From: Agrypnia vestita
Lineage: Eukaryota; Arthropoda; Insecta; Trichoptera; Phryganeidae
Assembly: GCA_016648135.1 (NCBI GenBank)
Contig: JADDOH010002332.1
Location: forward strand, 186,001 to 250,000
Reading direction: 5' to 3'
DNA length: 64,000 nt
Made by a program: the position numbers and the translations under genes. A model generated the notes under the pieces. That model ran no database searches, was not told the origin of the DNA, and saw only the letters and a list, made by a program, of their open reading frames with translations. Of the stretch, positions 1 to 64,000 are shown one piece after another. Position 1 is the stretch's first letter; the number at the start of each line of letters is the position of its first letter.

Positions 1-390
1 TGGTGACTGGATTTAAAACATTTTTTAATTTTTTTGGATATTGCTGACTTTGTTTTTATATCCCATATATAATCTATGTACGAGGAATACCTTCGAATGA
101 TTGAGTAAAGTAAGCCTTACAGAAAATGCAAGCAAACCGACTCATACTTGAAAAGATATATTTATGCACAAAAAATGATTTTATAAATAAAATAATTACA
201 TTACGATTTTAAAATAATAACCCATTTTTTAACAATACATAAATTAAATTGTAAAAATTTAACATGTTTCGGGACCAAAGATTTCTTTTTCAGGACATTA
301 AATATATGTAAACTCTCTTGACGAAGGGAGCACCGCTCCCAAACGTGTGAATTTTTACAAAAAAATTAAGTGTGGTCAAAACAAAGTGTT
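1..390. mobile_element. Penelope-like debris with two decayed hammerheads
   Basis: The first 70 bp match 34856-34920. At about 262-293 (minus) CUGAAAA ... CCCGAAACAUGUUA is a worn hammerhead. At 318-350 (plus) UUGACGA, a perfect GGGAGC-ACC-GCUCCC stem and AAACGUGUG form a second one with C3 and G12 changed. The sequence after it (AAGTGTGGTCAAAACAAAGT) is an arm tail. Confidence 0.5.
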
Positions 391-399
391 AATTATCTT

Positions 400-561
400 C
401 AGGTTTGTGTTTTTTGGGGTATTATGCCGTATTATTGCGACCTTTCCGGGCGACGTTTCGGATTCCATTGCAGGGTCCATCATCAGAGCTGATGTGTTGA
501 TAAAACCCCAGAAAACACAAACAAGAAGATTCTGAGTGGCCGTGAAAACCTAAGAACATTA
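400..561. mobile_element. Hairpin retroposon with hammerhead, copy 1
   Basis: A 162-bp insertion with an exact 13-bp TSD, TGTTAATTATCTT (387-399 and 562-574). It has the left arm, a much shortened right arm (AAAACCCCAGAAAACACAAA), and the common tail. The target lies in older Penelope-like debris. Confidence 0.75.
452..486 (-). ncRNA. Minimal hammerhead ribozyme motif
   Basis: Minus strand: CUGAUGA, a stem II strand GGACCC facing GGAAUCC (weakened by one extra mismatch), GAAA, ACGU, GUC. Core bases are intact; stem II is weaker than in copies 3 and 4. Confidence 0.55.
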
Positions 562-1123
562 TGTTAATTATCTTATTTACAAAATAGTGTCAGAGAAAGG
601 AATGTGAAAAATTTGGAAAAAAACATTTCTTTAATCGGATAAACACGGACGTCAGAGGATTGCTTAGAATATTAAATGGCTATTGTTCAAGATCTGCATT
701 GGTAGCATAGCGTTTTACTCCTAGGTTTGGGGTGTTTACTGGTGACACAGCATCTCATACCGTCTATTTGAGGTTAAAATAAATATTTTTTAGATAATAT
801 TTCACAACAAAATGTTTCGCGCGGTTCATTTCATCCTCGAACAGCAATAAATCCGGAAAACTGGAATAAATGAATGAATGAATATTTTTATTTTCTCATT
901 ATTTCCCGATTTTTCATCCCGGAGAGCGGACCAGAGGGGAGAAGCGAAGAGTTGTCCGGGTCCAGGGGTCTTCCGGCGGAGGAAGGTGCGAAGGAAACCG
1001 GAAGCCAGGAACTCTCTTCGTAATTAACTCCTTCAACAACGAAATACCTCTTTTTTCCAGACCTTTTTCTAATAACTGTTAACATTTTTCGCTATGGAAG
1101 ATTTATCACAATTGTAAAATACA

Positions 1124-1565
1124 GTCTTCTTCTTCTTCATCAGCCTTCGTCTTTCCACTACTGGATGTAGGCCTCTTCCTTATTTTTCCATTCTTCCCTG
1201 TTGTTGGCTAATTGTAGCCATTTCTTTCCCCCCACAGCGACAATATCATCGGCCCATCTCTTTTGAGGTCTTCCGATGCCTCTTTTATTTTCCCAAGGTC
1301 TCCATTTTAGAACTCTAGGAGGCCATCTTGTAGTATCCTGTCTTGCAACGTGTCCTGCCCATTGCCATTTTAGCTTCGCTACACGATCCATGATATCCAC
1401 TACTCTATTCTATCTCTTAGGCTTACTCCAAGCATGGATCTATACATGGATCGTTGCGTGCATTTGAGCTTTTCTACACTTCTCTTTGTAAGGGCCGTAG
1501 TCTCCATTACGTCCAATCCATACGTCATCACTGGCAGTATGCAGGATTCAAAGTCTTTTTTTTTT
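1124..1565 (-). mobile_element. 5'-truncated LINE 3' end (LKWQWAGH family)
   Basis: Minus strand: KDFESCILPVMTYGLDVMET, SMYRSMLGVSLRDRIE, frameshift near 1,400, then VAKLKWQWAGHVARQDTTRW, GIGRPQKRWADDIVAVGG and a stop before a GAAGAAGAAGA tail at 1124-1138. A related copy is at 60,974. Confidence 0.8.
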
Positions 1566-2239
1566 AGGCTAAAAATATAGTATGTAGTTGTTAAGTAATC
1601 GATAACGCATTCTATCAGCAATAAAAGTATCTGGATTCGAGCCATGGTTGTAACAACTTCTTTTCAATAGACAGTTTTTATCAGCTTGATACGCTGTATT
1701 TATTCTATCAATCTCGAAGAAGTGTTGCGCCCGCATGTGCCTTGCATGGTTTTTTGAATCATCGCTTAACGATGCATGACATTTTTCTAAAAGGTTTAAA
1801 TAAAAAAAATATAAAATGATCATTAAATTAGGTGAAAAGATAAACTATTTTATCTTTACACGAGTAAGATTATATATTTATATTTTATCATTTATGTTTC
1901 AAAAGTATTAAAATCTCTGATATGCGAAGTATTATAGGTCGATCACAATCAAAAGACCATTCCCTAGCTTTGTCCGGTAAGAAGAAAGCGAAGGAAAGTT
2001 GCCTGGCAAGCCCGTATTACAATCTTCAATATGATATTCCAAATAAATAAATATATTTTTGAGTTTAAAAAAGGTTAATTACTTACTAGAAAAACTTCTT
2101 TTGTGTTCATTTTTTGCATCGTAACAACACACATATTTTTTGCGCACATTCTTTTGAACGCGGTCTAGCTATAGACTGAATATATTCAAATATAGATTTT
2201 TTACATGGATTAGGTTTTACATAAAAATATGTGTGAAAT

Positions 2240-2747
2240 ATACAGGGTTATTTGTAAAACATTGATAACCTCGTAGGGCTATATTCCTGCCATGATTATA
2301 AGTCGAAAATGTTCAAGCTATTATGACCTAATATCAATAGTTAAGGAGATATGCGGCATCAAAGTTTGCATTTTTTTTGCAATATTTATGACTTATTTTT
2401 TTGTAAAACGTTGGACTATCATTACAGTAACTCATAAATAAAATGATAAAAACCATGAAAAAATTCTAATTGGAATGTTTTCCAATTGGAATTCGAAGGT
2501 TTTTATTTTTTTATTTGACTTGTATTAAGGAGAATGACTTTTTCATATTCGATATAAGTTGCTGTAATGATAATCCAACGTTTTACAAAAAATAAGTCAG
2601 AAATATTGAAAAAAAAATGCAAACTTTGATGTCGCATATCTCCAAAACTATTGATATTAGGTCATAACAGCTTGAACATTTTCGACTCATAATCAAGGCA
2701 GGAATATAGCCCTGCGAGGTTATTAATGTTTTACAAATAATCCTGTA
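2240..2747. mobile_element. Long fold-back element (TACAGGGTTATTTG family), copy 1
   Basis: About 508 bp with inverted arms near 200 bp each, starting TATACAGGGTTATTTGTAAA and ending with its inverse (CAAATAATCCTGTATA). TA flanks fit a Tc1/mariner-type MITE. No coding capacity. Confidence 0.75.
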
Positions 2748-3506
2748 TATATGCTCCATGTCTTCAAGTTGAGTAATTGAATTGAATTAAAATGTGTTAT
2801 CTTAATACAGTATTTAGACGTTCTTCTAATATTTCTTATCTTTAAAGAAAGTAAAACTAAAATATTTGCTTCGTCTCCATTCTTCTTACATCAGATACTC
2901 CTTCAGATTTTTTCTGCTCGAGAGTTCAAGGCGCAGAATATGCCTTGACAGGGGGTTGGAGTGGGGGTTGGAGGGGGTGGGTTGGGCAGCGCCGTGATTG
3001 ATTGGTGGATTCGAGGGGATATTATTCTTTCGGGCGGTAAATCTTAACCAGCAGAGATCAAGAAGCGAGTGGCAGTATGATGTATTGCTTCAGTTTTTGT
3101 TGTTGATTGAAGATTTGCAGGAATATTAACGTGAAACGAAGTCAATCAATTTCTTATAAAGCAAACACAACAAATAAATAAATTATAGTGAAAAAATATA
3201 ATTTATTGGCGTCTGTCTACGAATAAGATTTTAATGACATTATCAACTCAAGGAAATCTCTGAGACACGATTTTGTTTTCTAAGATTCCTCGTACAGTCA
3301 GTGCGTCAGAAATTCTTCTCGCTTATTGTACGTCAAACGTCAAATTTTAATCCATTAAACATCGATGTTCCATTCGTCAGTTGGGAGACTTGGAATCTCC
3401 CTAGCAATAGTTAAAAATATGTATATTACTTAATTTTCAAATTAAATAGTTGTATAGTACCTAGTAGGTATCTATCATTTTAGCCAACGTGTCGAGTCAA
3501 ATCCAA

Positions 3507-3582
3507 ACATGCGCTCAGCGATAAAATTTAGCAGCAGAAAATTAGAACATATGCTCAGAGATAAAATTAAGCAGCAGGGAAA
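3507..3582. repeat. Two-copy 40-bp tandem repeat
   Basis: ACATGCGCTCAGCGATAAAA at 3507 and ACATATGCTCAGAGATAAAA at 3547, each followed by AGCAGCAG. A weaker third copy follows, and a related segment lies near 4,660-4,760. The 81-codon ORF here is probably chance. Confidence 0.5.
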
Positions 3583-4224
3583 ACAAAATATAGACTCAAA
3601 GGTAATACTCAGTAGTAGCAGGGAATTTAAAACATTTGAAGACTTTAAGACTAAAACGATGTACCAAGAAGCCCGATTTTTAAAATTGTTACTATTTTGG
3701 GTAGTATTTTTTATTTTAGCTTTAGAATCACTACCACAGAATGTTAGAAGTTAGAACTGACAGCTATAATGATATTTTTTTTACATAAATGAGTTGTTGG
3801 AAGTTGTACACATTACAGCTTTGATAACCAATAATTTGAATACCCATAAAACTGCTGTACAGTTTGGTATATGAATATATGTATATCTGTAATAAACAAA
3901 GAAAGTATATTTTGAAGAAAATTACAAAAAGCAATGAATTTAAAAATTAAATTATTTAATAACTTTGGATTAGCCAACGTTATTAAATAATCCAATCAGA
4001 GACAAAATACAAAAATCAAATAATAATGATTAATTTTGACTTGATAAATTAATAATTATTTTAATATTATAAAAAAAATAATAATAAATAACTCACGATG
4101 ATAGATTGGTATCAAAAACGGTAAATGTTGAAAATAAACTCCGTTTACACAAAGTTTGTTACTTTTTGAAATTATTATTTATGTTCAACCACAAAGATTT
4201 ATTTATTTTCATTTTATTTCATTT

Positions 4225-4292
4225 TTTTAACAAACAGATCGTCAACAGGTCATTAATGACCTTAATAGATGGTCCTAGAGTGACATTAAGAT
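4225..4292. repeat. Dispersed repeat shared with 27,450-27,522
   Basis: TTTAACAAACAGATCGTCAA, then CAGGTCATTAATGACC and AATAGATGGTCCTAGAGTGA; contains the palindrome GGTCATTAATGACC. Confidence 0.5.
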
Positions 4293-4924
4293 AATGTTTC
4301 AAATTTAAAAATAATTAAAGATTATCATCGAATGTACAATAATTTTTAAATTTATAACCAATCAGAATAGTAGAAATAAAATATTATTTTCTTAATCTTA
4401 GCTACCCGTTCTTATGACCTTTGACATATAATTTCTTTGTCATATAAACTTTGTATTTAATTTTTTTTCTTACAAAATTTTTAAAAAATGGAGCAAATTC
4501 ATCTCATGTATAAAGTACAAACACATTTAGACATTATATTCTATAATGTAATAAAACTGTTTCCGTTATAACACTCGATACTGCAAAGTAAAACTTTAAA
4601 TCCATTTACCTCGAAAACTTCAAAATGTGGCGTTCAGCGTTTTAGCCTTGAATCCTTCACATTATGCTCAAATATTAAACTTAGAAACAAGGAAATTTAA
4701 CCACACGCTTAGAGGTAAAACTTATCTGCAGGGAAACCAAAAAATACGCCCAGAGATTAAATTCTACAATGTCTCAAAACAATCTTCATTTAACGAACGC
4801 CCTTATCCTCTGCCTTAAAACTAAAAATCAATACACTTAGTACTACTAACGGTATTTACACCTGTGCAATGATGATTCCAAAAATGTGGGGATCAGAACC
4901 TAGAATATGAGGAAAGGCTTAGTT

Positions 4925-5115
4925 TGTAGTGGGTATTAGTTGATCAAGGACCGACTGAAGGCGTTGAATCAGAAACGCGCACAACAATTTGAGAGCCTGC
5001 ACAAAAGTTAGTTGTTAGTCATTTAAGAATTGTGGGTCAATTAAAGTAGCCATCAAAACTTGATAAATGGATGCTGCCGAAACTGAATGAGAACAAAAAG
5101 ATGCAGTTAAAAATT
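4925..5115 (+). pseudogene. Decayed mariner transposase fragment
   Basis: Plus strand reads KLVVSHLRIVGQLK, a stop, then PSKLDKWMLPKLNENKK. This aligns with the mariner string between the helix-turn-helix and WVPHEL (compare HLKQIGKVKKLERWVPHEL in the 44.6-kb element). No TIRs found; old. Confidence 0.5.
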
Positions 5116-5387
5116 CAGAAGTTCTGTAGACGTTTCTTGGGCTATGAAACATTTCGTCATCCTATCACTATACTCATAAAACAAATCAGAAACACTTGCA
5201 CAAGCGCTTTGACAAAAATCTTACAGAGTAAGATCTTCAACAACCGTATCCTTCTTCTTTCATTAGATCATTGATCTGTATTGAAAGGTTAGTCCTGGTC
5301 TCGTGACGAGGCCGTCCAGCTCTCTCTCTATCTCTGGTGGTCTCCCTGGCGGTCGGCGGCCCTCTGGAATTCCGCCAGTTTATTAAT

Positions 5388-5425
5388 AATATCTCAAAAT
5401 GGAACCTTGTCCATTTTGAGATATT
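5388..5425. repeat. Perfect 16-bp inverted repeat with 6-base loop
   Basis: AATATCTCAAAATGGA, ACCTTG, TCCATTTTGAGATATT. About 60 bp before a solo terminal repeat of the 38-kb family. Confidence 0.7.
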
Positions 5426-5483
5426 AACAACTCTTAGTATTTATATGCCACCAGAATAAATAAAAATAATTAGATAAATTTGA

Positions 5484-5660
5484 GATATCTCACAGAGACG
5501 AAGCTATTTCTATGTTAAGTAAAGTGTCGAAGTTTTTATCGGGCACCACAGAGCCTAAGATCTGGCTTAAGTGACCACTTTACACAACGTAACGTTCACC
5601 AAAAACAACCATACATCTATCATTTTTTTTAAAGTTTTTATACAACTACGTTATCGTCAT
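5484..5660 (+). mobile_element. Solo terminal repeat of the 38-kb palindrome family
   Basis: Begins GAGATATCTCACAGAGACGA and follows the left arm of the 38,066 palindrome through CTTAAGTGACCACTTTACAC to TTTTTTTTAAAGTTTTTATA, diverged. No opposite end is seen nearby. Confidence 0.6.
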
Positions 5661-5869
5661 CTGGGTTGAAATTTTTTCATTTCCTTGAAACAGTGTAAAG
5701 ATGTGGCCGCTGGTAAATGAGACGTATATATTTTTTTGACTAGAGTATGAAACAATTCAATTTTATTAAAAATAAGTTAGCAATTGGAAAACCTGGATTT
5801 TAATGATGATAATTATCAAGAATAATAAAGTTAGATTCGTTTCAAAAAGGATCTTAAAGTTATACCATA

Positions 5870-6120
5870 ATTATTTTCTTTCTAACTGTAAGATTGGTTT
5901 TGCTATGAGATGCGCGCGCAGCACGTGAGGTTAGTGGGGACGCGCATTGGGAGAGGCCGTCGGCGCGGAGCGCGGGCAGACGATTTCGTATAGAACCTCA
6001 TATAGAACAGGTGTTGCTAACGCAGTACTGATTAATAAACGCAATGTCTGAAGACGCGGAGTTCGTTTATTACAAGCCCCCATCCAGTATACCACGCCTA
6101 AGAAGGCATACACGAACGAT
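5870..6120 (+). other. GC-rich segment, possible LTR end
   Basis: CGCG-rich sequence, then AATAAACGCAATGTCTGAAG with a polyadenylation-type hexamer. Looks like an R-U5 region, but no second copy is present in the window to confirm it. Confidence 0.25.
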
Positions 6121-6134
6121 AGAAAAACATTACA

Positions 6135-6163
6135 CTAACCTAACCTAACCTAACCTAACCTAA
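6135..6163. repeat. Interstitial telomere-type array (CCTAA, i.e. TTAGG)
   Basis: Nearly six uninterrupted pentamers of CTAAC. TTAGG is the ancestral insect telomere repeat. Too short to mark a chromosome end. Confidence 0.7.
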
Positions 6164-7687
6164 TAAAATAATGGACTATTTTCTAATCAGTAACGATACT
6201 GATTCCGGTGACTGCCAAACCAAAATGAAACTAACGATCAATTTTTTGATTCTCGTGTTTCCCTAATCTCTCACGGCGTTCCGAATTCCCAGAACGACCC
6301 TCGAGCTTCCCCCTACAACCCCCCCCCACCCTCACATCCCTGTCCTCCAGCGCTGATACCGTGGAGAGGCTCCGTCAAAGGGGTTCCCCCATCCTGAAGA
6401 AATTGTCAAACGAAAAGGAACTGAAATTAAGGCTCCAACTCGATCCGAACAGATTTTTTCTGAATCGATTTCTTGCTGAAGAAATAATAATCCTGGGCGA
6501 AGGGAAAATGCTTTAAGGCGAGTATTAAAATAATATTTTATAAGAAAATAATCGCCGCGTTATTATAAAATGTACATTAACGTTAAATAATATTTAAGAA
6601 TCATCAAATCTTAGAAAAAATAATGTTAGAAATTATATTAAGATAAGCTTTACACAGCAGCATATTTTTTATTTATTTTTTATTATTTGTTTACACAAAA
6701 TACGAGTATATTCAGTATATAATTGGGCGATTAACCACATAGGCTAGGCCTGTTCTAGGTAAACTGCCTCACATTTTTAAGTATTTTCTGAAAAAAAAAA
6801 ATTTCTAAAAAGAAAAAATAATAATGCAAGACAGACATTATAAGAGACAGTATGACATAAAAACATAAAAAGCATAAATTAATATATGATAAAATCAAAG
6901 AGGATATACAATGTTGGATACAATATTGCAAAATAAATACAGTAAGTTAACCTATGCATCCAGTATTTACTGAAATAATCATATTCTTCATCAAATACTT
7001 AAGATCTTACATCGCAGTGTTGAAGTAGGAATAATCATGTAAAATATTGAAAAAAATGTTGAATATTTATCGCACGTGACTATTGTAAACATTACCGAAA
7101 ACGTGGGTCCTGTTCATCGCCAGCGACAGAAATTCGAATCAACCTTATTCGATTCAAATCGCTAAATTTAATATTTCAGTACATTTAGAATTTTGCACTT
7201 AATAACTAAATAATTGCACATGGTCGTTCGAATCTTGAAAGTTCGCTAACTGAATGTTCGTTTATAGAGAACCAACTTGATCACATTAAAAATATAAATG
7301 GTTCAAATTTATGATACTCGTATTTGTATACTTGATATAGAAAAAGTAGACCCCGTATTCAGACTAACAAAACAAACAAATAGTTCAATCGTTTCATCTT
7401 TTGTAAATATTTGTAACAATTTGTAAATAAAATCACAAAATGAGAAATTAATGTTATTTTATTTGACATACACTGCCGTAAAGCCTTTTAAAGTAAACAA
7501 CAAAAATATATTATAAATTCACAGGAAAAATACATGAAACGTTGGTTGAAAGTATATATTAAAGAATAAAACAATAGGTACATTTTTAGTGCAGGCAAAA
7601 TCCCACAATGGATCCCAATAATAAGATCTTTGAGAAATTAAATGTGGGGAAAAAGATATATACCACAAAAAAGCCGTCCGAACAGTT
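6164..7687. other. No gene seen
   Basis: AT-rich, with a GC-rich patch at 6,240-6,440 (C-run at about 6,320) that has no credible frame. Nothing else recognisable. Confidence 0.5.
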
Positions 7688-7699
7688 AAAAATCAAGTT

Positions 7700-8233
7700 C
7701 TTCTTCTTCTTCTTCTTCTGCTTCTTCTAGGACTGCGTCCTGTCATTGCTCGGAGCCTGTTCCTGGGATACAGATGTCCAGCTATCTCGCCATCTTTTCT
7801 GCGGTCTTCCTGGGAGTCTGGTACCAGACGGCAGCTTGTTCGCTGCTATGCTCACTACTCTCTCAGAACAAGCTCTCTCCACATGATCTCTCCAGTAGCG
7901 TCTTCTAGATCTTCCCCATCGGACAATATCCTCGACGTCACAAGTCCTTCGTATTTCGGAATTTCTCACTCGGTCTCGGATTGTCAGTCCCGCAATGGGT
8001 CGGAGAGTCTTTATCTCAGTTGATCTTAGGAGATTTTTTGTTCTGGTAGTGTCAGCCCTTGTCTCGATACCGTACGTCATGATTGGGCGGACACAGGTCT
8101 TATATATCTTCACTTTGCTCTCCTTGAGCATATGTTCGTTTCTCCAGACAGCATTTCTCAAGCATCCAGCAATAGTTGCGGCTTTGTTTCCTTGCTCTCT
8201 TACTTCTTCATAGAGGTCGTTACTGCTGGATAT
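7700..8233 (-). mobile_element. 5'-truncated non-LTR retrotransposon with TSD
   Basis: Flanked by an exact 12-bp TSD, AAAAATCAAGTT (7688-7699 and 8234-8245). The minus strand encodes the reverse-transcriptase C-terminal region without a stop: KVKIYKTCVRPIMTYGIETR, RPIAGLTIRDRVR, VEDIVRWGRSRRRYWRDHVE and LPGRPQKRWRDSW, a string common to insect 'endonuclease-reverse transcriptase' ORFs. It ends in a (GAA)n-type tail at 7700-7722. The open frame and clean TSD point to a young insertion; the catalytic RT domain is absent. Confidence 0.9.
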
Positions 8234-8675
8234 AAAAATCAAGTTAAAAATGTAAATTAAATATTCAAAATAAATAGTAGGAAGAAAAATTCAAACATCA
8301 AAAATTATTGAATGAATATAATGTAAATCATCTGAAAGAATATCTCACAGACAAGCACATTCATTACTTGTAAATTCAATAACTAATTTGTATTTTCTGG
8401 TTAGCAATATATTTTTTTATTTTACCTGGTAGACCTAGCAGGAACACGATACATTTATTATTCATGAATTTACTTCGTGACAATCTAATAGGCAATTCAT
8501 AATTTTAAAATGGTAAATGAGGTCAGGAAAAATCTTCTATCAGACAATGTAGCTAATTTTGATTCCTTCATTTATAGTTCGGACCTACGACAACTTTATA
8601 TAGTTATCTTGATATTAATAAATCTTAAATATCTATGCTGAATCCATTATATGTTGCTTTGATGAAGAGCACAGT

Positions 8676-9110
8676 CAAAATTTTGAAACGGTACCAAGAT
8701 TTACATACCTAGAATCCCTGATAACAAACAACAATACTACAGAGGAGATCCAGAAGCGCAAATCGCTGTTTTTTCCGCCTACAAAAGCAGATAAAATCCA
8801 GACAGCTGTCCAGAAACACCAAGATATTAGTGTACAAAACACTTATTACGCCAGTGCTCACGTACGCAGCTGAGACGTGGGTACTAACTAAGAGGAATGA
8901 GCGATCACTGGACGGTTTTGAAAGGCAAATTTTGAGGCGTATCTTCGCTAGGATAGGAAGGCCGAAACTAAGATGGAGTGACAACGTCCTCAAAGATATC
9001 TCTGCCTTAGAGCTTCGAAACTGGAGAGAGCTGAGATGAGCGGAGGAAAATTATTGAGGAGGCCAAGACCCACCAAGGGTTGTAGTGCCAAGAATGATGA
9101 TGATAATGAT
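8676..9110 (+). mobile_element. Truncated and internally deleted LINE with TSD
   Basis: TSD GATGAAGAGCACAGT (8661-8675) against GATGAAAAGCACAGT (9111-9125). The plus strand reads FETVPRFTYLESLITNNNTT, then after frame changes TLITPVLTYAAETWVLTKRN, FERQILRRIF joined directly to RIGRPKLRWSDNV, showing an internal deletion. The 3' end is ACCAAGGGTTGTAGTGCCAA followed by (GAT)n. Confidence 0.85.
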
Positions 9111-9125
9111 GATGAAAAGCACAGT

Positions 9126-11776
9126 ATGGCGACCATATTATTGAAATCTATTCTAACTGACTGACTATAACTAATAATGTAAACAGGGATTTTTGGATGG
9201 AAGGGAATTAAATTATTTCACTGTTCTCAATATGAAACCTACTATTTTAATTGCTTTAATAACTGTTTTTTTTCATAAGTATTATGAAAATATAAAGAAA
9301 TTTAACCTAGAAAGTGCTCACTCTCATAATATTTTAATGAATCACAATTATTTAAAATGTAATTATTTCGGTATATAACGATGTGTTTTCATGAAAAAGA
9401 GTCCTTTTTTGATTCAGTGAGCATTCAAAATGCGCAGATAATTTCCAGGAGATCTCGCGTTGAACATTGTGTTTCTGCTCCAAATATCGACTTGAAGGCT
9501 CTCGAATATTTGTACCGAAGTGTAGTGCTCTGTCCCGGACAAATTCCAGCTTCAAGTTCCAGACTCTGTTTCCAGTTCACGGTAAGACACAACATTCAGT
9601 TTCAGCGCTAATATATTATTTCGTTACCCCGCTGTGCCAGTTCGCTGTCAAAAATTCATATTGGACTTTGATAAACATTTAAATTCTATATATAGTTATT
9701 CAAGGAGATTAATGAAGAAGATATATATATTTTTAATAAAATAAATAATAAAACGATGATAATGATGTATGTCGACTGTTCTCTCCAACCCCGGGCAAGA
9801 CGAATATATGTTCAATCTTCGGATTAACAATTACGCTTTCGTTTTCCGAGATCGGATTTAAATTAATAAAACACCGTTCGAGACGATGAATGAAACAAAA
9901 TTATTTTATATTTTAGGTGACAAAGGAGAATTATGCAAAAATAGCTTTATCAAAATTACACGTAATAATAATAAAAATTATACGCGGCTATGATCAAAAC
10001 ACAAACACGTTGTTACGATAAAATATGGTATTAATAGAGGCTTATTCTTGAATTATTCTTCCCTTTATAACCTCTGTTTATTATTTTTTCATAAAAAAAC
10101 AAAAAATGCATAGTTACATCTTTTTCCACATATTCTCTTTTTCAAATCTCTTTCGTAAAAAATGATAATGTATCGAGTTCTTACTCGAAAATAATAAATA
10201 AAACACTTTTTTTTATTAATTCAAAAAACAAATATGCACATATGAATTTAACTGAAATTTTTAAGAGATTTTTTAATACAATACATTTCCAAATCAGTCG
10301 ATCTAATTTTGGAGACGAAACACCGACATCCGTGGAGGACGCCGCGTTCAGGCAAAGTGCGCGCACCGAGGCGTCGGCGTCGGCGTCGCCGTAAGAGCAG
10401 ACTTCGTAGAATCAGCCAACGATCATTACCTTCCACGAATCTCACAGCATACGCAGTTTGCTAGTTTTATGCTGTGAACTTTGTCACTGGTCTCTAATTC
10501 TTGCAACGCTATGTAAGCAATTTTATAATCCTACAATATTTGAGTGAGAAATTATGTGAAACTTACCTATCCTAATTTTTTATTTTGTATTGGTTAATAC
10601 TTATAGGTATATACAACTTTAATAACACAGTTTTTACAGTTTTTTACAATGGTATTTCCCTTCTACAAGAGTATGGATAGGAGTATCATTATAATGTATT
10701 GTATATTATATTAAGTATTACATAAATGTATATAAGCAGAAAAAAAGTAACTCATGTGATAATTATAATGTATTTAAGTGGGACAACAATAAAAATAAAA
10801 ATTAAAACTATCAATAATCAAAACAATTAAAAAATGAAAAATAGTAAAAAGAAAATTAGAATAAAATTTTTAGTAAAGATAATAACTGTAGACTATAAAT
10901 AATAGTAAATTTAAAACTATCTATTATTAAATAAATATTCTAATGAGTTATTTAATAAAAAAATTACACAATTAAGTTATATGTAAGTAAATAACATAAT
11001 ATAAAATAAAATAATCTAACCTAACCAAACCATTATAGATTCATTCTAATATTATTCGAAACACAAAAGTCTAACAGAAAAAATAACGTTTAGTCGCATT
11101 AATCGCATATCATTTTAACTTGTATAGCAATTTATTCAAATTTAAATTAATTGTGTAGTAAATTACAATTTCTTTTTCGAGTCAGCTAAAAAATTGGGTG
11201 GGTGCTATAATACGGCACTTGCTTCGAGGAACTTGCCTGCGAAAATCAGTGATTTTAATAAGCTCCAATAAATACATGTACCGAAGCCAGTTAAAATCCT
11301 ATAGGTACTAATGGAGTAACTGGCTGATTCCAGATTGTAAAGTGAGAATATGGGAGTTCTGTAAAAGGGTTTTCGCCGTGAAGTACAAATGCTAAATGTT
11401 TATGGCTAATAACATTTTCATCACCGACACTCCAGCACAATCCCTCGAATACATTAAATGAACCCCCGTCAGCTTATCCCCCGCCACATTCAACTGTAAA
11501 ATATCTTATATGCTACATTAATGTGACCTTTTTGTGGAAAATTCAATGAAAATTTACGAGAGTCCATCGAACAGATTTACGTCTTTATTTATTTTTTACG
11601 TTTCTCTTGTGTAAGAGACGCTATCTTTATGAAACGATCGGTCTTAATCCTTGTTTATTTAGTTTATCTATCAACTTTCTGGGCACGAGAAATGGAAAGA
11701 GAGTTGTGCAGAAATCTAGAATATGGCTATTTTCAGATTTGTGAAATATAAATTTGATTGATTTATAATGCATTGA
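9126..11776. other. No gene supported
   Basis: AT-rich. A 133-bp stretch at 9449-9581 is balanced in base composition and ends at a good donor (G|GTAAGA) but codes for nothing recognisable. A GC patch at 10,310-10,440 contains a GGCGTC repeat. The rest is simple AT sequence. Confidence 0.5.
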
Positions 11777-11812
11777 ACATTATCAATAGCACTGTGCCTT
11801 CATCAGGACGTA
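11777..11812 (-). ncRNA. Decayed hammerhead-like remnant
   Basis: Minus strand reads CCUGAUGA, GGCACAGUGCU stem-loop, then AUUGAUAAUGUUC, which aligns with GAAACAUGUUG of the other arms but has lost GAAA. It lies just left of the hAT element at 11,854. Confidence 0.35.
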
Positions 11813-11853
11813 CGCACACTAACTGATGCATAAAATAAAATATGCGATAAAAT

Positions 11854-12653
11854 TAGAGCCTCCAAATATTCGTGATTCCAACTATTCGAATATCGAATAG
11901 TTAATGATAATATATTCGAATTTTCGAATATATGCGTAAAATTTTTAAGAAAGGAATAATTTACTTTGGATGATAAATACAGATAAATAATTATATATAT
12001 TATAAAAAAACATAATAATTGTAGAGAATTTATTAATTTTAATTTTTTAAAATATATGTTATAAAAAAACAACAAAAAATAATAGTGAATTTAGAAATAC
12101 AAATTTAAAAAAAATACACAAAAAATATTATTTCAATTTTGTAAATATACTTATATAAAAACAATAAAAAATTAGACACAGACGAGTTAGTATTCTTTCA
12201 ATAACTGACAAAATTTTAGATATGTTTAAATTACATCATATCTCACATCCCACGTGCAAGTTTTTTTCAAAATTATATTGTTCTTGTTATCGGCTCAAGT
12301 TTTTATGAAAAAACCGACTCCATTGTTGACAAAACAAAGTGTCTTAACCGTAAGTTCTTTTTGTAATAAAACTATGCAGATAAGCATGACTTTAAAAAAA
12401 GGCAAATGCAAAAGACGTCCGACAATTTATGGTGTTTACATCTTTGATGTCCGACTTTATTATATAGCCCATTGCAAATAACTTTCAGGGTTCGTAAACG
12501 TTTTTTTCTTTTGGAAAAATACTAAAAATCTTATAATATAAATATGAGCGAATACTTTATAAATACTTTTTAAAGTATTCGAATAACGAATACTTAAAAA
12601 CAGGCGAATATATTCGAGTTTCGAATATTCTAATATTCGGATTGGAGGCTCTA
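11854..12653. mobile_element. Non-autonomous hAT-like element rich in TATTCGAATA
   Basis: An 800-bp element with an exact 8-bp TSD, GATAAAAT (11846-11853 and 12654-12661). TIRs TAGAGCCTCCAA are inverted at the two ends. The subterminal 100 bp on both sides repeat AATATTCG and TATTCGAATA, probable transposase binding sites. The interior is AT-rich; the 75-residue ORF at 12254-12481 has no recognisable domain. Confidence 0.85.
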
Positions 12654-12661
12654 GATAAAAT

Positions 12662-13953
12662 ATATTGTCCGACAGGGGGAGAGAGGCGATGCCTACACTA
12701 AAATGAGGAATATGTAAGGGTTATTTGTGAAGTTTAATTGCCTCTATTTGTTTTCATGTTAAAATTTTGTGCCACTTTCTATTCTAATGTCTGACATGCG
12801 TCTAAAGATTGTTACCAAATTAAATATTGCCATGGCATTTTACTGTTCTTTCATTGCAATATGGAATACTTAACAGTCATTGGAAAAAAGTAAATAAACA
12901 TCGCAAAGATTTAAACAATGGTCGAATGTGTTATTGGAGTACGCAAATGTTTCTTTTGTGTTAATAATTAAATCCCACTAAAAAGTAATTAATTAATGTA
13001 AAAAACTATTCAAATAAACGTCTTGAATAAAAATATACGGTGTAAGACCCGAGGTGGAAAAATACTGAAGTATGAAACTTCTGCAATTTTCAAGTTATTT
13101 ATTTTGCTCCCTTCGGAGCAGTCATAGCACTGAATAGCGCTTGTCTTCGTTTGACAAGAACCATTTCACATTCAATTATACAAGTGAACCTTCATGATTG
13201 AAATAACGAATGAAGCCATGGCGTTTTAAATTAGACATGTTTCGCGGCTCCCGCGCTTTTGTTTTGTCAAGTAAAAAAGAGAGCTCGCTGTCTGTTACCT
13301 CATTCGCTGGTTTAAAAAAAGCGCAAAAAAATTCAGTTATTCATCATCATCAAAGGTAAAGCACTAATATGAGTAATATTTTTTAGAGTATGTTTTAATT
13401 TTTAAGATCACAATTATTGAATTACGTTAACAGAGAGATCAGTATTCATTAAGACAAATTATTTATGTACCACAGACGAAGCTATTTATGTGGGATGGGA
13501 TATAATATGTATGAAAGTATTTTTTAAAGTTGTCACTTAAGCCAGTCAATAATAGGTTGTAAGCCCTGTAAATACCCAAAAGACTTCCACACATACTATC
13601 ACATTTTTTTATTTTTTTTTATATCATTATTTCCATATCAGACCCACAAAATATCACATGGAAATTTGTCTGTAGGTACATCAATATATATAATAAACCA
13701 ACACTTTAGATCGATACAATTTGACAATGCATAACAAGACATATAGCTAAGGAACAAATAAGCCAAATCCAAAATAAACTAATAAAGTGTAAGCCCCTCA
13801 CCAAGCACATGAGCAAGTCTCATTTTTGGAGAGGCAAAGCAATAAAATAAAATGTATCTAAGTAGATTGTAATAGACAAATATATTATGATTTAAATGTT
13901 GTTTTAATATTTAAAAAAAATAAAAAATAAAAAAAATTTAAAAAATTAAAAAT

Positions 13954-13990
<37 letters not shown>

Positions 13991-14189
13991 TGTAAATTAT
14001 AAACACCAGAATACATACAGTTGAATTAAAAACGTAAACCTTAAAAACTCAAATACAAGAAACAATACAAAATACTTAATTACTTAATTAATAATATTAC
14101 GTCTTTATTGTTATTTTATATAATACTAGTTTTTTTCTCGTGACGGATGATCGTACAAAAATAATATTTTAAATGAATTAATCAATCAT
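12662..14189. other. No gene seen
   Basis: AT-rich DNA holding the internally deleted family member at 13,470 and an (AT)n run at about 13,958-13,986. Nothing else is recognised. Confidence 0.5.
13470..13595. mobile_element. Internally deleted member of the 38-kb palindrome family
   Basis: A left-end piece (ACAGACGAAGCTATTTATGT) is followed within about 60 bp by a right-end piece (CACTTAAGCCAGTCAATAAT ... ACACCCAAAAG-type), so the two ends are almost joined. Confidence 0.5.
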
Positions 14190-14465
14190 TCTTGCAAGCT
14201 TTGGACATGTTGCCACAAGAAATGATAGGAGTCTCTAGAATCTCGTGAACACAGTGACAATTGAGGGGAAACCAGCCTTTTTCGCTTGCTCTCCTTGTGA
14301 GATGAATAGACCAAACTAAAGATTTAAGAAGGTTCTCCAGCTCTTCATACAACATGGGTCAAGACCGGGAACAATGAAGACATATTATGCACCGAGGTCC
14401 AGACTTACCAAGGAACCACGATGTTTAGCTCCGATGCACAATGATGATGAAGGAGAAGAAGAATC
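14190..14465 (+). mobile_element. Degenerate LINE 3' end
   Basis: FGHVATRNDRSL (compare FGHVARRD in LINE C-termini), then in other frames a DREQ stretch and APRSRLTKEPR, then CAATGATGATGAAGGAGAAG as tail. Reading is spread over three frames, so only the general class is supported. Confidence 0.4.
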
Positions 14466-15376
14466 AACAAAAAATCCCACTTCAAGCCAGGATTATCTTC
14501 TCACGGAGATTACTCCGCCAGACTGCTCACCAATCACCAACTCCGAGTATTTAGGTTCCTCTAATCCCGTCCAATCAATGGAGTCATGGTCTTCAAATGC
14601 GACATCTCCATCTGTACTATTGATAGATTTGGCATTTATATTGGGAGATTATTCATGAGAAACTCGATGTTCCGTTTCAAGATTTTATTAGTTTGTACAA
14701 ATGGAGTTTATGTGACAAAATTATTACGGTATTCAGATAGAGAACAAGTTATCACTAACGTGGAAGCTGAGTGCTAAGAGGGCGCATCAATATGGTACCT
14801 CTCGATTTATATCCATTCGCCCTTTCATAGTATCTGTCTCTCTTAGTCATTCTGACAGACGTTCATCCAGATGCATTACGATGATCAATGAATTGCGTGA
14901 GAAACGATTATTTTTCGTCTGGTTATCAGAGCCAGATGCCCAGTCCACGAAGTTGCTAAATGTCTATAAATTTAAAGGCGTCAGGCACTTCACAGAGCTC
15001 TTAAAGTGATCCCAAATATTAAGATAGGTATATCCCTGCCTGTTGATGAAATAATGAACCTATGACACCAAATTCTTGGTATACCCAGATATTAAGGTTG
15101 GTAAGCTGAAACGGCCATGTAATATCTATAACCTATATACTAGATTGCTACACCGCACAGGAAATTACTTTATGACTGGAACATTTCCCCTTCCAGGGAG
15201 TTCTTTAGAGAGTCATTCCATTTTCTCGCAATATGATCCATCCACTTCTGTAGTACTCTTTCAGGTCTTCTTCGGTGCAAAGTTGTTTACAAGATATTAT
15301 CATTTTCTCGGCTATCCCTCTGGCATAATCCCATAATGTGGACGAAGAATTAGAACGTAAGTTTATGTCCATATAT

Positions 15377-15961
15377 TGTAACGAAATGAATTTCGCACTG
15401 TTTGAATCCCTTAAAATATGTCATTTTGGAGCAAAGCTATAGAACCCTCTAGAACACCCTACACCACTATAAGATTATCTACACATTCGGGAGACGCCTG
15501 GAATAACCTGGAAGTGAAGGAAACCTTCTCGCAAATACTAGAAATGAAAATAATGTTTTCGAGGATTCGAAAAACCAACGTGTTGCGTATAAATAGCGAG
15601 GCTAGGCCGCGCGCGGGAATTGTGTTTTGACGATTCTACCGGTGCGATATTATTATAGCGACAATCCATAGTGGTCAGTGTACCAGCGCGAGTGTAAATC
15701 GAGCGAGATAGTTAAGCGAAATACCTACTTACGTGCGATAGTTGAACGGAGTTTAATCGAAAGCGATAACAATCGATAATAAAGTGTACATTGACGTGTG
15801 ATAAATTGTGAAATAGTGTGAATTCGAGATTGGTGTTAAAATTTTATCCGTATCCAGTGATTTTGTCATCAATTTATTAAAATAATCAATCACTTATATT
15901 TGTGAATCGTTAATTAATTTCCAGTGGTTTCATCTGTCTTCTAAAGTCACGTCCCGTGAAA
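15377..15961 (+). mobile_element. Solo LTR of a retrotransposon
   Basis: Begins TGTAACGAAATG and ends near CACGTCCCGTGAAA; the partial copy at 62,530-62,642 ends CACGTCCCGTGACA, giving the TG...CA form. A TATA box (TATAAATAG at 15588) and a GC-rich leader fit a U3-R layout. No gag, pol or primer site follows. TSD not found; the extent rests on the second copy. Confidence 0.5.
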
Positions 15962-15997
15962 TTTTTTGATGATCTGCGATGTAAACAAATATGATTT

Positions 15998-16075
15998 ATT
16001 TATTTGTTTATTTATTTAACGCCCTTATGGGCTTTTACAAATATACAGAATATAATTTTTTTTAAATAATATAAG
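15998..16075 (-). mobile_element. LINE 3' tail
   Basis: On the minus strand, TTTGTAAAAGCCCATAAGGG is followed by TTAAATAAATAAACAAATAA, a common insect LINE tail layout. The coding part is not recognisable beyond it. Confidence 0.35.
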
Positions 16076-16079
16076 ACAG

Positions 16080-18282
16080 ATAAAATAATAATACAGTTAA
16101 AAGGTACAATAATAAAAAGTATAAGGTAAAATAATAATAAAGTCCATTTCCATTTCGTTGAGATGTAAAGAATTGTATCAGCTTTGTCCTATACGCAGTT
16201 ATATTATCAGCAAAAATGTCAGCCGCTTCTGCATGTTCATTCCCTAGTGAGTATTTTTTATAAATAAGTTTTATTTATAAAAGTATTATACTTTAAAAAC
16301 ATCCCAATCCCTGGGGATGTTTTGAGTAATGTACCAAGGTGCTGAATAAATGATCGCCGTAAAACATAGAAAATATTCAGAGACGTCCCCTCGGCCCCAG
16401 TCTGGATCGGGAATTACTTCCGGGCCATTACACCGCCGGCGAGCAGAAGTGATACAATACGGGGCCGCCCCCCCCCCTCCCCCAACTGTAGTCCCATCGA
16501 TTGCTCCAATTTTTCGCGAACTCCAGAATAAACGATTTAGCCCGAGGAAATATTTTCTGCGTGAGGAGATACAAATTTGTAGGTTATGTTGCTTTATTGA
16601 CGTTTTCGGCTTTATAGTATTGATATTCCGCTTTTTATTGGGCTATTTGGGCTCGGGTGAAATGGAATGTTTCATTTGTGCGTATCTGGCGCGGATTTGA
16701 GTGATTGGCGGAGATTTTATTTATTTAATTCTAAGGAAAGTTTTCGGTTCATTACGCACGCCTGTAATCAATATGGAACCTGGATTTGTATAATTATGTG
16801 TAAGTTAGTGTTGGTGTAAGGACGGTATATTAATAAAGCTACATTCATTAACAGAAATGAGATAATCAAGGTCTAAATGTTAAAATGTAAGTCAAATAAA
16901 TTTAATAATCTACTAGCACAGGAAAATAGTAGATGCTTTTTATAATAATGTACTTATAGTACTTAGTACCCAGTAAAGTAAATGGAAACATTTTGGAATT
17001 TTGGTATTACCGGACAGCTATTACAACGATCGCATTCTTACCTTACTACATTACAAACTGCTATCATTGGCAACACTGCAGCATCGTTGAACCCTCCTTC
17101 AGAGGTGTAAGGGTCTGGTTATTGGGTTTTAGCGTTCTCTATTCGCATCACAATTATTACTAGAAAATATTATCCTATAACTACAAAAATTATTTATTAA
17201 ATCTATATGACCTTTTTATGGTATTATCTGATTAAGGAATAATGGTTGGTTTACTATGTTACTAACCAAAGTCATTTTCTCTTACTTAGGTAATTACAGT
17301 ACTTAGGTACTTATAGTCTGGTATGGGTTCTCCGGAGGGTACCAGAAATTTAAGTTCTTCTTTATTGCCCTAAGACAAAATTATAAAATACAAATTGAAA
17401 ATAAAAACCCTTAGGGGCATTCTTTTGCTCGAGCGATAACATAATACGTGCATCTGGACCACCGAGAAGGAGGAGGTAGAAAATTATATTATTTTATTAT
17501 TATTATTATTAACCTGAGAATTATATTAAAATTATATTTACGATTCATTAATGAATGATTGAATAATGTAAGCTAAAGTCATAATTATTTAGCTCAAAGA
17601 CAGATGGCTAGCAGTCAAGGCGACAACCACAACATAATCCTTCGCTTCGAGAATTCTAGAACAGGACAACTACTTTAAACAAGTAGTTGTCCTGTTGAAT
17701 AGTCGATAAGAGAGTGTAACCTACTAGCACAGAGGCTGAGCAAGCATTGTTCGACAGTTCGGAGGTCAGGGAGAGACAGAGCTAGAGGATATAGTGGTGC
17801 GCCATCAGCCCAAAGAGCGATATAAGCAGACACCATTGACGTGACAGAGGCTAATTTTAAGGCAGCATTTCGTTAATCTAAGTCGAACATAATGTTTTTC
17901 TTACAGTCATTCGTATTCGTTTACCATAGCCTACCTATTTAATCCTACATTGCCAATATTTATTGTTGTCCCTCTGAAATTGGACCATGAAGTGGTTAAC
18001 TACCGTAAAAATAGACGCGTCATTTAAAAATGATAGTGCCCAACACAAATTAGTTTTGATCACAATGGCGCCCAACGTTCGGAGCTTAATCAATTTCTAT
18101 TTTTCTGGGTACTCCTGTTTTCATTTTTAATTCCCACATCGCAATACGCTCAAGCATGCGTTGTAATACTTATATTTTGTAGTGTTTGTAGAATTTATGG
18201 TCTGATATTGTTATTTTATACATATGAAGAGAATTCGTAAGGTATTTGATGTCCATATTATAATTAATTATAATTTTTGTAC
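16080..18282. other. No gene supported
   Basis: The 116-codon frame at 16350-16700 contains a C-run of proline codons and a hydrophobic end but no domain. Apart from the 17,660 hairpin I see no structure. Confidence 0.45.
17660..17696. repeat. Perfect 16-bp inverted repeat with 5-base loop
   Basis: AACAGGACAACTACTT, loop TAAAC, AAGTAGTTGTCCTGTT. It stands in otherwise unremarkable sequence; a stable hairpin if transcribed, too short for a typical precursor miRNA. Confidence 0.7.
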
Positions 18283-18301
18283 CTATGAAAAAGTCTTCTG
18301 T

Positions 18302-18638
18302 GTGTAGTTTTCTGGGATATTCTTCCATGTATATGTGACCTCTCTGGCCGACGTTTCGGATCGAAGTGTAGGAAATACCGTACCGAAGTCAGGGTGTGTC
18401 CAAGTTTGTGTTAGGTCAAGTACTGGATTGCAGTACCGTGTCAAAAGCAGGGTGTGTATGTCTTGATGTAGTGTGTTGTGCTTCCGTGTCGGAGACAGGT
18501 GTTGTCAAGAATTTCTGTAGCCTGATGGACCCCGCAATGGGATCCGAAACGTCGGCCATAGGGGTTTATACACGGCAGAATATCCCAGAAAACTACACAC
18601 AGAAGATTCTGATCGGCCGTGAAAACCCGAGAATATTT
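18302..18638. mobile_element. Hairpin retroposon, diverged long copy 2
   Basis: A 337-bp insertion with a 19-bp TSD, CTATGAAAAAGTCTTCTGT (18283-18301; one mismatch at 18639-18657). The outer arms are inverted (TTTTCTGGGATATTC and its inverse near 18580) and the family core GGATCCGAAACGTCGGCC and tail are present. The ~150-bp centre is different from the other copies. The plus-strand hammerhead has lost three bases from CUGAUGA, so it should be dead. The 82-residue ORF across it is not a gene. Confidence 0.75.
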
Positions 18639-18769
18639 CTATGAAAAAGTGTTCTGTAAAGCAAAATTAAGAATTTTTATTAAAGAGAAAAATATTCGTA
18701 AAATTTTAAAAACATTTTCATTTATTCACTGTCTATTTCTGTCAGTGGCGAATGGTACAGTGGGGCGCA

Positions 18770-19060
18770 ACAACTCAGGCAGTACAGGCCGTGTAATCTA
18801 TTAGCGTTTTGTGGCCGTCATTGTTCCAGGCCAGGCCAGGCGCGGTCCAACCCTCAATAATGATTCGGGGCAGCAAATGACCGCGTGCCTCTGTCAGCCC
18901 TCGGGGTGATTGATGCTGCCCCCAGGTGAGATGAACCCGGAACATGACGTCACTACACGGCGAATCCTCCCACCTGCCGCCGCCACTAAAGGTCGCCCGC
19001 CAACTCGTTGTTGGTAATTAAATTGATGTCGTTAATAACGTGGGCGGCGTACGAGATACA
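18770..19060. promoter_or_regulatory. GC-rich patch with CRE and E-boxes, candidate enhancer
   Basis: A ~290-bp island in AT-rich surroundings with a full CRE TGACGTCA (18945-18952), CAGGTG (18923) and CACCTG E-boxes, and TAATTA/TTAATAA homeodomain-type sites. No ORF or repeat explains it. Function is inference. Confidence 0.35.
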
Positions 19061-19119
19061 CCGCTGGTGCAGCGCAGAAATCTTATTTGGGTATAATTTC
19101 AAAGGTCATACTCTAGAGG

Positions 19120-19600
19120 CAGAGGTGTGACTTATCTAAGATACACGTATTTGAAATACAGATACACGACGCAAAATATGTATTTTCATCTTGTATCTGA
19201 AATACTTTTTTGTATATTCATCTTGTATCTTGTATTTAGATACATTCATTTGGTATCTTACTATTTTGTAAATACTAAGATTGCTAAGATACTTTTTTGA
19301 ATGATGTACCTATAATGAGACCTCATCGAAGAAAAATGAGCTTTTTTTACTTCCTTTCGAAAAGTCTCGCTTCTTTGACCATACTCAAAACAGTTTTTTC
19401 CTTGGTAATCCGAGAGCTGGAAAATAAATAAATTCTGAATACAGGCGCAGCGACGTGCACTCCGATTGATTTTAAATCTGTAGCCAAGGTATTAGAGAAC
19501 GATAGTTTACAACAATTATACTCAATCCAGTTTTGGCAGTCTAAGGCATGCAGAAAAAATTTACGATATTTTGTTAAAAACAAATCGTGGCTTTGTAGAG
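19120..19600 (-). pseudogene. hAT transposase C-terminal remnant with element end
   Basis: Minus-strand translation of about 19347-19480 includes VHVAAPVFRIYLFSSSRITK, close to the hAT C-terminal dimerisation motif (PVERxFS...). Beyond its stop, 19135-19290 is full of GTATCTTGTATTT repeats on both strands, like hAT subterminal repeats, and a possible terminus CAGAGGTGTGACTT starts at 19120. The rest of the transposase is missing. Assignment rests on a short motif. Confidence 0.45.
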
Positions 19601-19799
19601 TATTAATTGAATAAAAATGTGGATTATATTCAACAAAAGTTACCTAAGTTTATCGATTCCATAGTTCGAAGAACAAAATTCAAAAATATAAACGCACCAC
19701 TTTGGTACAAACACTCGTATCCGACTGACAATAACTCAACTTTATTTTTTTGCAACAACATGTCACTACCTGCTCGAAGAGACACGAGGGGTTTACTCT

Positions 19800-21096
19800 A
19801 GGTATTAACTATTAGTGGGACTTTATTACCCAAGGAACTAAGTTTATTTCGCTGCATATATTTTATTTTTATTACGACTTTCGTTTTTTGAATCTTATTT
19901 TATCTAATTTCCAACCTTTGTGCGACCCCAGTATGCAAACCATGCCAAAGAGGTGACGTGCCAGTTGTGTAAGATTATTACATGCTTTTTTTTCTCTATT
20001 TACTAATACTATTTTGTTCTTCTCTTTATTAGACCCAATTACATTTAAATACATTTGTACAATTTCGATTTTTTATACTTAAATGCTAGGAGAGTAACGA
20101 AAGCGTGGTTCACCGACTCGGAGCGGGCAGCGGAATGAATTTTGCTTCTCGTACGGGGCTATTACCCGACCGCTCCCGTGCGCTGCTCCCTTACCCTGAG
20201 TTGCCAGGTGTTGACGTTTGGCACAGATTTCTTTACCAATAACCATTTTAACAACAACTCACGCTTTTGTCCGTAGTCGTCATCGTCTTAGCCGTCTTCA
20301 CTGCAGAATCTTTGCTTCTGCACATTCCACTTAGTTAAGTTGAACCTTCTGATACTGTTTTCTACTGCAAGCTAGATATTAAAGAACCCCTTAATAGTTC
20401 GGTTATCATCAAACAACTTTCGCTGAGCTTTGCTTCCTAGTTGTGACGGTTTATTGTATTTTTAATTAAAATCCATTTTATAACTTAACTAAAATAAAAC
20501 TGTTGGTAATTAACCAGAAAGTTCTGTTTTATTTTACATACGTTACGCATACGATACTTTCGCATCATTCATTCAGTAAAATTTCACACAAATTAACTAT
20601 GTAAGTTCAAGCTGAATGCATGAGAATCTGCAAGAGACTGTCTTTTAATAAACCAAAGATTCAAATGTCAAAATATCAATGTAACAAGTTTTTATTTACT
20701 GACATAACATAAATATGTTTACACGTGTCCGCGGGAGTCCTGATAATTGTTCTCGCTTAAATTTTTTTCGAAGCTATTGGTAAATTACGATGACAAAGAC
20801 ATTATAATAAATCCCGCACACACGCCTCAACGTTCCCCAGATTAATGACGCGGCCCGTGACGTGAACAGACCTTAAACAAACAGCGGAGTGAGGTAGCGG
20901 AGGTGCGCTCGTTTTTTCTGGCCCTGCTGTACTTTGTGCGCGGCCGCCGCCCACAGAACCTTTGTCCGGCAAATACTTCACACTAATTGCTTTCAATTCT
21001 TTACCGACCCCTGCTCCAGGGATGGGCAATCATTTATTTTGTACAAATTTAATTTTGAACCAGTGTTGACATTATTTTTTATCAAAATAGAGATGC
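19800..21096. other. No gene seen
   Basis: GC-richer patches at 20,100-20,220 and 20,815-20,960 lack credible frames. The rest is AT-rich. Confidence 0.45.
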
Positions 21097-21109
21097 GAAC
21101 ACATAATAT

Positions 21110-21531
21110 ACTTTACGGTGTTGAAGCATGGACGCTGAAGGTGACTACTCTAAATCGCCTAGAGGCGTTCGAAATGTGGATACATCGTAAAATGTTAAGG
21201 ATATCTTTGACTGACATGACTAGTAATGTTGATGTTTTACGTAGAGCAAATACAAACAGACAGTTACTCAACATAGTAAAGCTCCGTAAAATTTCATATT
21301 TTAGTCATATAATGAGAGGCAAAAAATACTCCATCCTTCACCTCGTCATGTAGGGGAAGACTGAGGGTCGCAGAGAGGTCGGAAGGAGGCGGCATTCCTG
21401 GCTTCGAAACATCCGAGAGTGGACTGGGATAAGAAGCGTGGAAGAGCTGTTCCGCACTGCCCTGGACAGGGAAACTTTCTCCCAGATGATCGCCGACGTC
21501 GGGGGGACTCGACAGGGTACATGAAGAAGAA
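21110..21531 (+). mobile_element. 5'-truncated LINE 3' end with TSD
   Basis: Exact 13-bp TSD GAACACATAATAT (21097-21109 and 21532-21544). It encodes ILYGVEAWTLKVTTLNRLEA, FEMWIHRKMLRISLTD and, after a frameshift at about 21,345, GRREVGRRRHSWLRNIREW and a C-terminus before GAAGAAGAA. The minus-strand ORFs here are shadows. Confidence 0.85.
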
Positions 21532-21599
21532 GAACACATAATATGCGTCCCATCAATATTCATACTGTTGATAGCTTATTGAAAATAAGCTTAACGGTT

Positions 21600-21692
21600 G
21601 TGCTATGAAAGAGGACTATCATGCTGGTAATTTGGCATGGGGCTCAAACCATTGACCACTGGATCATTAGGATTATAACCACCACACCAACA
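21600..21692 (-). mobile_element. tRNA-derived SINE head
   Basis: Minus strand: GTGTGGTGGTTATAATCC (A-box like) and GGTTTGAGCCCC (B box with one change) about 30 bp apart, then CCAAATTACCAGCATG. The body beyond is unclear. Confidence 0.45.
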
Positions 21693-22239
21693 AACTATTC
21701 AAATTTATGAGCGAGTTTTATTTTATGGATCAGTTAATGTGTGTCGTCTCAAAAAGTATCTTTCATTCGTAAAAACCGGTAATTTTATGTGAAAAATTGA
21801 TATATTTACATATTTTATTTACTTGATAAATTAGTATGCGTCAGTCATGTTGAAATACAGTAGTATCGAAGTTAACCAACGATAAATTAATCAAAGTGTA
21901 TTAAACAATGGTTGTAAGTTTATTTTTTAATAAATATTTAGGTCCAACCGCAAAATTTACGCTATAAAAATAAAAAAGAAAAAAATACGGTTAGAAAACA
22001 ACAAATGACCAACACAATTACATGCATAAGAAATTGAACTTCAGAAGTTAATGAAAGCCCGGAGACTCCGACTGTCAAATAAAAATTAACCTTCGAGAGG
22101 TAGGGCCAGCAGACATAACGTCAAGAGATGATGAGTGACTCTCTGCAGTCATTACGGTCATGACTTTTGAGGTCGTTAGAGAAGAGAAGAAGATTAATAT
22201 TAAATATCATGTTGAAAATAGACCTAGGAAAGGCAAGGG

Positions 22240-22788
22240 TAACCAAAAACGTGAAAGGTCGAAGAGACCTTTGCTGGACTGACGGTGGACTAGCTACGGA
22301 CTTTTCATTCTATATCCTCATCGTCCTCAGGAGTCTATATCCTCATCAATTAATAGGATGACAAGATGGGAATCTAATGAGTAGATTCAGGGAAGTCCAT
22401 AAAATATTGAGTTGTAAAGACAGTTGTAACCTAAACGTGAAAGGTCGAAGAGACTGGACTGACGTTGGACTAGCTACGGACTTTTCATTCTATATCCTCA
22501 TCGTCCTCAGGAGTCTATACCCTCATCAATTAATAAGATGATAAGATGGGAATCAAATGAGTAGATTCAGGGAAGTAAATAAAATGTTGCGTTGTAAAGG
22601 CAGTTGTAACCTAAACATGAAAGATCGAAGAGACCTTTGCTGGACTGACGTTGGACTAGCTACGGACTTTTCATTATATATCCTCATCGTCCTCGGAAGT
22701 CAATATCCTCATCAATTAATAAGATGACAAGATGGGAATCTAATGAGTAGATTCAGGGAAGTAAACAAAATGTTGCGTTATTGAAAAC
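22240..22788. repeat. Tandem triplication of a ~180-bp unit
   Basis: Three units start at 22251, 22437 and 22617 (186, 180 and ~172 bp), each with GAAAGGTCGAAGAGAC, GGACTAGCTACGGACTTTTC and ATGAGTAGATTCAGGGAAGT. The middle unit lacks six bases (CTTTGC region). Units differ by about 5%. No long frame runs across them. Confidence 0.85.
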
Positions 22789-23114
22789 TATTTCATTGGC
22801 ATAACCACCACCACCGAGGGTGAATGCCTTCATAGTACTGAGGATGGACGTAAATATGCTGCACCCAGAAGTAATAATATAATGAACATGTTTAATACAC
22901 ACGATGTGTACATATCAACAACATGTCAACATGAATCATTCAATGTCTGATGCATTACTCCTAGATTCCACAGTCAAACTCACAACAATTAAAATAAGAA
23001 TAATGTTTGAACTCCTATAAATATGAGAGTACTGAAAGTCTGCAAGATCTGCTGTTCAAAAATGGTAGTATTCGCAGCCATCTATGGTGCGCGGTGTTCT
23101 CCATATTCTGACGT

Positions 23115-23360
23115 TATTATCCATGCCTTGACCCATGCAGATCATTTGAAGTAATTATGACCACATTACTGTTGGCACTACGATCCCTGGTAGGTCTCAC
23201 CTCAACCTCCTCAATACTTTTTCTTACACTTCGGTTTTCTGCAATCCTCTTCGGTTTTCGTATTTCAGCGCCATTTGCTCAACTAATCTGGCTCATTTGA
23301 TTCGACCCCCCTGCTTCCCTCCTTCCCCTCGCCATATCATGTGGTCAAAATCCAGCTGTC
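23115..23360 (-). mobile_element. Degenerate LINE 3' end
   Basis: Minus strand contains KYENRRGLQKTEV and the end ACCTACCAGGGATCGTAGTG, which aligns with ACCCACCAAGGGTTGTAGTG at 9,070, placing it in the family of the 8,676 copy. Confidence 0.5.
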
Positions 23361-23969
23361 GAAGTGAAAGTGTCCAAATCCTTCGTTAGGCGCATATACG
23401 TGTCGAATTTATTATATAAACCTGTCGCCAAGTGCCGTGCCTTCCTATAATTAGAAGAAATGCTTCGGATTCAAGTGTGTAGTGAATCGTCAATCAAAAT
23501 CATCATCGCAGTGACAAGGAGAGAAAACATTTGGCGGTAGGTTTCGCCTTCCGTGTCATTTACGGTCTATTAATTTCGTACCACAATTTTAACCTTTTAT
23601 TTACCCTCATCTCTTTTAATACTGTCTTCCATCCATCCACCCCCATGTACGGCGATTCGCAACATTTACATCTGTATTAATAAAACAAATTTATCTTAAA
23701 ATATATTAATACTCCGTCTTAGTTTAGGTGGAAAAAGAGTGACACCTAATACTATTCATCACAGTCTTGTGATATTTTTGTTTTACTAAAACTTGTAGGG
23801 TTTATCCATTACATTAGTTCTCCAAGTACTTATCACTTTAGTAAAATCTACACCTCTCGAAAGCGTGTGTAGAAAGTAATGTCGCAACCCTATAAACTTT
23901 CTTAACCGCATTAATTAATCTCCAGATTACTTTTCCCACTACTTCGATCACTGCTTGGCAGGGCTGTCG

Positions 23970-24050
23970 CTCGACTGACTCCCGCTAGTCGCTGTGCGCC
24001 ATATTTATACCCGTCCCACGGCGCCAGGAGCGAGAGACTGAGGATCCAAT
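23970..24050 (-). promoter_or_regulatory. Insect core promoter (TATA, initiator, CCAAT)
   Basis: Minus strand: TATAAATA at 24009-24002, initiator TCAGT with A+1 at 23976 (TATA at -33), a near DPE (GATCG) at +28, and ATTGG about 70 bp upstream. The 100 bp around it are GC-richer than the surroundings. Transcription would run toward lower coordinates; a 41-codon frame starts at the first ATG after about 65 bases but looks like a leader. Gene not identified. Confidence 0.5.
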
Positions 24051-25125
24051 CAGAGCTCGGTATAATTTTCATACGCTTCGATGCTTAGCAGAAATCATCT
24101 AAATTTTTCGAAATTTTACAAACTTGATTAACGTCTATTCTTTATGAATCTTTGTAATTTCCCGTCGACAGGCATAAATGATAACTATCGATGGGATGTT
24201 CTGTATTTCCTGAGCTAGTAGTAAACAATGATAACACTTAATAATTGTGTACAAAATTTTGTAAATAATACATTTTTATTAAAATACAACACTACCAAGT
24301 ATCTTCTAAAATCAATTAATGTTATTTACTTACAACACACAAACGTCACTTCTTGTTCTTCAGAAATTACATATTTTTAAACGTTATCATCGATATATGG
24401 CAGGAAAATAGTGATTCGGCAGAGACAAAAAAGATGGCGAAGTGGGCTGGATTTTTTTTTATTTGTATTTTTATACATATAAATGAAGATAGTTGCTTCA
24501 CTAGATGAGTTCTGTTCTAAAGAAACTACCTGTACAGTTTTTTTTATATGTTAATACCTTAGTAATACTACATTTTTGAAATAAACTTTAATAAACTATA
24601 AATAAACTAAATATGTATTAGAAACAAAATACATTCGAAACTCCACACAGCTTCATGAGTCTTAGTTTTCTAAAAGTGTCGTGTAGTTGATTTAAAAATC
24701 CAAGCTCGAAAATTGTACCAATAAAATGCAAAAAAGCTGTCACGATGAAAATGATGGTAAATTAATAACATAATAACACAACATCAAACTTTCTAATAAT
24801 CCATAACCGTGACAATAATCAACGGATCTGCAACCAGCTTGGCGTAATTATTGAATGTAATTAATTGGCAGCGTATCTATACATTTACCACTTAAGTGGG
24901 ACGATCAATCAGTAAACTAGCCCATCTGTTATGAACGTGTTTAAATAACCGAGTAATATTCCGAGAAACCATGTCTATATCGTAACCATCCACCGCTGAA
25001 TTCTGGGAATATTAACAAAAACATGTTTGGATTTCTGAGAAATTAGATTCAAACAATTTCACCATGTAAAATCATATATATTTTGAGCTTTGTTCTTCCT
25101 CGGAAGAAGCATTGTTCAAGAAGCA

Positions 25126-25716
25126 TTAATATAATTTAAAAAATAAACTTAGTTTTCATCTTTTTTTATATTGAAAATATCAACATGTTTCAAGGCCTTC
25201 GTCAGAATACAATTGTGTATTAACAAAAAATAAAATTCTAAAACATATATCACGTGTATAGGCAATCAAAATATTTAAAAAAGATATGTATAGAAAATAG
25301 CAACAATTATTCTGAATTTTTTAACCATCTTTTGGACATGCATCATTCTTTTGATATTAATAAGAGTTTACAAATTTTACGTACAAATAATACAGAATCA
25401 CAATTTGATAAATTATAAATTTTGGAAATAAGAAAATGTGTTAATAGTAAATTGAATATCATAAATAACCAGATCCTTTTTACAAATAGTTATCATTTCA
25501 ATTTATTTTCATGTTAAGTGGGTACTTTATTACTATTCATTTTCCATATAGGTATAACTTTTTTAACATTTTGACTGTCTATACTTTGATTTTTTAATTC
25601 AATTTATTGTTGGTATACAATTGTATCCTGGCAAAGGAGCCATAGGCCTTTAAACATGTTGATATTGTCAATATAAAAAGTGGTGAAAACTAAGTTTATT
25701 TTATTAATTATATTAA
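25126..25716 (+). mobile_element. Penelope-like element fragment with inverted hammerhead arms
   Basis: Two arms in inverted orientation (about 25126-25205 and 25618-25716) start and end with ATTAATATAATT and share AAATAAACTTAGTTTTCA. Each contains a minimal hammerhead ending in AAACATGTTG. Between them lies a remnant of the Penelope GIY-YIG endonuclease on the plus strand. Penelope-like elements are known to carry hammerheads in their terminal repeats and to occur with inverted repeats. The left ribozyme (minus strand, 25182-25205) keeps CUGACGA and GAAAC but has a collapsed stem II; the right one (plus) keeps an AAAGG/CCUUU stem but has lost CUGANGA. Confidence 0.7.
25308..25517 (+). pseudogene. 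Penelope-like GIY-YIG endonuclease, C-terminal remnant
   Basis: Plus-strand translation reads SEFFNHLLDMHHSFDI, then LQILRTNNTESQFDKL, an in-frame stop, and ILEIRKCVNSKLNIINNQ. The order HLLDxxHSF ... LEIxEI ... LLNxQ is the tail of the Penelope-like endonuclease as I know it. The reverse transcriptase part is missing. The stop between DKL and ILEI and the short length make it non-functional. The element at 29,232-29,619 shares the last part at the nucleotide level. Confidence 0.6.
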
Positions 25717-26170
25717 TAATGTCATTACAAAATTATTTTGCGATTTTTAAAGAAGAAGCCATATTTAAATATTGAACTCGTATATCTCATATAACCAAAT
25801 TCATTACCTAGATAACATACCAGTATTTAATATTCTGCTAATCACAGAATTAGACTGACAATTGGTACTGGAATTGTGGTAACGAAAGGTGACAATTTGT
25901 CGAGTTCTATGTAAGAGTGTAACACTCATTTTCGCCGCTGCAATAATACTATTTCTTAAGCGTTGATTTTTTAATGGCGGTCCTTGGATGTGAATCGCTG
26001 TATTTATCTCACATACGGCGCGCAGTAACCCGGTTTTACCGCATTCAATTAGGGGTGTAAAGTGTGCTCACCCCTTCCGGAAATTCGCCACTCTGAAACA
26101 TATTCTCTTAACAATAAAACTGATGCGGGCGGAATCCCTCCGAGCAGAATATGGCAATGTGTAGCAGAAG

Positions 26171-27063
26171 TAGGGATGGGCGTTGAATGGACGGACTAGT
26201 TGAAATCAACCGTTGACGTTGCATCGACGCGTCGACGGTTTACGTTTATCGCATGGACTAGTTGAATTCGTAGACGGTGGACGATTCGAGATTCAACGTA
26301 ATGCAAAGCAACGAGCGAGAGCAAGACAAAACGTCTCCGTTTATTTCTCTCTCATCTCTCACTGTCGACTTGTAGACGCCATAGACGACTCAACGGGTAA
26401 TTTCATTTCAACTCTAAAGTACACGATCATAGAGTGCAGATCTGTGTACACGAACTATGACAGAGATTTGAAATTTGAATGCATACGTAGGAAGAGATAG
26501 GCTTAATAACCTATTATCTATTATTTTTTACTTGATTTTTTGCGATGTGCACGTGCGACGTTTCGGTGAATTTCCAATTTTACGCTGTATAAAATAAAAC
26601 AATTCTGTTTAATTATTTTATTTTATATTGAACTAATATTTTACTGCTTACACCTGATATTGTTGTGTATACCTACTTCTTTCTTTATTATATATAGAAA
26701 TAAGTATATAAAACAATATGTAAAAGCCTATAATGTGCGTAAACAAATAAATAATACAATATTTCTTTTACATATAAGCACAAGTAGCGGTTTTATTTTC
26801 CCCGAAACTATATTCCTTCGAACTTCTTTAAATTTAAAAAATTAACGTAATAAAAATAGCCAACGGTTGAGTCGTCGAGCAGCGTCGCGTCGAACCGTAG
26901 ACAGTTGACCATCGTCCCGATGTTTAGATAGAACGTACGCGACGTCCGCGTAACGAAGTTGACGCGTCAACTAGTTGACGAATTCAACTAGTTGATCGTC
27001 TCGTCGATGGACGGACGTGGACGGTCTCGTTTCGTCGACGGTAAATACGTCGACCCATCCCTA
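26171..27063. mobile_element. Non-autonomous hAT-like element with GTCGAC-rich ends
   Basis: An 893-bp element with an exact 8-bp TSD, AGCAGAAG (26163-26170 and 27064-27071), and termini TAGGGATGGG inverted as CCCATCCCTA. The outer ~130 bp on each side are crowded with GTCGAC, CTAGTTGAA and GGACGG motifs in both directions; the centre is AT-rich. A 95-residue plus-strand ORF (26213-26500) translates the terminal repeats and is not a transposase. Confidence 0.85.
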
Positions 27064-27449
27064 AGCAGAAGTGACCGCCATCTTGCTTTGAAGCTAACGG
27101 CTGGATCATCGTAGGGACGCTCGCAAATGTTCAGGATGATAATGGGCCTATTGTACACGAGTAAAGTCTTATTTTAATAGGGTACAAATCACGTTTGTTT
27201 TGTATCGAATTCAAACAATGGTATAATTGCTAGCAAAACTAATTTTGACAGACAGCTGTTTGGATGCGATGTGGGAAATAACAAAAAATTAATTGCTAAA
27301 TTTTTCGGTATTCACAAAAGTGTTCGCAGTTTGGAAATGTAGCGAACGATTGCGTATTTTTACAGTTTGATTAAAACGAAATATACGACCCACAGCTGGG
27401 TAGGAAACAAAATTTTATTTCAGAATATTTTGATAATGTTGTAAATTTT

Positions 27450-27522
27450 TATTTATTTTTTAACAAATAGACTGTCAACAGGTCATTAATGACCCTAATA
27501 GATGGTCCTAGAATGACATAAA
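27450..27522. repeat. Dispersed repeat shared with 4,225-4,292
   Basis: Same order of motifs with about 90% identity by eye. It lies ~130 bp left of hairpin retroposon copy 3. Confidence 0.5.
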
Positions 27523-27649
27523 GTACAAAGTATAAATATTTTGTAAACATTTGAATATGATATAGTTACACAATACACTTTTTACGATTAAATATTAATA
27601 AATAATGAATTGAATGTGATATAGTTACACAACACACTTTTTACGGTTA

Positions 27650-27864
27650 TCTTCAAATTTGTGTTTACTGGGGTATTATGCCGTGTTGTTACGACCTTTC
27701 GGGCCGACGTTTCGGATCCCATAGCAGGGTCCATCATCAGCCCTGATGCTGAACCCTGTAATGGGATCCGAAACGTCAGCCCGAAAGGTCGTAACAACAC
27801 GGCATAATACCCCAGTAAACACGAACTTGAAGACTCTGAGTGGCCGTGAAAACCTAAGAACATT
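27650..27864. mobile_element. Hairpin retroposon with paired inverted hammerheads, copy 3
   Basis: A 215-bp insertion with an exact 13-bp TSD, CTTTTTACGGTTA (27637-27649 and 27865-27877). The two arms are inverted and nearly identical over about 90 bp, with a few bases between them, so a transcript would fold into one long hairpin. It ends in the family tail (GAGTGGCCGTGAAAACCTAA). The target itself lies in a short direct duplication (GATATAGTTACACAA at 27559 and 27617). Confidence 0.8.
27706..27740 (-). ncRNA. Minimal hammerhead ribozyme, intact core
   Basis: Minus strand: CUGAUGA, stem II GGACCC/GGGAUCC with one A.C mismatch, GAAA, ACGU, GUC. The plus-strand arm has the same GAAACGUC but its CUGANGA box is changed, so again one arm is intact and one broken. 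Confidence 0.65.
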
Positions 27865-28078
27865 CTTTTTACGGTTAATTTATAATAAATAATGAAAAAA
27901 AATAAATGGTAAAATAAATTGAGAATAATATTCAGACTAACGCAAATCACACGCTAAATACAATTTTGTTAATAAAACAAAACTGGATTTTATCCACAGA
28001 GAGAAATTAAGATATTTAAATTATATTATATATAAATATAGAAATTAAGATATATAAGATATAGAAATTAAATTAAGA

Positions 28079-28440
28079 TGGCTCATAGAGATGAAGCTAT
28101 TTATATGGAAAAGTAGGTATGGAAGTCTATTGGGTGTTTTGAAACATGAAACAAATGCACAAATACATAATATACGATTTCCAAAATTTTATAGACATGG
28201 TAATCTCTCATAGGTGAAATTGGTATACGTTGCATTTAAGCGCCCTTGAGGTGAGTATTCGCGAAAACGGCGCTATACAAATTATCCAATTATAATTATT
28301 ATTATTTTTGTTACATTGCGTAAAGTGATCGCTTAAGCCAGCCATATAATGAGTCATAAGCCCTTTAGACACCCAGTAGACCAAACCTACTTTTCCATAT
28401 AAATAGCATCGCCTGTGTACACTATAATATATCTATGAAA
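28079..28440. mobile_element. Two-ended member of the 38-kb palindrome family
   Basis: A ~360-bp element with both terminal repeats: CATAGAGATGAAGCTATTTA at the left and its inverse at about 28,405-28,430. The TIRs run about 65 bp. The middle holds no ORF. This is the best picture here of a short complete element. Confidence 0.6.
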
Positions 28441-29231
28441 CTCTCTCTCAATTTTAATTTGACTTATTTTAATTAAATAGATTATTCATTTGTTAAAAGG
28501 TAAAATCATTTAGATACATTAGTATTAAAGTAGCGTGTTTTTGTTGTGTTTAGCTACAGTAATTGTAGCTTAAAAAATCATTTTGTGAACTGTAAACAAT
28601 AAAGAAAGTGCAATGTGAAGATGCTACAATTAAAAAATAATAATATACGAGTATTTACTTTTAGAGTGTGAAGTCTTTCACATTGCTGTTCCCAATAGTT
28701 GATAAGATTGAAATTTCATACATGTCATTTGATTGCTACACTGCACAGAGAATCATCTCCATCCTGTCAAATTTCCTACTACAATAATCCTATGCAAAAG
28801 CTTTTCCAAAGTTTTGTCCGTCAAAAATTTTTGAATTGTACTTAAAATTTTCGTTTTTCTAGTATTTCGCATATATTTGATAATTTTTTTTAAATCAGTA
28901 TTTTTCAAGTATTAATTTCTAATCATTGTTTTCAAGCAACAGTTTATCTTAAATTTTACAAAATACAACATCGTATGGACCTTAGTAATACACAGAGAGC
29001 GATACGTACAATAACTTATAATTCTAGTTTTATATATTTATTATACAGATTTTCCCTAATGCTGGATGGTGCGAACCTGAATATTTTTGGCTTGTCAGCA
29101 CGTTATTATATTTTTTACATATACATCTCCATTAATATTTAATTCAAAAACATTTAAAATAATGCTTGGAATATAATGATACATTTTTTCTTCTTCAAAA
29201 ACAGCAAGATTTTTTGGTGGTGACAATATAA

Positions 29232-29619
29232 TTATAATTTATAGAAATAAACTTTGTTTACACCACGTTTTTACTGAAAAAATTTCAACATGTTTCAAAG
29301 CCAATGGCTTCTTCATCGGGATAACAAATGATAATAACAAAATTAAATATAAAAATAGTAAATTGAATATTATAAATAACCAGATCCTTTTTACAAATAG
29401 TTATCATTTAAATTTATTTTCATGTTAAGTAAGTACTTTATTATTATTCATTTTCCGTATATAATTTTTTAATATTTTGATTATCAATACTTCGATTTTT
29501 AAATTTAATTTGTCATTATAAATTTGTCATGCTGATTAAGAAGCCCTTGGCATTGAAACATGTTAATTTTTTTTCAATAAAACAGTGTTGTAAACAAAGT
29601 TTATTTCTATAAATTATAA
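29232..29619. mobile_element. Penelope-like inverted-arm element
   Basis: The ends are inverted repeats: TTATAATTTATAGAAATAAA on the left recurs on the opposite strand at the right end. Each arm carries a worn hammerhead. On the minus strand (29286-29319) the core is CCGATGA, a perfect AAGCC-AUU-GGCUU stem, then GAAACAUGUUG, one base from consensus. On the plus strand near 29,530-29,565 it is CUGAUUA, GCC-CUU-GGC, GAAACAUGUUA. The interior shares an ~80-bp block (ataaccagatcc region) with the Penelope-like copy at 25.4-25.5 kb. Confidence 0.6.
29286..29319 (-). ncRNA. Minimal hammerhead ribozyme motif, one core substitution
   Basis: Core CCGATGA (consensus CUGANGA, U4 changed), stem II AAGCC/GGCUU with loop AUU, GAAA, then the palindrome ACAUGU in place of a closed stem III. 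Such motifs are thought to act as dimers. The substitution should abolish cleavage. Confidence 0.55.
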
Positions 29620-30117
29620 GTAATGATGTGTATTATGTCTTAACTACATATCCTTTGGAATGTAGCCTACATGCTTTCTCTTTCCTAATGATATCTGTTT
29701 CTGAAGTTTTAGGTTCTCCAACCTCCTCTATTCTCAAGTTATAGGGACTCATATTGGGTCATGAACTGTAAATAATTCAACGCTATTGAGATAATGAATG
29801 CCATCTTTAAAGTATAAACACCATCAGGTGTTTTAGCCAAGATTTTTATTGCTTATCCATCTTTATCCGATGTATCGCTTTTACGGTCGTTGGATTTACA
29901 AATATACATTTCCAACCATGATTGCCGATGATCTCAGCAACAATAATGCAACCATCTCAGTTTCATTGGCTGAATGAGTTCGATGCCGCATACCCGAGCT
30001 GGGATGCTTCCACCCTGCATTGAAATGCCTCCCTCCAATCTGTGTACCGCACCTTCCTGTATTCCCGTGGGGCGGGATGAGCCTGAAGCCTGAAAATCCA
30101 ACTTTAATAGCACAACT

Positions 30118-30612
30118 ATACAGGGTGTAACGAAGCCAGTCCACAATTCTTTACAGGTGGATTCCTGCCTTGATAACGAGACGAAAATGTTCAGACAACC
30201 ATGACCTAATATCGATAATTATGGAGTTATGCAATATCAATATTTGCATTTTTTTCCAATATTTCTGATTTATTTTTTACAAAACGTTGTAGTATGATTA
30301 CAGTAACTGAAATAGATTACGAAAAATTCATTCGTGTCAATAAAAGTTAAATAAACTAATAAAAACCATGAAAAAAATTCAATTTTTATCATTTTATTTA
30401 ACTTGTATTAAAGGGAATGAATTTTTTATATAAGATGGAAGTTACTGTAATGATAGTCCAACGTTTAGCAAAAACTAAGTCAGAAATATTGAAAAAAAAA
30501 ATGCAAACTTGGATGTCGCATATCTCCTTTACTACGGTATATTACGGTCATGGTTATTTGAACATTTTCGACTCATAATCAAGGCACTAATCCACCTGTA
30601 CAGTATTGTGGA
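30118..30612. mobile_element. Long fold-back element (TACAGGG family), copy 2
   Basis: Starts TATACAGGGTGTAACGAAGC; the inner parts (AAAATGTTCA, ATTTTTTCCAATATTTCTGA, ACAAAACGTTG) match copy 1 in both arms. The right end stops at about TATTGTGGAC, short of the terminal TACAGGG, so it is truncated or diverged there. Confidence 0.65.
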
Positions 30613-33600
30613 CTATCTCTGTCTGATCAATAAACACGCTGATTTTTTCTAATTTCGCGGTCTGCATAAGTCCAATTGTCACAATTTCTTCTTGTGGTGG
30701 TAACACTTATCCCCGACGGATCTCAATATTGGTAGTCATATTACATGCCTACTTATTATTTTGCTATCCAAAAGACATCGTAGTGTTTTGGCGTGCCTGG
30801 CGCATCTTACTTATAGAAAACATGGAACTATGATTTCAAAATTTCTGATCAAAAACAACATATGTACAACAGCTGATGTCAGCCTCCGTATTCGATGAAC
30901 GTGGACCCCCTGCGACTTATTCCTATTTCTGAAGATGAAAAAAACATGAAAGGACAATATTTTGACGAGGAATAAAAAGTTTTAAAAAAAAACGAAAATT
31001 TCGCGTATTTTTTAATCAAATTTCGTTTACATGTACGCATTGATTGTACGTATCTGGCGAGAGAACAGGATAATTCTCAACGAAATACATTTAAATTTAT
31101 TTTTAAAGAAATAACATTTTTTTCTGTATTTAAATGATATTCAGCAAAACATTCCCTCTTATTGCTTTCATTTGCATTTTTTTCTTTTTTGGCGATACCT
31201 TATTTATATATTAATATCTTTACTACCTAACATTGTTCGTAATTCTTATTCTTGTGTGTATTCATTTCATAATCCCTTATCTTTCACTGAAAATTGTGAA
31301 AAAAAATTGTATGCCTCAATCAACCAAGGTAGATACACAGGGGCGTGCAGTGGGAACATCGCAGCATGACTTTTACGTAACCAATTATTTGGAAAAAAAT
31401 CGGAATAAAACATATATTTCGTAATATTTCTATCACAAATGTTATCATAGTATTCATATTTTGATATATCATAAAAATCTGTAGCATAAACATTTGATTT
31501 CTATTTTTTTACAAAATATACGTTTACAAAAAGTTCATGCTTCAATTTTCCCACTGCATGCACTTGATAGATAGTAAGCGGTAAGAAGAAAAAATTCGAA
31601 TGAAATAAAATCACGCTAAATTATTAATGCAAAGTGAATCTTAATATTTTCAAATAAATATATTTATTATTTTTTTATTGAATATAGATAGTGAATGGTA
31701 CCCACCGCTTACCCAGGGTCACTCTAAGAGCAAAAGCTTCCATATCGGTCCTATTCAATCGTCTCCAGGTTGACATATTTTTCAACCAACATGCAAGATC
31801 GCGTTACTCCGTGCAAGTTGTATAAACCGTTGCTAGGCGACGCAACCACATGAACAAAACCATTTACTGTCCCCGTCGTAGGAAGATGTCTTTTTTTTTT
31901 TAAAAAGATACAAAAAAAAATATTTAAAAAAATACATAAACATATTTTAAAATATATAAAAAAAAGGTAATATGTATTTCATAATCATCAAATCAAGATT
32001 TAAAAAGTATTTAATTTAGAAAAATATGGGACAAACAATATGACAATATTTTATTTGTAGTTTATGGAAATATAAAAGATATAATAGCTGGAAAATAGTC
32101 GCAATGACCGAGAAATTCCATACAGAATAAATGTGTAAATATCATGATGACAGAGCGCATTGTTTGAGAGTTTTTGTTGCTTCACAAAATAATCTTTAAG
32201 TAGCCATATCTTCAAACCACCACCTTCTATGGTTAAATCTGTTGGACAAAGGTGTGAGTCCGATTTTCTTTCAGTTTTACGTACCTTCGCTAGTCTCTCA
32301 ACTCAATTTTCTTTAACACACAGATAAAAATATTAGTAAATGGAATAGATCGTTCACTTTATGATTGCAAGGGATATTTTGAAAATACATATTTCATAAT
32401 GTGTCCTTTTCTAATTGGTTTTCATTATCTTAACGATAATGTGTTGGCCGCTATTATATAATTATTATATATTTTTTGACATTTTGCAATGATGAGATTT
32501 GGCAGATACTTTAACATTTTTCATATAAATTTTACGCGTACAAAACAAAAGTATTTTGTCTTTTAATGATGTCGTTAACCTGACAATATGGGGGAATATA
32601 TTTGTTGCTTTTCAGGATATTTGAAATATTTAGTGTTGATTTTAGCAGTGATATAATGGAAGTCAGATGATTCGGTCATTTTGAGCGAATGAATGAGGAA
32701 AGAATTGTAAGAAATATAAATATATGACCAAAAATTCCTTAACCAGCCAGACCAGGCAAACCAAATACTAGGAGATCTAGCCAATCGACAATGCGATGCA
32801 GTATTAATGTTGATGAGGCGAGAGTTGTATGTCATGAGAGAATACTGTGGCGTTCTATCCTCTCTGCCTACCCCCGCGGGAGAACTACGCTCTGCCAAAT
32901 TTGATAGCTTTTGTCGTCAGAAAATAAGATATTTTAATATCCATTTTACAGCTTTTTTGCAAAAAGGCAATTTTTGTTTGGAAGAGTATCCTTGTAAAAT
33001 AATGGATTCGACATTCAATCATTCTTATGGCCTCATTTTTCCTTCGTTTCGGGGTTGAAAAATTGTAGTTGTCTGTTCATATCATTTCATTTATAGGGAT
33101 GTCATCATTCTTGCATTGATAAAAGCTTATTGAAAATTTTTTACAATATTTGAGACATACGAGTAAGCTTTAAAATCAATGAGATGTTAAAAATTAATTT
33201 TTGTGCAGGTTCAGTGGGTGTCTGACATTAATTTTTTTATTATTTGATGAATTTTTACTCTAAATTAATACTTTTTTTTCAAATTTTGTTATATTATGTT
33301 TTCCTTATGCTTATGCTTCTGCTTATCTTTATATATTTGTATTTGTATTTTAAGTATTTGATTTCCTCTTTATGTCTTTATTATTTTTATATATTTTTTC
33401 TTTAAACTATCCATTCTGTAAATGTACACTTTACCTGTTCGTTTGTAAAAGCTTGTTGTTAATAAATAAATAAAATTAATCAGAGAGTACTTTACTCGAA
33501 CTGCCTTGTAAGTTGAATCATGTAATAATTACCAGTCTGCAGAATTCATCACTTCTTCTGACTTATTTTGAACTCAACCCATTTTAAGCTAATGCTAGAG

Positions 33601-33739
33601 TGAAATCCATGACGTATTCCTTTCTTCTTCGTGCCTTTCTCATCACTGCTGGTACTGTGCACCTGTTTCCGTTAGAGCATACACAAACACATCTTACATT
33701 ATCGAAAGCTTTGAACAATTAACAGAAGTCTTCTTTATT
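30613..33739. other. No gene supported
   Basis: Apart from the MITE at 31,338 this is AT-rich. A 107-codon minus frame at 32575-32898 has no recognisable domain. About 33,420-33,475 (GTAAAAGCTTGTTGTTAATA then AAATAAATAAA) resembles a LINE 3' tail. Confidence 0.45.
31338..31566. mobile_element. Short MITE, probably hAT-like
   Basis: A 229-bp segment whose ends are inverted: CAGGGGCGTGCAGTGGGAA on the left and CAAGTGCATGCAGTGGGAA on the other strand at the right (16 of 19). The flanks tAGATAca and atAGATAg share only a core, so the TSD is uncertain. The interior is AT-rich and non-coding. Confidence 0.45.
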
Positions 33740-34290
33740 TTTACCTTCTTTCTTTTAACTCGTGGCGTCTGCTTGCTTGCTGGCTTGCCGTCGAAAAAAC
33801 TTTGGATCGATTTTTAACCCGTTTCTCGTAATCCAATCGAGCTGAAACTTTGCAAGCAGACCCGTGGCGACGATCAAGAAGATCTATCAAATTTTCGTTA
33901 AAAAAAATTAATAATTATAGTATAATTTCGGATTTCTAAATATTTCATTGGTTTTTTCAAATTGGAATCATTACCAAAGTTTGATTACTAGCAACGGCGG
34001 CCCGATAACGTCGCGGAATATTTTCTAAATTTGAATTACGCCGTCGGTATGCATAATAGGTCCTTCACTACGAATGTCGAAAATCTAAATTGACTGACAA
34101 ATGTTTTTAGAATTTAATCTTCAAAGCATGAAGTGTCTTATCAAAGCTAAAAACATCTGACATTTTAGAAATATATTAAATTACTGTAAGTTTAGTGTTA
34201 TGTTATATGTTTTAATTCGTCTTTAATTGTTGTTATATTTTACAAAGAAAGGGAGTATAATAAAAACTTGGTTTTTTATGGGTTACTTTT
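33740..34290. repeat. Dispersed ~0.5-kb repeat (ACTCCCTTT family), copy 1
   Basis: Runs from TTTTAACTCGTGGCGTCTGC, through the conserved CCAATCGAGCTGAAACTTTG, to AAAGAAAGGGAGTATAATAA and AACTTGGTTTTTTATGGGTT. Found again in reverse at 40.4-41.3 kb and in part at 43.4-44.0 kb. Probably a DNA transposon; ends ACTCCCTTT and AAAGGGAGT are inverted. No protein. Confidence 0.6.
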
Positions 34291-34392
34291 TTTCATATCA
34301 ATACTTTAATCCTTAGTTTATATGTGGGGCATAAAAGGAAAGGTGACAATATCCAAGAGATTCGAATGCATTCATCAGGAATTATTATTATT

Positions 34393-34930
34393 AAAATAAA
34401 ACACAAATCACTTTGTTAACACCACTTTATTAGATTACATCTACATGTTTCGAGAACAATTTCTCTTCATCAGGATTGTTTGTGTACTAAAATTGAAAAA
34501 GCTAAACCATACAAGTGTGTTACGGTGAACCGGATGTTGAGGGGAGGGGAAGGGTTGGAGGTGTTAATTACTATGGTATGTCATTTGAAGGGGATGGAAT
34601 CTTAAGTGGAAAAACATTCAATAGTGGGTTGTTCACAAATTTTGTCTGGGTATTTATTATATTTGAATTAATATTAACATTTTTCCAAATTTCAAGTATT
34701 TCTAGATTATTTATTGCTAGATTAATGTACTGTATTGAGTTCGAGATATTATAGAAAATATAGCATATAAATTTATATGTAACATGATTTTGGAAATGAT
34801 ACATATATTAAATCTATAATTTATAGGTATATTCTAAATCAATAATCCTCAGTGAGTGCATTCAAAACATTTTTTAATTTTTTGGACATTGCTGCCTTTG
34901 CTTTTATATGCCATATAATTTGTGATATAT
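34393..34930 (-). mobile_element. Penelope-like fragment with hammerhead arm
   Basis: An arm at about 34393-34490 reads, on the minus strand, an intact minimal hammerhead followed by a tail like the other arms (AATAAAGTGGTGTTAACAAA). The segment at 34856-34920 is repeated at window position 1-70, which is also next to hammerhead debris, suggesting both belong to one element body. The open stretches at 34515-34804 on both strands are not recognisable as protein. Confidence 0.5.
34442..34473 (-). ncRNA. Minimal hammerhead ribozyme, intact core
   Basis: Minus strand: CUGAUGA, stem II GAGAA/UUCUC (five perfect pairs, loop AUUG), GAAA, then the self-complementary ACAUGU and the cleavage triplet GUA. 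All core bases are canonical. Because stem III can form only between two molecules, cleavage as a dimer is expected from what is known of Penelope-type hammerheads. Confidence 0.75.
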
Positions 34931-35481
34931 AATCTTTTTATTAAGCCACCAAGGGATTTACCCCTTATGTTATGTATATGATTATTTTTCTTGATTTTTC
35001 GATTAATTAAATACTTATAATTCTGTAAAAATTAGAAAGCAAATCATAGTGAACTGAACATGCTCCAACAAACATTTCAAGAGAATTGAGAACTTTAAAA
35101 AAATATTTGTCAATTAAAAATAAAATAACACAATTTGCTAACAACAACATATGACTTAACTTTAGATTAAAATATATAAGTTTTTCAGAAACTCGATAAA
35201 ATATAACCTTCAAATTCTAAAAAGCATAGTTTTAGATTAAATAAACTTTCTTAATTAAAGTGGAGCCACAAACTGTATCAAAATTCTAACAATTTTTGCC
35301 GATAAATTACAAATTTATTTTTATATACCAGTTGAATAAAACTCGAATAAATGTTACAAGGCATTTTTACTGTTAAATTTTATGATTTAATCAAATTTAA
35401 TTATAAAAACCGTAAGTTATCGATGGGCCTAAAAAGGTTAATGTTGTTGAGTAAGATGGGTTGTCACATGGCTACTAGATA

Positions 35482-35623
35482 TGAAATTAATCAATGCCGG
35501 CTACTTGAATTGAAATTAATCAGTGCCAGCTACTTGAAATGAAATTAATCAGGGCCGGCTACTTGAAATGAAAGTAATGAGTGCCGGCTATTTAAAATAA
35601 GTTTAATCAGAGCCGGGTATTTG
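35482..35623. repeat. 29-bp minisatellite, five copies
   Basis: Repeats beginning TGAAATTAATCA start at 35482, 35511, 35540, 35569 and 35598, exactly 29 bp apart, with GCCGGCTACTTGAA in each and divergence growing to the right. Confidence 0.85.
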
Positions 35624-36293
35624 TCGCATGTTAATTAAAGTTTTTATTTCGTCATTTTCATCAGAAAGATGATGCTTTCAACCCTCTTCATCTTCTAGAC
35701 TTAACGTCTACGTTTTAAAATTTTACAAATAAATGCCTCACTGTTTATTCAGAAGCGGTTCTTTTACCCTGGCTTGGTTTAAATTGTCAGCTGTTTGAAA
35801 TTCACATGCTTAAATTAACGCATAATTCTAATTATTAAATGGATTATAGTATTGAAAATGTAATTACTGACTCAAGAAATAAATCAACAAATTTCTTAAC
35901 CTTAGTGAAATAAAAACAAAAAAAAAATTGGTGCGTGTACTTATGTACGTGCGTAAGAAGTAATACTTCTTTGGCGTACGTAAAAAACCACGTGCTATGC
36001 TGCATATATTGCATTGCAAAGTATGTAGAATTGCTATAAATGACAGTTATTCATCAACGGAGAAATCTACAGCAGTTATAAAGTTAAAAACACGTTTATA
36101 TTAAATATGTTGTTGCAAAAAATAAACAATAAGAACACAGCAGTTTCAAATAACTTATTGGCGTCATTTATAAGAATTGCTATTGGTTAAATATCACTAG
36201 AAAAATTACTATCTTAGCTTTTGTTTGCTGAGTCGTGACTTCATGATACGCGCGCATTTATTTAAATCATAAAATTTCACTTTAAACGCCTTC

Positions 36294-36345
36294 AAAAAAG
36301 TATATCTTAAAATATTAATATTAATATTTTAAGATATACTTTTTT
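36294..36345. repeat. Perfect 52-bp AT palindrome
   Basis: AAAAAAGTATATCTTAAAAT and its exact inverse with no spacer; a second partial copy of the centre (AATATTAATATTAATATTAG) runs into the SINE at 36375. Confidence 0.8.
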
Positions 36346-36374
36346 AATTTAATAAAATATTAATATTAATATTA

Positions 36375-36561
36375 GAGTAGCTTGTTGGTCTTGTGGTTAG
36401 GACACTCGCCTCGTGATCCAAAGGTCGCGGGTTCGAACCTCACTCCAGACTAGCAAGTTAGTCCTATTTTCATAGCACAAGCGTTTAGCTTAGTTTGAAA
36501 ATAGTAAGAATATTGATGTGACACGTATTCCGTGTTCGCAACTCTATTTAAAAAAAAAAAA
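36375..36561 (+). mobile_element. tRNA-derived SINE, copy 1
   Basis: The head has a pol III A box around 36391-36402 (GTGGTTAGGAC) and B box GGTTCGAACC at 36430-36439, the tRNA spacing. A ~110-bp unrelated body and an A-tract end (36548-36561) follow. The same head and tail occur at 49,883. It sits next to a perfect 52-bp AT palindrome. It is not a functional tRNA: the acceptor arms do not pair. Confidence 0.8.
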
Positions 36562-37164
36562 TTAGCATCTTCACTTTTTTTTAAAAATGTTTTTAAAATT
36601 GTTTTAAAAATGATTTCTATATTGTCCATTATGTACGTAACAACCTAATATTAAAATCACACAAAACATATTGACCGTGCTAAGAATTGTCAGATTTGTA
36701 ATTTTTCTATTCTTTCCGTGTTCAAAATGCAGCACGCGAGTCCGCCGAGGAATCGGGTGCCATCTGGCGACAAATCCCGACAATGAGAATATTTTCCGAT
36801 TCATATTTGATTTGGGAGTTTCCCGCGCCCCCCGCCAGGTGCGCCGACACCATTGTTATTGATAAGGGTAGAATAATATCCGAGACTGCCTCCAGGGAGA
36901 GGAGCCTCCCTGGGCGGAGATGTTTATATTGACATTTCGGAGATGTGTCCAAATATATTTGTTCGTCTTTAGGACGTTTTACAGGTGTCGTTGGCAGGGC
37001 GTCCGTTATTTCATTGTTTACTTTACAAATTTCTTGCAAAATTAGGGAAATTTGCGTAAAGAAGGAAATTGTAAAAACTCTTCCTTGTGAAATAATAATT
37101 AATTTGTCATTAATAGATTCATTCATTGAGTGGCCCCATTTTTCTTTAGACTAGGGTTATTGAA

Positions 37165-37260
37165 TAATAAATAAAACACTTTGTTTAAAAGATGAATAAT
37201 TTTTATTGTAGAAATTCAACATGTTTCGGTAGCGATGCATCTTCAGGACAAGAAATATAT
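37165..37260 (-). mobile_element. Penelope-like arm with worn hammerhead
   Basis: Minus strand 37218-37246 reads CUGAAGA, a poorly pairing 12-base stem II region, then CGAAACAUGUUG. The tail (AATAAAAATTATTCATC, then AAACAAAGTGTTTTATT) matches the ends of the other arms. Stem II has decayed, so the ribozyme is doubtful. Confidence 0.5.
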
Positions 37261-37819
37261 AAAATTATCATTGTCGATTTTTAATTTGTTAGTCCGTAGG
37301 TTTCAGCACCTGATTTTGCATTCCTGTAAAATATTCTACTAATTTTAACCAATGAGATTGAATATCATCTTCGATTTGATAATTATATTGTGAATCCATT
37401 CTTAATTTCCAAAACTGTCTTCCGATTTTCGATCCGATTCCTTAGAGTCTACGATACTCTGAGTACTCTACATGCGGCTAGACCGCCTATTCTACTGCTA
37501 CAAGTGCGTCAGCTCTATAGTTTTAACACTTTCGCAAACTACTTTTTATAATAAATATTATGTGTTTTATATATTTTACATGAATTCGTAAGGGTAAAAA
37601 ATTCTAAGTAAAAAACCCACTAAAACTGTCTTCCAATCTTTCCAATTTTCAAGTCAACTGTAAATAAGTAACATTTATAGGAAGTAAAAAAACTCAAAAT
37701 ATTAGTTCACCAACAACTACATAAAATGGTAAGCAAAAACTCTATTCTATCATCAAGAGACGTAAGTCATTCTACTCAGGAAATTGTCAACGTAATTAAG
37801 GTAACGAAATTATTTTTAA

Positions 37820-37940
37820 ATATTGATTGTATTAGTTGTATGTATCTACTTATATTTTTTATTAATTACACCTACATGTTTCGGAAAAACCTTTCCATCG
37901 TCAGGGTGTTTTACAGATGTCAAAATATCAAAATGAATAA
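37820..37940 (-). mobile_element. Penelope-like arm with hammerhead
   Basis: A second arm about 600 bp from the previous one, in the same orientation, with an intact ribozyme core (separate entry). The ORF crossing it at 37726-37965 has no recognisable product. Confidence 0.5.
37873..37904 (-). ncRNA. Minimal hammerhead ribozyme, intact core
   Basis: Minus strand: CUGACGA, stem II GGAAA/UUUCC with a GGUUU loop region, GAAA, palindrome ACAUGU, cleavage triplet GUA. Every conserved core position is present. Dimer-type, as for the copy at 34,442. Confidence 0.75.
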
Positions 37941-38065
37941 TGTCTTTAGTTTTTTGTTTTGCTAAATTATTTTTAAATATTACTGCTGAAGTTCTTGATT
38001 ACTCACAATTATTGGAAAAAAAATTAGAATTGCAATTGTTAAATTTAGTTGATTATTAATAATAT

Positions 38066-38963
38066 TTTATAGATATCTCACAGAGACGAAACTGTATTAA
38101 TTATGGGAAAGTAGGTATAGAAGTCATTTTTGGGTGTAACAGGACTTATGACCTGTCTTTAGGTAGGCTTAAGTGATCACTTTACACAATTGTTACATTC
38201 ACCATTTCCACCCATGATAGAATATACCATGCTTATTCATTTTTTTGGAAGTTGTATATATGTTCAAATTGCGTGAAGCTTTCATATATGAGTTGTAAGC
38301 GCTTTTTGCATGCGGCCTGTACAAAGCCATTTTGATTCCCCTAAATCCCCACAGATGTCGCTAATGAGAAAATCTACAATTGATTTTACGGAATTTTGAA
38401 GGCAATATACTTTTATTATGTGTAATGAAATTCATCCGAATACTTGCATTACACTAGGATACGCCAGGAAATATTATTTCTAATTTTTGTTAAATTCCTT
38501 TTTGAGGAATTTAACAAAAATTTAACAAAAAGGAATTTAACAAAAATTGGAAATAATATTTCCTGGCGTATCCTAGTGTAATGCAAGTATTCGGATGAAT
38601 TTCATTACACATAATAAAAGTATATTGCCTTCAAAATTCCGTAAAATCAATTGTAGATTTTCTCATTAGCGACATCTGTGGGGATTTAGGGGAATCAAAA
38701 TGGCTTTGTACAGGCCGCATGCAAAAAGCGCTTACAACTCATATATGAAAGCTTCACGCAATTTGAACATATATACAACTTCCAAAAAATGAATAAGCAT
38801 GGTATATTCTATCATGGGTGGAAATGGTGAATGTTACAATTGTGTAAAGTGATCACTTAAGCCTACCTAAAGACAGGTCATAAGTCCTGTTACACCCAAA
38901 AATGACTTCTATACCTACTTTCCCATAATTAATACAGCTTCGTCTCTGTGAGATATCTATAAT
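38066..38963. repeat. Near-perfect 0.9-kb palindrome
   Basis: The left arm 38066-38503 and right arm 38527-38963 are inverted copies of about 437 bp separated by only 23 bp. I see two substitutions by eye (near 38,090 and 38,471). The outer ~170 bp of each arm are the terminal repeat of a family present at six other places here (GATATCTCACAGAGACGAAG end; AAGTGATCACTTTACACAA inside). It is a fold-back transposon or a recent inverted duplication. Transcription would give a 430-bp hairpin RNA. Confidence 0.9.
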
Positions 38964-39894
38964 ATACACTAATTGATTAATAATGTCTCTGTTACATAAA
39001 TCCAGCACTGTTCTGAAAGATTTGAACAAACTCAAAATATTCTGAATAATATTTTGTTTACTATTACATTTTTATTTTATTATTTATTTAATTAATGGTA
39101 CAAATACAGTTCTTATATACATACAAGATTAAACATTTTTTTTAAAATACTTGGTAGTCATGTAGACATCATCAGTAAAGAGAAGCTTTTGAGTCTGATG
39201 AGGGAGCCACAGTTCTTATTCCTTATTATAATATATAGGTACGTAGTATATACAAGTTACTTATTAATACATGCTTTACTAATTTCTAATGATTCTAAAT
39301 TATGCAATTTCAGACCAAAATTATTTATGTGCAAAATAGAAAGTCCTAAATTTTTATGAAAAACCGTGATCATTTTCTAATAAATTATTTGCAAATGATT
39401 ATTCAGACATCTCAAGTGCTCTTTTACTTAAATTACATTGTCGAATCAATTGAAAAAAATATTTTTAGTAAATAAAAGAACAAACAATCAGGCTACCTTG
39501 GCTTGACATCATTGCCCGCGTTCTCATATACAATAAATTTGTAGCCAATTTCATGATTTTAAGTCGTTAATAATTGCGTGGTAAAAAAATTGTTTTATTT
39601 CTTAATAAATGCCTAAAATCAAACTTTCAAAAGAGGTTACAGATAGTTTTCCCATGTATCCCAGAGCAAATTGAAAAAAAAATTGATGCTAAAAAAGCGC
39701 ACCAACGAAAGTAAACCTTCAAAAGTCCATTAAGGGCAATAGTGTACTATACTTCGAAAAGGAACGTTTGTTCCACGTAAACAGAGGGTACAAACAGGAG
39801 CAGAAAGGGAAGAGAAAAAAGCAAACATGGTGCAGAAGTCAGCTCACATCTGTCTTCCCATAACCATGACAAGGTGGAATCGTGAACGTTGCAT
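38964..39894. other. No gene seen
   Basis: AT-rich DNA with no frame, repeat or site I can support. Confidence 0.5.
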
Positions 39895-40012
39895 TGTATT
39901 AAGTGATCAATTGATCCAGCCAATGGTAGACCTTAAGCCCTGTGGACGCACGAAAGAACTTCCTCATATAAATAGCTCCGTCTCTGTGATGCGTCTATAA
40001 TATATCTTGATT
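39895..40012 (-). mobile_element. Solo terminal repeat of the 38-kb palindrome family
   Basis: Inverse of the left end: AAGTGATCAATTGATCCAGC ... CTTAAGCCCTGTGGACGC ... CCGTCTCTGTGATGCG, ending near CTATAATATA. Confidence 0.6.
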
Positions 40013-40029
40013 ATTTTGATTTCCTTCAT

Positions 40030-40320
40030 TACTCCGGAGTGATGAAATTCATCGTCCGCCTGAGCGGCCTTCACACGTGAGATGAGCTGGTGCTACCTGC
40101 CGCCGGATTGTTTGTCGGTAATTATCCGGGCGGGAGGCGGGGGGCGGCGCCACCCATATCGACCCAGACTGGGGGCAGGGCGGGCGGGTGACGCGGCCCA
40201 TTGTGACTGCTCATATTTCTGCAAGCGTGTCCAGCGCGAGCTGTCTGGGCAACCTTCGGAAAGTCGAGATTTCGTTTCAAAATCTCCAAGACAACCTCTT
40301 GTTGTATGCCAGATCTAATT
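40030..40320. other. GC-rich patch of unknown nature
   Basis: Contains a CACGTG E-box (40074-40079), TAATTA and a G-rich run. A 78-codon plus-strand ORF (40082-40318) has no domain and GC-driven openness. May be a conserved non-coding element. Confidence 0.3.
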
Positions 40321-40435
40321 AACCATTCCTCTCTGGTGATGTAAACCGTGTTAACATTGACTATAATTTTACTGTAATTATCTCTCTTAATTTACCAAAT
40401 ACAGAGTTCATTCCTATTCTCAGGTATTCAAAAAA

Positions 40436-41345
40436 CTAACCACTAAAAACCAAGTTTTTATTTTACTCCCTTTCTCATTTACTAATTGAAACAGGTTTGG
40501 CGCTTACCCCACGCGTTGGGCTTGAGTCGACGACGCTACGAAAAGGATAAAAATCCTAAATTACACTATTATTATTATTAAGTTTTTTTAAACGAAAATT
40601 TGTAAGATCATTTTTATCATCGCCACGAGTTTGCCTGCAAAGTTTCAGCTCGATTGGATCACGGGAAAAGGGTTAAAAATCGATCCAAATTTTTTTCGGC
40701 AGACAAGCAAGCGGACGCTACGAGTTTCAAACCAAATTTTTATTATACTCCCTTTCTTTGTAACCCATAAAAACCAAGTTTTTATTATACATACTCCCTT
40801 TCTTTGTAAAATATAACAACAATTAAAGACGAATTAAAACATATAAAATAACACTAAAGTTACAGGAATTTAATATATTTCTAAAATGTCAGATGTTTTG
40901 AGCTTTGATAAGACACTTCATGCTTTGAAGATTAAATTCTAAAAACATTTGTCAAGTCAATTTAATCGAGATTTTGATATATTTGTGAATTTTGCTATAA
41001 TCTGTGAACCAATTCACATAAATTTTCGAAATTCGTAGTGCAGTACCTATTACATATACCGACGGAGTAATTCAAATTTTAAATATTCCGTGACTCGTCA
41101 GGCCGCTGTCGGTAGTAATCAAACATTTGTATGGTTTCCAATTTTAAAAAATCAATTAAATTTTCTAAAAATCCAAAATTATACTATAATTATTATTTTT
41201 TGTAACGAAAATTTGAAAGATCTTCTTGATCGTCGCCTCGAGTCTGTTTGCAAAGTTTCAGCTCGATTGGATCACGAGAAAAGGGTTAAAAATCGATCCA
41301 AAATTTTTTCGTCAAGCAAGCAGACGCCACGAGTTAATATGAAGG
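40436..41345. repeat. ACTCCCTTT-family repeats, nested reverse copies
   Basis: Three reverse-oriented pieces in a row: 40,436-40,730, and 40,735-41,345, the latter following almost the whole of copy 1 in reverse (ACGAATTAAAACATATAAAA, TCAGATGTTTTGAGCTTTGA, ACCGACGGAGTAATTC, AGCTCGATTGGATCACGAGA). The unit seems to have inserted into itself. Confidence 0.6.
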
Positions 41346-41941
41346 GAGTAATAAATACACTATATAAGTATTTACCGTTCATAATAAGGGTGCCATATTC
41401 GGCGGATTGCCGATCTTCACTCTTTAGTAGCTCGCTAGATCAAACATGTTCTACGCTTCTTTATGCTGTCTTTCGTGATACAAATTTTCACATATATTTA
41501 TATATACACGATTAATTTGATGATTAATATAAGTAAAACATGTTATATATTCATATTTATCTGACCTAAAAATAAAAATAAAACTACACATACAATACAA
41601 GTCTCGACTTCATTTCTTACGACATTTTGGACCAATTAACATTTTTACGTTTCTAGGTGTAAAACGGGTTTTGTGTCGAAACTGTTTATTTAGTAACAAA
41701 TCGAAACAATTTTTTTATTTATCTTTAATAGTAAGATATTGTAAGTACTGATAAAACTGCATTTATTAAACACTATACGATTTAAATCAGTAAAAGATTC
41801 CGTTCAAATGCATTCCAGCCCAGCTTATTTCGTCGAACAATTTCTTCGATTATGACTCTTGTCATCAAAATTTGTTGCTCTAGGTAGGTATGATTATCAA
41901 TTTATTCAATTTATTCATGAGTTTAGTACAGTTCTGTAAAC

Positions 41942-42046
41942 ATATATGACATCGTAGTTCTGTAAACAAAAAGGACTGCCGATGTCATTTATATTTACAG
42001 AACTACGATGTCATTTATGTTTACAAAACTGTAAACATAAATGACT
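41942..42046. repeat. Nested inverted repeats
   Basis: GACATCGTAGTTCTGTAAA (about 41948-41966) is inverted at about 41994-42013, and GTCATTTATGTTTAC is inverted again after a 6-base loop, ending at 42046. A compact fold-back of about 105 bp. Confidence 0.6.
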
Positions 42047-42147
42047 TCAGAGTCAATTACCTCGATGATATATTGCTAGCACAGACATGTATTCCGTTGT
42101 ACTCGTAACAACACAACGGACTCACATACTTTGTATTTTTTTTACAG

Positions 42148-42290
42148 ATATCTTACACATGGCGGAATTTATTCTTGAATTCGACAGGTTTTTTCGCAGA
42201 CTGTACCTGAGTACGGCCTTGTTAATTATTGATAGTCTAGTCTATGCAATGATTAATAAACCGAAGAATAAAAAAAATGGGTATTATCAT
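42148..42290 (+). CDS. Candidate coding exon of an unidentified gene
   Basis: A 143-bp stretch bounded by a strong acceptor (pyrimidine run, then TTTACAG at 42141-42147) and a strong donor (AT|GTAAGT at 42291). From an internal ATG it encodes about 44 residues, MAEFILEFDRFFRRLYLST then a hydrophobic ALLIIDSLVYAMI and a basic KPKNKKNGYYH, open across the donor. It would be a first coding exon. I do not recognise the protein, and no partner exon is found in the window; chance is possible. Confidence 0.3.
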
Positions 42291-43315
42291 GTAAGTTGTT
42301 AAAGAGAGCGTTTCACCTTAATAAAGTGTATAGGCCTGTTTTTTTAAAACCTGTTTTTATTAGTAATTGCATCATATTAGTCGTTTTGGTTTTTCTATGA
42401 TAGTAAATGTACGTGTAATATGAACTTATTTATTTTTTGTTCACTAGTAGGATGTATTTGGTACATACGATTAAATTAATGTCAGTTCTATTCAATGCTA
42501 GTATATAAATAGTACGTATTTTAAATCATTTTAACTGTATATTAATTAATGGTTTCTTCTTTCTTTAGAACTTTTAAACGAAATAAAGAAGAAACCATAA
42601 TTTAGTCAGAATGGACCAAAATATTTTTTACTTTGTGGTTAGCGATTCTCTTATTGTATTTATTGCCAGAGAAGGAGTCATGTTTGAAGTATCGGTTTAT
42701 GTGGTATTTTAATTTTTATTTTAAAAAATAGATCAGTTTATTTAAAAGAGAATATTTTTCATTTTTATTATTTAGCTTAGTATTGTAATGCAACTGGTGT
42801 TTGGAATTTTTACCTTAAGAACTTCTATTATTATTTTTGGATGTGTATCTATCGAACTCTATATCTCTTAAACATTAAAGCTTTACGAAACATATGACTT
42901 AATAATTTTAAGTGAGTGCTATGTTTGTATATATTAAAATAAAATATTTGGTACCGCATCCCGCAAATGAATAAAAAAATTAATCAAAAAGCATTATCTT
43001 TGCACTGGCAACAAAATAGCCCACATGGGCCACTGTATAATCTTAACAATGCCAGTCGACTTCATTTACGAAAGGAACGCGAGACAAAATTATATATTAA
43101 TATTCTCGGCCTTGAAGCCCAGCGATTGGCCAATGGCACGTCATTGCGCGTCGCATAAAATGTTGCCAGTAGCACAGTAGGTACCTGCCTACGTGCTTAA
43201 CATATATCTTAAGTCGAAGATGTTAAATCAGGATTTCCCGAGTGTCAGTCAATAAGTGTGTCTATTTCTGAGAGCCCGTTTTTAAATACAGATACATGTA
43301 CGGATATATTTGTTC

Positions 43316-43440
43316 GTTCACCGTCATCATCACTGTTGACTCTACAGTCTACAGCTCCTGGTGTCTCTTCAAGAGTCTTCCTCCACTCATCTCGGTCTTG
43401 TGCCAGCTGTCTCCAGTTACCAATCTCCAAGGTAGATGTG
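43316..43440 (-). mobile_element. Short LINE 3' end
   Basis: Minus strand IGNWRQLAQDRDEWRKTLEE followed by a GATGATGACGG tail; the W(R)xLAQDRxxWR motif is the end of many insect LINE ORFs. Confidence 0.55.
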
Positions 43441-43446
43441 TCTACT

Positions 43447-43965
43447 TTTTTTTACTCCCTTTATTTTAACTCGTAGCATTTGCTAGTGTGCCGAAATAAC
43501 TTTGGATCGATTTTTAACCCTTTTCCCGTGATCCAATCGAGCTGAAACTTTGCAAGTAGACTCGTGGAGACGATAAAAATGATCTTACAAATTTTCGTTT
43601 AAAAAAATTTAATTATAGTATAATTTTGGATTGTTAGAAATTTAACGGTTTTTTTTTTAATTGGAAACCATACAAATGAGAAAAGATCCCGACGCGTGGA
43701 GAAGGCGCGAAACCTGTTTCAACTATCGGGCCATGGGTTCGATCAGACGGTTTCGCCGACGCCATGCCCCCCTATATCAATTATTACGTTTCCAATATTC
43801 TCCAAACCTCCTCAACCTCAACCAAACTCAAACCAAAGGATAATATACATGGAATAGATTTTCCACATGAACATAAAGCAAGAGGAATATGTTGATAGAA
43901 AATCAAATTGGAAACAATACAAATGAGAAAGGGAGTATAATATAAACTTGGTTTTTATGGGTTGG
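43447..43965. repeat. ACTCCCTTT-family repeat, recombinant copy
   Basis: The two ends (ACTCCCTTTATTTTAACTCG and GAGAAAGGGAGTATAATATA) belong to the family, while the middle 43,680-43,900 is a different, GC-richer sequence. An internal replacement or a sister subfamily. Confidence 0.5.
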
Positions 43966-44344
43966 TTTTTTGAGAACATTGTGGCTCCATCTTAGTTTTG
44001 GCCTTCCTAAGCTCCTTCATCCTATTGGTTTTGAATTCAACGGGGACTTCGGTGGTTGTCATGACGATGAGTCATTTTCTCCTCATGACCTGGACATCGA
44101 ACTTTTCACAATTTTATTCACTTTGTGATACTTAGCTCTTTAAACAAAGTATCGAGCTCATTGTTGTACCACCTATACTCACGTCACATCAATATTTTTA
44201 TTCAAACTCAGTTAAACGATTGTTCTATGATAATAAGAGTAACATGGTGGTAACCCGAGATAACCCTCCAACAAACCAGACATGCTAATGATGTGTCAGG
44301 GATAGGATTACCTATTTATATTAATTAATAAGGCTTATGAAATA

Positions 44345-45629
44345 TTAGGTCCTTACATATGAAATTCACGTTTTGCCGTACTGGCAAATTTGATCTCAAA
44401 TATCTTCTCTTTGGTTAGGAATTCCAAATCCAAATTTATACAGCTATTTACTCATGTATTTGTGTTTTGAAAATTATAATTCATTTGTTTTTTCCTCAAT
44501 TGTTTTTTTCTTTGCGTCACTCAGTTTACAAAATGAAAAACTTGAAATATCGCGTTATTTACGAGTACGAGTTCCACCGTAGCACCAGGCTGCAGAAACG
44601 GCTCGAAGGATTAATGATGTGTATGGCGACGGTGCCGCAAAAGAAAACACAGTGCGTTTTTGGTTCCAACGTTTTCGTTCTGGAAATTTCGACCTGCAGA
44701 ACAAGCCCCGTGGACGGCCGGAGACCAAAGTTGATAATGAAGAATTGAAGGCTATTGTGGAAGCGGATCCATCGCAAACCACATCCGAGTTAGCTGCAGG
44801 CTGCGGTGTTAGTGATAAAACTGTTTTAATCCACTTGAAGCAAATTGGTAAGGTGAAAAAGCTTGAAAGGTGGGTACCTCACGAATTGAGTGAAGCAAAT
44901 CAATAAACGCGCGTTGACTGCTGCGTTGCATTACTCAACCGGCACAATAATGAAGGGATTTTAAATCGAATCATTACCTGTGATGAAAAGTGGATCCTGT
45001 ACGATAATCGGAAGCGCTCATCGCAATGGCTGGACCCTGCCGAACCAGCCAAACCATGCCCCAAGCGAAAATTGACTCCAAAAAAGTTACTTGTGAGCGT
45101 TTGGTGGACTAGTGCTGGTGTCGTTCACTACAGCTTTCTTAAATCTGGCCAGACGATTACGGCAGATGTCTATTGTCAGCAACTGCAAACCATGATGGAA
45201 AAGCTAGCTGCTAAACAACCGAGGCTGGTTAATCGCTCTAGGCCACTGCTGCTTCATGATAACGCTAGACCACACACTGCACAACAGACGGCTACCAAAT
45301 TAGAGGAGCTTCAATTGGAATGTCTAAGACATCCACCGTACTCTCCGGACCTTGCCCCAATAGATTACAATTTTTTTCGAAATTTGGATAACTTCTTGCA
45401 AAGGAAAAAATTCAACTCCGATGGGGCAGTCCAAACCGCCTTCAAAGATTTTATCGATTCCCGTCCGAATGGTTTTTTAAGTAAAGGGATCGATGAACTA
45501 CCTATGAGATGGCAAAAGTGCATAGATAGCAATGGTACATACTTTGATTAAATAAATATATTATAATGAAAAAAAATCGGCTTTATGTTCCTCCCATACT
45601 AAACGTCAATTTCATATGTAGGGACCTAA
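44345..45629 (+). mobile_element. mariner-family DNA transposon, nearly full length
   Basis: A 1,285-bp element flanked by TA dinucleotides (44343-44344 and 45630-45631). The terminal inverted repeats begin TTAGGTCCTTACATATGAAA on the left and TTAGGTCCCTACATATGAAA on the right, about 28 bp with few mismatches. It holds a single transposase gene (separate entry). Length, TA target and TIRs are typical of mariner. Confidence 0.95.
44533..45551 (+). pseudogene. mariner transposase, two inactivating lesions
   Basis: The reading frame opens at ATG 44533 (MKNLKYRVIYEYEF), is thrown out of frame by an apparent 1-bp loss near 44587-44590, and continues in the next frame as MYGDGAAKENTVRFWFQRF through a GRP motif, a helix-turn-helix and the conserved WVPHEL. 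A TAA at 44904-44906, probably a C-to-T change from CAA, interrupts it; the frame then stays open to 45551. The catalytic triad is complete: D at 44982 (CDEKW), D at 45258 (HDNARPH) and D at 45363 (PIDYNFF), with 34 residues between the last two, the mariner D,D34D spacing. About 339 codons in all. With only these lesions it is a young but dead copy. Confidence 0.92.
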
Positions 45630-45639
45630 TATTAGGGTG

Positions 45640-45960
45640 TATATAAAGGTGTCTCGTAATATATAGAAAAAAATTGGGGAACTTTGGGATATTGAAAATT
45701 TATTCGTTTTAACATAAAGTCAAATGAAATGACAAAAAGTTTTCAATTTTTTTTTCCAAACTTCTGCAAGGTTTAATAATTTTATTTGTCTTTTTATATT
45801 TGTTACCGTAATAATGGTTCTGCGTTTTACAAAAAAATGAGTCAGAAGTATCTAAAAAACGCAAAATTTAATGTCGCTTATCTCGGTAACTGTCCACATT
45901 TCATCATAAGTATAAAGAATACTTTCTATTCAAAATTTAATAAAGAAGAATCTTTTTTTT
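45640..45960. mobile_element. Diverged fold-back relative of the TACAGGG family
   Basis: Internal similarity only: GCGTTTTACAAAAAAATGAG, then GTCGCTTATCTCGGTAACTG, in the same order as copy 1. Starts right after the mariner element; termini not found. Confidence 0.35.
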
Positions 45961-46085
45961 CCTACAAGCTACGAGTTTCGGAATAATCCAAGAATATGGT
46001 CCCGTTGTTCCTACAATGAAAATAAGTATTTCACTATATAATTTAATGTCCTGTTAATTTAATCTAACTAAAATAATCGTAATCT

Positions 46086-46150
46086 AAATTAAACAAACCA
46101 AACCTAATAACCTAACCTAAGCAAACCTAATAACCTAACCTAACCTCATA
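46086..46150. repeat. Degenerate CCTAA-type array
   Basis: CCTAATAACCTAACCTAA, then GCAAACCTAATAACC and CTAACCTAACCTC; a direct repeat of about 29 bp built of telomere-like pentamers. Confidence 0.5.
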
Positions 46151-46727
46151 TATTGCCTATGAAATGTCAAAATATGCAGTGCATTTTTCGAGACTTTAAA
46201 GTGTAATATCTTATTTAATACTTACTTTTTAAACGTAAATTATCTTTCATTTTGTTATTAGCGCATTCAATAATATATTGAGATAATTATTTTCGTTGTA
46301 TATGCAATGGGACCATTATCTTGGATTTAGCCCGAGTTTCTTAACGAAATAATATTATATTTTTCCCGTCGATTTCCTTCCCGCCGCCGCTGTGTTTTCT
46401 CACCCTGGGAATGCTCTACCAGTTTTTGTCTCCATTCCTTTTCACTAAACCCAATTCATCATTCGTCTCTCTCGCCTCTTTATCGCACCTCGTCTTCCTG
46501 CCTCCCCTCTCCCGCGGCAGTGCCGATACTAAATCAGGCTTTAGAAGACGTTCCTCTCTGTCGCAGGATTTATGAAATTGTTTGATTTGGCAGCCGGGCC
46601 GGGTTGAATGTCTTATTTAATTAGCGGCTACTCGGATTAAAACGGGAAATTATTATTAACCGAGACAGATTCTGTTGACTAAATAAAATCATTGGACGTT
46701 GATAATGCTTACCACCAGTATCGGCAG

Positions 46728-47396
46728 TAGTAATGGGTCCGCTAGTACTACATTACATTGAAGTGTACACTTCACACCATTGAAGTGTAGTGCACACTAC
46801 AAACTACACAAACTTCAAAGTTATTGAAAGTATATACTTCAAATAGTACACTTCATTTCAAAGCGAACACTACACATTTGAAAGTTATCGAAAGTACGAG
46901 TACATACTTCAAATAGTGCATTGTTTAAGTGAAATTTTTAGGAAGTTGATGTAGATAAAAGAAGAAATTTTTGGGAATCGGAACAACTCCCCCCCATGGT
47001 TTGAAACAATTGAGACCAAACGAACAAATCTCTGGAAACTGAAACAGCCCCCCCCATGGTTTGAAAAATTTTAAGACTGAACGAAGAAATCTTTTTGGCG
47101 ACCTTTTTTAGGTCGCCAAATGTTACTTTGGGAAAAATATAGACATATGCCTTAAATATTTTTCCCGTTGACCTTTTTTTAGGTCGCATTCAACTGTTTA
47201 TTTTGGAAAAAAATAACAATATATTGATATTGTACTATAATGCCACGATTACTTCATTAGTACTACAATTTTGTAGTACTGCAGTAGTTCACTTCATATT
47301 TTTACTACAAATGTAGTGTACACTTTGTAGTTTTCAAACTGGTGAACGTGAGTGTGTTGTAGTCTTCATTTTGAAATGTAGTTTTTCCATTCGCTA
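46728..47396. mobile_element. Non-autonomous hAT element (MITE), copy A
   Basis: A 669-bp relative of the element at 58,431-59,086, sharing both termini (TAGTAATGGG at the left, TTCGCTA at the right) and the interior. The flanks ATCGGCAG (46720-46727) and ATTGGCAG (47397-47404) form an 8-bp TSD with one mismatch, as expected for an older hAT insertion. No transposase is encoded. Two internal tracts around 46,980-47,065 repeat a segment containing CCCCCATGGTTTGAAA. Confidence 0.8.
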
Positions 47397-48357
47397 ATTG
47401 GCAGTTATGAGAATAGTACGCTAGAATAGTTTACTGCTATACGAAGACTTCCAAAGCGAACCAGATGTCCAGAATAAGGTTCGAAACGCCCGTACACAAC
47501 AGAGACAATGCAAAAACTTACTTTGAATCCTCTGGCTTGCCAGAAAACTCGGCACTCCTCTGTAATGCACTGTATGATTTTTGCTGTCTCCACCCTGATA
47601 ATAATTCACTCTCACGAATGAATACGAGATACTGGCGCGTAATTCAATAAAAAAAAATTCGGTTTGAACAGGAGCGAAGGTAGATCAGATCAGATAGATG
47701 ACAGGTGTTTATTTTTTTATTATTGCAAGCAGCAGTGACGGTCAAATTAACTAAAGTTCGGCATTGGTCGGTCGGCGCATCGGAGATAATTGATACAAGG
47801 TAGAGAATTTGCCTATCTTTCTCATGAACAGGCGTTCGACACATATTACAAAAATATATAGATACTGGCGCGAAATGACAGCAATATCAAAAAAAAATTT
47901 CATTGCAGTAACCGAGGATCAAAATCAAATTTAAAATGCACTGAATTCTACATTTTATGCATTGTCACGTGTCAGGCAAATGAAAATACTGAAAATTAAT
48001 TAGCGATTTTTTAATTAGTGATTATTTTATTATTAAATGGACAAATTTAACATGAACTAACCTTAAAGCTATTCCTTAAATCATACTATTTCGCAATTTA
48101 TCACTCGTGTATGACCACTTTATTATCGCAGGGTAATACTTTATTAATCACTTGCAAGAATATTCCATTTAAACGCCAATTCCATACATAATTGCACATT
48201 GACATCATTTTTCGGATATAAGAAATATTAAATTAATATGGGTGTTTGAAGTGAAGACAGATAATTTTTCTTCCCACAACTCTAACTAACAGCAGATATA
48301 TATAATTATAGTACATTTTATCAGCAATTGACGTGAAAATAATTTAATTTTGATAAT
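47397..48357. other. No gene seen
   Basis: AT-rich sequence between the hAT MITE and the Helitron. The short frames around 47,405-47,650 are on both strands and have no domain. Confidence 0.5.
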
Positions 48358-48634
48358 TAATATATATATATATATATATATAAAAAGAAACCCGTGTTTC
48401 CCTATCCGCCAAGTTTTCTCCACAACCAGCCACAACCACCCATCGGTGGTTATGATGGTGGATAGCCCTTGGTGTCACATAGAAAATATGCGAGTTTGGT
48501 GGGGGTGGCTGTGCGTGGGTGGGAGTGGGTGACGAAAATGTGCTTTCTAGCACATTGTTTTGTTATGGGAAGGTCGCAAATGCTTCAAATAGTTTCAAAA
48601 TAGGCGCGTCGACTGTGTCGGTAAGTCTAAAAGG

Positions 48635-48708
48635 TTCCGGAAAAACTTGTTCTAGAAAGTTCTGGAAGGAGAAGGTTCTAGAAAATTCCCGAAAGTTCTA
48701 TAAGATTC
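48635..48708. promoter_or_regulatory. Heat-shock element array 1 (HSF sites) in the Helitron
   Basis: Alternating TTC and GAA triplets spaced exactly two bases apart, the HSF trimer code. They start at 48650, 48655, 48660 and 48665, then after a one-base shift at 48671, 48676, 48681, 48686, 48691 and 48696. Extra partial sites are TTCcgGAA at 48635-48642 and TTC at 48706. Three inverted pentamers suffice for one HSF trimer, so ten make a very strong site. Binding is inferred from sequence only. Confidence 0.75.
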
Positions 48709-48746
48709 TAAACTGAGTGGCGGAATGTGTTGGTGTGTCTAGGAGG

Positions 48747-48815
48747 TTCCTGTACATTCGATAAATTTCTTGAAAGTTCTGGAAGTAGAATGTTCTAGAA
48801 GGTTCAAGAAAGTTC
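48747..48815. promoter_or_regulatory. Heat-shock element array 2 (HSF sites) in the Helitron
   Basis: TTC/GAA triplets start at 48767, 48772, 48777 and 48782, then after one extra base at 48788, 48793, 48798, 48803, 48808 and 48813, so the 4+6 layout of array 1 is repeated exactly. The sequence between the pentamers differs more from array 1 than the pentamers do, although the arrays descend from a duplication. Confidence 0.75.
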
Positions 48816-49369
48816 AATGATTATCCAAACGGTGTACTAAAAAACTACGCGCGAAGCTGCGCGGGCACAGCTAGTTTGTGCTATAATTTTATTTTTCATG
48901 TATCGGTTATGTATAATATGCCAATGTAAAACTGTGATGAGGAAAATGAGAATAAAACTGGGCGCGTACATAATTAGTGGCATTCTTTGTGTTAGATCTA
49001 CCAGTGCTTAGCTGGAGAGAGCAGCCGCAACTTAACACCTGTGACCCAATGACTCAAGAAAATAACTCATGAACACGGACTTCAGAAAACATTTTTTTTA
49101 AATATTAATTAGAGACATACATGATACTCCTAATAAGACTAAGCCCATTATCCCAATTACAAGTGTCTTTGGCACGCTTCAGCAACATGTATTTTTACAT
49201 TTATGTATATTTTACATGTACGTTTTTGTGTTTTATATATTTAGTGTTTGAATATAGTGTGATCATATAAGAATATGTAAAGAAAAATTCATTTAATGGA
49301 TCTATAGATTCAGGTCATCGTTTAGGAAATGGGTGTTGTGTATGAGTGAATTTTTGAATGATGATAAGG

Positions 49370-49850
49370 TATCTGCAAGAATATCAGCATCAATGTTAGG
49401 GTCAGCACAATACATATTATATGTGCGACACAACCTTGTGATGGGAGAAAAGTAGGTAACCAATATTATTAGTGTGCTGGCTTATTCTAAAGAATTCCGG
49501 GTTTCTTATATGGGATTTAACATGCAAATTTATGTCAGATAGAGCAAGAGAATCAATAGCTCCGCTGGGAATCTTGTGTAGCACAACGAGATCGGATATT
49601 TTCCGTCGGGACTCAAGTTTGTGCATCTTGAAAAAGGCAAGTGGATCCTCGTAGCTGTGGGTGATTGTGTTGACCAGCTTTGTATGACGAAATACGTAGA
49701 AACTTTTTCTGCACTCTTTCGATTCTCACAACATGTGTTGTATAATAAGGTGACCAAATAACTGACGAATATTCCAATACACTTATACGTACTAGAGATA
49801 TATAGAGAATTTTTAGATTTTTAAAGTTGTGACGAAGATTAATTTATCTG
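49370..49850 (-). pseudogene. LINE reverse-transcriptase C-terminal fragment
   Basis: Minus strand: LKILYISLVRISVLEYSSVI, WSPYYTTHVVRIERVQKKFL, then after frame changes LESRRKISDLVVLHKI and FRISQHTNNI. The LEYxSVIWSPYY...IERVQKKFL string is typical of the thumb region of Jockey/CR1-like elements. Several stops. Confidence 0.7.
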
Positions 49851-49882
49851 ATCAATGGACGAATAATACTACTAATTTTGTT

Positions 49883-50017
49883 GAGTAGCTTGTTGTTCTT
49901 GTGGTTAGGACTCTCGCCTCGTGATCCAAAGGTCGCGGGTTCGAATCTCACTACAGATCAGCAAGTTAGAATTGATGTGACATGTATTCTGTGTTCGCAT
50001 CTCTATTTAAAAAAAAT
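49883..50017 (+). mobile_element. tRNA-derived SINE, copy 2 (internally deleted)
   Basis: Shares the GAGTAGCTTGTTG start, A box, B box GGTTCGAATC (49938-49947) and the TTGATGTGACATGTATTC tail with copy 1, but lacks about 50 bp between AGCAAGTTAG and the tail. Confidence 0.8.
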
Positions 50018-50282
50018 ATGTCTCTGTAAAAAAGGGATGTGTATATTAATTTCTACATAAAAAGTTTAGAGCAATGCGGTTTGCTTTAATCCCTGTATTC
50101 ACTTTTTATATATGAATATAAAGATAAATTTTATTTTGCGTTCTCAATGTTTATTTCTGTACTTTATAGTGAATCTCGGCACACTTTTTATTTTATTTAA
50201 TTACAATACATATGAGAAACGGGTTGTAAAATTTTAATATATATACAACATTCAAAATTTTTATCATCAACAACAAAAATCA

Positions 50283-50402
50283 AGAGTGGAAATGGTTATC
50301 ACTTAAGCCAGCCTTACAATAGGTCGTTAGTCCTATGAACACCCAAAGACATCCATACTTACTCTCCCATGAAAAATATAATTTCGTCGCTATGAGAACA
50401 TA
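50283..50402 (-). mobile_element. Solo terminal repeat of the 38-kb palindrome family
   Basis: TATCACTTAAGCCAGCCTTA ... AACACCCAAAGACATCCATA ... ATTTCGTCGCTATGAGAACA matches the same terminal repeat, diverged. Confidence 0.55.
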
Positions 50403-51429
50403 TATACTAGTATATTACAAATATAAGAATGCACTGTTCAATACCTCTTCCCTCGAGACAAGACTTATTGCTTTCGACGACCATATTTAATCTTCCACAT
50501 GCACTCGAGCTTATTTTTTTATTTCTTCCATTCGGAAAAGTGACTCAATATTCGTTGTCTTAACCTAAGTAATGGATCCCGTATAAATCATAATTTATGA
50601 TAATCTCGACACGCGGTGTTGGAAGAGATAGCTCACTCCGGTCAGACGAAAGAGACCCCAGAAGAATAATGAAGGCGGAGAAACTGCAAAAACCGAGAAA
50701 TAGTCAGCGGGAAAACACGGCCACGTGACTCGTGAAAGATAAATGGGAATAAATTCGGCCACGGAGTCAATAAACATGCAAGGGTGGCTACCCCTTCGTG
50801 GAGTGCCTCCGCCGAGGGAGATTTGCGGGGAAATGAAACGAAAATCATAAAATGTGGTCACGTAACACCACATATTATACCACACCGGGCTGTATAGCGG
50901 TGAGCCCAGGGCTTCCATTATTATTCTAACCGGAGCCTTTCTTCGTTCGGTGAAAGAAAGAAATCTTATCGTTTGGTATTTAAAAAATAAGCCGTCCTTA
51001 CGCGGACCTGAATCCATTTTAATAAATCCTTAACAAAGACACATTTTTTCCCGTTTTCCGTTTCAATTCAATTCCAGTGAACAAAGAATGATAAAAAAAA
51101 ATTCTTGAAAGCACTTGAAAGGGTTTAAGAAAAGTATTCTTTAAAGGAAAATAAACACAGACAATTTTTGAGTGGAGTGGCTGCGAACAGTCAACTGAAG
51201 AGTAAAATCTAGAGGAGCAGAAGTTATCTCTGTTTTGCAATACTCGTCTTGATGATGTCAAAGATATAATATTGTGCTGGAATGGATGAATTAATAAGAA
51301 TGACTGAACTTCTGTTTACTTTGACTATCCTTACACAAATATATATATAAACAACTGCCAATTCTGGAACTTGATCATGGCCTAAGACGCGAGTTTTGAG
51401 AACAGGTGCTTGCGAGGAAGTCTTTGAGG
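50403..51429. other. No gene supported; GC-richer patch
   Basis: A 140-codon minus frame (50595-51017) lies in a GC-richer stretch. It reads as low-complexity chance coding with no domain. It could be a conserved non-coding element. Confidence 0.4.
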
Positions 51430-51975
51430 AATGGACGCAATAAACTTCTGCAGAGTTGGTATAGATTTATTTATTTATCTTAATAATTTAGTTCCGCACA
51501 AAATGTTGTGTGGACTAATACATGATTTCACTTGGACATGTTGCATTCCATCTAATCATTTAAATTTTTGTAGTATAATTTTTGCACTTCTGTTTAAACC
51601 TCCTTCTATTCTCCATGTTTTGAATTTCCTTTGGCAGGCTGTCGAAGATTTTTATACCTTTATACATCATACCATTTTGTGAGGTGTTTTTATTTTTCTT
51701 TGGTAGTCTTATGTTGTCGCTTCCTCTTGTATTGTAGGAATGAAAATCCTTATTCAGCTTCATCCTGTCATCAAAGTATTTGGGTACTAATCCTTGTTTA
51801 ATTTTAAATATTTGGACCATTACATTATCTATTATTCTTTGATTTACAGTTTCCAGTCCTAGGGCATTCAACATTTTTGTTATTTTAGTTTTCCTATTAT
51901 GCGCATTGCTCTGTTTTGTACTATTTGGATGATAGTGGTCACCAATGTGGAGTACGAGGAAGAAGTCTCTACTGT
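51430..51975 (-). pseudogene. CR1/Jockey-like LINE C-terminal fragment
   Basis: Minus strand: a short RAMRIIGKLK stretch (VQNRAMRII is common before the C-terminus), then an open 104-codon frame with VMVQIFKIKQGLVPKYFDDR, FHSYNTRGSDNIRLP, QNGMMYKGIKIFDSLPKEIQ and FKQKCKNY. Order and motifs match the C-terminal tail of CR1/Jockey ORF2. No 3' tail seen. Confidence 0.7.
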
Positions 51976-53584
51976 ACTCTACTCACGAAATCTTCATTAT
52001 GTGTCAGGATAATGTATATTCTTCTTATGCCCTAATCATTGGCTATCATTTATAGTTCTACAATAGACTGGCCCTAACATTCTTCTTCTTTCTGGGCTCC
52101 GTTTTTCCATGCATTGTTAGGTCCAAGATCTCTGTAAGTTTCATGATATATGTAGGGGTGTACTTAAGCGTGCGGCGAACAAGTAAGAAAGATAGTAAGA
52201 ATAGGTACTCAGAGTCGGTATATTTACAGATTCATTTCGAATGATTCGAGATTTACAGGATGCAATAAAAGTATGAAAGCTTCAAGTTGGTTTGAAGTTA
52301 TAAAGCGAAACGCGTGTAAATGACTCTACGGGAAAAAGGAATGAAAGAATAAGAAACGACTCGCGGTACGAACCCGCACCGCGCTGGTCGCATCTTGCAT
52401 ATGCTTTATGGTACATTCACTCTTCAGACTCTAGACCACCATAAACCTGGGGCGAAATCGACACCCGAGCGACATCTGGCGACCGCGGGCGCTGGCACCG
52501 ACCAGGGCGAGCGGAAACGCAGCGAAACCATTACAGAAGCCGCTAGATTCAGTTTTCACTGCAGTACGAATTTTAGCCTTGTGGGTGTTAGGGTGAACGC
52601 TCACGCGGTTGTAGGATTCATCTGCCACTCAGACCCACAAGACCGCTATAAACCTATACTTAGTAGAATATACAAATAGATGCAATGCGTCTTGCTCCCA
52701 CACTTGCTAGTAGGAAGCTGGAATTGGCGATGAAATATTAAATGGACTTAGTCGTAACTTTAATTCTTAAATCTTTATTATTTCTAGATTATTGATATTT
52801 CTGTACCAGAGTTAGGTGTAATAAGTAATATTGTGCTGATATTTTGAGATAACGATCACATAATTAACGGGTTTTAAGTTGAGAGAAAAAAGTGTCAGAT
52901 TGAAGGCTCTGTTATTGAAGGCTATATTCCTGGCAGCCCTGGCTCCTCTTCACCTCTTGGCTCGTGGCGCAAGCTGTCACTTCTTACTGCATTACTCATA
53001 AATCATCACTCATGACCACAACTCACAAACAATCGTGCCGTCGCTGAATTTAAATGCTTCCAATAAACTCAATCATTGTTCGTGTAGTGTTAATACAACA
53101 AACAGAAAACAAATGTTGCTAGGAGATGCCAATTTTCATTATTCAATTCAATTTTCTATATTCAGAAAAGTTTCTAAAAGTGGTCCACGAAAGTCCAATT
53201 TCACAAGCAGTTACCGCAAATAAATATCCAATCAGACATATTCTTAATCTTATTAAATGTGCAATGTACTATCAAAGACCAACGTACCGCCGGGCATAGG
53301 GAGAGGATAGCAAAGTATTCCAAATAATATATAGAAAATATCAATTATGAATAAACAAGTTATTAAAAACGGTATTATGAACATTGAATATGATCAGTGC
53401 GCTGCTATTTTGTTTAAATATAATTAACTTTAAGAACGCAATTATTTCAACAGCATTACAATTAATAAACATTCATATAGCCGCTAGGAATATTAGAACA
53501 GTACAACCGTTAGATTGAGTATGATTCTTTTATGTTTGTAATTTAAATGTTTATTTTAAGGTTAATTAATATTAATCTGTCCTG
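51976..53584. other. No gene supported
   Basis: A GC-rich patch at 52,350-52,620 is open on both strands without a recognisable product. On the minus strand near 52,355-52,380, GGTTCGTACC resembles a pol III B box, but no convincing A box is seen. Confidence 0.4.
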
Positions 53585-53670
53585 AAGAAGATTAAGTACA
53601 ATCAAAATCGGTGTACATTGTATGTCATATCAATGAAATGGCTTAAAACAAAATATATATTTTTATTGAA
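53585..53670 (+). mobile_element. Penelope-like arm with decayed hammerhead
   Basis: Plus strand CUGAAGA, GAUU-AAGUAC-AAUC stem, then AAAAUC where GAAAC is expected, followed by a tail ending TTTTTATTGAAATAAATAAA. G12 is lost; not expected to cleave. Confidence 0.45.
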
Positions 53671-54689
53671 ATAAATAAATAATAATTTGCTGTCATGCAC
53701 ATTTAGAATACTCGCACACATATACACTGGTAAATTATATGCTAAAGAAATATTAAGCTGTATATTAAAGTCCTTGGATGAGCTTTCCAGCTAGTGTTAA
53801 CATTAATGAATAGAATAAATCTGCGTGGCACCTACACAATACACGAATGTTAATTATTACCAAGTATATGACGTGTGTTCCTGGTATCTCGTATTGCGTG
53901 TCGACCTGGGCCAGTTTTATATAATTTATTCTAATCTCGTTGACTGTTTACAAAAAAATAAAGACATTATTTTACACATAAATAGTTGTTTACACAATAT
54001 AATCGTGTGTGTGGTGTGTTCCTTTGTAGTTTTATTGTAAACTGCTTCACAAAATTTCTTACAGATTACGAATTAATTGAAGAATGTGTTTTGTCCATCT
54101 TCACGAATGGAATCGAAATTGGTATATGTTAAAAATTATCAATGCTGTTTATGTGAAGTTTGCTTGTTTTTAAACTTCGCCGCCGGTATTAAACGTGTGA
54201 TAATCTTTGAAGTGAAAATTAACACACTTCCTGTCATCAATAAATGTAGCTGAAATTTTGCAAATCCAAACTATCTGAAATTTTGCACATCGAGTAGATG
54301 TCGATGACAATACATTTTTTTTGGTCTCACATACTCGCATGTACAAAAAAATGCAAATATATCTTAGTTGTTCAGGCAAGTACCTACCTACTTTCTGGTA
54401 CTATTATAAAATTGTTTAAATCGTGGACACTTTAGAAATTATCTCTTTATTTAAAATTACTACAAATCAAAAGCTGATTGTTATTCTGTAAAATATAATA
54501 AAGGGAAACCGAAACCTCGCATGTGAAGAATTTAAAATTGAAACATTATTTTAATGTATTAATTTAAAAAATATAATTACTGATTATGCGTCATCACGAA
54601 TTTAATAATATAAAAATCAAAAATAAATAGTTAAGAATCCAGGTTTAAATTATGCAAAAGCGGCCAGCCCACAAATGTTGTTCTTACGC

Positions 54690-54820
54690 ACTATTGAAAT
54701 GAAACTTTCTAAGAAGGCTAACCTCAAAGATAAAAAAAGTTATTGTGCTTCCGAAACCGGTTGGTGTCACCAAAAAAATAAAGTTGCTTAAACCAAGTGA
54801 ACTTGTGTTTAATTTAATTT
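54690..54820 (+). mobile_element. Decayed Penelope-like arm
   Basis: CCGAAACCGGUUGG, the GAAA plus palindromic ACCGGU part of a hammerhead, is followed by a tail (TTAAACCAAGTGAACTTGTG) also found near 60,770. No CUGANGA remains upstream. Confidence 0.35.
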
Positions 54821-55376
54821 GCACTGAATCACCACAAAGGGATAGCTGATTACAATAGTTTAAAAAAGTTATCTATATGTGCTTCAATCAAACAAACAAA
54901 AATTGATAAAAGGACGTAATGGATGACGCAGAAATTTTAGCGTTTAAAAAAGTGGAACTGTCACCAATTCTAGTAACAAGAGCTAGTAAAAAGTACTTAA
55001 TAGTATAAATGATGAGATGAAAATGTCCAACATCGATGTCATCATATCAAAAATTTTGGAGAAAAGCTACTTCAAATTAGATATTTTTATAATTTTCTTT
55101 TATGCTCATCTTAATTAAAATGTTGGACTGGCTTTAAAGTTAATTAGATTGAATATTATTAATTCCCTTGTTTTAATGAAATAACCGCGTTTTTTCACTA
55201 TATTCCTCGTGGTCACCCTCCTTTTATGATCTGTTTAGCCCTGACCTATTAAAATGATGGCAAACTTGTGCGTATGAATGTCAGTTACTCGATTACGGCC
55301 AATGTCTCTTACGCACGCAAAGCGTTAACAGACAACTGACCCCTAACCAACTAACGCCTAATTCCTGCACACAAGT

Positions 55377-55415
55377 ATAAATACGTATCCCGCCGCGCCA
55401 GTTACCCAGTTAACC
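55377..55415 (+). promoter_or_regulatory. Possible core promoter
   Basis: TATAAATA at 55377-55384 with CAGTT about 31 bp downstream in a GC-rich context. The frame after it (55455-55643, GTG start) has a hydrophobic end but no recognisable domain. Weak. Confidence 0.3.
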
Positions 55416-55643
55416 GTTGGCAGCTCTAACTATGCAAGCAGAGTTAAACTGTGGGTGGTAAAGGTTTTTCATCACTGTTCTAGACCCCAGAGTACGAACT
55501 TACTAAGTACGAGTCCATCAACTCTTTTTAAACCTTCATCATCTTCACATCTTGCATTGCTCTCTCGACGCACCACTTTCAACTTTTTTCTGTTGATATT
55601 TGTAATCATAGTTTTACATACTGCATTTAGAAAGTGGTTTTAA

Positions 55644-57270
55644 CATATGTACATCAGTTAAATTCAAATTAGCACATAAAATTTATTTTTCTTAAATTGA
55701 GTAGCTTGAAAGGTCTCAACACGTAGTTTCTCTAAACGTTGTCTAGTCACTTCATTCCTAAAAACTAATTTACTTAGCCTGCAAATTAATGAAAAACTGT
55801 GATCCTTTTATGGATATTAAATTATTGTTGCCCAGAGCAAGCAAGAGCAGAATTCCTCCGGATGAAAAAGATATTATTACGAAGCCATAACCTAAACCTA
55901 TATTTTTTATGAGAATGATACGATGCTATGTGTTCCCTGTCCTTATTAAAAATAACTTACTATTGTCTATAACCTATTCTACATAGATGGGGCTGAAAAA
56001 CTAAGGTAAATACGATGAAAATGGTATTAGTTTTAATTGCCTACCAAATACAGTAGCAATTTAATGTTATAATTTTCAAATTTCTGACAGCGATAATGAC
56101 TGAAAGTAACAGAACAAAAAAAGGTCGCACGTTCACCTAATTAATGTATACAAAAGGAAATGGACAATTAGCTTTTCTTCATTTCAAATTTACGTAAGCA
56201 TGACACACAAAATAACCCAGGGATTTTCCCGTATTAAAAATACAATACAACAAACATGTCTCGCTTGTAAACATACGTATATATATATGTACATTTAACA
56301 TTAACAATAGAAAAGAAATTCACCTGCGTGGAACATTATATTTTATATCAATTACTTGCAAAAGTATTATGTAATATTTTATGATTAATTATGTATACAT
56401 AATACAATGCGCAGGTATGGTAATGAATATGCTAATCTGTCAGAGAGATTTTTCATATGATTTACATTATTACAAATGTTCATTGATTGAAAATATTCTT
56501 CCTGTCATTTGATACGCATTTTCAATTTACATTTTTAACTTGATTTTCAGTTGTTCAGAGAATTTTTTTGTGCTTACATTTTTATTTTTCCTACATTTGT
56601 CTCTCAATGTTCTGCAATGTAGTGATTATTCTAATCCATCGTCTGATTTCGCCAGTACTGCAAAAGCTATTTGTGATTTTTTTTTTTAATTTTATCACTA
56701 TTTTGTTCTGCGATTTTGTTATTTATTTATAATGTGTTACTACTTAAACATTATTTTAATACATACATATATTTCTTAATTTATTTAATCAATATTTATA
56801 TAATATTAATCAATATTTATAACAATAACCAGTTTAAAATTATCTAGTATTGCGTAGTGGTGATGTTTTTATTCATGTATATGTTACGCAGAGTTGAATA
56901 TGAATTGTAATGACCCGGACCCATGATTGATAACTTTCGGCTAGAGACAAACTCTGTGACATGAATTATGTATGCTCCCATGAAATGCTCCAAACGCCAA
57001 ATGTTAGTCCATTGACCACTTTTTAAATACTACTTTGCTTTAAAACATTATTATTATTTTTAGCATTAACTTTGTGGTTAGACATTATATTATATTTCTA
57101 AAGAGCGCTTTGTTCAATTTAACTTACACAAAATATATGGTAACACTCACATTAGACCCCTCCCCCTCTCACTAACTCTCCGTCATAGATTTCTGATCGT
57201 TCTGCAGGCAAGTTAGTGCATGATAGTCTTTGACAAGATTACAACGCATATGATAAATATTGGTGAAAGG
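55644..57270. other. No gene seen
   Basis: AT-rich with short simple runs; no frames or repeats I can support. Confidence 0.5.
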
Positions 57271-57287
57271 TTAACAGTACCATGGTT

Positions 57288-57546
57288 TTTTCAAGTTTGT
57301 GTTTACTGGGGTATTATGCCGTGTTGTTACGACCTTTCGGGCCGACGTTTCGGATACCATTGCAGGGTCCATCATCAGGGCTGATGTGTTGCTTTTTATA
57401 TTTTGATGATGATGATGATGGATGATGATGATGGACCCTGCAATGGGATCCGAAACGTCGGCCCGAAAGGTCGTAACAACACGGCATAATACCCCAGTAA
57501 ACACAAACTTGAAGATTCTGAGTGGCCGTGAAAACCTAAGAACATT
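57288..57546. mobile_element. Hairpin retroposon with paired inverted hammerheads, copy 4
   Basis: A 259-bp insertion flanked by an exact 13-bp TSD, CAGTACCATGGTT (57275-57287 and 57547-57559). The arms are inverted copies of about 95 bp running from TTTGTGTTTACTGGGG to GGACCCTGCAATGG, with a (GAT)n spacer. The tail GAAGATTCTGAGTGGCCGTG lies outside the palindrome and is shared by all four copies. TSDs of 13-19 bp fit target-primed reverse transcription. No protein is encoded (the minus-strand ORF across it is an artefact of the palindrome). Confidence 0.8.
57344..57378 (-). ncRNA. Minimal hammerhead ribozyme, intact core
   Basis: Minus strand: CUGAUGA, stem II GGACCC paired with a GGUAUCC-type strand, GAAA, ACGU palindrome, cleavage triplet GUC. 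The opposite arm on the plus strand has the same sequence, but GAT-repeat growth has replaced the C of CUGAUGA by A, so only one arm keeps a full core. Confidence 0.65.
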
Positions 57547-57597
57547 CAGTACCATGGTTGTGGTGTATAGTGTTCTAAACATAGTAGTGCAGTGTTT

Positions 57598-57640
57598 ATG
57601 ACGAAGAGACGGGTACGTCTCGAAACCGGTAGACCTAAAA
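57598..57640 (+). ncRNA. Hammerhead ribozyme motif with perfect stem II, C3 lost
   Basis: AUGACGA, GAGACG/CGUCUC (six perfect pairs, loop GGUA), GAAA, palindrome ACCGGU, then A. Only C3 of CUGANGA is changed (to A), a change known to kill hammerheads. The following ~60 bp to 57,690 is probably the arm tail. Confidence 0.55.
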
Positions 57641-58430
57641 TCCGATAGTGGTTTATGCTAATTCAACTATCACTCTGTTGCTTCAAAACGTTTATTTTAA
57701 ATACTAGTATGCTTTAAACGATATTCAATCAATGTTTAATGCAAGAACAAGACAATTTCTACGTAAGTGTCAAAACGTATAATTTATTTATTTGTGTGCA
57801 TACGGTTCATAGCACCATTTCAAAAAATAGTGGATTCAAAGATATACCCTTACAATATAAACAGTATTTAAAAATGTACACACGAAAATCACCAAATTTT
57901 AAATATTTCATCAAAATATAAAAAGTAATTAAATGAATTTATTGATATCAGTTGCATTGCCACTCTTAAAAAACAAGTGTGCACGCAAATGTCAAGCTAG
58001 GTGACCTTAACATTGTTTATTATTTTATTTCATTTGCTTTGTCTGTTTCATTTTTAATTTTTTTCTCCTAAGTGTTGTATTGTGTTTTTTCCTTTTCTTT
58101 TCTCGTACTGTATTGATAAAGTATTATCCTTTATTTTTGAACACATTTAAGTTACAATGATTATTGCACTATTCCTTTTGCAAATTAATAATTTTTCAAT
58201 GTAAAAGAGCGTATAAATAAATAAATTATAATTATAAATTATAAAGAGCTATCCGCGGAGAAGAAATAAAATGTCAACGTGATCAAATAAACATAATATG
58301 TACATTACACAATTATTTTGCAATATAATTATTCTACATATCTCATCATTATTCCTCCCAGGCAGCTCATTCGCATTGCCCCACGCGTTCAAGCTGTCTA
58401 TCTGTGCTGGCGCAGTCGAGGACTGGGCAT

Positions 58431-59086
58431 TAGTGATGGGTCCGCTCTGTACTCACTACTACAATGTAGTACTACACTACATTGAAGTGCACACTTCGCA
58501 CACTTTGATGTGTAGTGCACACTACAAATTACAAACACCAAAGTTATTGAAAGTATAAACTTCAAATACCTAGTACACATCATTTCAAAGCGAACACTAC
58601 AAAGTACATACACTTCAAAGTTATCGAAAGTATGAGAAACATACTTTAAATAGTGCATTTTTTACGTGAAATTTTTGGAAAGTTGATGTAGCTAAACGAA
58701 GAAATCTGTGGAAACTGTAACAACATGGTTTGAAAATTTTTTGGAATCGAATGAAGAAATCTGGCTGGCGACCTTTTTTTTTTTTAGCTCGCCAAATTTT
58801 TATTTGGGAAAAAAATTCTTCACTTTAGTTAAAAATTTACTTCACTATTACTTCATTTCATTACTTCACTTCATTATTATTACAATTACTTCACTTCATT
58901 TACTTCACTTCAATTACTTCACTTCAATTACTTCACTTCAATTACTTCACTTCATTTCGTAGTACTACAATTACTTCACTTCAAGTAGTTTTTACTACAA
59001 TTGTAGTGTACACTTTGTAGTCTTCAAACTGGTGAACGTGTGTGTGTTGTAGTCTTCATTTTGAAATGTAGTTTTTCCCTTCGCTA
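58431..59086. mobile_element. Non-autonomous hAT element (MITE), copy B, just upstream of the GPCR
   Basis: A 656-bp element flanked by an exact 8-bp TSD, CTGGGCAT, at 58423-58430 and 59087-59094. It starts TAGTGATGGG and ends with the imperfect inverse (TAGCGAAGGG on the other strand), which is the hAT terminal pattern. The interior is full of ACTTCA, TAGTGTACACT and TTGAAGTGTA subterminal motifs and has no transposase. A 15-bp tandem repeat of the TTACTTCACTTCAAT type fills about 58,880-58,965. Copy A at 46,728-47,396 is clearly homologous. The right end lies 208 bp before the receptor ATG, so it may supply part of the 5' UTR or promoter. Confidence 0.85.
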
Positions 59087-59294
59087 CTGGGCATGGCTGC
59101 AAAACGTTTTGTGGATTTCCCCAATATAACCTTAATAATCTACACCGCGCGCGCCGCGCAGATCAAAACGAACTGGTTTCGCAGTCGTCCGACATTTCCT
59201 CCGACGTTCACACGTCTGGGTAACATCGTGTTTGTGAAATTATTTGTTGCTGACGAATATTGCGCTCTCCGATGTGAACACCGCCCCGACTACC

Positions 59295-60368
59295 ATGGAC
59301 CACGAGACGCTGAACCTGACACATTGGAACGTCAGTGAGACGAACGTCACGAATCTCCCCACGTCAACTCTCGAAGCGGAAGGTCTGGAACCGCTGTTCA
59401 ACTTTATTATACTCGGAGTCCTTATGGACATCACCGGCGTTTTGGGGATCGTGACGAACATCATTTCCATGGTCATCTTCTCGCAACCGCAGATGAAGAC
59501 CAGCAGCGGAGTTCTACTGTTCGGCCTGGCGTTCAGCGACTGCGTGCTGGACGTCGGAGCCATCACCTACGTCGGACTGCCGACCATCTACCTCTACACC
59601 GGCTACACTTTCCGGTTCTTCCACTTCATCCTCCCTCATCTGGAGCCCTACATCCACATCATGACGCAAAGCGCTTACACGTCCACGCTGTATCTGACCG
59701 TGGCTGTCACCGTGGAGCGATTCATCGCGGTCTACCATCCGCTAAAGGTCAAGGTGGTCTGCACGCGCAGGAGATCCATCGTGGCTGTCTTCGGTATAAT
59801 GATCTCCTCCTTTCTGTTCATGTTGCCAAAATTTTGGGAGGTTCATCTGTCGGAGATAACCGTCGTCGAGAACAACGTGAGTTCGGTCGTTTACAGGACG
59901 GACATGGGAATATATTCGGAGATTTACGGCTGGCTGGACACGATAGTCGCCGTGCTGCCGCTGATAACCTGCTTGATCCTGAACATCCTCATATTCAAGG
60001 AGTTCAGGAAGATTAAAGTGGAAAGGGTGAATCTCACGTTTGCCCAGGCTGACGAAATCCAAAAGACCAAGATAATAGTCTTCATCGTCCAGGCGTTTCT
60101 GCTGTGCAATGTCCTCGAGATTCTGTACAACTTGTGTACTTTCGAAAATTCTTGGGTGCTTCCCACCTTGAATTGGTTCTGCATCGTGTTGAACAACGTC
60201 GTGAATTTTGTAATCTGTGTAACGTTTTGGAAAATGTTTCGCATTACGTTTTTGGTATTGTTCGGAATGAAAACTGACAACAAAAGGCCGTCTGCCAGCA
60301 AGAGCAAGACGACGCTTTCTTCAAAAAGTAGCACGTCTTCTTCGAAAGTTCAGTCATCCGTAGTTTAA
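59295..60368 (+). CDS. Class A (rhodopsin-like) GPCR, FMRFamide-receptor-like, intronless
   Basis: A 357-residue seven-transmembrane receptor in one uninterrupted exon. The start is the ATG in an ideal Kozak context (ACCATGG); an in-frame TGA lies at 59235-59237. The N-terminus has three N-glycosylation sequons (N7-L-T, N12-V-S, N17-V-T) and no signal peptide, as is usual for class A. TM1 spans about 34-62 with N55 in the 1.50 position; TM2 about 72-95 with LAFSD (D82); TM3 ends in ERF at 141-143 in place of DRY, followed by IAVYHPLKVK, a signature close to insect FMRFamide receptors. TM4 ends in MLPKFWEV; TM5 about 214-234; TM6 about 258-280; TM7 about 293-312 with VNFVIC in place of NPxxY. 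The tail is serine and lysine rich (331-355), suiting phosphorylation. The usual TM3/ECL2 disulfide cysteines are absent. By family it should sit in the plasma membrane and signal through G proteins for a neuropeptide; ligand and coupling are unknown. A divergent paralogue or orphan receptor is likely. Confidence 0.9.
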   Translation: MDHETLNLTHWNVSETNVTNLPTSTLEAEGLEPLFNFIILGVLMDITGVLGIVTNIISMVIFSQPQMKTSSGVLLFGLAFSDCVLDVGAITYVGLPTIYLYTGYTFRFFHFILPHLEPYIHIMTQSAYTSTLYLTVAVTVERFIAVYHPLKVKVVCTRRRSIVAVFGIMISSFLFMLPKFWEVHLSEITVVENNVSSVVYRTDMGIYSEIYGWLDTIVAVLPLITCLILNILIFKEFRKIKVERVNLTFAQADEIQKTKIIVFIVQAFLLCNVLEILYNLCTFENSWVLPTLNWFCIVLNNVVNFVICVTFWKMFRITFLVLFGMKTDNKRPSASKSKTTLSSKSSTSSSKVQSSVV

Positions 60369-60890
60369 AATAGACACATTTTACCTGAATTAATCGTGAC
60401 GCGAATATTTCAACACGGCAGGGCGCCGTGGCTCTTGATATTCAAGGTGACAATGCAAAAAAATGTTTGTTCGTTGTTTTTGTGTGATAATTTCGCCGAG
60501 AATTTAAAAATGTTGTGGAGTCAACATTTTACATTGATTATCTTATAATAGTACCTATATGTGATAATAGTGTTGTAAAGCTGAGCAATGCTCTGTACTA
60601 GATCTATATTTTATAATTATGTTGACAATGACGTCGAATGAACGTGAAAAAAACCGATACTGTTGTAATCGGCTATTACATAATGGTTATTCATTGCAAA
60701 ATGATTAAATTACCTTAAAGGAAGGAACATGGTTCCCAAACCGGTTAATGTTACTAAAAAAGTGGTTTAAACCAAGTAAATTTGTGTTTAAATTCTTTTG
60801 AAAAAATCTAGTTATAAGTGAAAATGATTTGTTGTTTATATTAAGCAAAAATGTATTTTTGACAGTATATAATAAATGTATATTTTATCT
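60369..60890 (+). other. Probable 3' UTR of the GPCR with polyadenylation signal
   Basis: AT-rich sequence follows the receptor stop without another ORF. An AATAAA hexamer lies at 60871-60876, the best polyadenylation signal in the interval. A decayed hammerhead-like segment lies inside it near 60,713-60,760, so a retroelement piece has become part of the probable UTR. The end of the transcript is inferred, not seen. Confidence 0.4.
60713..60800 (+). mobile_element. Decayed hammerhead-bearing retroelement arm
   Basis: A stem GGAAC-AUG-GUUCC is followed by AAACCGGUUA, which matches the stem II plus GAAAC layout of the minimal hammerheads elsewhere in the window. The CUGANGA box has decayed to CUUAAAG and G12 is lost, so no activity is expected. 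The downstream 'gtttaaaccaagtaaatttgtgttt' type tail resembles the copy near 54,735. Confidence 0.4.
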
Positions 60891-60973
60891 TAGTTATTAT
60901 TTATTTTCTTTTTAGATCAACGCTTTGTAGTGAACAGGTAGGACTGTAATATGACCTGGCTTGCGTGGATTTT

Positions 60974-61215
60974 ATTCTTCTTCATCAGCCTTCGTCTCTC
61001 TACTGCTGGATATAGGCCTCTTCCTTCCCTTTCCATCTTTCCTTGTTGTTTGCTAATCGTAGCCATTTCTTTCCCCCCACAGCGGCTATATCATCGGCCC
61101 ATCTCTTTTGAGGTCTTCCGATGCTTTTTTTATTCTCCTAAGGTCTCCATTTCAGAACTCTGGGAGGCCATCTTGTAGCATCCTGCCTTGCAACATGTCC
61201 TGCCTATTGCTTATT
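60974..61215 (-). mobile_element. LINE 3' end, second copy of the LKWQWAGH family
   Basis: Minus strand reads GHVARQDATRWPPRVLKW, an in-frame stop, then SIGRPQKRWADDIAAVGGKK before the GAAGAA tail. About 85% like 1,124-1,400 by eye; it carries stops and has lost the upstream part. Confidence 0.75.
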
Positions 61216-62529
61216 GCATGGTGGATTTTACTAGTATGCTAGATACAGTAAACATGTGTTGTGCGAATTGTTATACAAGGTAAGTATTGTGGTTCTGTCA
61301 ATACCGATGAAGATTTTAGTAGAGAATTATAAAACTTGTGCGGGTGATCATGGTTCACTTATGTATAAATAAATTTTCCGATATAATTACCCAGTAATTT
61401 TTCAATGTCAGCGTTATTTATAGATCCTCTATACAATATATGAAATACTAAATATGTGAGTTTATACATATAAATGGTATTACATACCAAATAAAGTATT
61501 TTAACTTCTTCTACAAAAATAGCAAAATAATTTTGTGATGACATTATTAATGTAATTAATAAAATAAACTCAGTTTTTACCACATTTTATATGGAAAATA
61601 TCTTATTTTATATAAATAAAATATCTTATTAATTATATAAAGTATTTTAAGTTAACAACTGGGATAGTTAATTTAAAAAATATTTTTTAAAGGTTGTACT
61701 ATAGACAAATTTTTTAAGTTACATATTTATCATTTCGAGGAGACGTAGCTCTCACTATCAGAGGTTATTGATAGCTAACTTAAATATATAATCTATTTAT
61801 CAACCGAAAGAACGATTTTTGTAAATTCACACAATAAAAGTACTCCACTTGGTTCCTAATAAAGGATAAACAGTTAACAATTTGGAAACCGTTGGCATCA
61901 TAAAGAATTAAAATAATGAGAAAACTCTTAAGGCTAAACATTCACTGCAAATGCATAATATTTTGGCGTTTTCTTTTACGAAAATGTGCGTTTTTATGAT
62001 TCATTTATATCACAATGTATATTATAAACTGCAACTTTTTAGAGCGATAACTTAGATAGAACTTGTGTTCTTATATAAAAGTAATAAACTGAACATTATT
62101 TATAATAATTAAAAAAATATAAGCATTAATCGACAGGCCGCGGCCAAAAAAATCGCTTTTAGTGTCCTAGGCGGCGCAAAGTTTTCATGAATATTTATAT
62201 ATGTTTAATATGTTTTTTTATACGTAAGTTTACTTCGTTATCTTGAATTCGTACTTAGATAATTAACAAATGTTAAATATGAATAACGTTATAATGTTTT
62301 AAATTCGCAAGAAATTTTTACGTTTTTTGTTAATTTTAAAACGCTTTTTATTTATATAAAGATATGTTTAAACAGTATATTCTATTTATTCCCGTATTTT
62401 GAGGGTTAACTCACTAAATAAAAGTTAGTTTTTCTTAATAAAAACACCTTAATTATTATTTAAAAATAAAAATTCCAAAGTATGAAATGTGCCAATAAAT
62501 AACGCAATTATAAAACAGAATACCGTTGG
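61216..62529. other. No gene seen
   Basis: Very AT-rich. ATAAACTCAGTTTTTACCAC near 61,562 resembles a Penelope-like arm end, but no hammerhead is left. Confidence 0.4.
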
Positions 62530-62642
62530 CACCGGCGAAACTAAATTTGTATCCAGTGACTTTGTGAATTCGTAATTAATAAACCGCTAAATAATTACCA
62601 GTCTTTTAATTTGCTTCTTACAACCACGTCCCGTGACAATAT
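62530..62642 (+). mobile_element. 3' part of the same LTR family
   Basis: TATCCAGTGACTTTGTGAAT ... TTACCAGTCTTTTAATTTGC ... ACGTCCCGTGACA follows the last ~110 bp of the 15.4-kb LTR in order, diverged. Confidence 0.5.
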
Positions 62643-63513
62643 AAAACCGAATTTAATACGTAAACAGGCCCACTTTCATGCAAAGTCATCAATTAAAGCA
62701 CTTTACGGAGAAAGTGGGAAATCTTAGAGGAGGAGCTTAATAAGAGTAACATTGATGAACTGGGAGACAAGTATCGAGATAATGGATGACTTTGGCATCA
62801 AACTGTCGGTGGGGCTCTTTAGATTAAGCAAAGCTATACAGCAATAAAGAAGGAAAATAGATTGGTGCAAGTGCTGAAGCGGTCCAAGACATGGGAAGAT
62901 AAAAAAACCCTGTTGAGGCTTTGCACACCCGAGACTCTTAGAACAAAAATCTCATAAATTTATCAATGAATGAACTCGAGACGATAATTTATCACACGCA
63001 CCCATTGCTGTCCCTCAGGGTAAGAGTCCAAAATCAATCGATACAGGAGCGGAAACGTATTGTGTAATTTTCACATTCTGAGACACTTACGCTTCACTTC
63101 ACTTCGCAATCGAGGTATCATTAAAATGTAATATCACCTCTTACAGATGTATTGGAGCAAAGCCGGGCCAAGAGGTTTGGCTCGTAATGGATATTAACTC
63201 TTTCGCTGGTGCTCGAGTCATCCAGCGCCGGAACGAAGTGATCCCGGGGGAGGAGCACAATTGAATGGAGCTGTGTCGTCTCATGAGAAAAACATCGGCA
63301 AAGCGAAACTGGATCACAGCACATAAATCCACGATAACATTGGACGCTGTGAACAAAGACCCGCTAGCATGATCTTGTTTACGATTTCATCTAAAGAAGA
63401 TTTATCTCATGCATTTATTTACTAACTTTTGTGTTTGTTTTTGAATACCGCGTTATTTATTAATATTATTAATATTTAAAGCATTAACTTTGTGGTTAGA
63501 CATAACTATACTA
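62643..63513. other. No gene supported
   Basis: A balanced-composition stretch (62,700-63,360) carries short frames on the minus strand without recognisable domains. GCATTAACTTTGTGGTTAGA at 63481 recurs near 57,063, a small unexplained dispersed repeat. Confidence 0.4.
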
Positions 63514-64000
63514 TACAGGGTTATTTGTAAAACATTAATAACCTCGGAGGGATGCACTCCTGCCTTGATTATGAGTCGAAAATGTTCAAGCTATTATGAC
63601 CTAATATTAATAGTTAAGGAAATATGCGACATCAAAGTTTGCATTTTTTTTCCAATATTTTTGACTTATTTTTTGTAAAACGATGGACTATCATTACAGT
63701 GTCTAATGTCAATTACGAAAAATTCATTCGTTTCAATACAAGTTAAATAAAATGATAAAAACCCTGAAAAAATTCCAATTGGAATGTTTTCCAATTGGAA
63801 TTCGAAGGTTTTTATTTTTTTATTTGATTTGTATTAAAGGGAATGAATTTTTCATATTCGATATAAGTTTCTGTAATGAGAGTCCAATGTTTTTCAAAAA
63901 ATAAGTCAGAAATATTGAAAAAAAAATTCTAACTTTTATGTCACATATCTCCTTAACTATTGATATTAGGTCATGATAGCTTGAACATTTTCGACTCATA
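63514..64000. mobile_element. Long fold-back element (TACAGGG family), copy 3, cut by the window end
   Basis: Starts TATACAGGGTTATTTGTAAA and follows copy 1 closely to the last base (GAACATTTTCGACTCATA). About 45 bp of the right terminus should lie beyond the window. Confidence 0.75.

Follow-up and report, generated by a model that had tools for sequence, protein, structure and literature searches.

A high-copy non-autonomous Helitron of the caddisfly Agrypnia vestita with a duplicated array of candidate heat-shock elements

In the literature that we searched, Caenorhabditis alone offers a detailed example of Helitrons that spread binding sites for the heat-shock factor (HSF) (PMC6927752). 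There, Garrigues et al. 2019 (PMC6927752) found clusters of heat-shock elements (HSEs) carried by Helitrons to be bound by HSF-1 and to respond to heat, C. elegans being the species in which binding and heat induction were shown. As far as the sections of that report considered here tell, enrichment of HSEs in Helitrons, or dense HSE clusters, occurred among the genomes scanned in Caenorhabditis only and in no other animal. Section 9 of the same report prints the scanned motif as NGAANNTCCNNGGAN, which may be a misprint; if this motif was really used instead of the GAA/TTC alternation, the absence outside Caenorhabditis needs rechecking. Our literature searches, which covered titles, the starts of abstracts and the top entries of some lists, returned no insect Helitron with HSEs, and the passages seen of four further papers (PMC5844308, PMC9226531, PMC13104882 and PMC8896005) dealt with other matters or with Caenorhabditis.

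Here we describe a Helitron family of A. vestita that was noticed in a window of 64 kb, the whole stretch of DNA that was analysed. In our view the family is best read as an insect instance, independent of the nematode one, of HSE clusters borne by Helitrons, for which a function is plausible. The features of the window copy, all on the forward strand, are as follows.

about 48357..48874, + strand: non-autonomous Helitron of about 518 bp, with ends TC..CTAG, a hairpin and insertion between A and T
48614..48698, + strand: unit 1 of a direct repeat, comprising array 1 and an in-register upstream part (outer limits set by eye)
48650..48698, + strand: array 1, whose first TTC is CTC in most family copies; triplets at 48650, 655, 660, 665 / 671, 676, 681, 686, 691, 696
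48726..48815, + strand: unit 2 of the direct repeat, comprising array 2 and an in-register upstream part (outer limits set by eye)
48767..48815, + strand: array 2, with its ten triplets in the order of array 1 and 10/10 intact in the family majority; triplets at 48767, 772, 777, 782 / 788, 793, 798, 803, 808, 813
48848..48863, + strand: 3'-terminal hairpin CGCGC-GAAGCT-GCGCG (by eye), 7 nt before CTAG

Each of the two 49-bp arrays consists of TTC and GAA triplets that alternate at exact 5-bp steps. Their order in the window copy is TTC GAA TTC GAA / GAA TTC GAA TTC GAA TTC, where the slash stands for one 6-bp step, so that the triplet positions read from the sequence bear out an earlier note on this DNA, which had described two arrays of four pentamers, a one-base shift and six pentamers. 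The start given in that note, 48635, includes an additional in-register TTCcgGAA 5' of array 1. The number ten refers to triplets that are intact in both arrays; more in-register triplets, partly degenerate and differing between the arrays, lie upstream. With runs of four and six pentamers, each array follows the rule for an HSE, namely at least three inverted nGAAn pentamers at 5-bp spacing.

The phase of the arrays, an exact 5-bp alternation, is beyond chance. The motif TTCnnGAAnnTTC occurs 13 times on the two strands of the window, 12 of the 13 inside the Helitron, against an expectation of 1.08, and none of 100 shuffles reached 13. In-register runs of at least three pentamers in the 64-kb window number five, with lengths of 3 (at 44678), 4, 6, 4 and 6, and the longest run in 300 order-2 Markov simulations of the window was 4, a length reached in 7 of the 300. 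Scans of the window for tRNAs (bacterial settings) and against Rfam returned nothing. The window also holds a fragment of a Mariner-type transposase (44907-45548, PF01359) and, in a single open frame at 59295-60365, a rhodopsin-type GPCR (PF00001) for which the protein search gave no more than two matches, both distant (28% identity).

Viral contigs gave no match to the eight-triplet 4+4 form of the array and none to the Helitron 3' end. Fifteen stretches of viral contigs with six pentamers are of varied sequence and were taken as chance, as were the matches in 36 phage records, the best of which had E=0.5. One viral stretch (L124) has the shifted junction. Three IMG/VR contigs (L109, L119 and L122) have in common a TTCTAGAAAGTTCTGGAAAGTTCATGAAAGTTCTGG stretch beside CTTAA repeats, and their likeness to the array is probably due to chance.

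Judged by its ends, the element is a canonical non-autonomous Helitron, which agrees with its earlier identification as such. The 5' end, an A followed by TCAATATAT.., is placed from other copies, the window copy having TT in place of TC; at the 3' end of the window copy, CTAG at 48871-48874 is followed by T, and the 3' end of the family majority is likewise predicted to fold as a hairpin (RNA parameters). A T follows CTAG in 97 of 98 matches, flank duplicates included. Among 79 5' ends, TCAA is recognisable in 44, with A preceding TC in 42 of these, while four are tandem junctions and 31 are unclear. Head-to-tail copies at two loci (L019, 1118-2306, and L038, 1362-1994) have junctions of CTAG with TATATA..AAGAAACCC, as rolling-circle replication predicts. 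At the first of these loci four additional 5'-end pieces of ~119 bp lie in series, each after a CAGC(T/C)AG junction. No open reading frame of at least 110 aa overlaps the window copy, and there is therefore no gene inside it to induce.

That the element belongs to a repeated family, as had been claimed, is confirmed by searches of the host assembly (1.32 Gb in 19,947 contigs). In the search with the full element, scoring of 40 candidates yielded, besides the window itself and one partial match, 39 near full-length matches at 92-93% identity to the window copy. Further queries with the 5' half alone, and with array 2 plus the 3' end alone, gave sets of copies that were chosen blind to the remaining part. 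First-look counts for four queries were 5279, 2246, 1241 and 2898, which are candidates and not a copy number. Removal of 20 duplicates by flank similarity, some of which may be false duplicates owing to AT-rich flanks, reduced 108 loci to 88. A full-length alignment was obtained for 82 of the 88 flank-distinct loci and a partial one for six, a ratio to be read with the fact that retrieval favours full-length copies; with the same proviso, other copies mostly keep both arrays. The family is star-like: the 82 full copies have a median identity of 96.6% to the family majority, copies lie about 3% from it, and only 2 of 819 site pairs are linked after Bonferroni correction. Among the copies retrieved, none formed a diverged subfamily that carries arrays.

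Over these 82 copies a mean of 17.3 of the 20 triplets is kept, and all 20 are present in the window copy only. The family majority has nine of ten triplets in array 1 and ten of ten in array 2. At the first triplet position of array 1, 5 of 81 copies have TTC and the majority has CTC; in array 2, between 66 and 79 of 80-81 copies keep any given triplet intact. Runs of at least four pentamers occur 217 times in 43.7 kb of family sequence versus not once in 214.5 kb of non-family DNA from the window and the flanks, where runs of three number six. Within the scope of this comparison, family DNA against window and flanks, HSE clusters are concentrated in the Helitron.

The two arrays belong to a direct repeat in which unit 2 follows unit 1 at an offset of 117 for the arrays themselves (family D2) and of 112, one pentamer step less, in the upstream part (family D1, at 48626 and 48738). 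From this repeat we conclude that the 4+6 layout common to both arrays is the outcome of one duplication in the founder and not of two independent assemblies. The pair is unstable, since 20 fetched single-array relatives (L125-L144) have lost one unit or keep no more than a remnant of it; these were 20 among the 60 matches listed, picked for their likeness to one single-array copy. In their alignment, from which columns present in fewer than three rows were omitted, the unit is lost at several breakpoints, and sometimes a remnant is left. We had considered these copies as a separate subfamily and rejected this, as the breakpoints differ among the 20 aligned copies.

The arrays had been claimed to be old duplicates in which the filler changed and the pentamers did not. 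In the window copy, indeed, array 1 and array 2 agree at all 30 triplet bases but differ at 7 of the 19 in the filler (Fisher p=0.0006). The window copy itself, however, departs from the majority at three filler bases of array 2 and in the first TTC of array 1. Between the arrays of the family majority, 5 of 19 filler bases and 1 of 30 triplet bases differ (p=0.027).

A mixed answer was obtained for the question whether the pentamers decay at the neutral rate. Over the 82 copies, change amounts to 2.4% in triplets versus 3.7% in their array-region neighbours, and in a base-matched test 110 triplet changes were observed where 141.5 were expected (about 20% lower, p=0.019), so that triplets are slightly slower. 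However, sliding the register by one base gives just as low a value (2.4%; slides of two to four bases give 3.1-3.2%), and the 29 copies selected via the 5' half only show 51 changes against 61.9 expected (p=0.08); for the remaining 53 copies the comparison with base-matched neighbours gives p=0.0496. Substitutions that recur in at least four copies amount, in raw counts, to 6 for 57 non-CpG sites of triplets, 10 for 35 sites of filler and 35 for 213 sites in the 5' half. We rejected the decay of copies as a test of selection, the effect being weak and lacking specificity for the register. Dead transposon copies of any kind are expected to decay near-neutrally after insertion. We read the triplets as doing so, which speaks neither for nor against selection on source copies, because such decay is expected for any dead copy and leaves selection on the source unrefuted.

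The host has the factor that such arrays would need. A canonical HSF DNA-binding domain is encoded on contig C288 (residues 26-105 are 75% identical to those of the fly query), with HSF residues 2-26 at 296446-296520 of the same contig, and the genome holds two weaker HSF matches at 40% identity. The assignment of the family to an insect, made in the earlier note, is in accord with one host Hsp70: among the 120 relatives listed for it, out of the 7994 best-sharing candidates that were scored, the named full-length proteins (about 620-690 residues) are those of beetles, butterflies and moths, bugs and one orthopteran, at 79-84% identity. The top of the same 120 by score consists of longer proteins from plants and other animals, at 65-76%, and some rows are nameless.

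We compared the arrays with 11 upstream regions of host hsp70 genes (L145-L155), some of which are near-identical to one another. The pentamer rule is common to the Helitron arrays and these promoters, but the HSEs of the promoters are shorter, imperfect and linked to genes. Exact runs of three pentamers occur in 2 of the 11 regions and no exact run exceeds three in any of the 11; by eye, five of them have a stretch of five pentamers near the TATA box in which one unit is imperfect, such as ATTCCAGAAAGTgCTCGAAGTTTC.

In the search for hsp70 genes we also came upon a 2.1-kb LTR retroelement, present with its structure in all three matches fetched (L156, L157 and L158; G000:C3361:73900-78400, C56:416200-420700 and C1749:7300-11800). 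By eye its LTRs are about 307 bp long (TGTAACG..GTAACA), and it shows what look like target duplications of 4 bp and a PBS-like TGGCGTCAGAAGCGGGATT. Its longest open reading frame (390-412 aa) combines a coiled-coil-like part with a part derived from Hsp70 (PF00012, with E 8.9e-34 in L158) whose Hsp70 motifs look altered, and its LTRs contain no HSE run of three. About 130 of 150 scored Hsp70 matches lie at 44-56% identity, which suggests many copies. It seems that a non-autonomous LTR element captured a fragment of a host hsp70 gene; among the titles and starts of abstracts that we searched, nothing dealt with such an element.

A second Helitron, at 2163-2910 on the minus strand of locus L017, is about 780 bp long by eye and has its 3' end at 2163. 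Its 32-bp 3' end is 97% identical to that of the array family and its (TA)n-AAAGA start is similar by eye, but the family majority matches it in these 3' 32 bp only, and in the 500 bp that precede its 3' end there is no run of three pentamers. Since this Helitron has a nearly identical 3' end and no such run near it, arrays are unnecessary for mobility by such ends. Going by this pair of elements, the arrays are a trait of the array family, and Helitrons with ends of this kind do not all have them.

One HSF trimer binds three inverted pentamers. We consider the chances about even that the family is a high-copy non-autonomous insect Helitron with a tandemly duplicated, unusually long HSE, able to bind several HSF trimers and spread by rolling-circle transposition. 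For an HSE cluster speak the phase of the arrays, the 217 runs in the family versus none outside, the triplets kept in its copies, the Helitron ends, the host HSF, the grammar of the hsp70 promoters, the greater change of filler than of triplets and the C. elegans precedent; against it speak the loss of one array-1 pentamer in the majority, the slightness of the decay gap, the equally low value for the register slid by one base, the raw counts of recurrent substitutions, the array-less Helitron at L017, the loss of units and the lack of an open reading frame.

The main rival is a neutral passenger: a minisatellite unit of ~10 bp like TTCTAGAAAG would have expanded in the founder, been duplicated once and been amplified by working Helitron ends, and its likeness to an HSE would be of no consequence. 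We tend to doubt this account without dismissing it. It would explain why the filler is alike too (14 of 19 positions identical between the majority arrays), and it agrees with the collapse of units in the single-array relatives, with the near-neutral decay of the triplets and with a related Helitron that has no arrays. It sits less well with triplets that are more alike than the filler between arrays (p=0.027) and that, in register, fit the HSF rule exactly even where the fillers differ.

A different matter is where the arrays came from, and an origin by capture, in which an HSE array was taken from a host hsp gene and then duplicated, would fit with a function or with none. Helitrons capture gene pieces, and some of the hsp70 promoters have imperfect HSEs of about five and three pentamers directly upstream of TATA (by eye). 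Yet the family majority had no match better than E=0.39 in the 11 hsp70 upstream regions outside its (TA)n start, among the matches listed from the best down, and we rejected capture from the hsp70 promoters; capture from a heat-shock promoter at large, with the comparison covering hsp70 genes, we hold to be quite improbable. Slightly less probable still, to our mind, is that the arrays serve transposition, as Rep binding sites or as hairpin-forming subterminal DNA, and resemble HSEs incidentally. They do sit just inside the 3' end, and the GAA/TTC alternation is partly self-complementary, with majority arrays folding at -11.4 and -13.8 kcal/mol (RNA parameters, no shuffle baseline). However, they are absent from the Helitron that shares this 3' end, and single-array and shortened copies exist.

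Returning to the HSE-cluster reading, one may outline how the element would act. The 4-pentamer and the 6-pentamer register of each array would offer about three HSF-trimer footprints, or six per intact element. Heat or other proteotoxic stress would activate HSF trimers, which would bind the arrays; chromatin would then open at the copies, and nearby promoters could gain heat inducibility. Source copies may have profited from this by becoming accessible to rolling-circle mobilisation under stress, as was proposed for the Caenorhabditis Helitrons, and a founder with the duplicated array would have given rise to the star-like amplification. A bolder proposal, which we think unlikely when taken whole, is that an insect Helitron evolved a portable super-HSE independently of Caenorhabditis, longer than the HSEs of the host hsp70 promoters; through HSF-driven transcription at many loci, as an HSF-titrating decoy or both, its scattered copies could together retune the response to heat shock, and they could mobilise via HSF-opened chromatin under stress.

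If the HSE-cluster reading is right, each transposition may plant a candidate heat-shock switch at a new site, and a second independent case would hint that Helitrons have repeatedly adopted capture of the heat-shock response as a strategy. The family would also provide a natural experiment in many copies, with arrays of known length and decay against which HSF occupancy and gene induction could be set.

Among known transposons, ONSEN/COPIA78 of Brassicaceae likewise carries heat-responsive elements that activate it under heat stress (PMC5059998, in the part consulted), but, unlike the insect Helitron, it is an LTR retrotransposon of plants and drives transcription of itself. Nearer are the elements Helitron1_CE, Helitron2_CE, HelitronY1_CE, HelitronY1A_CE and HelitronY4_CE of Caenorhabditis, which the sections consulted describe as Helitrons too, with many non-autonomous copies and with dense, overlapping, clustered HSEs (PMC6927752). 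The host here is an insect and not a nematode, and the family carries two arrays of a single 4+6 layout that stem from one duplication. HSF-1 binding and a heat response were measured for the nematode elements (PMC6927752), whereas the insect family is known from its sequence.
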